Positions 1-64,000 of a DNA stretch of 64,000 nt are shown piece by piece. Each line of letters begins with the position of its first letter. Within the stretch, counting starts at the first letter, position 1. Origin of the DNA: Planctomycetota bacterium (GTDB lineage: Bacteria > Planctomycetota > UBA8742 > UBA2392). A model generated the notes under the pieces. The model worked only from the letters and a program-made list of their open reading frames with translations, searched no databases and had not been told where the DNA came from. The stretch lies in NCBI GenBank assembly GCA_015075515.1, contig JABTUE010000004.1, forward strand, positions 372,001 to 436,000, in the 5' to 3' direction. The position numbers and the translations under genes were made by a program.

Positions 1-650
1 GCATCATTGCCAACCCCAACTGCACCACGATAGTCGCGCTGCTGCCCACGTACCCGCTGCACAAGGCCTTTGGGCTGAAGCGCGCGGTGATGTCCAGCTA
101 TCAGGCGATCAGCGGCGCGGGCGCCCAGGCCATGGAAGAACTGCAACAGCAGTTGCGCGATTGGGCGGCAGGCCGGCCGATGCAGGTCAAGATCGCCCCC
201 AAGCAGATCGCGTTCAATGTAATCCCGCGCATTGATGCCGTGCAGGAGAACGGCTACACGAAGGAAGAAATGAAATTCCTGTGGGAAGGCCGCAAGATCA
301 TGCACCACGAAGCACTGCGCGCCACGGCCACCTGCGTGCGCGTGCCGGTGCTGCGCAGCCACAGTGTCAGCCTGAACCTGGAGTTCGAAAAGCCCTGCAC
401 ACCCGAAGCCGCGCGCGAGATCCTGCGCAAGGCCCCCGGCGTGGTGGTGCAGGACGACCCCAAGGCCGAGTTGTACCCGATTCCGCTCGAGCGCAGCCTG
501 AAGGACGAGATCGGTGTGGGCCGCATCCGCCAGGACGTCAGTGTGGACGGCAACCGCGGGCTGGCCTTGTGGGCTGTGGGCGACCAGATCATGAAAGGCG
601 CGGCACTGAACGCGATCCAGATCGGTGAACTGCTGCTCAAGGGCAGGTAG
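1..650 (+). CDS. asd: Aspartate-semialdehyde dehydrogenase, C-terminal part (5' truncated by window)
   Basis: Catalyses NADPH-dependent reduction of aspartyl phosphate to aspartate semialdehyde, the branch point to lysine/diaminopimelate, threonine and methionine. The reading frame is open from base 3, so the gene starts before the window. Its first residues read IIANPNCTTI, which is the family's catalytic cysteine motif (NPNCTT). It then shows the dimerisation-domain pattern SYQAISGAGAQAMEEL, RVPVLRSHSVSLNLEF and the C-terminal DVSVDGNRGLALWAVGDQI typical of the asd family. About 215 residues of an expected 330-340 are present. The internal ATG at 87 is not the true start. The next gene converges on it from the minus strand with a gap of 38 bases. 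Confidence 0.93.
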   Translation, partial: IIANPNCTTIVALLPTYPLHKAFGLKRAVMSSYQAISGAGAQAMEELQQQLRDWAAGRPMQVKIAPKQIAFNVIPRIDAVQENGYTKEEMKFLWEGRKIMHHEALRATATCVRVPVLRSHSVSLNLEFEKPCTPEAAREILRKAPGVVVQDDPKAELYPIPLERSLKDEIGVGRIRQDVSVDGNRGLALWAVGDQIMKGAALNAIQIGELLLKGR

Positions 651-688
651 CCACAGTCCGGCCGCGCAAGCGGAGGCACCGGTCAGGT

Positions 689-2092
689 TTATCCCGCCGC
701 TGACGCCGCGGGTGCTGGTTGCTTTGTCCTGCGGTAGCGCTCGTGCAGTTCGATCACCTGCTTGATCACCGTTTCGTCAAGCTCTTTGCCCGCCAGCAGC
801 TTCAGATGCAGGCTGCAGGCTTCATCGTCGCACTTGGCAAACTTGAAGCGGTTGCGGGCAATGAACCTGTACAGGCGCGTGCCGATGAATTTCGCGCCCG
901 GCAGCCACAGGAATGGCACCAGGGGCCAGCACAGCGGCAACACGGCCGCCAGCGCGCGAAAGGCCTCAAAGCCGCCAAAATAGCTGCCGTCGGGGCGCTT
1001 GACGTACATCTGGCGCAGCATGTCGGCGTAGGTTACGGCGGGCAGGGCGGTCTCGGCGGCGGCGCGGTTGTGAATGTCTTCGTATTGCAGACGGCCCAGC
1101 CAGTCCAGCCGTTCCAGGTTGCGTTTGGCCTTCTTGCACACCGGACACATGCCGTCAAAGAACACGGTGTGGATGCGTTTGCCGGTGCTGCCGGTTTGCC
1201 TGCCCGCAAGGTCCATGACCACCGCCGCCGGAACAAACAGCCAGTACCATGCCAGTGTCGTAAAGCTGAAGTGCGTTACTTCCATCATGGCGAAGATTCC
1301 AAGGTGCAGGATCACGCCATAGGCCAGCGCAGCGTACCGCGTGCGCCGCCACAGGATCAATAGCGGAAAGAACAGTTCCCATCCCAGCGTGATCCAGCTT
1401 GCCGGGGCGCTGACCCAAAGCGGCAAGTCCGTGAACCAGGGCCAGCGTGCAATCAACGCATGGGCCATGGTGCGGCGCACGGCGCTGCCGCCCACCCAGT
1501 CGCCGGGCGCGGCAAAACCGCCAAAGCCGATCAGCTTTTCAATGCCTGTGGCGATGTACAGGATGCAGATCTGAATCTGGGCCAGTCGCAGCGACCAGGG
1601 CAGAACCGGCTCTCCTACGAGTTTGCCACGTCGGGCGCGAATCACGTTATCCAGGCTGAATGCCGCGCCCGCGGGCATCAGCATCAGGTAAAAACATGCC
1701 ACCCGCAGCAGCACGTCACCGGAGTTGTGAATGTTCGGCGCGCGCAGGTGCAGAACCACGATACACGCCCACATCGCCACACAGGCGGCACGGGTGCCCA
1801 GGCCCAGCAGTACCAGCAGCGCGGCGAAACACAGGGCGACGGCGATCCAGAACGACCCGGCCCCGCCGGTAGCACCCCCCAGCAGACTCCAGGGCCAGTA
1901 GCCCAGGTGCGAAAACGTCGCGCCCAGTGTCTCGGGGTTCGGGCCGCCGCGCGAAAACCACATGTTTGTCCACGGCAGCAACGATGTGGCCGTGTCCACC
2001 AGCACAATGCCCGCGATCATCACGCGAAAGAACGCCAGTGGTTCCGGCCGTACAGGGGCGCCCCAGAAAGCCTTGAAGGCGCCGGCGATCAC
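689..2092 (-). CDS. HTTM-domain membrane protein fused to a DCC-type thiol oxidoreductase domain
   Basis: About 467 residues. The N-terminal two thirds is a multi-helix membrane region resembling HTTM domains, the transmembrane part of vitamin K-dependent gamma-carboxylase-like proteins. Examples are the FFRVMIAGIVLVDTATSLL segment and the PNIHNSGDVLLRV motif. The C-terminal part begins HTVFFDGMCPVCKKAKRN, with Cys316 and Cys319 forming the CxxC of the DCC/DUF393 thiol-disulfide oxidoreductase family. I chose the GTG at 2092 because it overlaps the stop of the upstream gene as GTGA. The longer reading frame up to 2266 lies inside that gene and is Arg/Pro-rich. It is the third gene of an operon with a membrane protein and a molybdopterin oxidoreductase. 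The substrate is unknown. Confidence 0.85.
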   Translation of the reverse strand: MIAGAFKAFWGAPVRPEPLAFFRVMIAGIVLVDTATSLLPWTNMWFSRGGPNPETLGATFSHLGYWPWSLLGGATGGAGSFWIAVALCFAALLVLLGLGTRAACVAMWACIVVLHLRAPNIHNSGDVLLRVACFYLMLMPAGAAFSLDNVIRARRGKLVGEPVLPWSLRLAQIQICILYIATGIEKLIGFGGFAAPGDWVGGSAVRRTMAHALIARWPWFTDLPLWVSAPASWITLGWELFFPLLILWRRTRYAALAYGVILHLGIFAMMEVTHFSFTTLAWYWLFVPAAVVMDLAGRQTGSTGKRIHTVFFDGMCPVCKKAKRNLERLDWLGRLQYEDIHNRAAAETALPAVTYADMLRQMYVKRPDGSYFGGFEAFRALAAVLPLCWPLVPFLWLPGAKFIGTRLYRFIARNRFKFAKCDDEACSLHLKLLAGKELDETVIKQVIELHERYRRTKQPAPAASAAG

Positions 2093-2727
2093 GGCAGAAC
2101 CCCCGGCAGGGGCCGGGCAGGCACGGGCCAGTCCACGGGCTCGACCAGCATGGGTACGACGCGATCTATGCGGGGCAGCGGCCCGTCGCCGTCGTAGACC
2201 ACGTCGGCTCGCGCGAACTGGACAAACGCCAGCTCGCGGCCCCGGCCGGGGTTTTCGGCCAGCCATCTGGTCAGCATCCAGCGTGTCCAGGCACTGCGGA
2301 CCGGGATGAACTGGGGGCCGCTGCGCGTGGTGTAGCTTTCCAGTTTGCGCATGCGGCCGTCCACGATGTGAAAGCTCCAGTGGCAGACGCGTTGTTCAGG
2401 CGGCAGTTCATGAATCCGTAACTGGTTGGGAACATCGTGTACCAGCCTTGGCGTGCTGGGCGGGTGCACGAACTCCATGCGTCCGTCGGCAAAGACAAGC
2501 ACCAGCACCGGCGCACCGGCGTGGTCGCTGACCTGCGGCGCGAACATGTTCCAGCGCTGGTGGATACCCGCGGCTTTCATGTACGCCGCCGCCGGGCCAA
2601 TCGCTGCCGGCGCGAACTCGCCGGGCACCAGTTGCAGAATGTTGTACGCGACCAGCGCGCCCAGATGGACGCACACAAACAGCGCCACCAGCCCGCGCCG
2701 GATTCCGCGCCACACGTTGCCGGTCAC
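2089..2727 (-). CDS. Hypothetical membrane-anchored protein in HTTM operon
   Basis: About 212 residues from a GTG start at 2727 that overlaps the stop of the upstream oxidoreductase gene (GTGA). It overlaps the downstream HTTM gene in the same way, which supports translational coupling of all three genes. One hydrophobic helix lies near the N-terminus (GLVALFVCVHLGALVAYNIL), followed by a soluble domain with many aromatic residues (YMKAAGIHQRWNMFAPQVSD). The W-N-M-F-A-P stretch is a pattern I associate with partner proteins of HTTM membrane proteins, but I cannot name the family with certainty. There are no catalytic motifs I recognise. Confidence 0.75.
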   Translation of the reverse strand: MTGNVWRGIRRGLVALFVCVHLGALVAYNILQLVPGEFAPAAIGPAAAYMKAAGIHQRWNMFAPQVSDHAGAPVLVLVFADGRMEFVHPPSTPRLVHDVPNQLRIHELPPEQRVCHWSFHIVDGRMRKLESYTTRSGPQFIPVRSAWTRWMLTRWLAENPGRGRELAFVQFARADVVYDGDGPLPRIDRVVPMLVEPVDWPVPARPLPGVLP

Positions 2728-3371
2728 GAGTAGCGCTCTTCCTTCCACGGGTCGCCCCGGTTGTGGTAACCGCGCACTTCCCAGAAGCCGCGTTTGTCTC
2801 TGGTCATGAACTCGATGCTGCGTACCCACTTGGCGCTTTTCCAGGCGTACAGGTGGGGCACCCAGGTGCGCACCGGGCCGCCGTGTTCCTTGGTCAGCGG
2901 CGCGCCGCCGAAAGCATGAATGATCGCCACGTTGGGCATGCCAAGATCTTCCAGGCTCACGTTGGTCGTGTAGCCGTCATAGCTGCTGAACATCACGTGT
3001 GTGGCTTCGGGTTTGGGCGAGACGGTTTTGATGAAATCCGACCACAGTACGCCCTCAAGCTGCGCGTCATAAATGGACCAGCTTGTGACGCAGTGAAAAT
3101 CAGTGGTGAACTTCGCCTGTGGCAGGGCCATGAAGTCGGCCCACGTGAACGTTCTGGGCTCGCAGGCCCCGGTTACCCTGAGTTGCCAGAGGCTGGTCGG
3201 GATATCCGGCTTGATCCCAAGATCCAGCACCGGCCAGCCCGAGGCCAGATGCTGGCCCGGCGGCAGCCGGTCACGCGAGGCCTGTTCGCGCCCCGTGCCC
3301 ACGCCTTGCGCGGCGCGCTTTTCGGCAAGCTGCTGCTTGCCCTGGATGAGACGGTCGTTGAGGTCAGACAT
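2724..3371 (-). CDS. Molybdopterin-dependent oxidoreductase, sulfite-oxidase/YedY family
   Basis: About 215 residues. The central sequence TTDFHCVTSWSIYDAQLEGV is the molybdenum-cofactor domain signature of the sulfite oxidase/MsrP superfamily, with Cys94 as the expected Mo-ligating thiolate. HGGPVRTWVPHLYAWKSAKW and FWEVRGYHNRGDPW near the C-terminus also fit that fold. No Tat or Sec signal peptide is evident from the ATG at 3371, so it looks cytoplasmic, unlike MsrP. A longer frame to 3449 exists, but the ATG at 3371 is favoured by a TATGAT hexamer six bases upstream. It is the first gene of the operon with the two membrane proteins downstream, and might pass electrons to or from them (inference). 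The in vivo substrate is unknown. Confidence 0.88.
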   Translation of the reverse strand: MSDLNDRLIQGKQQLAEKRAAQGVGTGREQASRDRLPPGQHLASGWPVLDLGIKPDIPTSLWQLRVTGACEPRTFTWADFMALPQAKFTTDFHCVTSWSIYDAQLEGVLWSDFIKTVSPKPEATHVMFSSYDGYTTNVSLEDLGMPNVAIIHAFGGAPLTKEHGGPVRTWVPHLYAWKSAKWVRSIEFMTRDKRGFWEVRGYHNRGDPWKEERYS

Positions 3372-3377
3372 GCCGTG

Positions 3378-3383
3378 ATCATA
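3378..3383 (-). promoter_or_regulatory. -10-like TATGAT, 6 nt before the oxidoreductase start codon
   Basis: On the minus strand TATGAT is followed by CACGGC and then the ATG at 3371. There is no Shine-Dalgarno sequence in between. That spacing would put the transcription start at or next to the ATG, giving a leaderless mRNA. No good -35 match is visible. It is one of several such arrangements in this window. Confidence 0.45.
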
Positions 3384-3436
3384 CCCCGGTCGGGCGGCCT
3401 TGAAACTGGCTATCGTTTCCAGCGCAAGGAGGAGCC

Positions 3437-3997
3437 ATGCCCGCGCCATTTCTGGAATCCGAACGTCTGTGGTACCGATGCCCCGAGCCCGCCGACGCGC
3501 CCGAAATCACCGGCTATCTGCTGGACCCGCGCGTGCGCCGCAACCTTGCCATCGGCCGTTTTCCTTTCAGCGAAGCCGGCGAAGCCAAGTGGATCGAGGC
3601 CCAGGCCAAACCGCCCCTGTTTGACGGCGCCACCGACATCACGCTGTGCGTGGGCATCCGCGGCGAAACCCGTATTCTGGGCGGCACCGGCCTGCACAAG
3701 ATCAACTGGCTGCACCGGCACGCGCAATGGGGGGTGTACATCGGACGGCCTGACCAGTGGGGCAAGGGCTACGGGCGCGAAGTGGCCCGGGCCATGCTGC
3801 GTTATGCCTTTGCCACGCTGAACCTCAATCGCGTGATGCTGCGCGTCAACGCCGACAACACCGGCGGAATCAAGGCCTACGAGGCCGCCGGGTTCGTGCG
3901 CGAAGGCGTGCTGCGCCAGGCCATGTTCGTGGATGGACGCTACGTGGACAACCTGGTGATGGCCGTGTTGCGCGAACAGTGGCGCGACACACAGTAG
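3437..3997 (+). CDS. GNAT family N-acetyltransferase (RimJ/RimL-like)
   Basis: 186 residues, preceded by a strong ribosome binding site (AAGGAGG about 6 bases before the ATG). The protein follows the RimJ/RimL acetyltransferase layout. An N-terminal ESERLWYRCPEPADAPEI strand-helix is followed by a GVYIGRPDQWGKGYGREVAR motif A, where the Q/R-x-x-G-x-G/A loop binds acetyl-CoA. NADNTGGIKAYEAAGFVREG is typical of motif B in families that acetylate amino groups of proteins or small molecules. The acceptor cannot be read from sequence. It is divergent from the molybdopterin operon and is separated from the export locus downstream by a strong palindrome. Confidence 0.9.
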   Translation: MPAPFLESERLWYRCPEPADAPEITGYLLDPRVRRNLAIGRFPFSEAGEAKWIEAQAKPPLFDGATDITLCVGIRGETRILGGTGLHKINWLHRHAQWGVYIGRPDQWGKGYGREVARAMLRYAFATLNLNRVMLRVNADNTGGIKAYEAAGFVREGVLRQAMFVDGRYVDNLVMAVLREQWRDTQ

Positions 3998-4010
3998 GCC
4001 CTTTCGCGTC

Positions 4011-4041
4011 GGCCCCGGCGGGCCATAATCCCGCCGGGGCC
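4011..4041. repeat. Perfect 12-bp inverted repeat with a CATAAT loop
   Basis: GGCCCCGGCGGG (4011-4022) pairs exactly with CCCGCCGGGGCC (4030-4041) around a 7-base loop CCATAAT. It lies between the GNAT stop and the Shine-Dalgarno sequence (AAGGAAGGG) of the adaptor gene. There is no T-tract after it, so a classical intrinsic terminator is not clear. The CATAAT in the loop could be a -10 box, making the palindrome a possible operator for the export locus. Both roles are inference. Confidence 0.6.
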
Positions 4042-4053
4042 AAGGAAGGGCCG

Positions 4054-5301
4054 ATGAAACGCATCGTGATGCTGGCTGTGCTGGGTGTGGTGGTGGTCGC
4101 GGGTGTGGTGGCGCTGCTGGGCGCTGTTTTCAACCCGCCGGTGCATGCCGTGGCCGCCGTTGTGCGCGGCGAAGCCAGCGAAACCGTCTATGCCACGGGC
4201 GTGGTTGAGGCGCGCCAGCGCCGGCTGTTGCGCGCCCACCGCGCGGCGGTGATTGAAACGGTCTTTGCGGGACCCGGCGGCCGTCCGCTGCGTGAAGGCG
4301 ACGAGGTCACGGCCGGCCAGCCGATCCTCAGGTTGCGCGATTCGGCGCTTGCGGCCCGGCGTACCCAGGCCGAAACCGAAATCGGACGGCTGGCGGCACA
4401 GGTCGCCGATGCCAGCCCGTTTCGCCGCGCGTGGGAGGGCCGTGTGGCCGAAGCCGCCCAAGCCGCCGCCGACGCGCGTGAGCGCGAACGCCGTGTTGCC
4501 CGGCAGCTTGAAAGCAAAAGCGTCAGCCAGGACCAGTACGACGCCGCGCGCACGGCTGCGATTGTGGCCGAACAGCGCCGCGACGCGCTGCAGAAGGAAT
4601 ACGACCAGGCCCTGGCGGATGCCCGCGCCGCGCTTCGCGGCGCCGAAGCCGCGCTGGCGCAACTGGAGGCCGGGGCGCGCGACGACGTGATTGCCGCGCC
4701 TCTGGACGGCGTGATTCTGCGCCTGCCGTGGAAAGAGGGTGAGTTCGCCGCCGCCGGGGCCGAACTGGCGCTGGTCGGCGACGTGCGCGAACTGATCATC
4801 GAGGCCGAAGTCAACGAAGACGACATCCGGCGCGTGCGCCTGGCACGACCGGTGTTTGTGCGTCTGGCCGGCTATGACCACGTCAAGGTGATGGGCGAGG
4901 TCTACGAAATTCTGCCCGACGCCGACCGCGCCACCAAGGGCTACACCGTGCGCGTGAAGTTTGCCGAGGCGACATTTGTGCCCGTGCCGGGCTCAAAACT
5001 GCGCGGCGCCACCCGCGTGGCACAGGACGTCGAACCGCTAAGCGGCATGACGGCCGAACTGGGCATCGTGTTTGCCCAGGCCCGCGACCGGCTGGTGTTT
5101 CCGCGCCAGGCCCTGACGCCCGAAAACACGGTGTTTGTGCTGCGCGACGGCCGCGTGCATGAAACCAAAGTGACGCTCGGTCTTGTGAACTTCAGCCATT
5201 GCGAGGCCGTCAGCGGCCTTTCGGCCGACGACGTTGTCGTGACTTCGGGTGTGCGCGAACTCAAGGATGGCATGCGCGTGCGCGCCAGGGAGAAACCGTG
5301 A
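4054..5301 (+). CDS. HlyD/MacA-type periplasmic adaptor (membrane fusion protein) of an ABC exporter
   Basis: 415 residues. The ATG at 4054 follows AAGGAAGGG. A single N-terminal hydrophobic helix (VMLAVLGVVVVAGVVALLGAVF) anchors it in the inner membrane. The following EARQRRLLRAHRAAVIETVF half-lipoyl region, a long alanine/arginine-rich coiled coil at about residues 100-210 and the return half DDVIAAPLDGVILRLPWKEGE define the adaptor fold. The last part is beta-barrel-like and ends VVVTSGVRELKDGMRVRAR. The stop overlaps the GTG of the adjacent permease as GTGA, so the two are co-translated. Together with the permeases and ATPase encoded downstream it should form a MacAB/LolCDE-type exporter. 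The transported substrate is not known. Confidence 0.88.
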   Translation: MKRIVMLAVLGVVVVAGVVALLGAVFNPPVHAVAAVVRGEASETVYATGVVEARQRRLLRAHRAAVIETVFAGPGGRPLREGDEVTAGQPILRLRDSALAARRTQAETEIGRLAAQVADASPFRRAWEGRVAEAAQAAADARERERRVARQLESKSVSQDQYDAARTAAIVAEQRRDALQKEYDQALADARAALRGAEAALAQLEAGARDDVIAAPLDGVILRLPWKEGEFAAAGAELALVGDVRELIIEAEVNEDDIRRVRLARPVFVRLAGYDHVKVMGEVYEILPDADRATKGYTVRVKFAEATFVPVPGSKLRGATRVAQDVEPLSGMTAELGIVFAQARDRLVFPRQALTPENTVFVLRDGRVHETKVTLGLVNFSHCEAVSGLSADDVVVTSGVRELKDGMRVRAREKP

Positions 5302-6557
5302 GGCTGTACCCGCTGCTGCTGATCGCGCGCCGGCACCTGCTGCACAACACCTTCCGCACGGCGGTGTCGGTGCTGGGTGTGAGCATCGGCGTGACGTTCA
5401 TGATCATGCTGTCGGCTTTGATGACGGGCTTTGAAAAGAAGTTCGTCACGGAAACGATTGAGGGCAGTCCCCACGTCATTATCTATGACGAGCGCCGCCA
5501 GGTACCCGACGAGTTCGCCTCGTGGCTGGGCAACCAGTCCGGCGGCATCGCGTCCGTCGAGGGAGCGCGCCCCCGTGCCCGCCCGCGCCGCATTGCCAAG
5601 CCGCTGGAACTGGTAGAGGGCCTGCGCCGCATGCCCCAGGTGCAGGCCTGTGCCCCCAACGTGATCGGCACGGCGATTCTCACCTTTGCCTCGCGCGAGC
5701 GCGGCGTGAGTCTGCAGGGCATTGAGCCCGAATCGCAGGAAGCCGTGGTTGAAATTGACAAGTACATAGAAGGCGGGCGCATCTTTGACCTCTATGCTTC
5801 GGGCGGCGCGGTTCTGATCGGCGGCGGCATTGCCGACATTCTGGGCGTGCGCCGCGGCGACATTGTCAACGTCAAGCTGCGTGACGGCGACAGCCGCCCG
5901 CTGCGCTGTGTGGGCGTGTTCCGTACCGGCGTGACCACGATTGACTACAGCCGCTGCTACACACTGGTCAGCGTGGCCCAGCAGTTGCTGGGGCTTGGCC
6001 GCGACGTGAACCAGATTGTGCTGCGCCTGCGCGATTACCGCGCCGCGCGCGAGGTGGCCGCGCAGATCGAAGGCATGGTCGGCTACCGCACCGAAAGCTG
6101 GCAGGAAGCCAACGAGAATTTCCTGTCCATTTTTGTGATCCAGCAGGTGATTACCTATCTGGTCACCGGCGGCATCATGATTGTGGCGGCGTTCGGCATT
6201 CTCAATGTGCTGGTCATGCTGGTGATGGAGAAACTGCCCGAAATCGCCATGCTCAAATCCATGGGCTACACCCGCCGCGACATCACCATGACCTTCTTTC
6301 TTCAGGGGCTGGCGATCGGTCTGGTCGGTGTGTTGTGCGGCTGTGTTTTCGGCTATTACCTGACGGAGTTCGTCGGTTCATTGCCGATTCCCCAGCGCGG
6401 CCTGATCCAGAGCGAACACCTGACCATGAACAACGCCCCGGCCCTGTACGTGATTGCCGGCGGCGCGGCCTTGGCCGTCACCATGCTGGCCTCGGTTCTG
6501 CCGGCCCTGCGCGCGGGCCGTCTTGACCCGGTAGAAACCCTGCGCGGCCACGCATGA
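5298..6557 (+). CDS. FtsX/MacB/LolC-type ABC transporter permease 1
   Basis: 419 residues from a GTG overlapping the adaptor stop. The layout is the FtsX-family one. The N-terminal helix is TAVSVLGVSIGVTFMIMLSA, a large periplasmic domain occupies about residues 45-270, and three C-terminal helices follow (for example GGIMIVAAFGILNVLVMLVM). The cytoplasmic coupling segment EIAMLKSMGYTRRDI, with its LKSMG signature, contacts the ATPase. It is clearly a paralogue of the permease at 10872-12143: both contain a xxGGIxxVExxRPRARP segment in the periplasmic domain. They probably pair as a heterodimer, as LolC and LolE do (inference). Confidence 0.9.
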   Translation: MRLYPLLLIARRHLLHNTFRTAVSVLGVSIGVTFMIMLSALMTGFEKKFVTETIEGSPHVIIYDERRQVPDEFASWLGNQSGGIASVEGARPRARPRRIAKPLELVEGLRRMPQVQACAPNVIGTAILTFASRERGVSLQGIEPESQEAVVEIDKYIEGGRIFDLYASGGAVLIGGGIADILGVRRGDIVNVKLRDGDSRPLRCVGVFRTGVTTIDYSRCYTLVSVAQQLLGLGRDVNQIVLRLRDYRAAREVAAQIEGMVGYRTESWQEANENFLSIFVIQQVITYLVTGGIMIVAAFGILNVLVMLVMEKLPEIAMLKSMGYTRRDITMTFFLQGLAIGLVGVLCGCVFGYYLTEFVGSLPIPQRGLIQSEHLTMNNAPALYVIAGGAALAVTMLASVLPALRAGRLDPVETLRGHA

Positions 6558-6648
6558 CGTGCGTCACCATGTGGCAATCGCGATTTGGCGTGACCAATGT
6601 TGCCCCGTCGCTAAACTGCGGCTCGCTCACCTCTGGTCATCTGGGTGC

Positions 6649-7440
6649 ATGGGGCGTTTCTGCTTCGGGCGGGTATTGGCGTTTCCGTGCGTCATTGCGG
6701 CGCTGGTGGTGGCTGCTTGCGCGCCGGGCTCTACCGAGGGCGCCAATCGTTCGCCTGCACCTGACAACACGACCGCTGAAGCCACGAGTTACCCTTACCA
6801 GGTGCACGCTGACTTGGCCCGCGTGTACCTGAACTACAACGTACTTGACCAGGCGCTGAAGCACTTCGAGTTGGCCATCAACACACAGCTCCGGCAGACC
6901 GGTACCGAAGACGCCGAGCTCTGGGCCGGTTTCGCCGATGCCCTGCAAAAGGCCGGCCGCAAAGACGAGGCCGTCAAGGCCTACCAGCGCGCGCTGGAGA
7001 TTTACGAAAAGCTGTACGCCGCCAACGACCAGCCCGACCGTCACAACTACTACGTCCAGCGTGTGGCCGCGCTGCACGCCGTGCTGGGCAACCAGGCCGA
7101 GTCCGCACGCTGGCAGGGCATGCTGCGCGCCGACGAAAACAGCGCGTCGCAGCAACTGGCGCTGGCAATGATTCTGGAAGGCCGCCAGAAGTTCGAAGAA
7201 GCCGAGGCCCGTTACCGCCGGGCGCTGGCTCTTACCGACAAAGACCCCATTGCCGCCGCCGAGGTCAAACTGGCCTTCGCGGCCATGCTGCGAAAAATCA
7301 AGCGTGAAGCCGAGGTCGAGGCGCTGGCCCGAGAAGTGATTGCAGCGGGCACACCGGCTGAGGGGGTGAAGCAGGCCCGGCGCCTGCTGTTTGACATCTA
7401 CGAAGCACGGGGTGAACTGGACAAACTGGAGTTCAAGTAA
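6649..7440 (+). CDS. TPR-repeat lipoprotein
   Basis: 263 residues from the ATG at 6649. The N-terminus MGRFCFGRVLAFPCVIAALVVAAC carries a lipoprotein signal with lipobox VAAC, so the mature protein is probably lipid-anchored. Several tetratricopeptide repeats follow: YQVHADLARVYLNYNVLDQALKHFE, a repeat containing LWAGFADALQKAGRKDEAVK, and EGRQKFEEAEARYRRALAL. No Shine-Dalgarno sequence is obvious. A longer frame begins at 6559, but its first 30 residues look non-coding and would bury the signal peptide. A TAAACT hexamer at 6612-6617 might be the -10 of a promoter in the 90-base gap after permease 1. TPR lipoproteins scaffold other proteins; the partner here is unknown, perhaps the surface proteins encoded next. 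Confidence 0.8.
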   Translation: MGRFCFGRVLAFPCVIAALVVAACAPGSTEGANRSPAPDNTTAEATSYPYQVHADLARVYLNYNVLDQALKHFELAINTQLRQTGTEDAELWAGFADALQKAGRKDEAVKAYQRALEIYEKLYAANDQPDRHNYYVQRVAALHAVLGNQAESARWQGMLRADENSASQQLALAMILEGRQKFEEAEARYRRALALTDKDPIAAAEVKLAFAAMLRKIKREAEVEALAREVIAAGTPAEGVKQARRLLFDIYEARGELDKLEFK

Positions 7441-7449
7441 GGAGCATCC

Positions 7450-9627
7450 ATGAACACGAAACTGCTGGCCGTCTGCCTGATTCTGACCTGCACCGGGGTG
7501 CTAAGTGCCCAGGCCCAGGAGCGGATTCGTTTCCAGGGGCGGTTGACCACGCCTGCGGGCGCGGCGATTACCACGGCCACCGATGTGGTGTTCCGCATGT
7601 ACAACGCGCCGACGGGCGGCACAGCCCTGTGGACGGAGAGCCATAGTGGCGGCAGCGCGGTAGGGCCGAACTCGAACGGAGTCTTTACCGTTGAGCTGGG
7701 CGGGATAACGGCGATCACGGGTGTGGACTTCAGCCAGCCGGTGTACGTGGGCATTACCGTCAGCAGCGATGCTGAAATGACCCCGCGCTATCTGCTGACC
7801 AGTTCCGCCCATGCGCACCACGCCAAGAACGCGGCCACACTGGGCGGTCTTGCGCGCACGGGCTTTGCGGAACTGACGGGCGCGACGTTTACGGGTGCCG
7901 TAACGGCCACCCAGTTCAACGGCAGTGGCGCGGGCTTGACCAGTATTCCGGCCGGGCAACTGACGGGTGTCCTGCCGGCCCTGAACGGATCGGCCCTGAC
8001 CAACGTCAACGCGGCCACACTGGGCGGCCTGGCCCGCACGGGCTTTGCGGAACTGACCGGCGCGACGTTTACCGGTGCCGTGACGGCCACCCAGTTCAAC
8101 GGCAGCGGCGCGGGTTTGACCAGCATTCCGGCCGGACAACTCACCGGAGCGCTGCCTGCCCTGAACGGCTCGGCCCTGACGAACCTGAACGCCGGCAACC
8201 TTTCCAGTGGAACGTTGCCGGACGCGCGACTGACCGGAACCTACAGTTCGGCATTGACCTTCAGCAACATCACAAGCGCTACGGTCGCCACACTCAATGT
8301 CAACGGCACACAGACGACAACGGGCGTGCAGCAGTTTGCCGATGCCGCCGGTGACAGATTCCGTGTGCCGCGCCTGGCCAGTGACCCTGCCACAGGCGTG
8401 GCCGACGGCATGGTGTATTACAACACCACGACCAACCGCATGCGCGTGCGCCGCAACGGCGTATGGGCCGACCTTGGCCCCGCCGCGGGCACGATTGTGT
8501 ACTCGGAGAACTCCAACGACACGGCCTTGCTCAGTACTGGCTACACGCGGGTTCAAAGCGCAGACGTTGAGACATTGCCCCAACTGTCGACTACCAGCGC
8601 ACCGAGCGCTCGCCACCGGTTCTCTGCAGTATGGACGGGCTCACGGATGCTGGTTTGGGGCGGAGTTGACTCCGGTTACCTGATCACGGGCGGCAGTTAC
8701 GACCCGACCACGGACACCTGGACGACCATCAGTACCACCGGCGCGCCGAGCGCGCGCGGCTACCACACTGCGGTGTGGACAGGCTCACGGATGCTGGTCT
8801 GGGGCGGTTGGAACGGCAGCTCCTCCCTGAACACGGGTGGCAGTTACGACCCGACCACGGACACTTGGACGGCCCTCAGTATCACCGGCGCGCCCAGCGG
8901 GCGCCTCTACCACACCGCCGTGTGGACCGGCTCACGGATGCTGGTCTGGGGCGGTTATAGTGCCAGCTACCTGAATACGGGCGGCAGCTACGACCCCACC
9001 ACGGACACTTGGACGGTCATCACCACCACCGGCGCGCCAAGTGCGCGGTACGGGCATACGGCTGTGTGGGCTGGTTCGCGCATGCTGGTCTGGGGCGGGT
9101 GGGATGGTAGTAGTTATTTGAACACCGGCGGCAGTTACGACGCGACCACAAACACTTGGACGGCTATCACGACTACCGGCGCACCGAGCGGGCGCGAAGG
9201 TCACACAGCAGTATCGATCGGGTCGAGTATGCTGGTCTGGGGCGGATACGGTGGCGGCAACTTGGACACGGGCGCGATCTACTCCACAGTCTTCGGGACA
9301 TGGACAGCCATGTCAACGGCAGGCGCTCCTGGCGCGCGCAGCAATCATGCGGCCGTGTGGACAGGCACACACATGTTGGTCTGGGGTGGTCTAGGTGGGG
9401 TATATCTGAGAACGGGTGGGAGTTACCACCTGGCCTCGGACACGTGGACAGCGACGACAATTACGAATGCTCCGAGTGCTCGCTCCAGTATCATTGGTCT
9501 TTGGACCGGTTCGCAGATGCTGGTTTGGGGCGGTTACGACGGCAACCCCATAAACACGGGCGGCCGGTATGAACCTTTCAATGACCGATGGACCGGCAAG
9601 ACGCTCTACGCCTACCGCGCGCCGTAA
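7450..9627 (+). CDS. Secreted kelch-repeat protein with collar-like N-terminal domain
   Basis: 725 residues after a GGAG ribosome binding site, with a Sec signal peptide (cleavage expected near SAQAQ). Residues about 25-125 (IRFQGRLTTPAGAAITTATD and a later VYVGITVSSDAEMTPRYLLT) match a domain I know from bacterial surface and tail-fibre-like proteins. Then come two nearly identical 60-residue units ending NGSALTN. From about residue 375 there are seven kelch-type repeats of 48-49 residues, each with SGRL/ARxxHTAVWTGSRMLVWGG and GGSYDPTTDTWT, which should form a beta-propeller. No enzyme motif is seen. It lies between the TPR lipoprotein and the Cys/TM-tailed protein in the export locus, so a surface-display role is plausible. 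Confidence 0.85.
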   Translation: MNTKLLAVCLILTCTGVLSAQAQERIRFQGRLTTPAGAAITTATDVVFRMYNAPTGGTALWTESHSGGSAVGPNSNGVFTVELGGITAITGVDFSQPVYVGITVSSDAEMTPRYLLTSSAHAHHAKNAATLGGLARTGFAELTGATFTGAVTATQFNGSGAGLTSIPAGQLTGVLPALNGSALTNVNAATLGGLARTGFAELTGATFTGAVTATQFNGSGAGLTSIPAGQLTGALPALNGSALTNLNAGNLSSGTLPDARLTGTYSSALTFSNITSATVATLNVNGTQTTTGVQQFADAAGDRFRVPRLASDPATGVADGMVYYNTTTNRMRVRRNGVWADLGPAAGTIVYSENSNDTALLSTGYTRVQSADVETLPQLSTTSAPSARHRFSAVWTGSRMLVWGGVDSGYLITGGSYDPTTDTWTTISTTGAPSARGYHTAVWTGSRMLVWGGWNGSSSLNTGGSYDPTTDTWTALSITGAPSGRLYHTAVWTGSRMLVWGGYSASYLNTGGSYDPTTDTWTVITTTGAPSARYGHTAVWAGSRMLVWGGWDGSSYLNTGGSYDATTNTWTAITTTGAPSGREGHTAVSIGSSMLVWGGYGGGNLDTGAIYSTVFGTWTAMSTAGAPGARSNHAAVWTGTHMLVWGGLGGVYLRTGGSYHLASDTWTATTITNAPSARSSIIGLWTGSQMLVWGGYDGNPINTGGRYEPFNDRWTGKTLYAYRAP
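7831..8190 (+). repeat. Two 180-bp tandem repeats inside the kelch protein gene
   Basis: The unit starting GCGGCCACACTGGGCGG at 7831 recurs at 8011 with a few synonymous or near-synonymous changes. It encodes a 60-residue repeat (NAATLGGLARTGFAELTGAT and following). The two copies are far more alike than the downstream kelch repeats, which suggests a recent duplication. Confidence 0.85.
8580..9600 (+). repeat. Seven 144-147 bp kelch repeats
   Basis: Copies of the sequence around TGGACNGGCTCACGGATGCT occur at 8632, 8776, 8923, 9067, 9214, 9358 and 9502. They give a regular period of 144 or 147 bases (48-49 codons). Repeats 2-4 are most alike and the last three are more diverged. Confidence 0.8.
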
Positions 9628-9636
9628 GGAAAAAAC

Positions 9637-10875
9637 ATGAACACGCGAACCATCCTGTCCTACGCTGCGGTACCTGCCATGCTGCTCGGTCTTGCCGTGG
9701 TCTACGTGTCAGCCAGCTCGTCCAGCACGAACTACCGGCTGGAAGAAGCCTCCACGCCGGGCACGGCACGCAACACCTTTTCCACGAACTTCCGCGTGGT
9801 CGGCACCGCGCCCGAATCCGTGGCCGGGGCCGTAGGCGTTTCCGCCAACTTCCGCCTGAACCTGGATCTGGTGCCCGAAAGCTATCTGCCCGACGACCTC
9901 ACGCCGCCGGTCATCACCGCCGGGCCGACCGTGATTTACCTGGCCAACAACCGCGCGCTGATTGAATGGACCACCGACGAACTGGCCACCGGCGTGGTGG
10001 ACTACGGCCTTACCGTGGCCTACGGGAGCCAGGCCAGCCACACCGGCTTTGAGACGCTGCACCAGGTTCTGGTCACGGGCCTGACGGCGGGCACGCTGTA
10101 CAACTTTCGCGTGAACTCGACGGATCCGTACCTGAACGGCCCCACGCAGTCGGCCAACGCCACGTTCACGACACTGGCCGCGCCCGACACCGCACCGCCG
10201 GGCGTAACGCCGACAGTGAGCTTTCCGGCCGTGACCGTGGCGCAGATTGACTTCACCACCAGCGAGGCCGCCAGCACCGTGCTGCGCCACGGCCCCACGG
10301 CAGCCCTTGGCACGGATCTCGATGATCCCGCGTTTCGCACCAGCCACAGCCGCACGATCAGCGGCCTGGCAGCCGGTGCCACACACTTCTACGCCATTGA
10401 TGCCACGGATCCCTCGGGCAACACGAACACGGGCACGGCTACGTCGTTCACCTTGCCGGCGGCTGTGGCGATTACGACCACTACACTGCCCGGTGCAACC
10501 GTGGGCCAGACCTACAGCCAGTTTGTGGCGGCCACGGGCGGCGTAGGGACAGTAACGTTCAGCATCACCAGTGGCGCTCTGCCCGCCGGCCTGAGCCTGA
10601 ACGCCGCCACGGGCGAGATCAGCGGCACGCCCACGGCCGGTGGCGCAGCCGGGTTTTCGGTTCGCGCCGTGGATTCCGGCACCCCGGCATCAGAGGCCAC
10701 CCAGGCCTTTGCGATCAATGTCAGCACGGGTGATGGAGGCGGCGGTGGTGGTGGTGGCGGAGGCGGCAGTGACGGCGGATGCAGCACCGGTGTCGCGTCT
10801 TCGTACTGGTTGCTGCTGTTGCTGGGTGTTGCGGCCCTGTGGTTGGTACGGGTTGTTCCCGCGCGTCGCGAATGA
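9637..10875 (+). CDS. Secreted fibronectin-III/Ig-like protein with Gly-rich, Cys, TM, Arg C-terminal sorting-type tail
   Basis: 412 residues. An N-terminal signal segment (ILSYAAVPAMLLGLAVVYV) is followed by two fibronectin type III-like domains (about 90-175 and 185-275). Next is a putative Ig domain (about 275-360, with LPAGLSLNAATGEISGTP typical of the He_PIG family). The C-terminus has a run of eleven glycines, then SDGGCSTG with Cys382, a hydrophobic helix YWLLLLLGVAALWLV and a basic end (VVPARRE). This order (flexible linker, signature Cys, TM, positive tail) is that of CTERM protein-sorting signals such as MYXO-CTERM or Synerg-CTERM. I cannot assign it to a named class. Its stop overlaps the ATG of permease 2 (ATGA), tying it to the ABC exporter. 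Confidence 0.85.
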   Translation: MNTRTILSYAAVPAMLLGLAVVYVSASSSSTNYRLEEASTPGTARNTFSTNFRVVGTAPESVAGAVGVSANFRLNLDLVPESYLPDDLTPPVITAGPTVIYLANNRALIEWTTDELATGVVDYGLTVAYGSQASHTGFETLHQVLVTGLTAGTLYNFRVNSTDPYLNGPTQSANATFTTLAAPDTAPPGVTPTVSFPAVTVAQIDFTTSEAASTVLRHGPTAALGTDLDDPAFRTSHSRTISGLAAGATHFYAIDATDPSGNTNTGTATSFTLPAAVAITTTTLPGATVGQTYSQFVAATGGVGTVTFSITSGALPAGLSLNAATGEISGTPTAGGAAGFSVRAVDSGTPASEATQAFAINVSTGDGGGGGGGGGGGSDGGCSTGVASSYWLLLLLGVAALWLVRVVPARRE

Positions 10876-12143
10876 CGCAGGGTGCGGCGGCGGTGGCGCA
10901 TGCTCTGGTGCTGCTGGCGCGGCGCCAGTTGACACACGATCTGTTCCGAACGGCCGTCAGTGTGGCGGCCGTTGCCGTTGGCGTGGTGATTGTCGTGGCG
11001 GTCAACGCCGTGATGAGCGGCTTTGACACCACGTTTGTGGATCGCACGGTCAGCATCAACCCGCATGTCGAAGTATTCGACGACGCGCCCGTGACCGGTG
11101 AACTGCCGGGGTTGTTCAGCACTTCGGCCGGCGGAATTGTCACCGTGGAATCCGACCGGCCCCGCGCCCGCCCGGCGCGTGTGGACAGCCCGGCCGAAAT
11201 GCTGGTGGCCGTGCGCGCCATGCCCGAGGTGGCGGCCGTGGCCCCGGCAGCCGCGGGGGTGGCACTGGTAAGCCTTGGCAATCTGGAAAGCGGCTGCGAC
11301 CTGATCGGGATTGACCCGATCCTGCAGGAATCCGTTGTCAGCATCGAACAGGACCTTGTCGCCGGCAGCCTGAACGATCTGGCGCGCGGCCAGGCCGTGA
11401 TCCTGGGCGAGCAACTGGCCCAGCGCATCGGCGCGCGCCTGCACGACCGTGTCAGCGTACAGGCCGGGTTGCAAGGCCGGACGGTGCTGCGGGTGGTGGG
11501 GGTGCTGCGTACCGGCATCAGTCTTGTGGACCAGCGCCGTGCCTACACGCACCTTTCAGACGCGCAGCGGCTGTTCGGTCTTGGCGCGCAGATTAACCGG
11601 CTGGCGGTGCGCCTGCATGACCGCGACAACGCGCGCGCCGTGGCCGCGACGCTGGAACAACTGACGCGTCGGCGCGCCGTGGGCTGGCCTGACGCGAATA
11701 CGCATGTGCTGTCACTGCTGGAAACAAACAAGCTGTTGACGGCGATTGTCAGTGTGGGCGTGCTGGTGGTGGCGGCGGTGGGTATTCTTAATGTCTTGAT
11801 GATGCTGGTGCTGGAAAAGACACCCTCGATCGCGCTGCTGAAGGCCGCGGGATACCGGCGCGGGCATATTGTGGCGGCGTTTGTGCTGCAGGGCGCGGCG
11901 CTGGGAGGGCTTGGGGTCGTGGCGGGGTGCGCGCTGGGGTACCATGTGGTTGAGGCGCTGGGGCGCGTGCCGATTCCGAGGCTGGCGATGCTGGAAACCG
12001 ACACACTGCTGGTGAACAATCTGGCGCGGCACTATGTGCTGGCGGGCGGCGTGGCGCTGCTGGTGTCAGTGGCGGCGTCGGTTCTGCCGGCGTGGCGCGC
12101 CGGGGCGCTGGACCCGGTGGCGGTGCTGCGGGGGCGGAACTGA
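10872..12143 (+). CDS. FtsX/MacB/LolC-type ABC transporter permease 2
   Basis: 423 residues. The ATG at 10872 overlaps the stop of the preceding gene; the longer frame from 10779 lies within that gene. It has the four-helix FtsX architecture. TM1 is RTAVSVAAVAVGVVIVVAVN, a periplasmic domain follows, and helices 2-4 start at about residue 275 (SVGVLVVAAVGILNVLMMLV). The LLKAAGYRRGHI coupling region and the C-terminal PAWRAGALDPVAVLRGRN are typical. It is homologous to the permease at 5298-6557 but distinctly diverged. It is coupled to the ATPase gene by a one-base overlap (TGATG). Confidence 0.9.
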   Translation: MTQGAAAVAHALVLLARRQLTHDLFRTAVSVAAVAVGVVIVVAVNAVMSGFDTTFVDRTVSINPHVEVFDDAPVTGELPGLFSTSAGGIVTVESDRPRARPARVDSPAEMLVAVRAMPEVAAVAPAAAGVALVSLGNLESGCDLIGIDPILQESVVSIEQDLVAGSLNDLARGQAVILGEQLAQRIGARLHDRVSVQAGLQGRTVLRVVGVLRTGISLVDQRRAYTHLSDAQRLFGLGAQINRLAVRLHDRDNARAVAATLEQLTRRRAVGWPDANTHVLSLLETNKLLTAIVSVGVLVVAAVGILNVLMMLVLEKTPSIALLKAAGYRRGHIVAAFVLQGAALGGLGVVAGCALGYHVVEALGRVPIPRLAMLETDTLLVNNLARHYVLAGGVALLVSVAASVLPAWRAGALDPVAVLRGRN

Positions 12144-12883
12144 TGCGCGAGCGCGGCCGGGTTGTGCTGGAACTTGAAAATCTTACCCGTGATCTGGGCG
12201 AGGGCGAGGCGCGCACGCAGGTGCTCAAGGGCCTGAATCTGAAGATCACCCAGGGCGAGTTCTGCGCGATTGTGGGGCCAAGCGGCAGCGGCAAGTCCAC
12301 GCTGATGTACCTGATCGGCGCGCTGGACCGACCCGGCGGCGGGCGGGTGCTGATTGACGGCGCCGACACGGCGACCCTGGCCGATGCCGCGCTGGCCGAT
12401 CTGCGCAACCGTAAACTGGGGTTTATCTTTCAGTTTCACTATCTGCTGCCTGAGTTCAGCGCGCTGGAAAACGTGATGATGCCGATGTTCCGCCTGGGCA
12501 CGCCGCCGGCGGTGGCGGCGCAACGGGCGCGTGAACTGCTGGGTGAGCTGGGGCTGGCCGACAAGACGCACCGCATTCCGTCGCGGCTGTCGGGTGGCGA
12601 ACAGCAGCGGGTGGCGATCGCGCGGGCACTGGCCAACGAGCCGCTGGTGGTGCTGGGTGATGAGCCCACGGGAAATCTGGATACCCACAACGCGGACAAC
12701 GTTTTCGCAATTTTCGAAAAGCTGGTAAAAGAGCGCCATCAAACGATCGTGGTCGTGACCCACGATCTGGACATGGCGGCGCGGACAGACCGCATCATCC
12801 GCATTGTGGACGGCCGGATCGTGGACGACGGCCCCAGCGGCGAAGTACTACAGCGCCATCGCGCAGGCAGCGCCCCGGCATGA
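12143..12883 (+). CDS. LolD/MacB-type ABC transporter ATPase
   Basis: 246 residues. Walker A is GPSGSGKST (residues 45-53), the ABC signature is LSGGEQQRVAIARAL and Walker B is VVLGDEPTGNLD, followed by the switch histidine in VVVTHD. The EPTGNLDTHN and RTDRIIRIVDGRI patterns place it in the LolD/MacB/FtsE subfamily, which drives mechanotransmission exporters rather than classical pumps. The start ATG overlaps the permease stop by one base, and its own stop overlaps the next gene. It should energise the two FtsX-type permeases with the adaptor at 4054-5301. Lipoprotein release and efflux are both possible jobs. Confidence 0.93.
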   Translation: MRERGRVVLELENLTRDLGEGEARTQVLKGLNLKITQGEFCAIVGPSGSGKSTLMYLIGALDRPGGGRVLIDGADTATLADAALADLRNRKLGFIFQFHYLLPEFSALENVMMPMFRLGTPPAVAAQRARELLGELGLADKTHRIPSRLSGGEQQRVAIARALANEPLVVLGDEPTGNLDTHNADNVFAIFEKLVKERHQTIVVVTHDLDMAARTDRIIRIVDGRIVDDGPSGEVLQRHRAGSAPA

Positions 12884-14811
12884 ACGAGCCGCAAAAGCCC
12901 CAGAATACGCCGCCCGACGAAAGCGTTGTTCGCAAGGCCGTAAACCCGTCCGGCGCCGGTTCGGAATTCGAGACGCGCGAACTGCCGATTCTGGCCGATA
13001 TTCCTGCCGACGAAAGCGTGGTGCGGGTGATCGTGGACAGCGCTGCGCCGGGCTCGGGTGACCCCACGCGCGTGATGCCGCGCGACGAGTTCGAAAGCAC
13101 CGAACGCCGTGTGGCCGATGCCGGACGCCCGGGTTCGGATCTGCCGACAGGCTATTTCCGGCGCGAAGATTTTGACGACCTGGAAACACGCGAGGTGCCG
13201 GCGCTCAAGGACGAATGGCGGCAGAATGCCGACGCCGCCGCGGCCGCCACGGGCCAGGGCGCCGAAGTGGTGGGCGAGTGGGGGCCTCCGCCGGGCCAGG
13301 CCCCGGCGACCTCGGCCGGCGCGACCACGACCTTTCCGGTGGAGGAACCGGCCCCGGTCAAGCCTGTCTACGATGCCGCGCGCCGGGCCCAGGCCGCGTG
13401 GGCGGCCTTGCGCTTTGAACAGCGCCTGCCGAAGCTTGACGCGCTGCGCGCCGAACTGGTGATCCAGCGCAATGACTATGTTCCGGCACTGGCCACGGCG
13501 ATCGGGCGGCCGATGGTCGAGGCGTTGTGCGGCGAATATCTGCCGGTGCTGGAGGCGCTGCGATCACTGCCGGACGTATTGCCGCAATTGCTGTTCGACC
13601 AGCACGGCTCTACCGCGCCGTTTACGGCCCAGGGCGCGCGGGCGCTGGTGCGCAACATTCCGTGGGGTGTGGTGGTGATCTTTACGCCCTCGGACGCGCC
13701 GTTTGCGCTGCCGCTGGTGCTGGCCTGTGACGCGCTGGCGGCCGGAAATGCCGTTGTGCTTTGCCCCGGCGAACGTCACCCGCGCGTGACCGAAAACATC
13801 CGCAAACTGTTTGTGCGCGCCGGTTTTCCGGACGGACTGGTGCAGGTTATGGGCGGCCAGTGGCGCGACCGGCGCGGCCTGCTGGACGGCGGGCCTGATC
13901 TGGTTGTGTTTGAAGGCGACACCGCCCAGGCCGAGCACATCGCCCGGGCCGGGGCCGAGCACGGTTTTGGCGTGCGAATCGGCCGCGTGACCAAGGAAAT
14001 CCTGGCTGTTTTGCCGGGGTGCGACGTGGGCGCGGCGGTGGCGGGCACGCTTTGGGCGGCCTATGCAGGCGGCGGATTCGCGCGCGGCCGTGTCGAGCGC
14101 GTGGTGCTGCACACGTCATTGTACGACGAGTTCCGCATGCGCTTCATGGACGGTCTGCGCACGCTCAACAGCCATCACGCGCAGCTGGCGGAGATTGCCG
14201 ATTCGCTGAACCAGGCCCGGTTCCAGAAACTGATGTCCGACGCCGTTGAAAAGGGCGCGCGCGTAACCTGGCCCGCGGGCGAACAGCCGGGCCGCTGGAT
14301 TCACTGGAAGGGCGGCGTGATTGAAAATCTGCCCGACCGCGCCCTGGCCAGCCTTGAGCGCATTGAGGGCCCGGCCTGCGCGCTGTACCGCGCCGAAGAC
14401 GTGGTGGCCGAAACGCTGCGTCTGCACCGGCTCAGCCCGGCGGCCACGGTTTCGGTCATGGGCACGCCGTCGCGCGAGGCCCGCGCCGCGCTGGAGCAAC
14501 TGCCCGTGGCGCGCGTCAGCCTCGGCGAACCCGTGATTAACGGCGGGGCCTTTGCCGGTGGCGGGGCCGATGGGTTGAACCTGCCACGCGCCGGCGCCGG
14601 GCCGCGCATGATGCTGCGGCCGCAGGTGCTGCACGAATCCGGCACCGACCCGGCACGCATAAGCTGGTTTCCCTACACCGACGACAAGGCCTACGCGATC
14701 ATGGACGCAATCGAGGCCGAATACCACACCGACCGCGCGCGGCGGATCAAGGCGCGGTTGCGGCTGGGGCTTAACGGCCACAAGCGTCGGCTGCTGCGCG
14801 GCGAAGAATAG
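12880..14811 (+). CDS. Aldehyde dehydrogenase-like protein lacking catalytic Cys and Glu, with acidic repeat N-terminus
   Basis: 643 residues, co-translated with the ATPase gene (ATGA). The first ~160 residues are low-complexity and acidic, with short repeats (DESVVRKAV/DESVVRVIV and FETRELP/LETREVP), and are probably disordered. From about 165 the sequence follows the aldehyde dehydrogenase superfamily: AQAAWAALRFEQRLPKLDAL, then IPWGVVVIFTPSDAPFALPL and LAAGNAVVLCPGE for the nucleotide-binding part. The active-site loop, normally GQxCxA, reads AGGGFARGRV (residues 396-405) without any cysteine. The LELGGK segment with the general base Glu reads GRVTK (368-372). Both catalytic residues are therefore absent, so I infer a non-catalytic scaffold or binding protein. 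It ends 2 bases before the convergent NodU-type gene. Confidence 0.8.
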   Translation: MNEPQKPQNTPPDESVVRKAVNPSGAGSEFETRELPILADIPADESVVRVIVDSAAPGSGDPTRVMPRDEFESTERRVADAGRPGSDLPTGYFRREDFDDLETREVPALKDEWRQNADAAAAATGQGAEVVGEWGPPPGQAPATSAGATTTFPVEEPAPVKPVYDAARRAQAAWAALRFEQRLPKLDALRAELVIQRNDYVPALATAIGRPMVEALCGEYLPVLEALRSLPDVLPQLLFDQHGSTAPFTAQGARALVRNIPWGVVVIFTPSDAPFALPLVLACDALAAGNAVVLCPGERHPRVTENIRKLFVRAGFPDGLVQVMGGQWRDRRGLLDGGPDLVVFEGDTAQAEHIARAGAEHGFGVRIGRVTKEILAVLPGCDVGAAVAGTLWAAYAGGGFARGRVERVVLHTSLYDEFRMRFMDGLRTLNSHHAQLAEIADSLNQARFQKLMSDAVEKGARVTWPAGEQPGRWIHWKGGVIENLPDRALASLERIEGPACALYRAEDVVAETLRLHRLSPAATVSVMGTPSREARAALEQLPVARVSLGEPVINGGAFAGGGADGLNLPRAGAGPRMMLRPQVLHESGTDPARISWFPYTDDKAYAIMDAIEAEYHTDRARRIKARLRLGLNGHKRRLLRGEE

Positions 14812-14813
14812 CG

Positions 14814-16580
14814 TTACAGACCGCCGTAGAACGGCCGACGCGCCAGTTCGGCGTACTTGGGCTGGGTCGCGCTGGGGTCGGCCCGGCGCATGACGATGAA
14901 CGGCCCGGCCACCACGCCGTCCAGACCCTGCGAGCGCCAGCTTTCGCGTACATCGGCGGGGTTGCGCACCAGTGTGCCGCGGCGGTTCAACCACGGCGCG
15001 CACAGCAGGGGTGTGCGCCCGGCAGCCTTGCGGAAGGCGCGGATCAGCGCGGCGATGCTGGGGTCGGCGCCTTCAGGCAGAACCTGCACCGGGATCGGGC
15101 CGGTGGGGTTAATGCGGCCCGGCCAGGCCTGGGGGCGCTTGCTGGCCAGCCAGTATTCGCCCACGCCGGATTCGGGGATCTTGGCGGAGTTCACGAACTC
15201 GCGGTCCAGCTCGCTGTGCAGAAACAGCGCCGGCACTTCGTGCCAGAACACGTCCGGGCGCACCAGTTGCGCGGCGGCGGCGCGCAGTTCGGGCAGGTCG
15301 CCGCGGCACAGCAGCGAACGGTTGCCAAAGCCGCGCCGCGAAAGATCCACCCGGCCGTGAATACGCCCGATCAGCGCGCCCCCGGCGATCAGTTCAGCGG
15401 TTCGTTCCTCGACGTTTTCGGGCCGGTCTACCCACACGCCGCCACGGGCTTCTTCGGCGCGGGCAAATTCGGCGCATTCGCCCTCGCCAGCGTCGGTGCC
15501 AAGCCACGGCTGGCCCAGCGGCAGAACGTGTTCTACGCCGAAGCGTTCGGCCAGTGCCATCAGTGCCGCGCCGGCGGCGTTGCCGGCGTCGCCGGGCATG
15601 GGGCTGACCGACAACTGGCGCACACGCGTGGACGCCGCAAGCGCCGGGTACATGCTGGTCAGGCCGAACACGCTTCCGGTCAGCACCACGTGGTCGCAGG
15701 CCGTTTTGAGCGCGCAGCGTTCAATCCACTGGGCCAGAAAGTCCTCCAGAAACAGGCGCGTGGCGGCGGCAATGTGGTCAAAGCGGCGGCGGCGCAGGTG
15801 GTTGCGCAGAAAATCCACGCTTTCCCAGGTTTCGGGCATGTTGCCGGCGCGGCGCCAGTTCAGCGGCAGCAGCGGGTCAAACTCGAACAGCAGCGACAGG
15901 CGCTTGACGACCTTGGCCAGTTGCGGGCCGCGCGCCAGACCGCCCAGTTCCATCAGCAGGGCCTCGTCGCGTTCGGGTACCATGCCCAGCAGATAGGTCA
16001 TGGTTTCCAGAAACAACCCCAGACTGTTGTCCTGCGGGATGGTCGCCACGCGGTCAAGCCTGCCGCCGCGGCTGACGTGCACGCTGGCAGCCAGACCGTC
16101 GCCCGCGCCCTCGCAGGTAAGCACCAGCAGGCGCCCGTCGGGCGCGCGCGTGCCGGCGGCGGCCATTGCGGCCTGCGCCAGATGGTGGTCAATGAAGGTG
16201 CTGCGGTCGGCGCGCAGCCCGAGTTTTTCCAGCGGCTTCAGGCGCTCCCGGCGCGAGGGCCGACGCGGGCCCATGCCCACGGCGGTTTTCAGCAGGCGCT
16301 TGGCGCTGGCGCGAAACGTGCCGGACTCACTATATTGTTTCAGCATGTCGCGGCGCGTGCGCGGCTCGGGCAGGTGCTGGCCGGCGTAGGCGATCACGTC
16401 CATGTCGTCCGCCGCCAGACCCTCGACTGCCAGAATGTGCTCGGTGGCGTGCAGCGGAAAGCCGGTGGCCTCAAACGGTTCTTCGCTGAAGTCGGCCTCA
16501 AAGGCCAGACGCGTCAGTGCCCCGTCCTGAAGCAGGGCGACACAGGGGTCGCGGCCGTCGTGAATGCCAAGCACGCGCAT
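14814..16580 (-). CDS. NodU/CmcH-type carbamoyltransferase family protein
   Basis: 588 residues. The start MRVLGIHDGRDPCVALLQDG and later SFI/FIDHHLAQAAMA, LTCEGAGDGLAASV, LTGSVFGLTS, PGDAGNAAGAAL and GRIHGRVDLSRRGFGNRSLL follow the NodU/TobZ family. In that family a Kae1-like domain makes carbamoyl adenylate and passes the carbamoyl group to a hydroxyl acceptor. The usual HHxxH metal motif reads HHLAQ (His132, His133, Gln136), so one ligand is replaced. This may alter or abolish activity. The ATG at 16580 is preceded by TATACT six bases away. The longer frame up to 16811 runs antisense into pdxJ and is rejected. The substrate cannot be predicted; family members modify Nod factors and antibiotics. 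Confidence 0.85.
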   Translation of the reverse strand: MRVLGIHDGRDPCVALLQDGALTRLAFEADFSEEPFEATGFPLHATEHILAVEGLAADDMDVIAYAGQHLPEPRTRRDMLKQYSESGTFRASAKRLLKTAVGMGPRRPSRRERLKPLEKLGLRADRSTFIDHHLAQAAMAAAGTRAPDGRLLVLTCEGAGDGLAASVHVSRGGRLDRVATIPQDNSLGLFLETMTYLLGMVPERDEALLMELGGLARGPQLAKVVKRLSLLFEFDPLLPLNWRRAGNMPETWESVDFLRNHLRRRRFDHIAAATRLFLEDFLAQWIERCALKTACDHVVLTGSVFGLTSMYPALAASTRVRQLSVSPMPGDAGNAAGAALMALAERFGVEHVLPLGQPWLGTDAGEGECAEFARAEEARGGVWVDRPENVEERTAELIAGGALIGRIHGRVDLSRRGFGNRSLLCRGDLPELRAAAAQLVRPDVFWHEVPALFLHSELDREFVNSAKIPESGVGEYWLASKRPQAWPGRINPTGPIPVQVLPEGADPSIAALIRAFRKAAGRTPLLCAPWLNRRGTLVRNPADVRESWRSQGLDGVVAGPFIVMRRADPSATQPKYAELARRPFYGGL

Positions 16581-16586
16581 GGCGCC

Positions 16587-16594
16587 AGTATAGT
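16587..16594. promoter_or_regulatory. Overlapping divergent -10 boxes between NodU-type gene and pdxJ
   Basis: The sequence AGTATAGT reads TATACT on the minus strand (16592-16587) and TATAGT on the plus strand (16589-16594). The minus hexamer is followed by GGCGCC and the ATG of the NodU-type gene, which fits a leaderless start. The plus hexamer would start transcription near 16601, about 20 bases before pdxJ. Initiation in the two directions would be mutually exclusive. Confidence 0.5.
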
Positions 16595-16620
16595 CGCGGG
16601 GGCGGGAAAGGCGAAAGCGG

Positions 16621-17337
16621 ATGACGCAACTGGGCGTGAACATTGACCATGTGGCCACCGTGCGCAACGCCCGTGGCGGCGCCGAGCCCTGCCCGGTGAC
16701 GGCGGCGCTGCTGGCCGAATTGGCCGGCGCCGACAGCATCGTGTGCCATCTGCGCGAAGACCGCCGCCATATCCGCGACCGCGACGTCCGTCTGCTGCGC
16801 GAACTGGTCAAGACCAGCCTTCAGCTTGAAATGGCGACCCACCCCGACGTGATCCGTGTGGCGCTTGAGGTCAAACCAAGCGAGATCATGCTGGTTCCCG
16901 AACGCCGGGCCGAACTGACCACAGAGGGCGGGCTGGATGTCGCGGGCCAGCGCGAAACGCTCAAGGCTGTGATCACGCGCTTTGCCGATGCCGGCATCGG
17001 CGTGAGCGTCTTCATTGACGCTGATCGCGCGCAGGTGGACGCCGCCAAAGCCGCGGGCGCCGGCACGGTTGAGCTGCACACCGGGCCCTACTGTCATGCC
17101 GCCACCGAGACCGAACGCGAACGCGAGCTTGACCGGCTGGAAACTGCCGCCCATGCGGCGTGGGAGGCCGGGCTTTGCGTGCACGCCGGGCACGGGCTGA
17201 ACTACGGCAACATCCGGCCGCTGCTCAAGCGTGTGCCGGTCGAAAAGGTGAACATCGGCCACGCGATTGTCAGCCGCGCCGTGTTTGCGGGCCTGGAAAA
17301 CGCCGTGCGGGAAATGAAACGGCTGGTGTCCGGTTAG
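16621..17337 (+). CDS. pdxJ: Pyridoxine 5'-phosphate synthase
   Basis: 238 residues, the usual length for PdxJ. The enzyme condenses 1-deoxy-D-xylulose 5-phosphate with 3-amino-2-oxopropyl phosphate in the DXP-dependent vitamin B6 pathway. Diagnostic segments are LGVNIDHVATVRNARGG at the N-terminus, VCHLREDRRHIRDRDV, EMATHPDVI, KPSEIMLVPERRAELTTEGG, VELHTGPYC and the C-terminal HAGHGLNYGNIRPL and NIGHAIVSRAVF. The start codon has only a weak ribosome binding site. Its stop overlaps the stop of the convergent gene that follows. No other B6 gene is in the window. Confidence 0.97.
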   Translation: MTQLGVNIDHVATVRNARGGAEPCPVTAALLAELAGADSIVCHLREDRRHIRDRDVRLLRELVKTSLQLEMATHPDVIRVALEVKPSEIMLVPERRAELTTEGGLDVAGQRETLKAVITRFADAGIGVSVFIDADRAQVDAAKAAGAGTVELHTGPYCHAATETERERELDRLETAAHAAWEAGLCVHAGHGLNYGNIRPLLKRVPVEKVNIGHAIVSRAVFAGLENAVREMKRLVSG

Positions 17338-19301
17338 CGGCAGGTGGCGCTGAGTTCTTCGGCCTTGCGAGTCCACCACGAGCGCGGTGCCACACGCGCA
17401 AAGCGGTCAAACAGTTCCACGGCGCGCCTCAGGTTGCCGGCCTTGCGGTGCATGACGGCCGCCGAGTACAGATTGCCGGTGTCGGCGGCGTCGAGTTCCA
17501 GCGCGCGTTCGATACGCGGCAGGGCCCAGTCGCGCAGGGCGCGTTCGTCGCCGGGGTACAGCAGCCAGTACAGCACCGCGCAGCGGGCCTCGCGGCGGGC
17601 CGATGGCGCGGCGCGTTCCAGTTCGGCCAGCTTGCCGGTTAACTGGCGCGGCGAAAGATCCAGAAACTCCGGTGGCACGCGCGGGCTTTCCTTGTCCGGC
17701 GCGATGAAGCGTTCAAACCAGGCTCGCGCCTCGCGCGACAGGGCGGTTTCACCCGTGGCCTCCCGGGTGATCCAGACCACGTAGTCTTCGGCCAGGCGAT
17801 TGCGCAGTTTCAGGTTGCTGCGCAGTTTGGCGGTGCGTCGCTGCTGGCGGCGGTATTCGTTGGCCATTTCGCCGCCCTCGGCAGAGTCAAGTTCCAGCCG
17901 ATACTGCGCGGCGCCGGCGGCCAGTGATTCCAGCGGCCCGCCGGTGCTGTACAGCGGAAGCACAAACCGGTTGCGTTCACGGTCATAGACGGCCTGGCCG
18001 ATGCCGGGCGCGAGCAGCAGCGATGGCGGGCCATGGCGCCGGGCGTGCTCGTTGTGAAACAGCCGCGGGTCAAACTCAAGCAGATGCTCCATGGCGCGGT
18101 CCAGATCCGCCGGCTCTAGGGCGATTCCCTCGCCTGTGGCCACGGCACATTCGGCGCGGTGGGCCACGCGCGACGCCAGCCGCAGCAGTCCGCGCAGATT
18201 GGAAAGTTCCGATTGCAGTGCCGCGCGCATGGCCGACGCCGTCACCTGGGCCCTTGCGGCCTGCTCTTCGTAAAGCTGCTGTTCCAGCGCGCGGCGCGCC
18301 GTGTGCAGTTCAATCAGGTGGCCAACGCTGTCGAACACGGCCTCGGCGGCCGAAACAAGCTGTTCGGCCGCCAGCGGGTGCTCCTGATCGCGCGCAAGCG
18401 CGTCGGCGCGGGCCTGGGCCTCCACAATGCGCGCCTGGGTTTTCTCGATGCGAAACACAACCCCCGCCAGTTTGCGCTGCAAGGCCAGCAGTTTCTCGCC
18501 GCCGGTTCCCGCGCCGTAGGCGGCCAGAATCTGCTCCTGGACGCGGCGGGATTCCACTTCGGCGGCGCGCAGATCGGCCTCGCGCGAGGCCACGTCGTCG
18601 GCGATTTCGCCCAGTGCCGTGCGGGTGTCGCGGGCACGGGCCAGCAGGGGTTCCAGCAGCGGCTGGATGCCTTCCTGGCGGTCGTCCACATAACCCTTGA
18701 TGGCCAGCCACTGCTTGCGCTCGTCGTTGGTGCGAAAGGCCGATTCGCGGTGCAGGCGTTCCAGGCGCTTGAACTGTTCCAGGCGTTCGTCAATTTCGCT
18801 GTACAGCCTCAGGGCGTGCTGGGCCTGGGGCGTGTCGCCCAGAGCCGCCAGCACCAGCCGGTCGCGGTGGCGGATCAGGCCCAGGTGCAGTTCGGGCCAC
18901 TCTTTCAGGTCGCCGGCAATCGCGTCAAGCCGCGCCCGGATGTTCTGCACCAGTTCGTGGCGCAACGTGTCCTGCCACACCGTGGCCAGCGCGTCACTGA
19001 CCCAGTGCACGCCGCGGGCAGACATGGTCGCGGCGCGGCGCAGAGCGCCGAAGTTGCGTGACCCCGCGGCGGCCGTTCCGGGCAGGGCGCCGAAATCCAG
19101 CAGCAGAAGCATGTCGTCGGCAAGTTCCAGCCGGGAGCCCAGCGGGTCGCGACAGGTGTCGGCGACGGCGGCAAAGACGGTGTTCCAGAATGTGGCGTCC
19201 AGACGGGCGCGAACGGCGTCGCGCGCGGCGTCGTCACTGGCGGCGGCAAACTCGGCTGCCAGTGCCGCCAGCGGCCCCAATCTCGCACCTTGCCCGTTCA
19301 T
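17334..19301 (-). CDS. Large hypothetical protein with coiled coil and C-terminal TPR-like region
   Basis: 655 residues without a signal peptide or membrane helix, so probably cytoplasmic. Residues about 165-370 are rich in Glu, Arg and Ala with heptad-like spacing (IDERLEQFKRLERLHRES, LRAAEVESRRVQEQILAAY), suggesting a long coiled coil. The end (ADTGNLYSAAVMHRKAGNLR and RRAVELFDRFARVAPRSW) resembles a TPR unit. I do not recognise the family. The ATG at 19301 is preceded by TAGACT six bases upstream with no Shine-Dalgarno. The stop codon overlaps that of pdxJ tail to tail. Confidence 0.75.
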   Translation of the reverse strand: MNGQGARLGPLAALAAEFAAASDDAARDAVRARLDATFWNTVFAAVADTCRDPLGSRLELADDMLLLLDFGALPGTAAAGSRNFGALRRAATMSARGVHWVSDALATVWQDTLRHELVQNIRARLDAIAGDLKEWPELHLGLIRHRDRLVLAALGDTPQAQHALRLYSEIDERLEQFKRLERLHRESAFRTNDERKQWLAIKGYVDDRQEGIQPLLEPLLARARDTRTALGEIADDVASREADLRAAEVESRRVQEQILAAYGAGTGGEKLLALQRKLAGVVFRIEKTQARIVEAQARADALARDQEHPLAAEQLVSAAEAVFDSVGHLIELHTARRALEQQLYEEQAARAQVTASAMRAALQSELSNLRGLLRLASRVAHRAECAVATGEGIALEPADLDRAMEHLLEFDPRLFHNEHARRHGPPSLLLAPGIGQAVYDRERNRFVLPLYSTGGPLESLAAGAAQYRLELDSAEGGEMANEYRRQQRRTAKLRSNLKLRNRLAEDYVVWITREATGETALSREARAWFERFIAPDKESPRVPPEFLDLSPRQLTGKLAELERAAPSARREARCAVLYWLLYPGDERALRDWALPRIERALELDAADTGNLYSAAVMHRKAGNLRRAVELFDRFARVAPRSWWTRKAEELSATCR

Positions 19302-19307
19302 GCCGCA

Positions 19308-19313
19308 AGTCTA
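19308..19313 (-). promoter_or_regulatory. -10-like TAGACT, 6 nt before the coiled-coil protein start
   Basis: On the minus strand TAGACT is followed by TGCGGC and the ATG at 19301. It sits across the stop codon of tyrA. It fits the same leaderless pattern seen before four other genes in the window. Confidence 0.4.
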
Positions 19314-20003
19314 GGCGCCCCTGGCGGCCGGGGCAACCGGCACCGAGTCCAGCGCGTCGCGCAGCGACGCGGCGCGGGCAAAAAAACGGGTCATGTCCTC
19401 GCCAAACGCAACGGCCATTTCAAGGTCACTCAGGTAGCTGCGCAGCCGTTGCAGCTCGATCATCACCAGTTCACTGCGCGCGCGGAACAGTTCATTCCAC
19501 AGCGCCGGCGGCGAGTGGGCCAGACGTGTCATGTCGCGCAGCGCGGGCCCGGCCATGCCGCGGTCACGGCCGCCCACGCACAGCATCAGCCCCAGTGCCA
19601 GCAACTGCGGCAGGTGGCTGACGGCCACCACCGTGCGGTCGTGGTCTTCGGGAGTCAGAAGCGCCAGGTGCGCCCCGGTGCTTTCGATCAGGCCCTGAAG
19701 CCGCCGCAGCGGCTCCAGCGGCGTGCTGTGGCGCGGCGTAAGCACCCAGGGACGCTGCGAAAACAGATCAGTCCCCGAAGCCGCAAACCCGCCCTGGGCG
19801 CGCCCGGCCATGGGGTGGCCGCCGATGAACCAGGGGCCCTGGCGGCCGTCAAACAACCGGCGGCCGGCGCGGCAGATGTCGGCCTTGATGCCGCCCACAT
19901 CGCTGACCACGGCTTGGGGTGCTGCGTCCTTGCGTACTTCGGCCATCAGGCGCAGGTTGACGCGCGGCGCGGCGCACAGAAACACCACGTCGGCGCCGGC
20001 CAC
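19311..20003 (-). CDS. tyrA: Prephenate dehydrogenase (TyrA), 3' part of a frameshifted chorismate mutase-TyrA gene
   Basis: 230 residues are reported from a GTG at 20003, but the frame extends further upstream without a true start. The sequence AVAVAGADVVFLCAAPRVNL continues the NAD-binding domain begun in the other fragment. VSDVGGIKADI, FIGGHPMAG (the conserved GGHPMAG motif), LLTPEDHDRTVVAVSHLPQL and the helical tail are those of prephenate/arogenate dehydrogenase, which makes 4-hydroxyphenylpyruvate for tyrosine. The gene is split from its 5' part (20036-20455). A 12-codon stretch at 20032-20067 in the third frame supplies the missing link, so two single-base shifts would restore one reading frame. 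It is either a recent pseudogene or a sequence error. Confidence 0.85.
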   Translation of the reverse strand: MAGADVVFLCAAPRVNLRLMAEVRKDAAPQAVVSDVGGIKADICRAGRRLFDGRQGPWFIGGHPMAGRAQGGFAASGTDLFSQRPWVLTPRHSTPLEPLRRLQGLIESTGAHLALLTPEDHDRTVVAVSHLPQLLALGLMLCVGGRDRGMAGPALRDMTRLAHSPPALWNELFRARSELVMIELQRLRSYLSDLEMAVAFGEDMTRFFARAASLRDALDSVPVAPAARGA

Positions 20004-20035
20004 GGCAACCGCACCGTCTTCGGGAAGGTGCAGCT

Positions 20036-20455
20036 TTAAACAGGCCGGTTCTGGCGTAGACCTCCAGACAGGTCGGCCACGTCCACGCCGGTCAGCCGGT
20101 GGGCAGGCTGTGCACGCTTGAGCGCCCGGGCCAGGCTGCCGCCGATCAGGCCAAGTCCCACGATTGCCACGCGGCAGGGCTCGGGTACCGGCGCCGATGC
20201 GGCCGTGGCCACGGCGCGGCAGGCGTCCAGCGCCGCGCGCAGGCAGGTCTCGGCGGCTTCGGGTGTAAGCGGGGGCTGTGCCAGCGCGCGGGCACGGGCA
20301 ACCAGTTCGTTTTCGCGTTCAGGGTCGCGCGGCGGCAGGTTTTGTGCGCGCTTGGCCCGCGCGATGGCCGTGGACAGTTCGGCGCGCCGGGCCAACAACC
20401 CCAGCAGTTCGGCGTCCAGCGCGTCCATGCGCGCGCGCAGTTCGTCAATACTCAT
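20036..20455 (-). CDS. tyrA: Chorismate mutase domain and start of prephenate dehydrogenase, 5' part of frameshifted gene
   Basis: 139 residues from the ATG at 20455; earlier ATGs at 20470 and 20512 are possible. SIDELRARMDALDAELLGLL and ARRAELSTAIARAKRAQNLP are the AroQ-type chorismate mutase helix. VAIVGLGLIGGSLARALKRA is the GxGxxG Rossmann start of TyrA. The gene therefore encodes a bifunctional chorismate mutase-prephenate dehydrogenase (T-protein). The frame leaves homology after GVDVAD and stops at 20036 within the NAD domain. As written it would give only the mutase domain. It is the last gene after secDF on the minus strand, 59 bases downstream of the secDF stop. Confidence 0.85.
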   Translation of the reverse strand: MSIDELRARMDALDAELLGLLARRAELSTAIARAKRAQNLPPRDPERENELVARARALAQPPLTPEAAETCLRAALDACRAVATAASAPVPEPCRVAIVGLGLIGGSLARALKRAQPAHRLTGVDVADLSGGLRQNRPV

Positions 20456-20514
20456 GGCCGGTTCCCGCATGGCCGGCGGGCGGTCCGTGTCGAACCGCCC
20501 GCCGGTTGCCATTG

Positions 20515-23500
20515 TCAGGTCTTGCTGCCGTCCGCCTGAGGCCCGGGCTGCGGCTCAGTACCGCCGGTTTCGGGTTTGGTCTCGGGCTGCGTGTCCTTCT
20601 TTTCGTCGGTGTCATCCGAAAAGTCGGGTTCTTCGTCCGCCGCGGATTCAGCCGGCTTTTCCTCTGCCTCTTCCTCTTCTTCACTTGGGTCAAGCAGGCC
20701 CTCCTTGCCGCGTTTTTCAAACAACAGCAGCACCGGCGAGGCGATGAATACCGAAGCAAAGGTACCCAGAATCACGCCGACGAAGATTGTGAAGGCAAAC
20801 GCCTGCAGCAGCGGGCCACCCAGGAAGATCATGATTGCCGTTGAAGTCAGCGTCGTGCCGCCGGTCATCAGTGTGCGGGGCAGCATCAGGTTGGCCGATT
20901 CGTTGATCAGCTCGCGCAGCGGTGTTTTGCCGCCCGTGGCCAGTTTGTCCTTGCGCAACGACTCGCGGATGCGGTCGAAGTTCACGATCGTGTCGTTGAT
21001 GGCATAGCCGATCACGGTCAGAATCGCCGCCACGACCACCAGGTCAATCTTCATGTCAGCGCCCAGCGTGTCGGCCACGCCGATTGCCGCCACGGTCACC
21101 AGCACGTCAAAGAACAGGGCAACAATCGCGGCCACACCCCAGGCCAGGCTGGCAAAGCGAAGACGCATGTAGATGACCAGAATGACAAGCGCCGCGACAA
21201 TCGCGATCAGCGCGCGCCATTGGGTTTCGCCGGCCACGGTGGGGCCGATGGCGCTGGCCAGCAAGAACGGGTTGGACAGCTCGTTGTCCCTGGGCTCAAG
21301 CGTCTTGAGCCATTCCGTCAGGTTGGCGTTGATGGCCAGGGTCAGGCCGTTAAAGCTGTTGGAATCCGCGGCGTTGGGGCTGAAGGTGACTTCGGTGCTG
21401 GACAGTGTGAAGGCCTGGGCTTCGGGCCGCGAATCCACACGGTCGCCGGCGGTGGTGACGCGGAAGGTCACACCCGAAAGCCCGGTGACTTCCGAAGGCA
21501 GGTCGCGGGCCTTGTTGCGCAGGTCCTCGGCCTTGATCGGCTTTACGAAATGCAGATCAATCGCGAGGTTGGCCTTGGTGGGAGAATCGGTGAACTCGGC
21601 GGGTTCGGCCAGTTCCACATGGTCACTGCCGGCCCAGAAGTATTTTTCCACGGCGTCGCGGAAGTACCTGGTCTTGTCGCGCAACTGCTGGGCATCGGTG
21701 ACGCTGATGCCTTCAATGCGCAACTGGTAGGTCTGGAAGTCGCCGCCGGCGCTCATGCCGGTGAAGGTTCCCACCACCTTGGCGTCGGGCGACCCGCGCA
21801 CCACGTCGCCGAACCAGCGGTCTTTGTTGGCCGAGGCGCTGGGCGCGTTGGGGTCCTTGTTCCAGCTTCGGTCGTGAATCAGCCACAGCTTGTCAAAGTC
21901 GTCGGCAAAGCGTTCGCGGAACTTTGCCGGGTCCTTGAGCTTGAACTTCAGATTGGCCTGCAACGCTACCTGGCGAACTTCGGTGGTGCGCGGCTGCCAG
22001 CCGATCGGCGCGATAGAATCCCCGAACACCTCTTCCAGGCGCTGGCGCAGCATCAGGTTCACATCGTTCTGATCGCGGGTCTCCCAGTCGTCCTGCATCG
22101 GGAACCGGAAATCAAAACGATAGGCCGAGCCGCTGTCTTCGCTGGTGCCAAGGCCGTACACCGGCTGCACTTCCACGCTCTTGAACCAGTCGAATCGGGC
22201 CTTGCCGGTTGCGGTGTCCATCAGACGTTCTTCGACCGCGTCGCGGGCCAGCGGTTCCTTCATCTGGATGCGGAAGGTGTGACCGCCGCGGAACTCCATG
22301 CCCAGCACGTTGGTGCCCAGGCTGAACAGCAGTGCAAAGCCCAGCACGGCAATCACCGCGCCGACGGGGACCACGTACTTCATGCCCTTGACGAAATCAA
22401 TGTTGCGGTTTTCCAGCCAGGCCAGACTGGCCATGCTGAACTTGACGTCGCGGCGCAGGTTCAGCACGCCCAGCACCATGGCTTTGTAGGCGGGAATGTT
22501 GGCGTACAGTGTGGCGACGATGCCGATGGCCACGGCAAGGGCAAAGCCCTGCACCGGGCCGGAGCCCAGCTTGTAAAGAATCAGGGCTGTCAGCAGCGTG
22601 GTGATGTTGCTGTCCACAATGGCGGACAGTGCGTTTTTGAAGCCCTCTTCGGCGGCGCCTCGTGGCGCGAGGCCCTTTTTCAGTTCCTCGCGCATGCGCT
22701 CGTTGATCAGAATGTTGCCGTCAATGGCCATGCCGAAAGTCAGCACCAGACCGGCGATGCCGGGCAGTGTCAGCGTGCCCAGACCGGCGGCCATGGCGCC
22801 CATGATCAGGGTGATGATCATGATCAGGTTGAAGATCACCAGCACGCCCAGCCCGCGGTACAGCCACAGGGCAAAGGCGAACACAAAGATGGCGGCGATA
22901 ATGAAACTGATCAGGCCGCGTTTGACAGATTCGGCGCCTTCGCTGGGGCCCAGGCTTTCTTCGCCCTCAAGTTTCAGGCGCACGTTAAGCGAGCCGGACT
23001 TGAGTACGTTGATGATGTCGTCGCGCTCCTGGGCCGTGAACCGGCCCGAAAGCTGCACCTGGCCCGAGATGCGATCCTTGATCGTGTAGGCGCTGTAGAC
23101 CTTGTCGTCAATCACGACCGCCAGCAGGCGCGGGTCTTCGCCGCCCTCGCGGTGCAGCCCGGTCAGGCGTTCAAACCGCGCCACGGCCTGACCCTTGAGC
23201 GAGAAGCTGACGGCCATCTGGCCGCCCTGATCCATGGAGGGCTGAATGTCGGCCAGGTCTTTGCCGGTGATGTCGTAATCATCCAGCACCTGCACCGGCA
23301 CCCACTTGGCACCGCCGAATTCCTTGACCAGGCTGGAAGATGTGACCTTGTCGCCCGTGAGCTTCAGCCAGCGGTACTTGTAGCCTTCGTCGCGCGGGTA
23401 TTCGTTGACGGCCAGGTCACGGAAGCCGCTGTTTTCGGCGGCCAGCACGCGCATTTCCAGCTTGCCGGTGGTCTGCAGCAGGTCCTTGAAGCGCTGGGTT

Positions 23501-24213
23501 TCGGCGGCACTGGAGAACTTGGGCAGCTTGACCTCGACGCGGTTTTCACCCAGCGGCGAAATCACCAGTTCGGTAATGCCGTTGGCGCCCAGCCGGCGGT
23601 TGAGGGTTTCAATCGTGGGCCCGACCAGGTTCTTGTCTTCCTTGCGCTGGCGGCCTTCCTGCCAGGTGCGGTAGAAGCGGCGGGCGGCGTCGGCGCGTTC
23701 TTCGTCGAACACGCCGGGAGTAACCAGCAGGTCAAAGTCGTCTTTTTCGTTGGCGTCGGCGCGCAGCTTGAACGCGCCCAGCGTCAGTTCGCCGCCGCGG
23801 ATCAGCGCGCCAAACTTGGAGCGCGCCTGGGGCGAAAGCTTGTCCATGCTGTCGCCAAGCGGCGAAAGCAGTTCGTCCAGGCGGGTGCGGGCGTCCTCCA
23901 TGTCCTGCTGTTCAAGCACATAGCGCAGCGAACTGCCGCCCTTGAGGTCCTGGCCCAGGTTCCATTGAAAGGCATGCAGCGGCCAGCGGAACATGCTGCC
24001 CACCGTGAGAACGCCGTCCTTGTTTTTGTCGCGGCTGGCGAAGTCAAAGCCCGAAAACTCGGTTTTGTCCACCTTGCCGTCGCCGTTCTTGTCGTATTCG
24101 GCAAGAAATTCCTTGTCAATTTCGGCGGGGTTGGGCGCCGGCTTCGGAATGGCCATGTAAAGCGCCAGCAGAAGGATCAGCAGCGGATGCCAGCGTCGAA
24201 CGAAGTCCCACAT
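20515..24213 (-). CDS. secDF: Protein translocase SecD-SecF fusion with N-terminal EF-hand insertion
   Basis: 1232 residues. SecDF uses the proton motive force to help SecYEG pull proteins across the inner membrane. SecD signatures are DLKGGSSLRYVLE, a DDKVYSAYTIKDRISGQVQL region in the large periplasmic domain and FGMAIDGNILINERMREEL. The SecF half starts near 610 (NRNIDFVKGMKYVV) with EFRGGHTFRIQ, GYAINDTIVNFDRIRE and a TM bundle. Between the first helix and the SecD body there is an EF-hand loop DKNGDGKVDKTE (residues 41-52) and a partial second one (DKNKDGVLT, 62-70). This is unusual. The C-terminal tail is very acidic (SEEEEEAEEKPAE). An AAAGGG ribosome binding site precedes the ATG. It lies downstream of yajC, as is common. 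Confidence 0.95.
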   Translation of the reverse strand: MWDFVRRWHPLLILLLALYMAIPKPAPNPAEIDKEFLAEYDKNGDGKVDKTEFSGFDFASRDKNKDGVLTVGSMFRWPLHAFQWNLGQDLKGGSSLRYVLEQQDMEDARTRLDELLSPLGDSMDKLSPQARSKFGALIRGGELTLGAFKLRADANEKDDFDLLVTPGVFDEERADAARRFYRTWQEGRQRKEDKNLVGPTIETLNRRLGANGITELVISPLGENRVEVKLPKFSSAAETQRFKDLLQTTGKLEMRVLAAENSGFRDLAVNEYPRDEGYKYRWLKLTGDKVTSSSLVKEFGGAKWVPVQVLDDYDITGKDLADIQPSMDQGGQMAVSFSLKGQAVARFERLTGLHREGGEDPRLLAVVIDDKVYSAYTIKDRISGQVQLSGRFTAQERDDIINVLKSGSLNVRLKLEGEESLGPSEGAESVKRGLISFIIAAIFVFAFALWLYRGLGVLVIFNLIMIITLIMGAMAAGLGTLTLPGIAGLVLTFGMAIDGNILINERMREELKKGLAPRGAAEEGFKNALSAIVDSNITTLLTALILYKLGSGPVQGFALAVAIGIVATLYANIPAYKAMVLGVLNLRRDVKFSMASLAWLENRNIDFVKGMKYVVPVGAVIAVLGFALLFSLGTNVLGMEFRGGHTFRIQMKEPLARDAVEERLMDTATGKARFDWFKSVEVQPVYGLGTSEDSGSAYRFDFRFPMQDDWETRDQNDVNLMLRQRLEEVFGDSIAPIGWQPRTTEVRQVALQANLKFKLKDPAKFRERFADDFDKLWLIHDRSWNKDPNAPSASANKDRWFGDVVRGSPDAKVVGTFTGMSAGGDFQTYQLRIEGISVTDAQQLRDKTRYFRDAVEKYFWAGSDHVELAEPAEFTDSPTKANLAIDLHFVKPIKAEDLRNKARDLPSEVTGLSGVTFRVTTAGDRVDSRPEAQAFTLSSTEVTFSPNAADSNSFNGLTLAINANLTEWLKTLEPRDNELSNPFLLASAIGPTVAGETQWRALIAIVAALVILVIYMRLRFASLAWGVAAIVALFFDVLVTVAAIGVADTLGADMKIDLVVVAAILTVIGYAINDTIVNFDRIRESLRKDKLATGGKTPLRELINESANLMLPRTLMTGGTTLTSTAIMIFLGGPLLQAFAFTIFVGVILGTFASVFIASPVLLLFEKRGKEGLLDPSEEEEEAEEKPAESAADEEPDFSDDTDEKKDTQPETKPETGGTEPQPGPQADGSKT

Positions 24214-24269
24214 GTTCAGCCCTTTGCATCATGGCGCGTCGCGCCGGTTGGTTACGGTTGCATCGTTTC

Positions 24270-24289
24270 TGTCGCGGCAAACCGCGACA
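24270..24289. repeat. 8-bp perfect hairpin upstream of secDF
   Basis: TGTCGCGG (24270-24277) and CCGCGACA (24282-24289) flank a CAAA loop. It lies in the 110-base gap between the small gene at 24324 and secDF. There is no T-tract on either side, so it may be an RNA processing or attenuation structure rather than a terminator. Confidence 0.5.
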
Positions 24290-24323
24290 ACGCGAAGTTA
24301 CGCGAACCTGCGGTGAAACGGTG

Positions 24324-24821
24324 TCAGGCCACAACGGGCGGGGCGCGCGGCCGCGATTGCGGCACTGTGGCGCGTGGCGCCGTGCGCGGCCTTGCCGCGG
24401 GCCCCGGGTCGGGCGGGGGCGGCAGGCAGGTGGTCAGGATGGCGCCGTCACGCAGCGCCCAGTGGTCAGCCGTTACGGCCTTGGCCACAGCGGGCGGCTT
24501 GTGCGCCGGTGGTTCCAGCGCCGGCACGGGCGCGCTTGGTGCCACGAACTCGGGCAATGGCGGCAGACTGTCCGCCACGGCGCGCGAGCGTTCGCCTTCG
24601 TCCAGGCGCTGGGCCAGTTGATCGGCCTGCGGGCTGTGTTCGGGCAGTTGCGCCAGCGCCAGACGCAGGCGCGCGCGCATTACCGCGTCGCGCACAGCGG
24701 CAAAGTTGGCCGCGTCGCCCAGCATCAATGTGGCCGCCAGCTTCGGCGCGTTGGCATAACAGGCCAGCGCCGCCAGAATCATGGCGACCAGGGCAGGCCG
24801 GTTGTGCGCGCGGGCGGTCAC
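24324..24821 (-). CDS. Hypothetical protein between yajC and secDF
   Basis: 165 residues. The GTG start at 24821 overlaps the yajC stop by one base (TAGTG), which supports real translation. A hydrophobic N-terminal segment (ALVAMILAALACYANAPKLA) could be a signal anchor. The middle is an alanine-rich helix (AVRDAVMRARLRLALAQLPE) and the C-terminal half is Pro/Ala-rich and probably disordered. I do not recognise a family. Position inside the Sec operon suggests an envelope role, but nothing in the sequence proves it. Confidence 0.6.
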   Translation of the reverse strand: MTARAHNRPALVAMILAALACYANAPKLAATLMLGDAANFAAVRDAVMRARLRLALAQLPEHSPQADQLAQRLDEGERSRAVADSLPPLPEFVAPSAPVPALEPPAHKPPAVAKAVTADHWALRDGAILTTCLPPPPDPGPAARPRTAPRATVPQSRPRAPPVVA

Positions 24822-25189
24822 TACTTGTAGTCCTTTTTGACTTTGTCTTCGGCCACGTTGGCCACTTCTTCCTTGAACACCTTGGTGACCGCGCCCCAGT
24901 TGAAGCGCGCGTGCACCTTTTTGTCTTCGTCAATCAGCAGGCGGACTTCCTGGTTTTCCTTGTCAACCTTGTCCACCAGGCCGATCAAGCCGCTGTTAAG
25001 CATGACTTTGGTGCCGGCCTGAAGCGACTGCACCATCTTTTCGTGTTCGGCCTGCTGGCGTTTCTGGCTGCGGCGGGCAAAGATGAAGAACACGATCAGT
25101 AGAATCGGCAGCAGCAGAAACATGCCCATGCCCGCCATCGGGTCCTGGGCCTGCTGGGCCAGCGGAAGCCATGTGTTGAACTGGGGCAC
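24821..25189 (-). CDS. yajC: Preprotein translocase accessory subunit YajC
   Basis: 122 residues from a GTG with GGAGAAA upstream. One N-terminal membrane helix (MFLLLPILLIVFFIFARR) is followed by the conserved cytoplasmic part QKRQQAEHEKMVQSLQAGTK, VMLNSGLIGLVDKVD and VRLLIDEDKKVHARF. YajC binds SecDF and modulates the Sec translocon. It lies 24 bases after infB and just before the small gene and secDF, so the genes are probably one transcript. Confidence 0.93.
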   Translation of the reverse strand: MPQFNTWLPLAQQAQDPMAGMGMFLLLPILLIVFFIFARRSQKRQQAEHEKMVQSLQAGTKVMLNSGLIGLVDKVDKENQEVRLLIDEDKKVHARFNWGAVTKVFKEEVANVAEDKVKKDYK

Positions 25190-25213
25190 TTCGGGTTTCT
25201 CCGGGCATGCCGC

Positions 25214-28036
<2,823 letters not shown>

Positions 28037-28097
28037 TCAGTAACGCCTCTGTGGGCCGACGCTTGTACCATTTCCGGCCTGCGGTTGCAGGGTCGGG

Positions 28098-29507
28098 CTA
28101 CAGCTTGGGTCGCCCGCGTTCGTCCACCTCGTGTTTGGGGGCCTGGGCCGCGTACTCGGCGGCGCGGGCAAACGGGTCGGCGGGCCCGGCTGTGGCGGGC
28201 TTGCCGGCTGTCGCCGCGGCCTGGGCGGCGGCCTCTTCTTCCTCTTCGCCCTCGTAGACTTCCTGGCCCGGTTCGACAAACGTGTTGTCGGGGCGGCGCT
28301 GGGCGCCGTCGGCGTGCACCACGTCGGCGATCTGTTCGGGCGGCTCGGGGTGTTCCATCACGTACTGGATGATCTGGGCCGCGCTGTCAATGCTGATGCC
28401 CGGCACCTTCAGCAAGGCTTCGGGGCCGGCGGCCAGAATGTCGCCGAAGCTGTCGAAACCGCTGTTGAACAGGGCCTCGGACAGCAGTTCGTCCACGCCC
28501 GGAATGGTGCGGAACTTTTCCAGGGTGCGCTTGCGCCAGTCCTGTTCCTGGGTCACGGTCACGATGTCGAGGTCCCACTTGCACAGGCGGGCGGCCAGCC
28601 GCACGTTCTGGCCGCGCTTGCCGATGCTGAGCGAAAGCTGGTCGTCCGGCACCACCACGCGCGCGCGGCGGTTGTCGTAATCCAGCGTGATGCTGTCCAC
28701 GCGCGCGGGTTTCAGCGCGTTGGTGATCAGCACTTCCGCGGATTCATTCCAGCGGATGATGTCAATCTTTTCGTTGTTCAGTTCATCAATGATGCCCTTG
28801 ATGCGCGACCCGCGCACGCCCACGCAGGCGCCCACGGCGTCTACCTTGGGGTCATAGCTGGCCACGGCCACCTTGCTGCGGTAACCGGGCTCGCGCACGA
28901 TTGCCTTGATTTCAATGATGCGCTCGGCGACTTCGGGCACCTCAAGCTCGAACAGTTTCTTGACGAACTCGGGGTGGGTGCGCGACAGAATGATCTTCAC
29001 CTTCTGGCCCTGCTTGCGCACGTCCAGGATCAGGCCGCGCACGCGCTCGCCCACGTTGTAGCTTTCTGTCGGCACCTGTTCCTTGCGCGGAAAGAACGCC
29101 TCGGCGTCGCCCAGGTTGACCACGTAATTCGGCCCTTCCATGCGCTGGATTGTGCCGCTGCGGATGTCGCGGCGCAGGCCGATGTATTTTTCGTAGATGT
29201 TGTCGCGTTCGGCTTCGCGGTTTTTCTGCACGAAGATCTGCTTGAAGGTCTGGGCGGCGATGCGGCCCATGTCGGACAGCTTCACGTCGTGGGTTACGCC
29301 GTCGAGGTCAACCTCTTTGGCGGTGATCTGGCCGTTGTTGGGATCCACGGTGACGGTCAGGGTGTCGGGGTTTTCCACGCGCTTGCGCAGGGCCACGATC
29401 ATGGCCTGTTCAATGGCGGACACCACCTCGGATTTTTCGATGCCGCGTTCGCGCGAGATCATTTCAACAAAGCGCAGCAGTTCTGCTCCGTTGACACTGG
29501 CAACCAT
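28098..29507 (-). CDS. nusA: Transcription termination/antitermination factor NusA
   Basis: 469 residues from the ATG at 29507, preceded by AAGGAG; the longer frame to 29672 is non-coding leader. NusA binds RNA polymerase and nascent RNA and affects pausing, termination and antitermination. The N-terminal domain (FVEMISRERGIEKSEVVSAI) is followed by the S1 domain (VNLGDAEAFFPRKEQVPTES). The KH region follows, with VGACVGVRGSRIKGI, LNNEKIDIIRW and LSLSIGKRGQNVRLAARLC. A helix-hairpin-helix-like C-terminal domain (TIPGVDELLSEALFNSGFDS) and an acidic, disordered tail end the protein. The usual upstream neighbour rimP is not present. An intrinsic terminator lies only 58 bases upstream of the start. 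Confidence 0.97.
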   Translation of the reverse strand: MVASVNGAELLRFVEMISRERGIEKSEVVSAIEQAMIVALRKRVENPDTLTVTVDPNNGQITAKEVDLDGVTHDVKLSDMGRIAAQTFKQIFVQKNREAERDNIYEKYIGLRRDIRSGTIQRMEGPNYVVNLGDAEAFFPRKEQVPTESYNVGERVRGLILDVRKQGQKVKIILSRTHPEFVKKLFELEVPEVAERIIEIKAIVREPGYRSKVAVASYDPKVDAVGACVGVRGSRIKGIIDELNNEKIDIIRWNESAEVLITNALKPARVDSITLDYDNRRARVVVPDDQLSLSIGKRGQNVRLAARLCKWDLDIVTVTQEQDWRKRTLEKFRTIPGVDELLSEALFNSGFDSFGDILAAGPEALLKVPGISIDSAAQIIQYVMEHPEPPEQIADVVHADGAQRRPDNTFVEPGQEVYEGEEEEEAAAQAAATAGKPATAGPADPFARAAEYAAQAPKHEVDERGRPKL

Positions 29508-29565
29508 GACGGGCTCCTTGGCGCGCTCTTTTCTGATGCGCGCGTTCCAACACCGGTCAGGACAA

Positions 29566-29602
29566 CCCCAAAACAAACGGAGCGCGCCGCAAGGCCGCTC
29601 CG
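29566..29602 (-). terminator. Intrinsic terminator (or attenuator) just upstream of nusA
   Basis: Read on the minus strand, CGGAGCG pairs with CGCTCCG (29602-29596 with 29584-29578). An inner GCC/GGC closes a TTGC tetraloop with one bulged base, and the tract TTTGTTTT follows. This is a good rho-independent terminator for the lipoprotein gene at 29676-30065. Because nusA starts at 29507 with no obvious promoter after the hairpin, it might also work as a read-through attenuator controlling nusA-infB. Confidence 0.75.
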
Positions 29603-29675
29603 GGGGTGTGTCCCAAAACGAGGCACGGATTATAGGGGTGAAGCCCACCCGTTCAAGGGGCGGGTCCGGCAATCC

Positions 29676-30065
29676 TCAGGGCATCCATTCGTCGGGCGGG
29701 CCGCTTGGTTCGATTGCCGGATTCGAGCCTGCACTATCGCTGGTGTCGGCCATTGCGGCCTCAACCATGAGCTCGAACAGGTACACGATGGTGTAGCCCA
29801 CATAGATCACGGCGTATACCGCCAACAGCACCAGGTACGACCACCATTCATCTTCGCATCCGATCTGCGGCGGGAAATATTCGCCGGCCTGGCGTTTGAT
29901 GCACGGCACGGATGCCGCCGCGGCCGGTGCGACATGGCGCGCGCCCGAAGCTTCGGTGATTTCAACCACTGGCGCGGCGGGGTGGTAATACCGGGGGGCG
30001 CTGCCGCAACCGGGCAGGACACACAGCAGCAAAGCGGCCAAAAGGGCGGGCAGTGTGCGGGCCAT
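29676..30065 (-). CDS. Small hypothetical lipoprotein with membrane helix
   Basis: 129 residues from the ATG at 30065 (CGGAG upstream). The N-terminus MARTLPALLAALLLCVLPGC is a lipoprotein signal with the lipobox Cys at residue 20. A second hydrophobic helix (YLVLLAVYAVIYVGYTIVYL) lies near residues 75-95, so the protein may also span a membrane. I do not recognise the family. It is divergent from purF, with about 90 bases between the starts, and is followed by the terminator above. Confidence 0.65.
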   Translation of the reverse strand: MARTLPALLAALLLCVLPGCGSAPRYYHPAAPVVEITEASGARHVAPAAAASVPCIKRQAGEYFPPQIGCEDEWWSYLVLLAVYAVIYVGYTIVYLFELMVEAAMADTSDSAGSNPAIEPSGPPDEWMP

Positions 30066-30141
30066 GGCGAACTCCGAAGGGGAATGCCGGGGCAATGCCA
30101 TGATACCGCCCCTGCCGGATTTCGCGCCGGCAATGCCGTGT

Positions 30142-30147
30142 TATAAC
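30142..30147 (+). promoter_or_regulatory. -10 box TATAAC, 7 nt before the purF GTG
   Basis: TATAAC is followed by GGGGCCA and the GTG at 30155, with no Shine-Dalgarno sequence. The expected transcription start falls on the A or G of the start codon, so purF mRNA may be leaderless. No clear -35 element is seen. Confidence 0.55.
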
Positions 30148-30154
30148 GGGGCCA

Positions 30155-31582
30155 GTGAACCGCGAGGCCGGCTTGAACCCCAACTGCGACCACCCACGTG
30201 AAGCCTGCGGCATCTTTGCCGTCTACAACCACAAAGACGCCGTTGAACTGACCTATTACGGGCTGTTTGCCCTGCAGCACCGCGGCCAGGAAAGCGCCGG
30301 CATTGCCTGCCTGATGGGCGGCCGGATCAAGAGCTATCTGGGCATGGGCCTGGTGGGCGAGGTGTTCAAGGACGAGTTTTTTGCCAAGTTCAGAAGCAAC
30401 GTGGCGATCGGCCACACGCGCTACAGCACCGCCGGATCCAGCAACGTCCGCAACGCCCAGCCGATTACCGTGGACTACAGCGGCGGGCAGATCAGTGTGG
30501 CGCACAACGGCAACCTGTCCAACGGCTGGCAGTTGCGCCGCGAACTGGAAGAACAGGGCAGCATTTTTCAGACCACCAGCGACAGCGAGGTTGTGCTGCA
30601 CCTTCTGGCGCGGCCGGAAATCAAGAACAGCGACAACCCGATTGCCGCGGCCCTGGGCCACATGAAGGGGGCCTTCAGTTTCATTTTTTTGACCAACGAC
30701 GCGATTCTGGCCACGCGCGACCCCAACGGTTTTCGGCCGCTGTGCATCGGCAAACTGGGCGACAGCTATGTGCTGGCCAGCGAGACCTGCGCCTTTGACA
30801 TGCTGGGCGTGAAATATGTGCGCGACGTGGAACCCGGCGAACTGGTACGCATTGACGCCAACGGACTGCACAGCCAGCGCTGGTGCGAGGTACGGCGCAG
30901 GTCGCACTGCGTGTTCGAGCACGTCTACTTTGCCCGCCCCGACAGCCGTGTGTTCGGCACCAACGTGCATCTTTCGCGCAAGGCCATGGGGCACCAGCTT
31001 GCGATTGAAGCCCCGGCCGAGGCCGACATTGTGGTGCCCGTGCCCGACAGCGGCACCAGTGCCGCCCAGGGGTTTGCCGAACAGTCCGGCCTGCCGCTGG
31101 AACAGGGGTTTATCCGCAATCACTATGTGGGGCGCACGTTCATAGCGCCCAGCCAGGGCCAGCGCGACATCGGCGTCAAGATCAAGCTGAACGCGGTTCG
31201 CGACGTGGTGGCGGGCAAGCGCGTGGTGGTGGTGGACGACAGCATTATCCGCGGCACCACCAGCAAGGGCCGTGTGAAACGCCTGTACGACGCGGGTGCC
31301 AAAGAGGTGCACCTGCGCATTTCGTGCCCGCCCACGCGCCACCCGTGCTATTACGGCATTGACTTTCCGGACCCCAAGGAACTGATCGCCAACCAGTTGG
31401 CCGATGTAGAAGCAATCCGCGAATATCTGGGCATTGACAGCCTGGCGTACCTGAGCGTGGAGGGTCTGCTGAAATCCGTGGGCCAGGGCCAGAACTACTG
31501 CACGGCGTGTTTTTCGGGCGACTACCCCGTGGCCTACGACGCGGCGTTTGAAAAGACGGCCATGGAGGGCACGCGGCGGTAG
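30155..31582 (+). CDS. purF: Amidophosphoribosyltransferase
   Basis: 475 residues. PurF transfers ammonia from glutamine to PRPP, the first committed step of purine synthesis. The N-terminal nucleophile Cys18 (REACGIFAVY) follows a 17-residue propeptide that must be cleaved, as in Bacillus-type enzymes. The glutaminase domain shows ALQHRGQESAGIA, HTRYSTAGSS and HNGNLSNGWQLR. The phosphoribosyltransferase domain shows VPVPDSGTSAAQGFA and the PRPP loop VVVVDDSIIRGTT. Cys residues at the C-terminus (CPPTRHPCYYGIDF, NYCTACFSGDY) match those that bind an Fe-S cluster in this class. GTG at 30155 is the only start that keeps a propeptide. Confidence 0.97.
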   Translation: MNREAGLNPNCDHPREACGIFAVYNHKDAVELTYYGLFALQHRGQESAGIACLMGGRIKSYLGMGLVGEVFKDEFFAKFRSNVAIGHTRYSTAGSSNVRNAQPITVDYSGGQISVAHNGNLSNGWQLRRELEEQGSIFQTTSDSEVVLHLLARPEIKNSDNPIAAALGHMKGAFSFIFLTNDAILATRDPNGFRPLCIGKLGDSYVLASETCAFDMLGVKYVRDVEPGELVRIDANGLHSQRWCEVRRRSHCVFEHVYFARPDSRVFGTNVHLSRKAMGHQLAIEAPAEADIVVPVPDSGTSAAQGFAEQSGLPLEQGFIRNHYVGRTFIAPSQGQRDIGVKIKLNAVRDVVAGKRVVVVDDSIIRGTTSKGRVKRLYDAGAKEVHLRISCPPTRHPCYYGIDFPDPKELIANQLADVEAIREYLGIDSLAYLSVEGLLKSVGQGQNYCTACFSGDYPVAYDAAFEKTAMEGTRR

Positions 31583-31639
31583 CGGCCGGCCCGTTTCAAC
31601 CAGCAGCCGGATTGTCCGTTAGTAAGGTCCGGAGAACCC

Positions 31640-33313
31640 ATGCCCCGAACGTTCTTTTGTATCTTCTGCGCGGCGCTGGCTGCCGCGATGGCGTTGATGA
31701 TTCTGCTGTTTCCGTCACCGGCCCAGGCCCAGCAGCTCCCCAGTGCTGTAACCCTGGGCGACGGCGACAAAACTGCCGGTGAGATCAGGGGCCGGGTGCT
31801 GCTGCTGGGCACGGAAGCCCCCCAGCCCGGATTCAAGCTGCTGGTCATGGCCCGCAACCATGACCGCAGCAACCCCACGCGCGAATTGCTTACCGACGAA
31901 AAGGGCGCGTTCTCAATCACGCTCAAAAACAAACCCGTGGAACTGCGGGTGTTCGCTTTTGGTGACTGGTACATCCCCGACGCCTGGTCGAACATTCCGC
32001 TGGCGCGCATGAAGTTCGAAGCGCCTGAAACCTGGGACGTGCGGGTGCGGCCTTTGCGCAAGGTGAGGGTCCGGGGCACGGTCAAGATCGCCCCAGGCAA
32101 CACCGCCGCGCCGCGCGCCAACGTGATGATGGCGCCGCTGGATGTGGCCCAGGACGGCACCAGCCAGCTTTTCGACCAGCCGATCGGCACGCTGACCGAC
32201 GAACAGGGCAACTTCTCGTTTGATCTGCCCACCGGCTATTACATGGTGTGGGCCTACTGGGCCGACCGCAGCAAGGACGACTGGGTCGGTCACATCCAGG
32301 TGATTTCGCGCGTCGAAGTTTTCGGCGACCAGACGCTGTCGCTGGCCCTGAAAGAGGGCCCGATCCTGCGCGGCAAGGTCGTGGACGCGCGCACCGGCAA
32401 CGGCATTCCCGCCAGCATCAGCCTGTACACCAACCAGTATCTGCGCCAGTTGCGGCTTTCTGCCGGCGACGGCGAAATGGCCGACGAGTACCTGCCCGAC
32501 GGCACCGAGGTGGTCTGGCCCATTGGCACGTTCAAGTTTCGCGCCTGGCTGGTGGACCCCGAAAACTTCACCGTGGTGATCCGGCCCTCGCACACCGAAA
32601 CCGTGATGAAGATTCTGCCCAACCTCAAGGCCAGCGACCTGGTGGGCAAGGAACTGACCTGGACCCTGTACGACGAAGGCGTGCCCGCGCTGGACGTGCA
32701 GGTGACCACCCACAAGCACGACCTGCCGATCAACCAGCTGGACGTGCAACTGCTGCCCAAAGACGTAGATGTGCCCCCGGCGCTCAAACTGAGCCTGAAC
32801 GCAGGCGGCCTGACGGACAACGAGGGCAAGGTGAGGTTCATGGGCCTGCCCAGGGGCACGTACGAGGTCTATGGCTCGCAGGGCAGCAACCTGCTGGGCA
32901 CGATCAAGGTGACCGGCGCGGCGCAGGTGGAGAAGCTGAAGTTCGAGATCCCGTTTGTGTTCGGCAAGGTCAAGCTGGCCGACGGCACGGTGTGCCGCCA
33001 TGTCGTTGCATTCGTAACGCTGGTCAACGCCGACGGCCGCAGCTTCGGGCCTTACCCCAGTGACGCCTTCCGCAAGAACCCGGTGCTGTCCGAAAAGGGC
33101 ACGGTATTCGTGCCACTGACCCAGCGCGGCGTAACCTTCAAGGTGCGCTACGCGGCCTTTGAAGACGGCCGCGCGTTCAAGGACGAAGACTGGGTGAACA
33201 TCAACGACTTTCCGCTGGTGACCGACGAAACCAGCTACAAGGTCGAGACCGAAGAGGCTTGGGAAACAGACCAGACCCTCAAGCCCAACCCCGACTACAA
33301 GAAGCCGGACTAA
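31640..33313 (+). CDS. Secreted protein with carboxypeptidase-regulatory-like beta-sandwich domains
   Basis: 557 residues with a CGGAG ribosome binding site and a Sec signal peptide (AMALMILLFPSPAQAQ, cleavage expected near residue 33). The mature part is a series of beta-sandwich domains of carboxypeptidase-regulatory type. The clues are GxVxxxxGxxxPxA-like strands such as VRVRGTVKIAPGNTAAPRAN, TLTDEQGNFSFDLPTGYYMV and LRGKVVDARTGNGIPASISL. NEGKVRFMGLPRGTYEVYGS is a further unit. No catalytic motif is visible. It follows purF by 57 bases but probably has its own transcription. It may be an extracellular binding or structural protein. Confidence 0.8.
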   Translation: MPRTFFCIFCAALAAAMALMILLFPSPAQAQQLPSAVTLGDGDKTAGEIRGRVLLLGTEAPQPGFKLLVMARNHDRSNPTRELLTDEKGAFSITLKNKPVELRVFAFGDWYIPDAWSNIPLARMKFEAPETWDVRVRPLRKVRVRGTVKIAPGNTAAPRANVMMAPLDVAQDGTSQLFDQPIGTLTDEQGNFSFDLPTGYYMVWAYWADRSKDDWVGHIQVISRVEVFGDQTLSLALKEGPILRGKVVDARTGNGIPASISLYTNQYLRQLRLSAGDGEMADEYLPDGTEVVWPIGTFKFRAWLVDPENFTVVIRPSHTETVMKILPNLKASDLVGKELTWTLYDEGVPALDVQVTTHKHDLPINQLDVQLLPKDVDVPPALKLSLNAGGLTDNEGKVRFMGLPRGTYEVYGSQGSNLLGTIKVTGAAQVEKLKFEIPFVFGKVKLADGTVCRHVVAFVTLVNADGRSFGPYPSDAFRKNPVLSEKGTVFVPLTQRGVTFKVRYAAFEDGRAFKDEDWVNINDFPLVTDETSYKVETEEAWETDQTLKPNPDYKKPD

Positions 33314-33326
33314 TGACGCCGGCGCG

Positions 33327-34688
33327 CTATCGCTGCTGGTCGGGCCGCCACTGGCGCGCGTCGCTTCGCGTGCCGGTGACAAAGCAGGTCTCGCGTGTGG
33401 CTTCCTCACCGCCGGACGACGTCAGCGTAACTTTCAGCCGATAGGTGGTGTTCGGCTGCAGCGTATCCACGGGCAGGATGTAGACGTAATCAAACCCCGC
33501 CATGTGTTTGGGGTAGTCCTGGCCCGGAAACGAGGCCTGCACCTTGACCGGTTTCCACTGGTCGCCGTCGCGCGATTCCAGTGTTGCCGCCAGCGCCGTG
33601 ACCTTCAGCGGCACGCCCCACGGCCAGCACAGCGTGATCGGAAAGCCCGGCGCGCGCGACGGATCCAGACGCGGCTCGGGCGATTCGCCGCTGGCCCAGC
33701 CCGTCGGTACGTCGCGGCAGTCGTTGGGCGGAAACACCACCGGCCCCGGCAGTTTCTGCTCGGGCGTGACCAGCCCCGAGGTGCGGATTGCCCCGTTGCC
33801 TTCGTGAAACCCGAACCCGGCCTTGCCCAGCCACGACGAGCGGATGTCGCGGCCGTGCAGGGGCTGGCCGAACCAGCCGGCCACGGCGGCCTCGGGCGTG
33901 TTTTTGCGAGTCAGAATCGAGGTACGCGCCGCGGCGTCACCCTCTTTGGTGTAGCCGGGTTTGGCGCGGTCCTGGCTGTGCTTCATTTCGTCGTTGGTCT
34001 GCATGTACTGGCAGTGTGCGTGACAGCCGGCGTCGGCGGCGGGGTCGCTGATCGTCGGCAGCAGGCCGAACTGCATGCGCGTGCGGTTCAGGGCGTTGTG
34101 CAGTTCCAGCGCCTGGCCCTGCGTTGCCAGAGGCGTGCGCGTCCAGGCGATTTCCTTGCCGGTGTGGCGAAAGGTGTAGCTGTAGCCAACCAGCGGCATG
34201 ACGCGGGTGTGCGGCCAGGCATAGGCGCCACGCGGGCCAAGCGCCACCATGTCCACGTTTTCTTCGCAGAACTTGCCGTTGGCGTTGGCGTCCAGAAACA
34301 GCAGCGGCAGGTCGTCCACGGTGCAGGCCAGCGCGGCGGCGGAAAACCAGTGCAGTCGCCCGGCGGCGTCCGGAAACACGGCCAGTTTCTGGCGCGGCGT
34401 GACGTCCACCACGCGGCCGGCCGCGGGCACGACAAAACGCTGGCCGCCCCACTGAACGGCAATGCCGTCGCCTTCGGACGTAACCTTGGCGGACTGGCCC
34501 AGCAGCTTGGGCGAGGTCTGCGGCGTCAGACGGCGGTCTTCGCCGTAATCGGACTGCATCAGCCAGTCAATCACCACCGGTGTGGCGGGCGCGGCGCCGT
34601 TTTCGGGCTTTGGCGGCGCGGCCTTCTGCGGCTGAACGGTGCAGGGCAGCAGGGTCAACAGCACAACGGCGGCGGCGATCCGGCGCAT
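33327..34688 (-). CDS. Secreted CAP/SCP-like domain protein
   Basis: 453 residues from the ATG at 34688, with GGAG upstream and a signal peptide (RRIAAAVVLLTLLPCTVQPQ). The central ALELHNALNRTRMQFGLLPT and CHAHCQYMQTNDEMKHSQDR with later GWFGQPLHGRDI resemble the CAP domain (cysteine-rich secretory/PR-1 family), including the His residues of the cavity. The N-terminal part contains a calcium-site-like LDANANGKFCEENVD. The C-terminal part (LPVDTLQPNTTYRLKVTLTS) is a fibronectin-like strand set. Function is unknown. It converges with the secreted protein at 31640-33313. Confidence 0.75.
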   Translation of the reverse strand: MRRIAAAVVLLTLLPCTVQPQKAAPPKPENGAAPATPVVIDWLMQSDYGEDRRLTPQTSPKLLGQSAKVTSEGDGIAVQWGGQRFVVPAAGRVVDVTPRQKLAVFPDAAGRLHWFSAAALACTVDDLPLLFLDANANGKFCEENVDMVALGPRGAYAWPHTRVMPLVGYSYTFRHTGKEIAWTRTPLATQGQALELHNALNRTRMQFGLLPTISDPAADAGCHAHCQYMQTNDEMKHSQDRAKPGYTKEGDAAARTSILTRKNTPEAAVAGWFGQPLHGRDIRSSWLGKAGFGFHEGNGAIRTSGLVTPEQKLPGPVVFPPNDCRDVPTGWASGESPEPRLDPSRAPGFPITLCWPWGVPLKVTALAATLESRDGDQWKPVKVQASFPGQDYPKHMAGFDYVYILPVDTLQPNTTYRLKVTLTSSGGEEATRETCFVTGTRSDARQWRPDQQR

Positions 34689-34870
34689 GGCATCTCCGTG
34701 CTGGCCCCCGTTACGCAACCGCAGTTTAGCAACGACGGCCAATCCGCACCGGTGCCGGCCGCAAGCCGTTTCACGAATTCGTTAGGAGTGCAGGCAAACT
34801 CGCGCCGGACTGGCGCGTTTCATAGCATGGACAGCGCGGCCCCCTTGTGACAGCCCGATTGAGGCGCGTC
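34689..34870. promoter_or_regulatory. Divergent intergenic region with hairpin and -10-like box
   Basis: The 182-base gap between two divergent secreted-protein genes holds a 6-bp hairpin (CGCGCC at 34801-34806 with GGCGCG at 34812-34817) followed by TTT. A -10-like TAGCAT lies at 34823-34828 on the plus strand. GAGGCG at about 34861 is the ribosome binding site of the plus-strand gene. The hairpin lies where a -35 region or operator would be. I see nothing else. Confidence 0.35.
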
Positions 34871-36751
34871 ATGCGACACTTCCCGCACGTTGTGGTGACA
34901 TTGCTGCTGTTTCTGATCGCGGTTTTGCTGGGCGTGATGCTGTACCTGCAAGACACGCGCGGCCACCACGATGACCTGGCCGATGCCGGGCGCGACCGTC
35001 CCCAACACAGGCCGTGGGATCCGATCCGGCCCCCTGATTCTCCTGACGCCGGGGAACAGGAAGAGTCTGCGGACAGGCCGGACAACGACCGGCCCGGCGA
35101 GGATTCCGGTGTTGCGGAAGCCGGCGCGCGCATTGCCCAGGAACCCCGGCGCATTCCCCCCGAGGACGAACTCAAGCCCGATCTCAAGGCCTTTGAATCG
35201 GAGCGGGCCCGCGCCGAGGCCGAGAAGCTGGCGGCGCAGCAGCGGCTGGAGGCTGTTCTGGCCCGCGGTGCAGTGCTGGAACAGGAGCAGGACGGCCAGT
35301 CGCTGAACGCCCGCGTGCTCTGGATTGTGCCGCCGCTGCACCAGCTTGGTCTTTCGACCCCGAAATCCGTTGGCGCGCACTATTGCGGGCCGCTGTCAGG
35401 CATCAAAAAAGCCCCGCTTTGGCAGCAGATGCTGGAAGTTCTGGAACTGGAAGACTTGAAGGGAGAAGAGCTGGAATCAGTAATGCAGCAGACCTGGCTG
35501 CTGACTGGACAGGTAACCTACAACGGGCAACCCAAACCCTCGACGCAGGACTGGACCGGGGTGACACGCCCGCCGGTGATCGTGTCAGGGCTGGGAACCT
35601 CTGCTCTGGTCAACGAACAGGGTTGGTTTGTGCTGGCGTTCCGGATGGCCGATTGGGCGACGCACTTTCCGGCTGGAATCTCGGTGCGCTTCCCGGGCTG
35701 GGTGCTGGCGTCCGGGTACGACACGGCAGAATCCAGGACGGGCCCGGCTGTCGCTCTGGCAAGAGACCCGACCCAACAGGCCGCCGTCACGCTGAACCTG
35801 GTGGCGGCGCCGACAGTGATGCTGGAACTTCGTGTTGACCCGGCGGGCGTGGTGCGCTCCGCCACGCGGGTGTGGCTTGAACTGTTTTCCCAACAGCGCA
35901 ACCTGAACGGACCCAGACCCGAAATCGGCCTGTTTCTGGAGGCCGATTTCCCGGACTCAGGCGTGATCGTTTTTGCCTTTCCTGATCCGGACACATTCAC
36001 CACGGCAAAGCCGGTGTTTGGCGCTGCCGGAGACGGCTGGAGCAGTGGCACGCCGGCAGTACTGGAGACATGGGATGTCCGGCCGTCCACGCAGCCGACA
36101 AAGAACACCCGCTTTACCCTGCTGCGCCATACATTGTCCATGAACCGGGCCTCGACGTTTCTGGTGAAAGGAACCTGCCTGCGGCCCGGAAACACGCCTG
36201 AACGCCGCGCGGTGCGCCTGGAGGCGAAACAGACAGGAGTGCGCACATGGACCAGCGACGGCGCGTTTGCCCTGTGGGTCGAACTGGATCGAGGCAACTG
36301 GCAGGAAAACCTGATTGTGGATCCGGTGTATGCCGGCGCGTTCCAGTTCAACCTCGATTATGACGGCCAGCGGCCCGGCAACGTCGTGCTGGAAGCCGGG
36401 GGCAGCGCCCCTGTGGGCCCGTGGCGCGTTACCATGCCGGAGCAGGATCGTTTCCCGCGCTACGTGTACTGTGACGCAGCCATAGACACTGACTCAGTCA
36501 GGGGCCTGCTGCATGAACGATCCCAATACATGAAGCTCGAAGCCGTGGAGGGCTACCCCGGGTTCTATTACTGCCAGAGCTTTCCGGCTCGTACACGCAA
36601 TTTTCAAGCCGTCACCAGAACCGGGCGCGTCAGGCTGGTTGTTGTCCCGGCCGGCGATAATCCTCCGGTGCTGCCGGAGGGCGTGCGCCAAACCGACCCT
36701 TGGGGCCAGCCGCTGCCGGTGATCGTGCTCAAACACAGACCGACCGACTAA
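34871..36751 (+). CDS. Hypothetical membrane-anchored extracytoplasmic protein
   Basis: 626 residues from the ATG at 34871, chosen over the GTG at 34847 because GAGGCG precedes it. A single N-terminal helix (VVTLLLFLIAVLLGVMLYLQ) is probably an uncleaved anchor. An acidic Pro/Asp/Glu-rich linker follows (to about 100), then a short coiled coil (FESERARAEAEKLAAQQRLE). The rest is beta-rich with several paired domains (VTLNLVAAPTVMLELRVDPA, RLVVVPAGDNPPVLPEGVRQ). The style is similar to the secreted protein at 31640-33313, but I cannot assign a family. Its stop overlaps the convergent YdcF-type gene by four bases. Confidence 0.7.
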   Translation: MRHFPHVVVTLLLFLIAVLLGVMLYLQDTRGHHDDLADAGRDRPQHRPWDPIRPPDSPDAGEQEESADRPDNDRPGEDSGVAEAGARIAQEPRRIPPEDELKPDLKAFESERARAEAEKLAAQQRLEAVLARGAVLEQEQDGQSLNARVLWIVPPLHQLGLSTPKSVGAHYCGPLSGIKKAPLWQQMLEVLELEDLKGEELESVMQQTWLLTGQVTYNGQPKPSTQDWTGVTRPPVIVSGLGTSALVNEQGWFVLAFRMADWATHFPAGISVRFPGWVLASGYDTAESRTGPAVALARDPTQQAAVTLNLVAAPTVMLELRVDPAGVVRSATRVWLELFSQQRNLNGPRPEIGLFLEADFPDSGVIVFAFPDPDTFTTAKPVFGAAGDGWSSGTPAVLETWDVRPSTQPTKNTRFTLLRHTLSMNRASTFLVKGTCLRPGNTPERRAVRLEAKQTGVRTWTSDGAFALWVELDRGNWQENLIVDPVYAGAFQFNLDYDGQRPGNVVLEAGGSAPVGPWRVTMPEQDRFPRYVYCDAAIDTDSVRGLLHERSQYMKLEAVEGYPGFYYCQSFPARTRNFQAVTRTGRVRLVVVPAGDNPPVLPEGVRQTDPWGQPLPVIVLKHRPTD

Positions 36752-37338
36752 CGCCAGCGGTCCAGGCGCAGGGCGTACACGGGCAGGGCCGCCATTTCGC
36801 GCGCCACAAACCACGGTTCCTTAAGCAAACGGTTGCCGCCGCAGGGCGCCTGGAACGTCGTGATTCCTTCCTGGCGCAGGCACAGGCTGGTTCGCGTTAC
36901 ATGAAACCACTGGGTGCACACCAGCGCTGATTTCAGCCCGTGCCGGGTCATGATCGGCGCCGCATTTTCGGCATTTTCGCGCGTGGTGGCGCTGGCGGTT
37001 TCCTTGAGAATCGCGGCGGGGGGCACGCCGCGTTCGGCCAGCCACTGGGCCATCACTTCGGCTTCGGCCCAGTCGCCTCTGCCGCCGCCGGCCACGACAA
37101 TCACCGGTGCGCGACCCTGCTGGTACAGCGCCAGCGCGTGCTGCAGCCGGTATTCCAGCGCGTCGCTGGGGCGCCGGTTGCGCCAGATCGCCGCGCCGGG
37201 CACGAAAATGCAGTCGGCGTTGTCAGCGTCCGCCCAGGCGCCCGAACCGACCCACGCCAGCAACGGCCCCAGCGTCAGGCCGGCGGCAAGGCCGGCCCGG
37301 ATCAACCAGCGGCGGACGGGGCGGGCGCGCTCGGGCAT
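36748..37338 (-). CDS. YdcF/SanA-family (DUF218) membrane protein
   Basis: 196 residues. One N-terminal helix (AGLAAGLTLGPLLAWVGSGA) precedes the DUF218 Rossmann-like domain. Signature segments are DCIFVPGAAIWRNRRPSDAL, APVIVVAGGGRGDWAEAEVM, LKETASATTRENAENAAPIM and LVCTQWFHVTRTSLCL. SanA/YdcF proteins are linked to envelope barrier function and cell-wall precursor metabolism in enterobacteria, but their reaction is not settled. It is downstream of the marR gene on the same strand, with a hairpin between them. Confidence 0.85.
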   Translation of the reverse strand: MPERARPVRRWLIRAGLAAGLTLGPLLAWVGSGAWADADNADCIFVPGAAIWRNRRPSDALEYRLQHALALYQQGRAPVIVVAGGGRGDWAEAEVMAQWLAERGVPPAAILKETASATTRENAENAAPIMTRHGLKSALVCTQWFHVTRTSLCLRQEGITTFQAPCGGNRLLKEPWFVAREMAALPVYALRLDRWR

Positions 37339-37348
37339 GAGCCTTAAG

Positions 37349-37368
37349 TCGGCACGGTGGCGTGCCGA
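37349..37368. terminator. 8-bp hairpin between marR and the YdcF-type gene
   Basis: TCGGCACG (37349-37356) pairs with CGTGCCGA (37361-37368) around GTGG. On the minus strand it follows the marR stop by 33 bases and is followed by CTTAAGG. There is no T-tract, so it would be a weak or Rho-assisted terminator. Confidence 0.4.
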
Positions 37369-37400
37369 TGTTGAAGGGAAAGCCGCCAGTGGGGGCGGGA

Positions 37401-37889
37401 TTACTTAGTCTGCGAAGTGACGGCCCCCTTTTCAAGGGCGCTGAGGCGTGCAAGCAACGCCGCGATGGTGGCCCCGACCTGGCCGGCCTGTTTGTCCGGC
37501 ACGGCGCCGAACAGGTCAGCGGCAAACTGTTCCACGGTGTCATACAGCGGGGCCAGAAACTCGGCTCCCTTGACGGTCAGTGACACCAGCCGGCGGCGGC
37601 GGTCCTGGGCGCGCTGCTGGCCGATCAGGCGCATGACGCCCAGCTTGCGCACGGCCAGGGTAATGCTGGGCAGGGTAACGCCCATGGCGTCGGCCAGTTG
37701 CGAATGGCTGAGGCTGTAATCCGGCGCGGCGTACAGCAGCTTGAGAATCTCGTAGTGCGTGGGCGACAGTTTGAAACGCGCCAGCCGTTCAGCCAGCGCG
37801 CGGTCGTAACGGTGCGCCAGCCGGATCAGTTGAGAACCCAGCCGCGCGCGGCCGTCGGCATCGAGTTTGAAATGGCGGGGTAGCGGCAC
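37401..37889 (-). CDS. MarR-family transcriptional regulator
   Basis: 162 residues from a GTG at 37889 with a strong CGGAGG seven bases upstream. The winged-helix region (SPTHYEILKLLYAAPDYSLS, HSQLADAMGVTLPSITLAVR, DRRRRLVSLTVKGAEFLAPL) is typical of MarR dimers. These usually repress their own operon and adjacent genes until a phenolic or oxidising ligand binds. The C-terminal helix closes the dimer interface. The longer frame to 37994 extends into the upstream gene and is rejected. An AT-rich palindrome at 37929-37949 is a candidate operator. The target genes are unknown; the YdcF-type gene is the nearest candidate. Confidence 0.88.
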   Translation of the reverse strand: MPLPRHFKLDADGRARLGSQLIRLAHRYDRALAERLARFKLSPTHYEILKLLYAAPDYSLSHSQLADAMGVTLPSITLAVRKLGVMRLIGQQRAQDRRRRLVSLTVKGAEFLAPLYDTVEQFAADLFGAVPDKQAGQVGATIAALLARLSALEKGAVTSQTK

Positions 37890-37928
37890 GGGCACCTCCG
37901 TGTTGCCTGTCGGCGCGAAGGTGGCAAA

Positions 37929-37949
37929 AACTTTTGTAATTAAGCTTAT
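37929..37949. promoter_or_regulatory. AT-rich island with TAAGCTTA palindrome upstream of marR
   Basis: A 21-base AT-rich stretch in very GC-rich surroundings contains the 8-bp palindrome TAAGCTTA (37941-37948). It lies 40-60 bases upstream of the marR start and includes the stop codon of the preceding gene. It is a candidate promoter/operator for autoregulation, with no direct proof. Confidence 0.3.
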
Positions 37950-39352
37950 CCCGTGCCCTGGCGTGACCGCTGGGTTGTCCACCAGCGCCGCCACTTGGCG
38001 ATGTCCCAGGTCAGGCCGGTCGAAAACAGCGTGGCCATCGCCCGCAGCCGCGCCCGCTGGTTGGCCAGACTGTCGGCTTCAAAATCATCGCCGGTCAACA
38101 GGTCGCCCATGGCCCGCAACTGGTTCTTTCTGCACAACTGGGCGGCCATGAAGGCCTCCTGGGCCTTGTCGGCTTTCAGCAGGTCGCGCACGGTGTTCAC
38201 GGGGTTGCGCGCGGCCTCGGCCAGGTCAAAGCCGTGCGGAAACACCAGGATCGTCCGTTCGGCAAAGCGCACCGGCCGCAGCACCAGCGGTCGGCCCGAC
38301 CCGTCGGCGGCCGAATACACGCGCAGGTTGGCCTCGACCTGCACGCGGCCCAGTGCCCATTTCTGGGGGGCATCGGCGTCCAGTGTGGTCAGGGAATCCA
38401 GCGGCACTTCGATCTCGTGGGTTTCGTTGGGCTTCAGCAGCGCCGCCGGGCCGGCGGCAATCGGCACGCGCACGGTGCCCTGCTGGGTCAGGGCGTTGCC
38501 GGCGTAGTCGGTCTGTTCATAGCGCACGGCCAGCACCAGCACGCTTTCCCTGCCGGGGCCCTCGTACAGCGCCAGGCGGATGTCGCCGGCGGAAACGTTC
38601 TTGAGATAGCACTTGATCACCAAGGGCTGGGCGAACTTGGCCCCGCGGGCGCGCGAGGCGTACTGAAGATGCTCGGGGGCAAGCTGCATCGTGCCGGCGA
38701 TCAGCAGTTCGGCCTGGGATTCATTGCGCGCCTTGAGAATCAGCGCCTCGAACTCGGGGCGGTACTTTGTATCCGGCAGCAGCAGCAGCGCCGCGTTGGC
38801 GACCTGCACCGCGCCCTCGGTATCGCCGGCGTCCAGCAGCCCGCGCGCGTTGCGCAGCCGTGACCCGATGAAGCGTTCCACCTGTTCGCGGTCGAACTCA
38901 CCGGGCAGGTCGGCGTATTCGGGCGGGGGCTTGCGGCCCTCACCGGCGCCGGCGCGGATCTCGGACGGGTTGATCGGGGTTGGGGTATCCGACACCTGGG
39001 CATCTTTCTCAATCCGCCGGATCACACGCATCAGGTCCAGCGCGATGTCGTCGTCTCTCACGCTGCGCAAAAACGGCAGATAGCGCGGCCCCAGATTCAC
39101 CAGCGCCACAAAGGCCGCCTCGCGCGCGGCTTCGTCCTGGGCCGAAGCCAGCCGGTTGACCAGCAGCGCGGCCTGGCGCTGTTCTTCGTCGGTCAGGGGC
39201 TGGGTTTTGTCGGAGGCTTTGGGCGACGGCGCGGTCTGTGCGGCGTTGGGGTCGGTTTCGGCGGCGGCAAAGGTGTCACGACCGTCGCCAGAGGGGCCGG
39301 TCGCGGCACAGGCCGCCAGCAGCAGCAGGGTCAGCGCCGAAAGATGTTTCAC
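37946..39352 (-). CDS. Hypothetical lipoprotein with HEAT-like N-terminal region
   Basis: 468 residues from a GTG at 39352. The start VKHLSALTLLLLAACAATG is a lipoprotein signal with lipobox LAAC. After an acidic linker, RQAALLVNRLASAQDEAARE and FVALVNLGPRYLPFLRSVRD form a HEAT-like helical repeat. A second part contains FIGSRLRNARGLLDAGDTEG (TPR-like). The C-terminal half is beta-rich (IKCYLKNVSAGDIRLALYEG, NETHEIEVPLDSLTTLDADA). No enzyme motif is seen. It is 79 bases downstream of the glmS stop on the same strand. Confidence 0.7.
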   Translation of the reverse strand: MKHLSALTLLLLAACAATGPSGDGRDTFAAAETDPNAAQTAPSPKASDKTQPLTDEEQRQAALLVNRLASAQDEAAREAAFVALVNLGPRYLPFLRSVRDDDIALDLMRVIRRIEKDAQVSDTPTPINPSEIRAGAGEGRKPPPEYADLPGEFDREQVERFIGSRLRNARGLLDAGDTEGAVQVANAALLLLPDTKYRPEFEALILKARNESQAELLIAGTMQLAPEHLQYASRARGAKFAQPLVIKCYLKNVSAGDIRLALYEGPGRESVLVLAVRYEQTDYAGNALTQQGTVRVPIAAGPAALLKPNETHEIEVPLDSLTTLDADAPQKWALGRVQVEANLRVYSAADGSGRPLVLRPVRFAERTILVFPHGFDLAEAARNPVNTVRDLLKADKAQEAFMAAQLCRKNQLRAMGDLLTGDDFEADSLANQRARLRAMATLFSTGLTWDIAKWRRWWTTQRSRQGTG

Positions 39353-39431
39353 GTCAGGCCCATCTGGGGCACGGGGGCACAAGAGGAAGCCACAGGTTAC
39401 CGCGCCGCACCGCGCGGCTCAAGGCAGCGGG

Positions 39432-41258
<1,827 letters not shown>

Positions 41259-41381
41259 GGCGGTGCTCCTGACCGTCTATCGGCACAATAGCCTGGTTTC
41301 TAAAGGGCGGGGCATGTGGATAAGGGTCCCGTGTCATCTTTCATCCGGCGCGGCGCGGAACCGGGGGCCGGCCCGGTGCGC

Positions 41382-41633
41382 CTACCGTGCCGGGCGGTCC
41401 AGCAGCGCCTCGGCGATGTCGTCCATCAGGATGTATTCAATGTCCTTGATGCGGGCCACGTCGGCCGCGCCCAGTTCGCCGCCTTCGGCCCGCGAAATGA
41501 TCTGCATCAGCTCGTTGTCCAGTTTTTCGAACTCGTCGCGGCCCACGCGGGGGCGACCCTTGCCGTACAGGTTGTAGAGCAGCAGGTAATTCTCGTAATA
41601 ATAGTCGTAAACGTCGCTGCTCTTGTGCGCCAT
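41382..41633 (-). CDS. Small hypothetical protein
   Basis: 83 residues, starting after a clear GGGGAG ribosome binding site. A TAGAAT -10-like box lies on the minus strand at 41661-41656. It is hydrophilic and helix-rich with a tyrosine-rich start (DVYDYYYENYLLLYNLY) and an acidic C-terminal helix (ARIKDIEYILMDDIAEALLD). No known motif is seen. Codon use and the good start signals suggest it is a real gene. It is divergent from the CBS-domain transporter-like gene. Confidence 0.65.
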   Translation of the reverse strand: MAHKSSDVYDYYYENYLLLYNLYGKGRPRVGRDEFEKLDNELMQIISRAEGGELGAADVARIKDIEYILMDDIAEALLDRPAR

Positions 41634-41722
41634 GGACTCCCCTTTTCCGGCGAAGATTCTACGGTGGGGCGGCCCGGGGGCAACGCGGGGCGAAGTTTGT
41701 ACGGGCGGAACCGGAGACCAGT

Positions 41723-43033
41723 TTGGAACTGACGTTCTGGACCGGCGTCACAGTCGTTATCGTCACGTTCTGCGCCATCGCCTACATTTCGGTGGTGGGC
41801 GAGGCCCTGCATAACTACGCCCTGTCGCGGCTGTTTGAACTGATCCCTGAATCCGACCAGGCCACCCAGCGCCGTTTTGAAGCCCTGTGCGCCCGCGACG
41901 ACGAATTCATCCAGGTGGTCGAGTATTCGCGCATTCTGGGCTTTGTGGGCAACGTGATTGGCTGGTGTCTGGTGATTTTCAGCTTCGGCACCATAGACCC
42001 GATCCACGACGTGCTGATGGCTTCGGGGCTCAGCGTGGTGTCACTGGTGGTGTGCGTGCTGATCGTGCCGCCGATACTGCTGCGGCATCGCGAAGAGGCC
42101 GCGCTGCTGGTGCTGTTGCCCACGTTTGCCTGGCTGAGCCTGCCGTTCAAGCCGTTTACGGCCATCTCCAGCAGCGTGCGGCGTATCGGCGCGCGGATCG
42201 AGGGCGTGGATGTCAAGGAAGACGCCCAGGAAGATTTCGAGGAAGGCCTGGCCGACAGTCTGGAATCCGCCGAACGCGAGGGCGTCCTGGCCGAAGACGA
42301 ACGCGAGATGATCCACAACATCGTCGAGCTGAAGAAAACGCCGGCCAGCCGCGCCATGATTCCGCGCACCGACATGACCGCGGCCGACATTGCCGACGGC
42401 GTCGAGGCCGCCATGAAGACCGCCGCCGACACCGGCCACACGCGGATTCCGGTCTATGAGGGCACACGCGACCACATCATCGGGGTACTGCACGCCACGG
42501 ATCTGTTGCAGCACTGGTCGGCCGGTCAGCGCCCGGCGGACCTCAGGCCGCTGCTGCGGCCGGTGCGGTTCTGGCCTGAAAACAAGCCGCTGGACGAACT
42601 GCTGCGCGAAATGCGCGCCGAAAAGATCAGCATGGGCGTGCTGCTGGACGAACACGGCGGCACCGCGGGCATGATCACCGTCGAAGACGTGCTGGAACGC
42701 ATTGTCGGCCATCTCCCAAGTAATGTGGAGGACGCCGCCGCGGCCGCGACCCAGGACGACACGATCCGCCCGTTTGTGGACAACCAGGCCGAGGCCGACG
42801 CCGACGTGGACATAGACGAACTGAACGCGCGGCTGCAGCTCGAACTGCCCAACACACCCGAATACAACAGCCTGGGCGGGCTGATCCTGCACCGCATCGG
42901 CCGCCTGGCCCAGGTGGGCGACGTGGTCGAGTGCGGCGATGTGAAGCTGACAGTCAAGGACGCCGACGACCGCCGCATCAAGCGCGTGCTGATCCAGCGC
43001 GTGGCCGCGGGCACCGACGCGGGGCTTGCCTGA
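41723..43033 (+). CDS. CNNM/CorC-type hemolysin-family protein with CBS pair
   Basis: 436 residues from a TTG at 41723 with GGAG upstream. The N-terminal part has three to four membrane helices (a DUF21/CNNM-like region). Then comes a CBS pair (ASRAMIPRTDMTAADIADGV, GHTRIPVYEGTRDHIIGVLH, LLDEHGGTAGMITVEDVLER). The C-terminal CorC_HlyC domain ends with YNSLGGLILHRIGRLAQVGD. Relatives are linked to Mg2+ or Co2+ transport and efflux and sense adenine nucleotides through the CBS domains. The N-terminal membrane domain is weakly conserved here (VVEYSRILGFVGNVIGWCLV), so ion transport is not certain. The recO start lies one base after its stop. Confidence 0.87.
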   Translation: MELTFWTGVTVVIVTFCAIAYISVVGEALHNYALSRLFELIPESDQATQRRFEALCARDDEFIQVVEYSRILGFVGNVIGWCLVIFSFGTIDPIHDVLMASGLSVVSLVVCVLIVPPILLRHREEAALLVLLPTFAWLSLPFKPFTAISSSVRRIGARIEGVDVKEDAQEDFEEGLADSLESAEREGVLAEDEREMIHNIVELKKTPASRAMIPRTDMTAADIADGVEAAMKTAADTGHTRIPVYEGTRDHIIGVLHATDLLQHWSAGQRPADLRPLLRPVRFWPENKPLDELLREMRAEKISMGVLLDEHGGTAGMITVEDVLERIVGHLPSNVEDAAAAATQDDTIRPFVDNQAEADADVDIDELNARLQLELPNTPEYNSLGGLILHRIGRLAQVGDVVECGDVKLTVKDADDRRIKRVLIQRVAAGTDAGLA

Positions 43034-43034
43034 C

Positions 43035-43781
43035 ATGGGCCTGACCACGACCCACGCCCTGTGCCTGCGCAAGGTGGATTTTTCCGAGACCAGCCAGGTG
43101 TTGACCCTGCTGACCGACAAGCTGGGCGCCACCGGGGCGATTGCCAAGGGCGCCAAGCGCGAAAAAAGCAGCGTGGGCGGCCCGCTGGACCTGATGTGCC
43201 TGTACCAGGTGGTGCTGTACGACCGCACCCGGCGCGGCACGCTGGGCATTCTGGCCCAGGCCGAACTGATTGATTTCTTTCCCCCGGCGCGCCACAGCTA
43301 CGCGGCGTTTCGCGCCGCGGAAACAATCCGCGAATTGCTGCTGTCCATCGAGGTTACACCGTCCGACGGCGCGGCGGTGCTGCTGCTGGCGGTACGGGCC
43401 ATGCGCGGGCTTGGTGACGGCCACGAGACGCTGGCGCTGGCGCGCTTTGGCTGGGGGCTGCTGCGCGTGCTGGGCGTGCAGCCCGAATTTCACCATTGCG
43501 TGGTGTCGGGGCGCGAACCCTCGGGCCGTGTCGAGGTCGCGTTCAGCCTGCGTGAAATGGGCATTCTGGCCCCGCCGCACACCGCGGGGCGCCACGACCT
43601 GCTGCGCCTTTCGGCGCCCACCCTGCGCGCGCTGCAGCACGTGGCGCTGGGCAACGACGGGCCGGGGCCGGGCGTTGACGCGCTTGGCCGCGCCTTTAGG
43701 CTGCTGGCCTGGCTGGTGGCGCAGCAGGGCGGGCGGCGCCTGAAAACCGTGCCCGCCCCCGACCGCGCCCGGGCCCTGTGA
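43035..43781 (+). CDS. recO: DNA repair protein RecO
   Basis: 248 residues. RecO works with RecR to load RecA on SSB-coated single-stranded DNA. The OB-fold N-terminus is LTTTHALCLRKVDFSETSQV, followed by LLTDKLGATGAIAKGAKREK. The helical domain follows (AAFRAAETIRELLLSIEV, LARFGWGLLRVLGVQPEFHH). In many bacteria the next segment holds a CxxC...CxxC zinc site. Here only one Cys remains (EFHHCVVSGREPSGRVEVAF), so zinc binding is probably lost. The ATG at 43035 follows the upstream stop by one base. The stop overlaps the next start (GTGA). Confidence 0.88.
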   Translation: MGLTTTHALCLRKVDFSETSQVLTLLTDKLGATGAIAKGAKREKSSVGGPLDLMCLYQVVLYDRTRRGTLGILAQAELIDFFPPARHSYAAFRAAETIRELLLSIEVTPSDGAAVLLLAVRAMRGLGDGHETLALARFGWGLLRVLGVQPEFHHCVVSGREPSGRVEVAFSLREMGILAPPHTAGRHDLLRLSAPTLRALQHVALGNDGPGPGVDALGRAFRLLAWLVAQQGGRRLKTVPAPDRARAL

Positions 43782-44962
43782 CCATGAAACCGCCGCGACT
43801 GATGCCGTTGCTTGCCTGCGCCGCCCTGGTGGCGCTGGCGGCCTGCCGCAAGGGGCCCGACCCGCGCTATGAGGGCCCGGCCGGCGAGGGTCGCCTGGTG
43901 TACGAACCCGGCCGCGGCATTGTGCGCCAGGGCAGCACCGTGGCCGCCACCGAACAGGCGCTGTTTGCCCGCGTGGAGGCCGCCTGGCGCGAACGCAACT
44001 GGGCCGAATGCATCGCCCAGAGCGAGCTGTTGTCGCAGACCTTCCCCGAAGGCTCGCGTGTGGTCGAGGCGATTCTGCTGCGCATCGAGGCGCGGCTGGA
44101 ACTCGGCCGTGCCGAAACCGGCGGCATGCCGCGCGGCCTGGCGCTTAATCGCCTGTTGTTTGTGTACCTGGCGCCTGACGACGACACGCGCCTGCGCGAG
44201 CTGATGGCCCGGCCCGGCGTGGCCGAATACGCCGCCGAACTGCGCAAGCTGGACTTCGTCGAGTTCATTACGCGCCTGCGCCCCGACGGCAACGCGCTGT
44301 ACAAATCCGGCCAGCTTGACCGCGCCCTGAACGATTGCGCTGTTCTGGTTACCTATTACCTGCCGGCCCAGGAACTGCGCGAGTTCCGGCTGCGCAGCGC
44401 CGAACTGACCCGCGACGTGATCTGGCTGGCCTTTGCCGCCGGTGAACACAACGCCGTGGTCGAGATTACAGAAGACCTTCTGGCCATGAATCCGCCGCCG
44501 GGCGTCAAGGGCGACACGCTGTTCATTCGCGGCCAGTCCCAGCGCCTGAACAGCGCCCACGCCATTGCCGCCGACACCTTTGACCGGTTGTTCCGGTCCT
44601 CGGGTCTGCGCGACACCGACACGCGCTGGCGCGCCCACGGCCTGCTGTGGCAGATTCATGAAATCATGGCCGCCAGTAAGGGGCCGCTGTACGACCTGGC
44701 GCCCTACGAGCGCGCGCTGGAATTGATCGGCGAATACGAACTGTACCGTTTTGAGAACCCCAACCTGTCCCCCAAGCTCAAGGAACAGTTCATTATCCTG
44801 TGCGAGCGCGCCTACGAAGTGCTGATCAAGCGCGACCTCAACGCCGCCGATACCTACGACCGCCTGGGCGAATCCGGCGCGCGCGAACAATACCTGCGCA
44901 ACGCCAAAGCCTGGGAGGAAGAGCGCGACCGGCGGCTGCAACGCATGCGGGCGGACTCGTGA
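43778..44962 (+). CDS. TPR-type lipoprotein, BamD-like organisation
   Basis: 394 residues from a GTG overlapping the recO stop; an ATG two codons later is the alternative. The N-terminus (RLMPLLACAALVALAAC) is a lipoprotein signal with lipobox LAAC. The rest is helical with TPR-like pairs (AAWRERNWAECIAQSELLSQ, RPDGNALYKSGQLDRALNDC, YERALELIGEYELYRFENPN). This resembles outer-membrane assembly lipoproteins such as BamD/YfiO in layout, but the homology is not strong enough to assign the gene. Its stop overlaps the start of the LptE-like gene, which also suggests an outer-membrane role. Confidence 0.72.
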   Translation: MTMKPPRLMPLLACAALVALAACRKGPDPRYEGPAGEGRLVYEPGRGIVRQGSTVAATEQALFARVEAAWRERNWAECIAQSELLSQTFPEGSRVVEAILLRIEARLELGRAETGGMPRGLALNRLLFVYLAPDDDTRLRELMARPGVAEYAAELRKLDFVEFITRLRPDGNALYKSGQLDRALNDCAVLVTYYLPAQELREFRLRSAELTRDVIWLAFAAGEHNAVVEITEDLLAMNPPPGVKGDTLFIRGQSQRLNSAHAIAADTFDRLFRSSGLRDTDTRWRAHGLLWQIHEIMAASKGPLYDLAPYERALELIGEYELYRFENPNLSPKLKEQFIILCERAYEVLIKRDLNAADTYDRLGESGAREQYLRNAKAWEEERDRRLQRMRADS

Positions 44963-45462
44963 GACGCGCGCTGCTGCTGGCGCTGGTGTGTCTTCTGCCG
45001 GCCGGGTGCGGCTACACATGGACGGCGCGCCAGGACGGTCTTCCCTCGCGCACGCTGCGCCTGGAAACGATTGAAAACCGGCTGTTTCCGAACCGGCCGG
45101 GCTACGAACACGACCTGGGCCGCCGCCTGAAGGACGAAATCGCCCTCGACCGGCGGCTGGTGCCGACCGACGGCCGCGCCGATGTGGTGATGCAGGTCGC
45201 CCTGACGCGCTTTTCGGAACCCAACCTGGTAGACGACGTGCGCACCGGCAACCCCGCCGAGGTCCAGTTGCGCGCCAGTGTCGTGGTGGTCGTGCGCGGC
45301 AAGGGCGTGCCCGGCAACGAAGCCCGCCGCACCATCAGCGTCAGCAACAGCTATGCCCCGGCCCTGGGCGAACCGCGCGAGGCCGGCATGACCCGGCTGT
45401 GGCGTGACCTGGCCCGGCGGATTCTGGATTTCGCTGCGGATACGGAGTGGTCCGGGGAGTGA
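44959..45462 (+). CDS. LptE-like LPS-assembly lipoprotein
   Basis: 167 residues from a GTG at 44959 overlapping the previous stop (GTGA). The signal RRALLLALVCLLPAGCGYTW carries a lipobox ending in Cys, and GCGY directly after cleavage is typical of LptE. The domain pattern fits too: RTLRLETIENRLFPNRPGYE, then HDLGRRLKDEIALDRRLVPT and ADVVMQVALTRFSEPNLVDD. LptE plugs the LptD barrel that inserts lipopolysaccharide into the outer membrane. The lptD partner is not obvious nearby, though the 1030-residue protein at 50414-53506 has OstA-like features. Confidence 0.75.
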   Translation: MRRALLLALVCLLPAGCGYTWTARQDGLPSRTLRLETIENRLFPNRPGYEHDLGRRLKDEIALDRRLVPTDGRADVVMQVALTRFSEPNLVDDVRTGNPAEVQLRASVVVVVRGKGVPGNEARRTISVSNSYAPALGEPREAGMTRLWRDLARRILDFAADTEWSGE

Positions 45463-45510
45463 ACTTGCCCGCGCCGTTGTTAGAGTGTCAGCTACCAGTC
45501 GCGAGAACTC

Positions 45511-47547
45511 ATGGCCGACGATCAGCCGCCCCGCAGTGAAAACAAGCCGCCCCAGAAGGGTCGCCCCCGCGGCATGCCCATGTTCATCATTGTCATGGGC
45601 CTGCTGGTCACGCTGCTGGTCGCGGTTTTCTACATGGAACTGGGCGGTGGCAAGACCCAGCGCCTGAACTCCAGCGAACTGCGCGCCAAGCTCGAAAAAG
45701 ACCAGGTCGCCGAGATGAAGCTGCGGTTTCCGGCCGACGGCAACGTGATTGAGGTTCGCGGCAAGTACCAGAACGTGCCCGAAGGCGAAACCCAGAACTT
45801 CACCGCCGAAATCAGCAGCAAGGAATGGGACCAGTGGCTGGCCGAGCACTACAAGGACCCCAAGAAAAGCCTGCTGACCGACGTGAACTATTCCGTCGAG
45901 CCCGTGGACGACACCTTTGGCAGCTTTCTGCGCGGGATTGTTCCGTTCATCATTGTGCTGGCCATCATCTGGTTTCTGTTCCTGCGCCGCGGCGGCGGGC
46001 CGCTGGGCGGCGGCGTGATGGCCTTTGGCCGGTCCAAGGCCAAGATGTTCACCAAGGAAGACGTCACCGTAACCTTCAATGACGTGGCCGGCGCCGACGA
46101 GGCCAAGGAAGAAGTCGCCGAAGTGGTCGAGTTTTTGCGCACGCCCCAGCGCTTTACCCGCCTGGGCGCCAAGATTCCCAAGGGTCTTTTGCTGATCGGC
46201 CCGCCCGGCTGCGGCAAGACACTGCTGGCCAAGGCGATTGCCGGCGAGGCCGAGCGCCCGTTCTTCAGCATCAGCGGCAGCGATTTTGTCGAAATGTTCG
46301 TGGGCGTGGGCGCAAGCCGCGTGCGCGACCTGTTCCGTACCGCGCGTGAAAACGCCCCGTGCATCATCTTTATTGACGAAATTGACGCCGTGGGCCGCCG
46401 GCGCGGCACCGGCGTGGGCGGCGGACATGACGAACGCGAACAAACCCTGAACGCCCTGCTGGTGGAAATGGACGGCATCGGCACCAGCGAGGGCGTGATT
46501 ATCCTGGCCGCCACCAACCGGCCCGACGTGCTGGACAACGCGCTGCTGCGCCCCGGCCGTTTTGACCGCCAGGTCTACATTGACCTGCCAGACCTCAAGG
46601 GCCGCGAAGAAATCCTGCGCGTGCACCTCAAGAAGGTCAAACACGGCCGCGACGTGGACGCCCGCGAGATCGCCAGGCTGATTTCCGGCTTTTCCGGCGC
46701 CGACATCATGAGCCTGGTCAACGAGGCCGCGCTGCTGGCCGCGCTGCGCAACCTGGACGAAATCAACCGCGATTGCGTCATGGAGGCGCGTGACCGCGTG
46801 GCGTTCGGCCGCCAGAAACGTTCGCGCGTCATGGCCGAAGACGAACGCCGCGTCACGGCCTACCACGAGGCCGGCCACACAATTGTGCAGGAACTGACGC
46901 CCAACACCGACCCGGTGCACAAGGTGACGATCATTCCGCGCGGGCGCGCCCTGGGCGCGACCATGAGCCTGCCCGAAAAAGACCGCTACACCATGCCGCA
47001 GAAGCGCGCCGAGGAAACCCTGATGGTGCTGCTGGGCGGACGCGCCGCCGAACACATTGTGTTCGGCGAGGTTGACGCCGGCGCCGCCAGCGATATCCAG
47101 CAGGCCACCAACCTGGCGCGCAAGATGGTCACCGAATGGGGCATGAGCCCGCGCCTGGGGCTGTTGAATTACTCCGGCGACGAAGACCAGACCTACATGG
47201 GCCAGCAGGTGATCAAGCCCGGAACCTTCAGCGACGAAACCCGCAAGGCCATAGACGAAGAAATGCGCCGGCTGATTGACACGGCCTGGGAACGCACGCT
47301 CAAGCTGCTGGCTGACAACCGCGAAAAGCTGGTGGCGGTGGCCGAATCACTGCTGAAGTTTGAGACCCTGGATCACGACGACATCCGGCTGATCCTGGAC
47401 GGCGGCGACCTTGAGGCCAAGCGCCGCAAGGAAGAAGAAGAAGCCAAGGCCGAGGCCGCCGCGCGCAAGCACAGGCAGCTTGAAGAACAGCCCAAGGAGC
47501 GCCCGGCCACGGGCCAGACCGGCGGCCTGAGCGAACAACCGGCGTAA
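45511..47547 (+). CDS. ftsH: ATP-dependent zinc metalloprotease FtsH
   Basis: 678 residues. FtsH is a membrane-anchored AAA protease that degrades misfolded membrane proteins and short-lived regulators. Two membrane helices ([20 protein letters not shown] and [18 protein letters not shown]) flank the periplasmic domain. Walker A GPPGCGKT starts at Gly230. [15 protein letters not shown] is Walker B, and [20 protein letters not shown] is the second region of homology. The zinc site is HEAGH (His452, Glu453, His456) with Asp in [20 protein letters not shown]. The C-terminal tail is charged. folP starts at its stop (TAATG). Confidence 0.98.
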
Positions 47548-48389
47548 TGCCCCTGCCCCGGACCTGGCTGATCCCTCCTGTTGCGCCGCTGGCGCCGCCC
47601 TGGCCGCTGGTTATGGGCATTGTCAATGTCACGCCCGACAGCTTCAGTGACGGCGGGCGCCACGATCACACCGACGCCGCCGTGGCCCACGCGCTGCGGC
47701 TTGTGGAAGACGGCGCCGACATTCTGGATATCGGCGGTGAAAGCACGCGCCCCGGCGCTTTGCCCGTGCCCGCCGATGTCGAGACCGCCCGTGTGGTGCC
47801 CGTGATTGCCGCCCTGCGCGCGCGCGGTGTCGGTATTCCCGTCAGCGTGGACACCACCAAGGCGGCCGTGGCCGCCGCCGCCCTGGATGCCGGTGCCGAC
47901 ATCGTCAACGATGTCAGTGCCGCCACCCGCGACCCGGACATGCCGGCGCTGTGCGCGCGCCGCCGCTGCGGCCTGGTGTTGATGCACATGCGCGGCACAC
48001 CGCGCGACATGCAGAACGCCCCTGCATACACCGACGTGGTGGCCGAAGTGGCCGAATATCTGCGCCGGCGGGCCGAGGCCGTAATTGCCGCCGGTGTGGC
48101 CCGCGAACACGTCTGGATAGACCCCGGTTTCGGCTTTGGTAAACTTCCGGCGCATAACTTCGCGCTGGTGCGCGAGTTGCCGCGTCTGGCCGCGACGGGT
48201 TATCCGGTGCTGCTGGGGCTGTCGCGCAAGTCCAGTCTGGGCAACCTGACCGGCCGGCCTGTGAACGACCGCGAGGTCGAAAGCCTGGCCGGGGCGCTGG
48301 TGGGGGCGCTCAAGGGCGCGGCGGTGCTGCGGGTGCACGAGCCGGGGCCGCTGCGGCGCGCGCTGGCGGTGGCAAGAGCCATGGCCTGA
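47547..48389 (+). CDS. folP: Dihydropteroate synthase
   Basis: 280 residues, coupled to ftsH by an overlapping TAATG. FolP condenses 6-hydroxymethyl-dihydropterin diphosphate with p-aminobenzoate in folate synthesis and is the sulfonamide target. Signatures are MGIVNVTPDSFSDGG, DILDIGGESTRPGALPV, SVDTTKAAVAAAALDAGADI, MHMRGTPRDMQ, WIDPGFGFGK and LGLSRKSSLGNLTGR. The length and motif order are standard. The ftsH-folP pairing occurs in many bacteria. Confidence 0.97.
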   Translation: MPLPRTWLIPPVAPLAPPWPLVMGIVNVTPDSFSDGGRHDHTDAAVAHALRLVEDGADILDIGGESTRPGALPVPADVETARVVPVIAALRARGVGIPVSVDTTKAAVAAAALDAGADIVNDVSAATRDPDMPALCARRRCGLVLMHMRGTPRDMQNAPAYTDVVAEVAEYLRRRAEAVIAAGVAREHVWIDPGFGFGKLPAHNFALVRELPRLAATGYPVLLGLSRKSSLGNLTGRPVNDREVESLAGALVGALKGAAVLRVHEPGPLRRALAVARAMA

Positions 48390-48409
48390 TCGGCGGGTGA
48401 GAGGATCCG

Positions 48410-49201
48410 ATGCACGAGTACGCCATCTACGGCATCGAGATCGCGCTGATTTACCTGTTCCTGCTGGTGGTCTATCGCTTCGTCAAGGGCAGCAGCGGCG
48501 ACAGCGCCCTGCGCGGTGTGGCGATTCTGTTTACCGTGCTGCTGCTGGCCGTCTACTTTGTCGCCGACGCCGTGGGCATGTACCGCATTGCCAAGCTGCT
48601 CGAAAAGGTGGTGGACTACCTGTTTCTGGGCGTGATCGTGGTGTTTCAGCCCGAACTGCGCCGCGGCCTGACGCGGCTGGGCCAGAACCAGGTGTTCAGC
48701 CGGCTGCTGACCCGGCGCGACGACGTGATTCCCAAGATCGTGGCCACGGTGTTCCGTCTGGCGCGCGCCAAAACCGGCGCGCTGATTGCCATTGAGCGCG
48801 GCGTGGGCCTGCGCAATTACGTCGAACGCGGCACTGAGTTGGACGCCATGTTCACGCCTGAACTGGTGGACAGCATCTTTTTCACCGGCAACCCGCTGCA
48901 CGACGGCGCGATTATCGTGCGCGGCTCGCGTGTGATGGCCGCCAACTGCCTGTTTCCGCTGTCCGAAAACCCCGACATCGGCAAGCGCCTGGGCACCCGT
49001 CACCGCGCCGGCATCGGCCTGAGCGAAGAAACCGACGCGCTGGTAATCATCGTCAGCGAAGAAACCGGCCGCGTCAGCGTGGCGTTGCGCGGCGAACTGA
49101 CCCAGGATCTGTCGCGCGAACAGCTTGAAAAGATGCTGCGTGCCAACCTGGGTGCCGATGCCGGCGCGCCCCAGACGCAGCCGCAGGGGGTGGGGGCATG
49201 A
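48410..49201 (+). CDS. cdaA: Diadenylate cyclase CdaA
   Basis: 263 residues. The enzyme makes cyclic di-AMP from two ATP. Three N-terminal membrane helices (to about residue 80) precede the DAC domain. The catalytic DGA motif is at Asp165-Ala167 (NPLHDGAIIV) and the RHR motif at Arg197-Arg199 (GTRHRAGIG). Both are intact, so it should be active. c-di-AMP controls potassium and osmolyte transport and cell-wall homeostasis. The stop overlaps the start of the regulator gene. The usual third partner glmM is absent from this window, but glmS lies 7 kb away. Confidence 0.95.
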   Translation: MHEYAIYGIEIALIYLFLLVVYRFVKGSSGDSALRGVAILFTVLLLAVYFVADAVGMYRIAKLLEKVVDYLFLGVIVVFQPELRRGLTRLGQNQVFSRLLTRRDDVIPKIVATVFRLARAKTGALIAIERGVGLRNYVERGTELDAMFTPELVDSIFFTGNPLHDGAIIVRGSRVMAANCLFPLSENPDIGKRLGTRHRAGIGLSEETDALVIIVSEETGRVSVALRGELTQDLSREQLEKMLRANLGADAGAPQTQPQGVGA

Positions 49202-50436
49202 GCGGCATGACCACCGTTTCCGGTCTCAAGCCGCCCACGGGCAACACCCGGCGCGAGTCGCGCCCGTCCGTGCGCTCGGCGCTGCCGGCGCACCTGATCA
49301 TTCTGGTGCTGGCGGTGGTGCTGTGGTGGATCGCGCGCGACATGGTGGCGGTCAACCGCACCCTGCGCGACGGCGCCACGGTGCGCGTGATGCTGGAACC
49401 TGAACTGCAGGGCCAGTGGCGTGTGGTGCCGCCCGACACGATGAAAATCAGCCTGGACGTCTCCGGCCCGACGCGCGAGATCAACAAGTTCGCCTCGGAG
49501 CTCGAGACCAGCCGCGTGTTCGGTTATCGCTACAGTGTCACGGCCGCCGACATTGAAAACCTCACGCCCAACGCGCGCCAGCAGGTCACGATGCAGCTTG
49601 ACCTGCGCAAACTCGAACGCGCCGGCGATTCCGGCGCGCCGGCCGAACTGACCATCAAGCCCGTGGCCGGCGAACGCACCTACCAGATCACGCTGGAACA
49701 GTTCATTGTGCGCCAGGCCGTGGTGGATCTTCAGGGCGGCGTCAGCGGACGCATCGAGGGCTATTCGTTCACCCAGCGCGTGCAGCAGGATTTCGACATC
49801 GAGGTGTTCGGCCCCGCCGGCGGCGTGGACGCGATCACCAACCGTGGCGGGCGGGCGGTGCTTTCGGTGGCCAGCTTTGACATCAACACCGTGCTGGCCA
49901 ACAAAAGCCGGCTGGAGGGCAAGAGTATCGAAACACTGCTGCGCCAGGGCAGCCTGGTGGCCAATCTTCAGCTTGTGCCGGTTGAGGGTCTGGTGATAAG
50001 GCGCCGGGGCCAGAGCGTGACAGTGGCCGAGGTTCCCGTAGAGTTCACGTTTGCGGAACTGCAGGACTGGGCCAAGGTCAGCGGCGACCTGCCGGTTTCG
50101 GTGATGCTGCCCAACTGGCTGGCCCAGAAAAAATCGCTGGCCATGAATGTCGAAAAGTCCCTGCCCGTCGAGCTTGAGGTGCTTTCCAGCCAGCGCGAAA
50201 ACTTTCCGTCGGCGCTGCGCGTGGTGATTGATATTTCCCAGATCAAGGAAGCCGACCAGACCATCGAGGCTCCGGCCGGCGGCGGGCCGGGCCCGCGCCG
50301 TCTGAAGCTGACCAACATCTATTACGCGCTGTTGATCACCCCGCGCGACCGCCTGACCGTAAAGCCTTTCAGCAACCCCAAGGTCACCCTGGACACGTAC
50401 CTGCCGGTGGAACTTGAAATCAGTTGGGTCGAATAG
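49198..50436 (+). CDS. cdaR: YbbR-domain c-di-AMP synthase regulator CdaR
   Basis: 412 residues, coupled to cdaA (ATGA). A short cytoplasmic N-terminus and a single helix (HLIILVLAVVLWWIARDMVA) are followed by extracytoplasmic YbbR-type beta domains (LDVSGPTREINKFASELETS, ITLEQFIVRQAVVDLQGGVS, YALLITPRDRLTVKPFSNPK). CdaR binds CdaA in the membrane and tunes cyclase activity in Firmicutes. Identification relies on gene order and domain layout; sequence conservation of YbbR domains is low. Its stop lies inside the next gene. Confidence 0.85.
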   Translation: MSGMTTVSGLKPPTGNTRRESRPSVRSALPAHLIILVLAVVLWWIARDMVAVNRTLRDGATVRVMLEPELQGQWRVVPPDTMKISLDVSGPTREINKFASELETSRVFGYRYSVTAADIENLTPNARQQVTMQLDLRKLERAGDSGAPAELTIKPVAGERTYQITLEQFIVRQAVVDLQGGVSGRIEGYSFTQRVQQDFDIEVFGPAGGVDAITNRGGRAVLSVASFDINTVLANKSRLEGKSIETLLRQGSLVANLQLVPVEGLVIRRRGQSVTVAEVPVEFTFAELQDWAKVSGDLPVSVMLPNWLAQKKSLAMNVEKSLPVELEVLSSQRENFPSALRVVIDISQIKEADQTIEAPAGGGPGPRRLKLTNIYYALLITPRDRLTVKPFSNPKVTLDTYLPVELEISWVE

Positions 50437-53400
50437 CCTGTGCGTGCTGCTGCTGGTTCTGGTTGCCGCCCCGCTGGCGGCGCAGGGCCTGCCGGGGCTG
50501 CAGCAGTTCGAGGTTCAGGACGTGCGCCTGGTGCTGCTGGATGCCGACGGCAACCGGCGCGGCACGCTTGAGGGCAGCCACGCCCGCAAACAGCGCGACG
50601 GCAAGGTTTCCATTACCGCCGCCGTGCTGACACTGGCGGCCGCCGAGGGCAGGCTTGTCGCGCGCGCCCCCGGCTTTGTCTACCGCCCCGACAGCGAGGC
50701 CTTTGAATGTCCTCAGGGGTTGTCCGGCGAACTGCCTGACGGCGGGGCGTTTTCACTGGAATCCGCCACCGGCACGATCCGCCTTGGCCCCGAGCCCGTG
50801 CTCAAGGCCGCCGGCACCGGCAAGGCCGATTTCCGCAGCGGCGAAGCCGGCCGGGCGCTGATCCGGGCCGAAGTGCCGGACCCGGAACTGGAACTGCGGG
50901 CCAGGGTGACGGGCGGGCGCCTGGAAATCGCCGGTGTTGTGATTTCGGGCCGGCGCGGCGGCGAGGTGTTTCTGCGGTCGGCGGCGCTGCCGTCTCCGCG
51001 GGGCCGGCCCACGGCGGCCGGCACGCTGGCGCTGGGGTGTTTTGGCGACGTGAACCTGCGCTACGAGCGCGAGGCCGGCCGCTGTGAGGTGTCGCTGCTG
51101 CGCCGTGCGCGCATTGCCGTGGACGGCGCCGAGCGGGACTTTGAGGTTACGGCCAACCGTATCCGGCTGCGCGGCCGGTCCGCGGGCACCGGCGAGCCCG
51201 AGGGCACGGCGCCCGGTCTGGAAGAGCTGGAGCTTGACGCCGACGGTGCGGTCAACCTGCGAGGCGACGGCTTTGAGGGATTCGGCAACGAGCTGGCGTA
51301 CCGCGAGCCGCAGATGCGCCGTGAACTGACCCTTGGCGGCAATCCGTCGCTGGACCTTGACCAGACACCTCACGACGGCGCCGGGCGTGTTCTGGTGCGC
51401 ATGAAATCGCGCCGCAGCATCCGGCTGGTGGCGCCGCTGGCGCCGCCGGGCGTCGAGCCCGAATCAGCGTCGCTGACGCTTTCCGACGGCGTGCAGTTGT
51501 GGCGCGAAAGCGCCGGTCGTGTTGAATGGCGCATTTCCGGCCGCGTGGTGGAACTTGAGTTCGTGGCGCTGGCCCAGCCGCCGGGTCTGCCCGGCGCCCA
51601 AGGGCCGCAGCGCCGCGAATATTTCCGTGTCGAGCGCGAAGGTTACGCGGCGCTGCTGCGCGTGGCCGAAGGGGCCTCAGAACAGGGCCAGCGCGCGGCG
51701 GTGTTCGGCGCCCGCGCCTGGGGCACCATCGAGCGCGGCCGCCTGGACGCCGAAATCGGCGGCCCTGACATTCTGGCCACGCTGCAGTCCGACCAGCGTC
51801 TGGCCGACGAAATGCGTTACGCCCTGGGCCTGCGCGCGCGGCCCGATCACGCCCAGACCCGGCCCGGCCTGCTGGTGGTGCGGGCGGCGGCTTCGCTGCG
51901 GCTGGCGCTGGCTTTGGGCCGTGACCCCGGCGCGCCGCTTGACGTAAGCGCGCGCGGCGCCGTGGAACTGGAACACTCGCCGCTTCCGCGCGACGACCGC
52001 GACCTGGTGACCTTCACCGGCGATTTCGCCGCGCTGGGCATGGCCGGCCCGCGCGTGACGCTGGCGCGGCTGGACGGCCGCGACTGTCTGGCCACGCTGG
52101 GCTATGACCTGCTGCTGTCCAACGGTTTTCACATCCGCGCCGACGCCCCTGACCTGCAGGGTACGATTGCCGGCCCCGGCCGTCTGGTCGCGCGCGACGT
52201 TGACAGCATCGGCTATTTCCGGCGCGTGCTGGCGCGTCTTCCGCGCCGACAGATCACGGCACCTGAACATGAACCCGACGCCGGCTGGATGAACTTTGCC
52301 GGCGACGTGAACCTGAGCGGCGACCGTAACAGTCGCGGCCTGACCGCGCGTGGCGTGGAACTGCGCCTGGTGCACGGCGAGTTCGAGCGCCCGCGCGCCG
52401 GCCGCGTGGCGTTGCGCGATCTGGGCGAACTCGAAGACAGCGACGTGCGCGGCCTGTACTTCGCGCGAGGCGACCGTCTGCTGATTCTCAGCACCGGCCA
52501 CGGCACCGGCCCCCAGGCCGTGGTCAACCTGATGCGGCTGGAGGGCAACGCGCTGGTCCGCGCGGCCCAGGACGGCATTGAGGCCGCGGCCGAAGAATGC
52601 ATCGAGGCCGGCGGCGCCGACGACCAGCGCGCGGCGGGCAACCCGTTGTCGCTGGTGCTGCTGGGCAAACCCCTACTGGTCATGGACGACGCGGGGGCGC
52701 TGTTCGGGCCTGCGCTGTCGTCGGACACGTTTGCCTACGACGGCGCGTGGCGCGTGACGGCGGGCCAGCGGCTGGAGGTCACGTTCCGGCCTCTGGCCGC
52801 GGGTGACCCGGCGGCCATCGCCGCGATTTCGGCCGATCTGCGCCATGTGTCGCGCAGCGATGAAAGCGCGCCCTGGCTGCTGCACCGCGCCCACCGTGCC
52901 CGTGCCGCATTGCAGGCGATGGCGGATTTGCTGCCGCCGGCCCGCGCGGCCGAAAGCGACCAGGTGCGCGAGGCGCTGGCCGCGGCCGTGGTGGCTGAAC
53001 TGGCGCTGCGCCAGGCCGTGACCCGCGAAACCGGCGTGGCGGCCGACGCGTGGTCGCGCTTCCGCGCCGCGCGCAACGCCCGGCGCGCGGCGGCGCTGCT
53101 GTCGGGGCTGATTGAAGTCGCGGGTATCGGCGGCGTGGACGGCCGGTTTACCGCCCGCGACGGCGATTCCCCGCCGGTGGATCTGGCGGTGGGGCGGCTG
53201 GTGGTCACGTTCAACGGTGCGGGCGAAGTCGTGGATGTTTCCGCCCGCGACGGCGTGCGGCTGGGGCGTGCCGACTATGTGATCACGGGCTCGGCGCTGA
53301 GCCAGGCCGCCGACGGCACGCTGCGGCTGGACAGCGCCGCGATTACCCTGCCTGACAACACGGGCATTACAATCAGCGGCGTGCGCGAAATCAGTCTGCG

Positions 53401-53506
53401 GCACCGTGCCCGCGACGACCAGAACCCGGCCGCGGCGCGGTCACTGGTGACGCGCGTGACAGGCCAGGGGCTGAAAGTGAACGTGAATCTTGGCGGCCGG
53501 CGCTGA
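50414..53506 (+). CDS. Large secreted OstA/LptA-LptC-like beta-jellyroll protein
   Basis: 1030 residues from a TTG at 50414 that overlaps the cdaR end; a GTG at 50444 is the alternative. The start has a Sec signal (SLCVLLLVLVAAPLAAQG). The mature protein is a long succession of beta strands of the type seen in LptC/LptA (OstA) proteins. Examples are LVLLDADGNRRGTLEGSHAR near the start, VTANRIRLRGRSAG, and the last section LVVTFNGAGEVVDVSARDGV with TLRLDSAAITLPDNTGITIS. LptA-type jellyrolls stack to carry LPS across the periplasm. A one-piece giant would be unusual. A helical stretch (about 820-890) interrupts it. The assignment is from strand pattern only. Confidence 0.6.
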   Translation: MKSVGSNSLCVLLLVLVAAPLAAQGLPGLQQFEVQDVRLVLLDADGNRRGTLEGSHARKQRDGKVSITAAVLTLAAAEGRLVARAPGFVYRPDSEAFECPQGLSGELPDGGAFSLESATGTIRLGPEPVLKAAGTGKADFRSGEAGRALIRAEVPDPELELRARVTGGRLEIAGVVISGRRGGEVFLRSAALPSPRGRPTAAGTLALGCFGDVNLRYEREAGRCEVSLLRRARIAVDGAERDFEVTANRIRLRGRSAGTGEPEGTAPGLEELELDADGAVNLRGDGFEGFGNELAYREPQMRRELTLGGNPSLDLDQTPHDGAGRVLVRMKSRRSIRLVAPLAPPGVEPESASLTLSDGVQLWRESAGRVEWRISGRVVELEFVALAQPPGLPGAQGPQRREYFRVEREGYAALLRVAEGASEQGQRAAVFGARAWGTIERGRLDAEIGGPDILATLQSDQRLADEMRYALGLRARPDHAQTRPGLLVVRAAASLRLALALGRDPGAPLDVSARGAVELEHSPLPRDDRDLVTFTGDFAALGMAGPRVTLARLDGRDCLATLGYDLLLSNGFHIRADAPDLQGTIAGPGRLVARDVDSIGYFRRVLARLPRRQITAPEHEPDAGWMNFAGDVNLSGDRNSRGLTARGVELRLVHGEFERPRAGRVALRDLGELEDSDVRGLYFARGDRLLILSTGHGTGPQAVVNLMRLEGNALVRAAQDGIEAAAEECIEAGGADDQRAAGNPLSLVLLGKPLLVMDDAGALFGPALSSDTFAYDGAWRVTAGQRLEVTFRPLAAGDPAAIAAISADLRHVSRSDESAPWLLHRAHRARAALQAMADLLPPARAAESDQVREALAAAVVAELALRQAVTRETGVAADAWSRFRAARNARRAAALLSGLIEVAGIGGVDGRFTARDGDSPPVDLAVGRLVVTFNGAGEVVDVSARDGVRLGRADYVITGSALSQAADGTLRLDSAAITLPDNTGITISGVREISLRHRARDDQNPAAARSLVTRVTGQGLKVNVNLGGRR

Positions 53507-53574
53507 AAAAACCCGCGCCCATCGGGCCGCCGGTTTGGTATGAAGCAGGGCCGAGTCACCACACAGGGCATGGC

Positions 53575-54297
53575 ATGAACATCATCACCATTGACGGGCC
53601 CAGCGGCGCGGGCAAGAGCACGATCACCCGGCTGGTGGCCGCGCGGCTTGGCCTGCGCTATCTCGACACCGGTGCCATGTACCGCGCCGCCACGCTGCAT
53701 TGCATGAAGGCCGGCATCCGGCTGGACGACCCCAAAGCCGTGGCCGGCGCTATCAAGACGCTCAAGCTGGATGTCGAACTGGTGCCCGACGGCCCGGTCA
53801 AGGTGCGCATTGGCGGCCAGGACGTGACGGACAAGATCCGCACGCCCGAAGTCACCCGCAACATCCACCACGTGGCCGACGTCATGGAGGTGCGCGACTG
53901 GCTGGTAAAGATGCAGCGCGAGATTGGCCAGCAGGGCGACCTGGTCACCGAAGGCCGCGACCAGGGCACGCTGGTGTTTCCGCACGCCGACCTGAAGGTG
54001 TATCTGTTTGCCAGCCCCGAGGTGCGCGCCAGGCGCCGCTTCAACGAACTCAAACAGCGCGGCATGGAAACCAGCTTTGACGAAGTGCTCAAAGACGTAA
54101 GCCACCGCGACCACCTGGACATGAGCCGCGAACACGGCGGCCTGCGCAAGGCACTGGACGCCGTCGAACTGGACACCAGCAACCTGACGCCCGACGAAGT
54201 GGCCGAGGCGATTGTCAAACTGGCCAAAAGCCGCCTGTCGGCCAAAACGCGCAAGATTGACAAGAGCAAGCTGGGGCTGGACAAGCCAAAGGCCTAG
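53575..54297 (+). CDS. cmk: Cytidylate kinase
   Basis: 240 residues. Cmk phosphorylates CMP and dCMP. The P-loop is ITIDGPSGAGKSTITRLVAA, then YLDTGAMYRAATL, an NMP-binding insert and LVTEGRDQGTLVFPHADLKV, where the family normally has GRDIGT. KVYLFASPEVRARRRFNELK is also diagnostic. The C-terminal lid and the Lys-rich tail (KIDKSKLGLDKPKA) end at a TAG that is also the border of an inverted-repeat element. No Shine-Dalgarno sequence is clear. Confidence 0.95.
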   Translation: MNIITIDGPSGAGKSTITRLVAARLGLRYLDTGAMYRAATLHCMKAGIRLDDPKAVAGAIKTLKLDVELVPDGPVKVRIGGQDVTDKIRTPEVTRNIHHVADVMEVRDWLVKMQREIGQQGDLVTEGRDQGTLVFPHADLKVYLFASPEVRARRRFNELKQRGMETSFDEVLKDVSHRDHLDMSREHGGLRKALDAVELDTSNLTPDEVAEAIVKLAKSRLSAKTRKIDKSKLGLDKPKA

Positions 54298-54461
54298 AGC
54301 TTTTTCATGGTTTGTATGCAGAGGTTCCGCGCCGCGCCGGGCAAGCAGACCAAGGAGCGCGAGCGCAGGTGTGGCTGGAGGCCACATTGAGCGAGCGTGA
54401 CGCAGGGATGCGACGCCCGCCGCAAGCGGAAACCTGAAGACGAACCATGAAAATGCTCTAG
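54294..54461. mobile_element. 168-bp element with ~36-bp terminal inverted repeats (MITE-like or repeat element)
   Basis: The left end begins CTAGAGCTTTTTCATGGTTT and the right end, on the opposite strand, begins CTAGAGCATTTTCATGGTTC. The match continues imperfectly through GCAGAGGTTCCGC against TTCAGGTTTCCGC, giving ~36-base inverted ends and CTAG at both borders. The centre can form a hairpin (GTGGC/GCCAC around TGGAG). It has no coding capacity. The left CTAG provides the cmk stop codon. It may be a non-autonomous transposable element, a dispersed repeat or a large terminator structure. No second copy is in the window. Confidence 0.6.
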
Positions 54462-54547
54462 CCGGGCGACCTGCCAGACACACCTTTTCGCCGTTCTGTC
54501 CCATGCTATGCTTCGCGCTCCCCCGTACCTCATGCTGTGAGTCACGC

Positions 54548-54991
54548 ATGACCGTGATCAGGCTTTCCCTGCTGGCCGCATTGGCGTTCTGCTTTGCCGG
54601 CTGCGCGTCCCAGGTGCGCCCGGCCAAAACCGGCGACGTGGGCGGCATTGACCGCACCCAGCAGCGCGCGATGCAGGCCGAACTGTACGCCCGCGACGCC
54701 TACGAAAACATGACGCCCAAAACCGTCGTGCGTTTTGTCAGCAACCCGCCCGGTGCCGAAGTCGAGTGGTACAACGACGACGGCCTGTGGGTCACCGTGG
54801 GCAGCACACCCTCGCGCGAAGTGGTAATTGAGGCTACCGGCAAGCCCGAGCTGTTCCGTATCAGCCTGCCGGGCTATCTGCCCCAGACCCGCTGGGTGGC
54901 GGCCACGCCCAGCGCCAAGGGTGTGCTGGTTGAACTGTCGCTGCAGCGCGAACTGCCGGCCGACCGCTTTATTTTGAGTGAATCGCGCTGA
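54548..54991 (+). CDS. PEGA-like lipoprotein
   Basis: 147 residues from the ATG at 54548; the longer frame to 54503 would bury the signal. TVIRLSLLAALAFCFAGC is a lipoprotein signal with lipobox FAGC. The mature part (RFVSNPPGAEVEWYNDDGLW, VTVGSTPSREVVIEATGKPE, LFRISLPGYLPQTRWV) has the PEGA-type beta-sandwich pattern with PPGAEV and a TP turn, which is frequent in surface lipoproteins. A TATGCT box at 54507-54512 could be its -10. Function is unknown. Confidence 0.75.
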   Translation: MTVIRLSLLAALAFCFAGCASQVRPAKTGDVGGIDRTQQRAMQAELYARDAYENMTPKTVVRFVSNPPGAEVEWYNDDGLWVTVGSTPSREVVIEATGKPELFRISLPGYLPQTRWVAATPSAKGVLVELSLQRELPADRFILSESR

Positions 54992-55017
54992 CCCGCGCGT
55001 ATCAGAAATGCCAACGG

Positions 55018-55041
55018 CGGGCGCCCCGATGCGGGCGCCCG
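55018..55041. terminator. 9-bp perfect hairpin between lipoprotein and M16 genes
   Basis: CGGGCGCCC (55018-55026) pairs with GGGCGCCCG (55033-55041) around CGATGC. It starts 26 bases after the lipoprotein stop and ends 20 bases before the protease start. Only GTGTATT follows, so it is a terminator without a real T-tract or a leader structure. Confidence 0.45.
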
Positions 55042-55061
55042 TGTATTCCAAGGAAACCGCC

Positions 55062-57788
55062 ATGCGCAAACTTTCTGTCCTGTCTGCCTGTGCCGTGCTG
55101 CTGCTTCCCCTGCTGGTTGCCGCCCTGGCCCAGGAAAAGCCCCCGGCGCCGCGCCCGGCGCTGGATGTCAGCGAACACGTGCTCGACAACGGCCTGAAGG
55201 TTCTGGTTGTCAACAAGCCCGGCGTGCCGGTGGTCAACAGCTTTGTGTGGTACAAGGTCGGCAGCATGGACGAACAGCCCGGCATTACGGGCATTGCCCA
55301 TTTTCTGGAACACATGATGTTCAAGGGCAGCCGCGAATACAAAGTCGGCGACGTGGACCGCGTGACTGTGCGCAACGGCGGCAGCAACAACGCCTTTACC
55401 AGTTACGACTACACGGCCTATTACATTGATCTGCCCAAAGGCCGCTGGCGCGAGGCCATGAAGATCGAGGCCGACCGCATGGCGCACCTGACGCTCGACC
55501 TCAAGGAATTCGACAGCGAAAAGAAGGTGGTACAAAGCGAAAGCGACATCGCCGCCGACGATCCCGGCCAGCGTCTGTGGCAGCGCATGAGCACGGCCAT
55601 GTACGGCCGTTCGCATCCCTACGGGCACCCGGTGCTGGGCTGGCCCCAGGACGTGCAGGACACCACGCGCCGCGACATGCGGCTGTTCTATGAACGGCAC
55701 TACCACCCCAACCACGCCACGCTGGTGCTGTGCGGCGACATCACCAGCGCCGAGGCCCTGCCGGTGGTGAAGGAACTGTTCGGGCCGATTCCGCGCGGGC
55801 CTGAGCTGAACCGGCCCAAACCCGCGCCGGTGAACTTCAGGGGCCCGGTAGTGCTGGAAGAGCGCGGCGACAGCCCGGTGGTGCAATTCACCCGCAGTTA
55901 CGTGGGCGTGGCGGCCGGCCACGCCGACGAACCAGCGCTGGACGTGCTGGGGCTGATTCTGGGCGGCGGGCCGACCAGCCGCCTGTACCGCAAGCTGGTG
56001 GATGAAACCGGTGTCGCGCTGGAAATCGGCGCCGGCTCGGGCAGCAACATGCTGGCCGGCGAGTTTTACCTGTGGGGCGTGCTGAACCCCGAATCGGACC
56101 GCCGCCAGCTTGAATACGCCGTGCAGTTGCAGATAGACGCGCTGGCCAAGGACGGAGTAACGCCCGAAGAACTCGAGCGCGCCCGCAACCGCTACATTGC
56201 CGCGTCGGTGTTCGAACGCGAAAGCGCCAGTTCCGTGGCCCAGGCCCTGGGCCGCGCCGAAACCGTGCTGGGCGACTGGCGCGCGGCCCTGACCTACCCC
56301 GACCGCATCCGCGCCGTAACTGCCGCCGACGTGCAGCGCGTGGCCCGCCAGTACCTGACGCGCGAACGCAGCGTCACCGGCTGGCTGGTGCCTGAACTTT
56401 CGGCCACGGCCGACCAGTCCGTGCCCGACGCCGCGCCGGGCGCTTTGCCCGTGCGCCGGCATGTGCTTTCCAACGGGTTGATTGTGCTGCTGTTGCCGCG
56501 CCCAGGCCTGCCCGTGATCAGCGCCAGCGCCGGTGTGCGCGCGCCCCGCGCCGCTGAAACCGCCGCCGAGTGCGGCCTGGCCAACTTCACCGGCCGCCTG
56601 CTGGATTGCGGCACCGAAAACTTCAGCAAACAGCGCATGGCCGAATCCGTCGAGGCCGTGGGCGGCGAGCTTTCGTTTCACGCCGCCGGCGGCGGCTTTC
56701 GTGTCTTGAGCGAGCACGCGCCGCTGGGCCTGCGCCTGCTGGCGGAAGGTTTGTTGCGCCCGCAGTTCCCGCCCCAGGAAGTTGAACTGGCCCGCAAACA
56801 GATTCTGGCCGGCATGGAAAGCAGCAAGGACGACACCGGCTGGTTCGCCCGCAACGCCGCCGCCGCCGCGCTGTGGGGGCCTGACCAGCCCCTGGGCCGC
56901 CCCGCCGAAGGCACCCCCGAATCTGTGCGTGCCCTGACCCGCGAACAGGTCGTGCAGTGGCACCGTCGCTGGTTCCGCCCGGACAACTGCGTGCTGGCGG
57001 TTGTCGGCCACTTCGATGAAAAGACGATGCTGGCTGCCATTGAGGCCGAGTTCGCGGCCTGGCCGCGCCCGTCCGACGCGCTGCGCCTGCCCGAGGCAAA
57101 ATTTGCCGCGCCCGGCAAGCGCGAGGGCACACAGGCCTTTACGTTTCAGGATTTCCGGCCTGAAAACGTGCGCCCGTCGGCCCGCCGCGTCACGATTGAC
57201 CACCCCAAAAAGGATCAGGTGGTCGTGCGCCTGAGCGGCCCCGGCATCACGCGCGCCGACCCGGATTACATTCCGCTGCTGGTCATGGACAACATTCTGG
57301 GTACGTCGCCGGGCTTTACCGACCGCTTTTCGCGTGTGCTGCGCGACCAGATGGGTCTGGCCTACAGCGCCTATGCCAACATCACCAGCGGCAGCGGCCT
57401 GTACCCCGGCCAGTTTCTGGGCTACATCGGCACCCGCCCCGGCAACGTGGAGCCCGCGCTGGCCAGGATGTACGAGCTGATCGCCGAAATCCGCGAACAG
57501 CCCGTAAGCGAAGACGAACTGCGCGGTGCCAAAGATTACCTCAAGGGCAGCTTTGTCTTCGGGCTTGAGACCACCGGCCAGCTTGCCGGGCTGCTGATTG
57601 AAATCGAGCGCTTCAACCTGGGCTGGGACTACCTGGTGCGCTTCAACCAGTCCGTCGAGGCCGTGACCGTCGAGGACATCCGCCGTGTCGCGCGCAAACA
57701 CCTGGTGCCCGAAAACATGGTTGAAGTGCTGGCCGGTCCGATTGCGAAGATCGGAACGCAAGAGGAAGAACCCGGCCAGGACGAATAG
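55062..57788 (+). CDS. Secreted M16-family zinc metalloprotease (two-domain)
   Basis: 908 residues from the ATG at 55062 (AAGGAAACC upstream) with a Sec signal peptide (LSACAVLLLPLLVAALAQ). The N-terminal M16 domain has the inverted zinc motif HFLEH (His80, Glu83, His84) with EKKVVQSESD supplying the distal Glu. The C-terminal M16 half (from about 470, RRHVLSNGLIVLLLPRPGLP) lacks HxxEH, reading CGLANFTGRLLDCGTENFSK, as expected for the non-catalytic half of the clam-shell. Total length and organisation match bacterial periplasmic pitrilysin-like proteins that degrade peptides. The substrate is unknown. Confidence 0.92.
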   Translation: MRKLSVLSACAVLLLPLLVAALAQEKPPAPRPALDVSEHVLDNGLKVLVVNKPGVPVVNSFVWYKVGSMDEQPGITGIAHFLEHMMFKGSREYKVGDVDRVTVRNGGSNNAFTSYDYTAYYIDLPKGRWREAMKIEADRMAHLTLDLKEFDSEKKVVQSESDIAADDPGQRLWQRMSTAMYGRSHPYGHPVLGWPQDVQDTTRRDMRLFYERHYHPNHATLVLCGDITSAEALPVVKELFGPIPRGPELNRPKPAPVNFRGPVVLEERGDSPVVQFTRSYVGVAAGHADEPALDVLGLILGGGPTSRLYRKLVDETGVALEIGAGSGSNMLAGEFYLWGVLNPESDRRQLEYAVQLQIDALAKDGVTPEELERARNRYIAASVFERESASSVAQALGRAETVLGDWRAALTYPDRIRAVTAADVQRVARQYLTRERSVTGWLVPELSATADQSVPDAAPGALPVRRHVLSNGLIVLLLPRPGLPVISASAGVRAPRAAETAAECGLANFTGRLLDCGTENFSKQRMAESVEAVGGELSFHAAGGGFRVLSEHAPLGLRLLAEGLLRPQFPPQEVELARKQILAGMESSKDDTGWFARNAAAAALWGPDQPLGRPAEGTPESVRALTREQVVQWHRRWFRPDNCVLAVVGHFDEKTMLAAIEAEFAAWPRPSDALRLPEAKFAAPGKREGTQAFTFQDFRPENVRPSARRVTIDHPKKDQVVVRLSGPGITRADPDYIPLLVMDNILGTSPGFTDRFSRVLRDQMGLAYSAYANITSGSGLYPGQFLGYIGTRPGNVEPALARMYELIAEIREQPVSEDELRGAKDYLKGSFVFGLETTGQLAGLLIEIERFNLGWDYLVRFNQSVEAVTVEDIRRVARKHLVPENMVEVLAGPIAKIGTQEEEPGQDE

Positions 57789-57826
57789 CGCCCGCGCTGC
57801 TGGGTAAGCGGCCACCGGCGCCCGCG

Positions 57827-58351
57827 TCATGCCGTGGCGACAGTTTCGGCGGCGTCGGCCGGCTCCTTTGCCGCCTGGGGCGGCTGGGGGGTGGGCTCAG
57901 AACCCGCCTGGCTGGCCGCTTGTGGCGACTTTGGCGGACAAAGTGAAGCCTCGGCGGCCGACATTTCGGCCAGCGCGTGCTTCACCATCGCCAGACATTC
58001 GGCCTTGAGGCGTTCCCGGCGCTCCAGCAGGTCGTGCAGCATGCGGTCCACGCGGTAGGCGATGCTGGGGCTGACCGTCCAGCGGTGAGGCTTGGTGAAG
58101 TCGCTGTCGCCCACAATCGCCAGTTCGCGGTCGTGGATCGCCAGCAGCTTTTTGCAGCGTTCGATGCTGGCGTCCAGCTCGGTGCCGCTGCGTTCGGCGT
58201 ACAGGCTTTCGGCCGCGGCCTGAAGGCGCGCGTGCATTTCTTTGGCCTCGGCCAGGCTGGGCTTGTTGCCGCCTTTGGGTTGCGCCGGAGCCGCCGGCGT
58301 CGGGACCGAATGGTGTTGGGGTTTGGGCCTGACACGGTGATAGCGAGCCAT
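57827..58351 (-). CDS. Hypothetical protein with helical core and Pro/Ala tail
   Basis: 174 residues from the ATG at 58351, preferred to the frame start at 58423. A basic start (ARYHRVRPKPQHHSVPTPA) leads to a helical part (SLAEAKEMHARLQAAAESLY, IERCKKLLAIHDRELAIVGD) and a second helix (LLERRERLKAECLAMVKHAL). A proline/alanine-rich tail follows. No family is recognised and no signal peptide is present. TATACT at 58407-58402 could be its -10, giving a 44-base leader. It converges with the M16 gene. Confidence 0.6.
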   Translation of the reverse strand: MARYHRVRPKPQHHSVPTPAAPAQPKGGNKPSLAEAKEMHARLQAAAESLYAERSGTELDASIERCKKLLAIHDRELAIVGDSDFTKPHRWTVSPSIAYRVDRMLHDLLERRERLKAECLAMVKHALAEMSAAEASLCPPKSPQAASQAGSEPTPQPPQAAKEPADAAETVATA

Positions 58352-58527
58352 GACAGTGCTCTGGTTGTGACCGGCACGGACCTTCCGCGCCCGATACAGA
58401 AAGTATACGGGCGGGTGCGACATTTTTCGGGCGTGGGGGGGTGCTAGACCCTGCCCTGAATCTTGACCCGAACCTTGCCGCTGCCCGTCGCGCCCCTATG
58501 CTGCGCGCGCCTTGAGGGGATACCTGC

Positions 58528-59448
58528 ATGCGCGCGACCCGTGATGCCTTTGGAAAAGCTCTGCTGGAACTTGGCGCCGAGATGCCCGAAGTCGTGGCCC
58601 TGACGGCCGACCTCGGCGGCAGCGTCAAAACCGACGACTTTGCCAAGAAGTACCCGGCCCGCTTTTTCCAGATGGGCATCGCCGAAGCCAACATGGTGGA
58701 CGTGGCCGCGGGCATGGCCACCGCGGGCAAGATTCCGTTTGCCACGACATTCGCGATGTTCGGCACCGGCCGCGCCTGGGAAAGTGTACGCAACACCGTG
58801 GGCTACCCCGGCCTGAACGTGAAGGTCGCCTGCACGCACAGCGGCCTGAGCGTGGGCGAAGACGGGGCCAGCCACCAGGCGCTGGAAGACGTGGCGATCA
58901 TGCGCGTGATCCCGGGCATGACCGTCGTGGTACCCGCCGATTACGCCAGCGCCTTTGCCGCCACCAAGGCCGTGGCCAGACACAAAGGCCCGGTGTATCT
59001 GCGCCTGGGCAGGCCCAAGGTCAAAGACGTGTACAAGGACGGCGAGCCGTTCCAGATCGGCAAGGCCAAGATCATCCGCGAAGGCAAGGACGTGGCGATT
59101 GTGGCCAACGGGCCCTGTGTCGCGTTCGCGGTGGAAGCCGCCGAAACCCTGGCCAAGGAAGGCATCAGCGCGGCGGTGGCGGACTTTCACACCGTCAAAC
59201 CGCTGGACACCGACACACTGGTGAAGCTGGCCACAACCTGCGGCGCGATTGTGACCGCCGAAGAACACAACGTGATCGGCGGCCTGGGCGGCGCGGTGGC
59301 GGAGACCCTGGCACGCCTGAAGCCCACGCCCGTGCGCTTTGTGGGCACACAGGACACGTTTGGCGAAAGCGGCGACCCCGAGCTGCTGTGGAAGAAGTAC
59401 GGGATTGATGCCGCGGGGATACTGAAGGCTGTGCGGGAAGTGTTATAG
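58528..59448 (+). CDS. Transketolase, C-terminal subunit
   Basis: 306 residues, equal to the pyrimidine-binding plus C-terminal domains of transketolase or DXP synthase. Motifs are MRATRDAFGKALLELGAEMP, FFQMGIAEANMVDVAAGMAT, THSGLSVGEDGASHQALEDV (the conserved GEDGPTHQ-like segment), GPVYLRLGRPK and EEHNVIGGLGGAVAE. In split transketolases a separate N-terminal subunit carries the thiamine diphosphate/Mg site and is normally encoded directly upstream. Here the upstream gene is unrelated and on the other strand, so the partner must be elsewhere. A TATGCT box at 58498-58503 and GAGGGG before the ATG support independent expression. Confidence 0.92.
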   Translation: MRATRDAFGKALLELGAEMPEVVALTADLGGSVKTDDFAKKYPARFFQMGIAEANMVDVAAGMATAGKIPFATTFAMFGTGRAWESVRNTVGYPGLNVKVACTHSGLSVGEDGASHQALEDVAIMRVIPGMTVVVPADYASAFAATKAVARHKGPVYLRLGRPKVKDVYKDGEPFQIGKAKIIREGKDVAIVANGPCVAFAVEAAETLAKEGISAAVADFHTVKPLDTDTLVKLATTCGAIVTAEEHNVIGGLGGAVAETLARLKPTPVRFVGTQDTFGESGDPELLWKKYGIDAAGILKAVREVL

Positions 59449-59465
59449 CTACGCCCCGCGGTCCG

Positions 59466-60452
59466 TTACTCGGCCTTCAGGGCGCGGGTCATCAGGCGTG
59501 TCACGGCTTCGCGGGGGTCGGCGCCTTCGTAAAGAATCGCGCAGACCTCGTCGCAGATGGGCATCTCGACCTTCTTGCTGGCGGCAAGGGTCTTCAGTGC
59601 CTTGGCTGTGTTGAAGCCCTCGGCCACCATTTCCATGCTGTCCATAATCGCCTGCGGCTTTTCGCCCTTGCCCACGCGCACGCCAAAGGCGCGGTTGCGG
59701 CCGTAGGGGCTGGCGCAGGTGGTGTACAGGTCGCCCACGCCGCTCAGACCGTAAAACGTCTTGGGTTCGGCGCCCAGTGCCGCGCCCAGGCGCGTGATTT
59801 CGGCCAGGCCGCGGGCCAGCAATGCGGCCTTGGCGTTGTCGCCAAGCCCGAGTCCTTCGACCATGCCTGCCGCCATGGCGACCACGTTCTTGGCCGCGCC
59901 GGCAAGTTCGACGCCAACAAGGTCGCGGCTGTGGTAGACGCGCAGGCTGTTGCCGCTCAGCAGGGCAGCCAGCTTGGGCGCCCAGGCGTCGTCGCCGGCG
60001 CTGACCAGCACACAAGGCAGGCCGCGCGCGATTTCTTCGGCGTGGCTGGGGCCGCTGAGTGTCAGGGCGTGTCTGGCGCGGGTGAGGTTGAGCAGAATCT
60101 GGGTCGGGAACTCCAGCGTGCTTTGCTCAATGCCCTTGGAAAGGCTGACGATCGGCAGCTCAGGCGGATACACCCAGCGCAGGGCCGAAAACACCTCGCG
60201 CACATAGCGCGTGGGCACGGCGCTGAACACCCAGTCGTAGTTGCTGGCGTCGCCAATCTCGTGCACCGGCTCAATGTTTTCGGGCAGCTTCACGCCCGGC
60301 AGAAACGTGACGTTTTCGCGCCGGGCGCGCAGTTCGGCGGCCAGTTCCGCCCGGCGCGCCCAAAGCGTCACGCGCGCGCCGCGCCGTGCCGTCACCACGG
60401 CCATGGCCGTGCCGAAACTGCCGCTGCCCACCACCAGTACCCGTTCAGCCAT
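59466..60452 (-). CDS. gpsA: Glycerol-3-phosphate dehydrogenase [NAD(P)+]
   Basis: 328 residues. GpsA reduces dihydroxyacetone phosphate to sn-glycerol 3-phosphate for phospholipid synthesis. The Rossmann start is VLVVGSGSFGTAMAVVTARR. Other signatures are SLSKGIEQSTLEFP, LSGPSHAEEIARGLP, KNVVAMAAGMVEGLGLGDNA (with the catalytic Lys) and FYGLSGVGDLYTTC. It overlaps plsY by eight bases. The pair provides glycerol 3-phosphate and its first acylation, which is a sensible operon. Confidence 0.97.
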   Translation of the reverse strand: MAERVLVVGSGSFGTAMAVVTARRGARVTLWARRAELAAELRARRENVTFLPGVKLPENIEPVHEIGDASNYDWVFSAVPTRYVREVFSALRWVYPPELPIVSLSKGIEQSTLEFPTQILLNLTRARHALTLSGPSHAEEIARGLPCVLVSAGDDAWAPKLAALLSGNSLRVYHSRDLVGVELAGAAKNVVAMAAGMVEGLGLGDNAKAALLARGLAEITRLGAALGAEPKTFYGLSGVGDLYTTCASPYGRNRAFGVRVGKGEKPQAIMDSMEMVAEGFNTAKALKTLAASKKVEMPICDEVCAILYEGADPREAVTRLMTRALKAE

Positions 60453-61167
60453 TGGCCGGCCCTGTCACTTTCTGCCCGACACGCGGCTCGGTGCCCGCGA
60501 GAATGCGCTTCATGTTGCCACGGTGCTTCCAGACCACAAAGGCACAGGCCAGCACAATGAAGATCAGGCGCGAACGATACGGATTGTCCAGCGTAACCGG
60601 CCAGGTGAACAGCCAGTAAAACGGAGGAATGCTCGAAGTCGCCAGCACACTGGCCGCACTGATGTAGCGCGTCAGGGCCAGCACCAGCACAAACACGCCC
60701 ACCGCGCAAAGTGTCGGCAGGGGCAGCACGGTGGTCAGCATGGGCATGCCCGCCGAACCGGGGTCCGGCGCCGGCAGGCCGGTGATGGCCAGCATCACGC
60801 CAAGTCCAGTGGCCACGCCCTTGCCGCCTTTGAACTTCAGGTACACGCTGAAGGCATGCCCGGCCAGCGACGCCACAGCGGCGATGATCACGTAATCCAG
60901 AATTGCCGAGTATCCCAGTATGCCGCGGTCGTTCAGCAGACCCGCCAGCGCCGTGGGGCCGAAGCCCTTGAGCGCGTCCAGCAGCAGAATGAACGGAAAC
61001 CACTTCCAGCCGATCACGCGCGCGGCGTTGGTCGCGCCAATGTTGCCGCTGCCCACGGTGCGGATGTCCACGCCCTTGAGCAGCTTGCCCGCGATCAGCC
61101 CGAACGGAATGCTGCCGACCAGATAGGCGACGACAAACACCGCAAGACCGATCAGCCAGTCGTTCAT
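60445..61167 (-). CDS. plsY: Acyl-phosphate:glycerol-3-phosphate acyltransferase PlsY
   Basis: 240 residues with about five to seven membrane helices. PlsY acylates glycerol 3-phosphate from acyl phosphate at the inner membrane. The three conserved loops are present: GSIPFGLIAGKLLKGVDIR, TVGSGNIGATNAARVIGW and LKFKGGKGVATGLGV. An insert of about 20 residues (PAPDPGSAGMPMLTTVLPLP) makes it longer than most homologues (about 200 residues). The ATG at 61167 overlaps the stop of the upstream methionine gene (ATGA). gpsA follows. Confidence 0.95.
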   Translation of the reverse strand: MNDWLIGLAVFVVAYLVGSIPFGLIAGKLLKGVDIRTVGSGNIGATNAARVIGWKWFPFILLLDALKGFGPTALAGLLNDRGILGYSAILDYVIIAAVASLAGHAFSVYLKFKGGKGVATGLGVMLAITGLPAPDPGSAGMPMLTTVLPLPTLCAVGVFVLVLALTRYISAASVLATSSIPPFYWLFTWPVTLDNPYRSRLIFIVLACAFVVWKHRGNMKRILAGTEPRVGQKVTGPANG

Positions 61168-63017
61168 GCGCGGGCGGGGGCAAACGTTCTGGCGGCCTGG
61201 GCCAGCTCGGCGATCATTTCATATCGGCCCATGGGCGTGATCAGGTAATAGCCCTGCACATGCGGGGCAATGCCCTGCATCATCTCGCGCGCGATGGCCA
61301 CGCCCTCGGCGCGGCCTTTGGCGCCGGACTTGCCGGCCATGCGCGCGCGCACGGATTCAGGCACCCTGATGCCGGGCACCTCGTTGTGCAGAAACTCGGC
61401 GTTGCGCTCGCTGACCAGCGGCATCACCCCCAGAATCAGCGGCAAACCCAGCGTTGCCGTGGCGTCGGCCACGCGTCTGGCGGTTTCAAGGTCAAACACC
61501 GGCTGGGTCATGATGAAGCGCGCCCCGGCCTGCATCTTGCGTTCAAAGCGCCTGACCTCGTTTTCGAGCTTCAGCGAAGCGCAGTTGAACGCGCCGCCCA
61601 CGTAGAAGCCGGTCTGAAACGGCTCGCCCCGGCCGGCGGTGAACTCGCCCCGGTTGAAGCTGCTGATCATCTCAATCAGCTTGTGGCTGGCCATGTCGAA
61701 CACGCCGCTGGAACCCTTGTACGCCTGCGTCGCCACCGGGTCGCCGGTTACGGCCAGAATGTTCGTGATGCCCATGGCGTAGGCGCCCAGCAGGTGGCTT
61801 TGGGTTCCGATCAGGCTGCGGTCGCGGCAGGCCACATGCAGCACGATGCGCACATTGAGTTCACGCGTCAGAATCGCCGCCAGCGCCAGGTTGCTCATGC
61901 GCATGACCGAAAGCGGGTTGTCGGCAATCGTAATCGCGTCCACGCCGGCCTCGACAAGCTTGCGCGAACCGGCGACTTCTTCGGCGGCGTCAACGCCGCG
62001 CGGCGGGTCTACTTCGGCGATTACCACGCGGCGCTGGCGCAGGTCGGCCTCGAGTGTGGCCTGGCGCGGAAACGCGGCCGAGGGCGCCGGCGCCGCGGCG
62101 CGTCTGGGTTCGGCGTGCACCACGGGCTGGCGGATCGAGGGCCTGCGCCCGCCCGCCAGAGCCTTGAGCCGGCGGATGTCATCGGGTGTGGTGCCGCAAC
62201 AGCCGCCGATCAGGTTCGCGCCCAGATCGGCCAGACGGCGCGCGCTTTTGGCAAAGTAGTCGCCGCTTTCAATGTAAACCGGGCGGCCCAGATCATCGAA
62301 ATCCGCCAGGCCGCGGTTGGGATAGATGCTGATCGGTTTGGTCGTGAGCTCCACCAGCCGCTTGAGAACTTCGATCGCCGCGGTTTCGCCGCCGCCGCAG
62401 TTGGCGCCGATCACGGCTGCGGGCGATGCGTTCAGGGCATTGGCCATGCGCTCGGGCGACACGCCGGTGGTGGTGGTGCCGGCCAGCGTGAACGCCATCT
62501 GGGCGACAATCGGCGTGCTGGGCAGGGCCGCGTGCAGCGCCGCCACGGCAAACAGCAGGTCTTCAAGGTCGCTGTAAGTTTCCAGCAAAAGCGCGTCCAC
62601 GCCGCCGTCCACCAGCCCCCGGGCCTGCTCAACGACCACTTCGGCGCGTTCGTTGTCGGGCAGTTTCGAGGCCGCGCGGCTGATCGGCCCGATGGTGCCC
62701 AGCACATAGGCGCTGTCGCCGGCGGCCTCGCGCGCCAGTTTCGCGCCGGCGCGGCAGATTTCGGCCGGCGTGGCAGTGATGTCGGCAGCCGCCAGGGTAA
62801 AGCGGTCGGCGCCGAAGGTGTTGGTTTCGATCACTTCACTGCCGGCGGCGATGTATTCGCCGTGGGCGGCCTGGACAAAGCCGGGCTTGAGCAGGTTCAG
62901 CACCGGGCCGATGTGCCCGTGCGCCAGCAGCCCGCGGCGCGAAAACAGCGTGCCGTAGGCGCCGTCGCCGATCAGCACGCGGCGTTTGAGCGCATCCAGA
63001 AAGGGCTCTTGTGGCAT
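61164..63017 (-). CDS. Bifunctional homocysteine S-methyltransferase / methylenetetrahydrofolate reductase
   Basis: 617 residues. The N-terminal ~290 residues are a homocysteine methyltransferase barrel (IGDGAYGTLFSRRGLL, ETNTFGADRF, with zinc cysteines in IGANCGGGE and LIGGCCGTTPDDI). The C-terminal ~300 residues are a MetF-type flavoprotein (VVIAEVDPPRGVDAAEEVAG, NILAVTGDP, GARFIMTQPVFDLETARRVA). The architecture is that of Bacillus YitJ, which links folate C1 units to methionine. It heads the metF-plsY-gpsA gene string. TATAGT lies eight bases before the ATG, with no ribosome binding site. Confidence 0.95.
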   Translation of the reverse strand: MPQEPFLDALKRRVLIGDGAYGTLFSRRGLLAHGHIGPVLNLLKPGFVQAAHGEYIAAGSEVIETNTFGADRFTLAAADITATPAEICRAGAKLAREAAGDSAYVLGTIGPISRAASKLPDNERAEVVVEQARGLVDGGVDALLLETYSDLEDLLFAVAALHAALPSTPIVAQMAFTLAGTTTTGVSPERMANALNASPAAVIGANCGGGETAAIEVLKRLVELTTKPISIYPNRGLADFDDLGRPVYIESGDYFAKSARRLADLGANLIGGCCGTTPDDIRRLKALAGGRRPSIRQPVVHAEPRRAAAPAPSAAFPRQATLEADLRQRRVVIAEVDPPRGVDAAEEVAGSRKLVEAGVDAITIADNPLSVMRMSNLALAAILTRELNVRIVLHVACRDRSLIGTQSHLLGAYAMGITNILAVTGDPVATQAYKGSSGVFDMASHKLIEMISSFNRGEFTAGRGEPFQTGFYVGGAFNCASLKLENEVRRFERKMQAGARFIMTQPVFDLETARRVADATATLGLPLILGVMPLVSERNAEFLHNEVPGIRVPESVRARMAGKSGAKGRAEGVAIAREMMQGIAPHVQGYYLITPMGRYEMIAELAQAARTFAPARA

Positions 63018-63025
63018 GGGGCGAC

Positions 63026-63031
63026 ACTATA
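63026..63031 (-). promoter_or_regulatory. -10 box TATAGT, 8 nt before the methionine gene start
   Basis: On the minus strand TATAGT is followed by GTCGCCCC and the ATG at 63017. The spacing places the transcription start within a base or two of the ATG, so the mRNA would be leaderless or nearly so. No Shine-Dalgarno sequence is present. Confidence 0.5.
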
Positions 63032-63182
63032 GGCAAAAGCGCCCGCCGCTACAGGGGCGTAAACGGCACGCCCGGCAAGACGCGCCAGCCGATCAGGGCC
63101 ACCGGCGGATTCGGATCCAATTTTCTGCCGCCCGCTGCGAAAAACCGGCATTGTAGGTAGAGGCAGAACCCGGAGAATCTCC

Positions 63183-64000
63183 ATGCGAACAGCCACAGGA
63201 TTGTGCCTGATGCTTTGCCTTTGCCTCGTTGCTCAGGCCCAGACCCCGGACAACCGGGCCGTTGCGGATGCCGGCGCCACCCAGCCGGTTGTTGCCGCCG
63301 ATGCCGAAGGCAAGCTGTATGTGGCCTACGCCGCAGGCGAACCGCGCCAGGTGTTTCTCAAGACAAGTACCGATGGAAAAACCTGGTCCGAAGCCGAAAA
63401 AGTTACCGTGGATGCCTTTCAGGTAATGGCCGGAATGACCCGCGGTCCCCGCCTGGCGGTAACCAAAGATGGAACCATCGTCGTGACCGCCTGCGCCAGA
63501 CTGCGCAAGGACGACGAAGTACACGTTTACTGCTATCGCAAGGGTCCGAAAGACAAGACCTTTGCCGGCACGCGCGTTACCACGGCGGCGGCCAAAGATC
63601 ACGAAGGCATGCACGACATGGTCGCCGACGCCGAAGGTGACATCCACGTAACCTGGCTGGACGGTCGTGAGGCCACGCGCGGCAACCATCTGTGGTACGC
63701 GCGCAGCAGCAACGGGGGCAAAACTTTCAAGGGCGAAGTGATGGTCTACAAGTCGCCTTCGGGTTCGGTCTGCCCGTGCTGCGCGCCAAGCATCGCGACA
63801 AGCGCAAACGGCAAGACGGTGGTGATCCAGTTCCGCAATAAACTCAAGGCCTCCGGCGGCGGCCCCGACGTGCATGACATGTACACGGCTGTCAGTACCG
63901 ACGAAGGCAAAAGGTTCGCCACCGCCCGGCTGGACGACCGCGAACGCTGGAAGGGCTGACCGATGGACGGAGGGCAGGTTGCCCTGAGCACGGACGGATC
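63183..64000 (+). CDS. Secreted BNR/sialidase-like protein with in-frame TGA, candidate selenoprotein (3' truncated)
   Basis: The ATG at 63183 follows GGAGAA. A Sec signal peptide (GLCLMLCLCLVAQAQ) precedes BNR-type propeller repeats (FLKTSTDGKTWSEAEK, LWYARSSNGGKTFKGE, MYTAVSTDEGKRF), a metal- or redox-like CPCC motif (SGSVCPCCAPSIATSANG) and RLDDRERWKG. At 63957-63959 a TGA follows, after which the same frame stays open to the window end and reads PMDGGQVALSTDG. In related sialidase-like proteins, as I recall the family, the segment is W...CPxDGxxLAxD, so TGA stands exactly at the conserved Cys. With the hairpin downstream this suggests selenocysteine. If TGA is a stop the product is 258 residues ending at 63959. 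Nonsense mutation or sequence error are the alternatives. Confidence 0.8.
63971..63985 (+). promoter_or_regulatory. Candidate bacterial SECIS-like hairpin after the in-frame TGA
   Basis: AGGGC (63971-63975) pairs with GCCCT (63981-63985) around a 5-base loop AGGTT. The loop G-U (63978-63979) lies 21-22 bases downstream of the T of TGA. In E. coli fdhF the SECIS loop AGGUCU has its key G-U at almost the same distance. A further CCG/CGG pairing (63960-63962 with 63991-63993) could close a lower stem. It lies within the coding frame, as bacterial SECIS elements do. Confidence 0.5.

Follow-up and report, generated by a model that had tools for sequence, protein, structure and literature searches.

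Introduction

The 2026 catalogue of prokaryotic selenoproteins lists 119 families (PMC13188914), which share the use of UGA as selenocysteine (Sec), Cys homologues, a SECIS-like hairpin and Sec machinery. Some of these proteins handle metals (CopZ-family 2Fe-2S copper chaperones, an E1-E2 ATPase and a putative mercuric transport protein), and in these Sec lies at soft-metal cysteine motifs. In CopG (DUF411), a thioredoxin-like periplasmic protein linked to copA/cusCBA, the conserved CxCC motif and two Met bind a tetranuclear copper cluster; no Sec is described in that report (PMC7558416). GH33 sialidases and BNR-repeat propellers (Pfam BNR_2) have a beta-propeller fold, and GH33 enzymes use a Tyr nucleophile.

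Here we describe a gene that shares the four selenoprotein features with the catalogued families, the CxCC motif with CopG and the propeller fold, as predicted, with the sialidases. That fold is unrelated to those of the metal-handling selenoproteins and differs from that of CopG. Invariant cysteines, a metal-resistance context and the absence of an invariant Tyr nucleophile distinguish the family from GH33. The gene lies at the end of a 64,000-nucleotide stretch (C4:372001-436000, hereafter the window) of a planctomycetotal genome of 3.87 Mb in five contigs.

Results

The gene starts at an ATG at 63183 on the plus strand, preceded by a likely ribosome-binding site (GGAG, 63172-63175), and meets an in-frame TGA at 63957-63959. 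After the TGA the same frame reads PMDGGQVALSTDG up to the window end at 64000. It stays open beyond the window, for 130 codons past the TGA, completing the propeller, until a TAG at C4:436350-436352 (L009:2350-2352), and the product is 389 aa long. The hydrophobic N-terminus (MRTATGLCLMLCLCLVAQAQ, 63183-63242) is likely a signal peptide, judged by eye without a signal-peptide program. A C-x-C-C motif (CPCC, residues 197-200) is encoded at 63771-63782, the TGA is codon 259 and is followed by Pro260 (UPMDGG), and a SECIS-like hairpin (AGGGC-AGGTT-GCCCT) occupies 63971-63985. The initial annotation, made from the window's letters without database searches, had reported the gene start, the in-frame TGA, the hairpin after it and the CPCC before it, and all of this held. 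The gene looks like a single-gene unit in the window because the neighbour at 62001-63017 (minus strand) is divergent. That neighbour encodes a homocysteine S-methyltransferase-domain protein.

Coding constraint persists downstream of the TGA, with pairwise dN/dS values of 0.19-0.76 and protein identities of 36-69%, and the expectation that the UGA of a bacterial selenoprotein is flanked on both sides by conserved coding sequence is met. In the comparison of the window gene with L021 the downstream dN/dS is only 0.76, a weak signal of constraint that counts against the reading.

Homologues, drawn from 392 scanned Planctomycetota genomes and from GTDB contigs, occur in Planctomycetota, Bacteroidota and Verrucomicrobiota. 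In the first alignment the TGA column is Sec in 11 rows and Cys in every other row. A profile search added a distant branch, with CPVNGP replacing CPMDGG, in which seven further genes have Sec in this column (L139, L140, L141, L142, L143, L144 and L147). Across all 68 aligned homologues the column is Sec in 18, Cys in 50 and never anything else, which meets the second expectation for a bacterial selenoprotein, pairing with Cys homologues at the UGA. The TGA is thus common, at an identical column, to the window gene, two genomes of the same family (L021 and L022) and 15 further genes. The Met that follows Cys/Sec-Pro is replaced by Val in some homologues.

Proteobacterial plasmid relatives retain CSCC/CTCC and GCP; those that share GCPVNGP with the distant Sec branch adjoin CopC, CopD and multicopper oxidase genes. 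A match on a Paraburkholderia plasmid (L108) lacks the motifs and was rejected as a family member. The gene is absent from the only other genome of the window's genus that was searched (G047, an assembly 90% complete), so its distribution is patchy even inside one genus.

The window's genome encodes tRNA-Sec (73 bits, ARAGORN anticodon TCA), SelA (545 bits), SelB (316 bits) and SelD (392 bits), and the requirement for complete Sec machinery is met. SelD is itself a selenoprotein, with a TGA in its GAGUGCK site (L018:1501-2430, minus strand), and tRNA-Sec and SelA are encoded ~1 kb or less apart on the window's contig. Three tandem paralogous proteins of ~255-317 aa adjoin selA (L010:8113-11390), one with a Cys/Gly-rich N-terminal stretch. 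Among genomes with Sec forms, tRNA-Sec was detected in 13 of 17. The other four are incomplete assemblies, with SelA found in G131 and SelB in G280 and G214; G173 was searched for the tRNA only. Many Planctomycetota with Cys forms also carry the machinery, and its presence alone therefore does not predict the Sec form.

The loop of the window's hairpin starts 16 nt after the TGA. In sequence and spacing its GC-AGGTT-GC loop is closely like that of E. coli fdhF, as the initial annotation proposed. Taken alone the hairpin is unremarkable, and its single-sequence fold is not significant (minimum free energy (MFE) -14.6 kcal/mol, z -1.6); support for a SECIS comes from the genes as a group. An Rfam search of the region returned nothing above threshold. 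Our first rule, a GU in the loop, was set after inspecting 11 rows and was failed by four of the seven later Sec rows despite their strong hairpins, so we tested a general bSECIS-style rule. This literature rule asks for a loop of 3-14 nt that starts 16-37 nt after the UGA with a G in loop position 1 or 2. Under this rule the best hairpin has its loop 16-24 nt after the UGA in 16 of 18 Sec rows; L140 and L144 have a hairpin in that range without an early G in the loop. Because MFE z-scores of single sequences hardly distinguish Sec rows from Cys rows, we scored the hairpins instead and compared them with a synonymous-codon null. Median scores are 18.0 for Sec rows and 12.5 for Planctomycetota Cys rows (Mann-Whitney p 3e-5). 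Against synonymous recoding with each gene's own codons, the Sec rows exceed the null (Fisher p 7e-5) and the Cys rows do not (0.76). These p-values are somewhat optimistic because the rows share kinship. The test for a downstream SECIS hairpin (loop ~16-37 nt after the UGA, G in the loop) is met as a group and weakly per row.

Sec and Cys have been exchanged repeatedly at this site. A tree of 52 rows, for which the Cys/Sec column was masked, requires at least seven state changes, five of them forced by well-supported branches, and a 63-row tree that includes distant members requires at least 11, six of them forced. These counts give no direction of exchange. L025 (Sec) shares 71% identity with L029 (Cys), a protein from the same genus. 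L029 (genome G288), the Cys relative nearest a Sec form, keeps a GU-loop hairpin ~21 nt downstream, which could be the relic of an earlier SECIS.

BNR_2 (38.8 bits) is the sole Pfam family over the cut-off, and no NCBIfam model scores above cut-off for the protein. The only hits of a PDB sequence search were WRAP-T chains, matched over repeated weak stretches, and no solved relative emerged. An AlphaFold2 model of a Bacteroidota Cys homologue (25 rows) is all-beta and propeller-like, with a pLDDT of 90, and among solved folds it comes closest to Photorhabdus lectins and sialidases. In an alignment of 28 diverse rows the invariant residues are the three Cys of CxCC, Cys/Sec259, Pro260, Arg162, Arg218, Trp158, Pro35 and Pro89. 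No Tyr occurs among the invariant or 90% columns of this alignment, and the GH33 nucleophile test is not met. The model's secondary structure puts the CxCC loop ahead of the first strand of one blade and the CPM loop ahead of the first strand of the next, and on this basis the two loops should face the same propeller mouth; this is inferred from topology, without coordinates.

Family members recur beside copper and other heavy-metal genes, an adjacency we observed without a formal background test. On an Adhaeribacter plasmid a Cys homologue adjoins two heavy-metal/copper P-type ATPases, in Runella one sits beside a multicopper oxidase and a set of RND efflux genes, and a Spirosoma plasmid has one near bilirubin oxidase, which is a multicopper oxidase. 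The Spirosoma linguale plasmids L103 and L104 carry near-parallel modules of the family gene, DUF326, a YVTN propeller and a methyltransferase; the bilirubin oxidase is in the L104 module. Cys homologues are also found in Sulfitobacter near a mer cluster and fragments of multicopper oxidase, in Methylomagnum near CopC, and in Roseobacter near CopC, CopD and multicopper oxidase. P-type metal ATPases directly adjoin L052, L054 and L074, a CusB/CzcB-type adaptor and a copper ATPase lie alongside the gene of L024 (L099), and CusB/CusA-type genes lie alongside that of L034 (L100). Chromosomal neighbourhoods weigh most, since plasmids are rich in metal resistance. Sec loci, the window's own included, mostly lack metal-gene neighbours. 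The sole clear exception is L159 (genome G199; L159:1572-6368), where genes for an outer-membrane efflux protein and a CzcB/CusB-type adaptor come after the Sec form on the same strand.

The table of the selenoprotein catalogue (PMC13188914) contains no sialidase, BNR or propeller family and no CxCC...UP(M/V) motif, and none of its 119 families matches in both domain and Sec motif. A literature search for selenoproteins with a sialidase or propeller domain found nothing relevant. The selenoprotein family is likely new, with a fold that the current catalogue lacks, although an unpublished database annotation is not excluded.

Discussion

So, is this gene a selenoprotein gene? Comparative genomics makes it nearly certain, in the absence of experiment, that the UGA encodes Sec, and we put at about 0.9 the probability that this is a true selenoprotein with the CxCC and Cys/Sec site as described; there are no data on selenium incorporation. 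The initial annotation had inferred that Sec replaces Cys here, to be refuted by missing Sec genes, a frame closing soon after the window, a misread base at the TGA, or homologues without Cys. None of these came about, and the replacement is supported. Since independent related genomes share the TGA, a sequencing error can in practice be ruled out. General recoding of UGA, already excluded in that annotation, is rejected: other genes use UGA as an ordinary stop, and a full Sec system is present in the genome. The suggestion that Sec pairs with the CPCC cysteines is plausible, given that CxCC and Cys/Sec are invariant together. Whether the site is redox or metal was left undecided; the chemistry is not shown, and gene neighbourhoods favour copper or a similar soft metal.

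In the mechanism we propose, SelA, SelB, SelD and tRNA-Sec would decode the UGA at 63957 as Sec, aided by a bacterial SECIS hairpin that starts ~11 nt downstream of it, and the product would be exported as a sialidase-fold beta-propeller. A single thiolate/selenolate site at the propeller mouth would probably be built from the C-x-C-C loop together with the Cys/Sec-Pro(-Met) loop, as inferred from the model of the Cys homologue. Since CopG binds copper through CxCC and Met (PMC7558416), a Cu(I) thiolate/selenolate site is a natural reading of CxCC plus (C/U)PM. The most likely function of the protein would be to bind Cu(I) or a comparable soft metal outside the cytoplasm, and perhaps also to oxidise it or pass it on, alongside copper export systems. 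We lean, by a modest margin, towards such an extracytoplasmic copper or soft-metal role for the family; it is inferred from gene neighbourhood and the CopG analogy, without metal-binding data.

A thiol/selenol redox enzyme, such as a disulfide or peroxide reductase in which CxCC resolves the oxidised Sec, remains a possible alternative to a metal binder. Redox enzymes are numerous among known selenoproteins (PMC13188914), disulfides could form within CxCC, and one homologue (L061) has a gene for a TlpA-like thioredoxin nearby. However, there is no thioredoxin fold, the motif is CxCC and not CxxC, and the family is repeatedly found beside copper and mercury genes. An active sialidase or other glycoside hydrolase, in which the Sec/Cys would be incidental, is suggested by the BNR_2 match above cut-off, by lectins and sialidases as the nearest folds and by the database name of the homologues, 'sialidase family protein'. 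We consider it very unlikely: the GH33 nucleophile is missing, since no Tyr is invariant or nearly so, the cysteine set is what is invariant, and the neighbours are metal genes, not glycan genes.

The more basic objection is that the UGA is an ordinary stop, leaving a truncated gene or pseudogene with a downstream frame open by chance. The genome does use UGA as a normal stop, and long open frames occur in GC-rich DNA. Against this, the UGA falls at one column in 18 genes and always opposite Cys, the downstream protein is conserved, Sec machinery is present and hairpins are enriched. This explanation is all but excluded.

Our preferred reading, a selenoprotein with a CxCC and Cys/Sec site, can be extended to a bolder one: a widespread and unnamed family of extracytoplasmic propellers with a CxCC plus Cys/Sec soft-metal site for copper detoxification, in which many Planctomycetota repeatedly swap the fourth ligand between Cys and Sec, and Sec is a direct copper ligand. 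This extension is tentative, and we would bet narrowly against it as a whole. Ordinary gene callers would truncate the Sec forms at the UGA. Exchange of Sec and Cys at one site is frequent across Planctomycetota, and a testable function can now be offered for proteins named 'sialidase' in copper-resistance islands. Should Sec prove to be a metal ligand, the Cys and Sec forms would constitute a natural experiment on selenium use at a soft-metal site.
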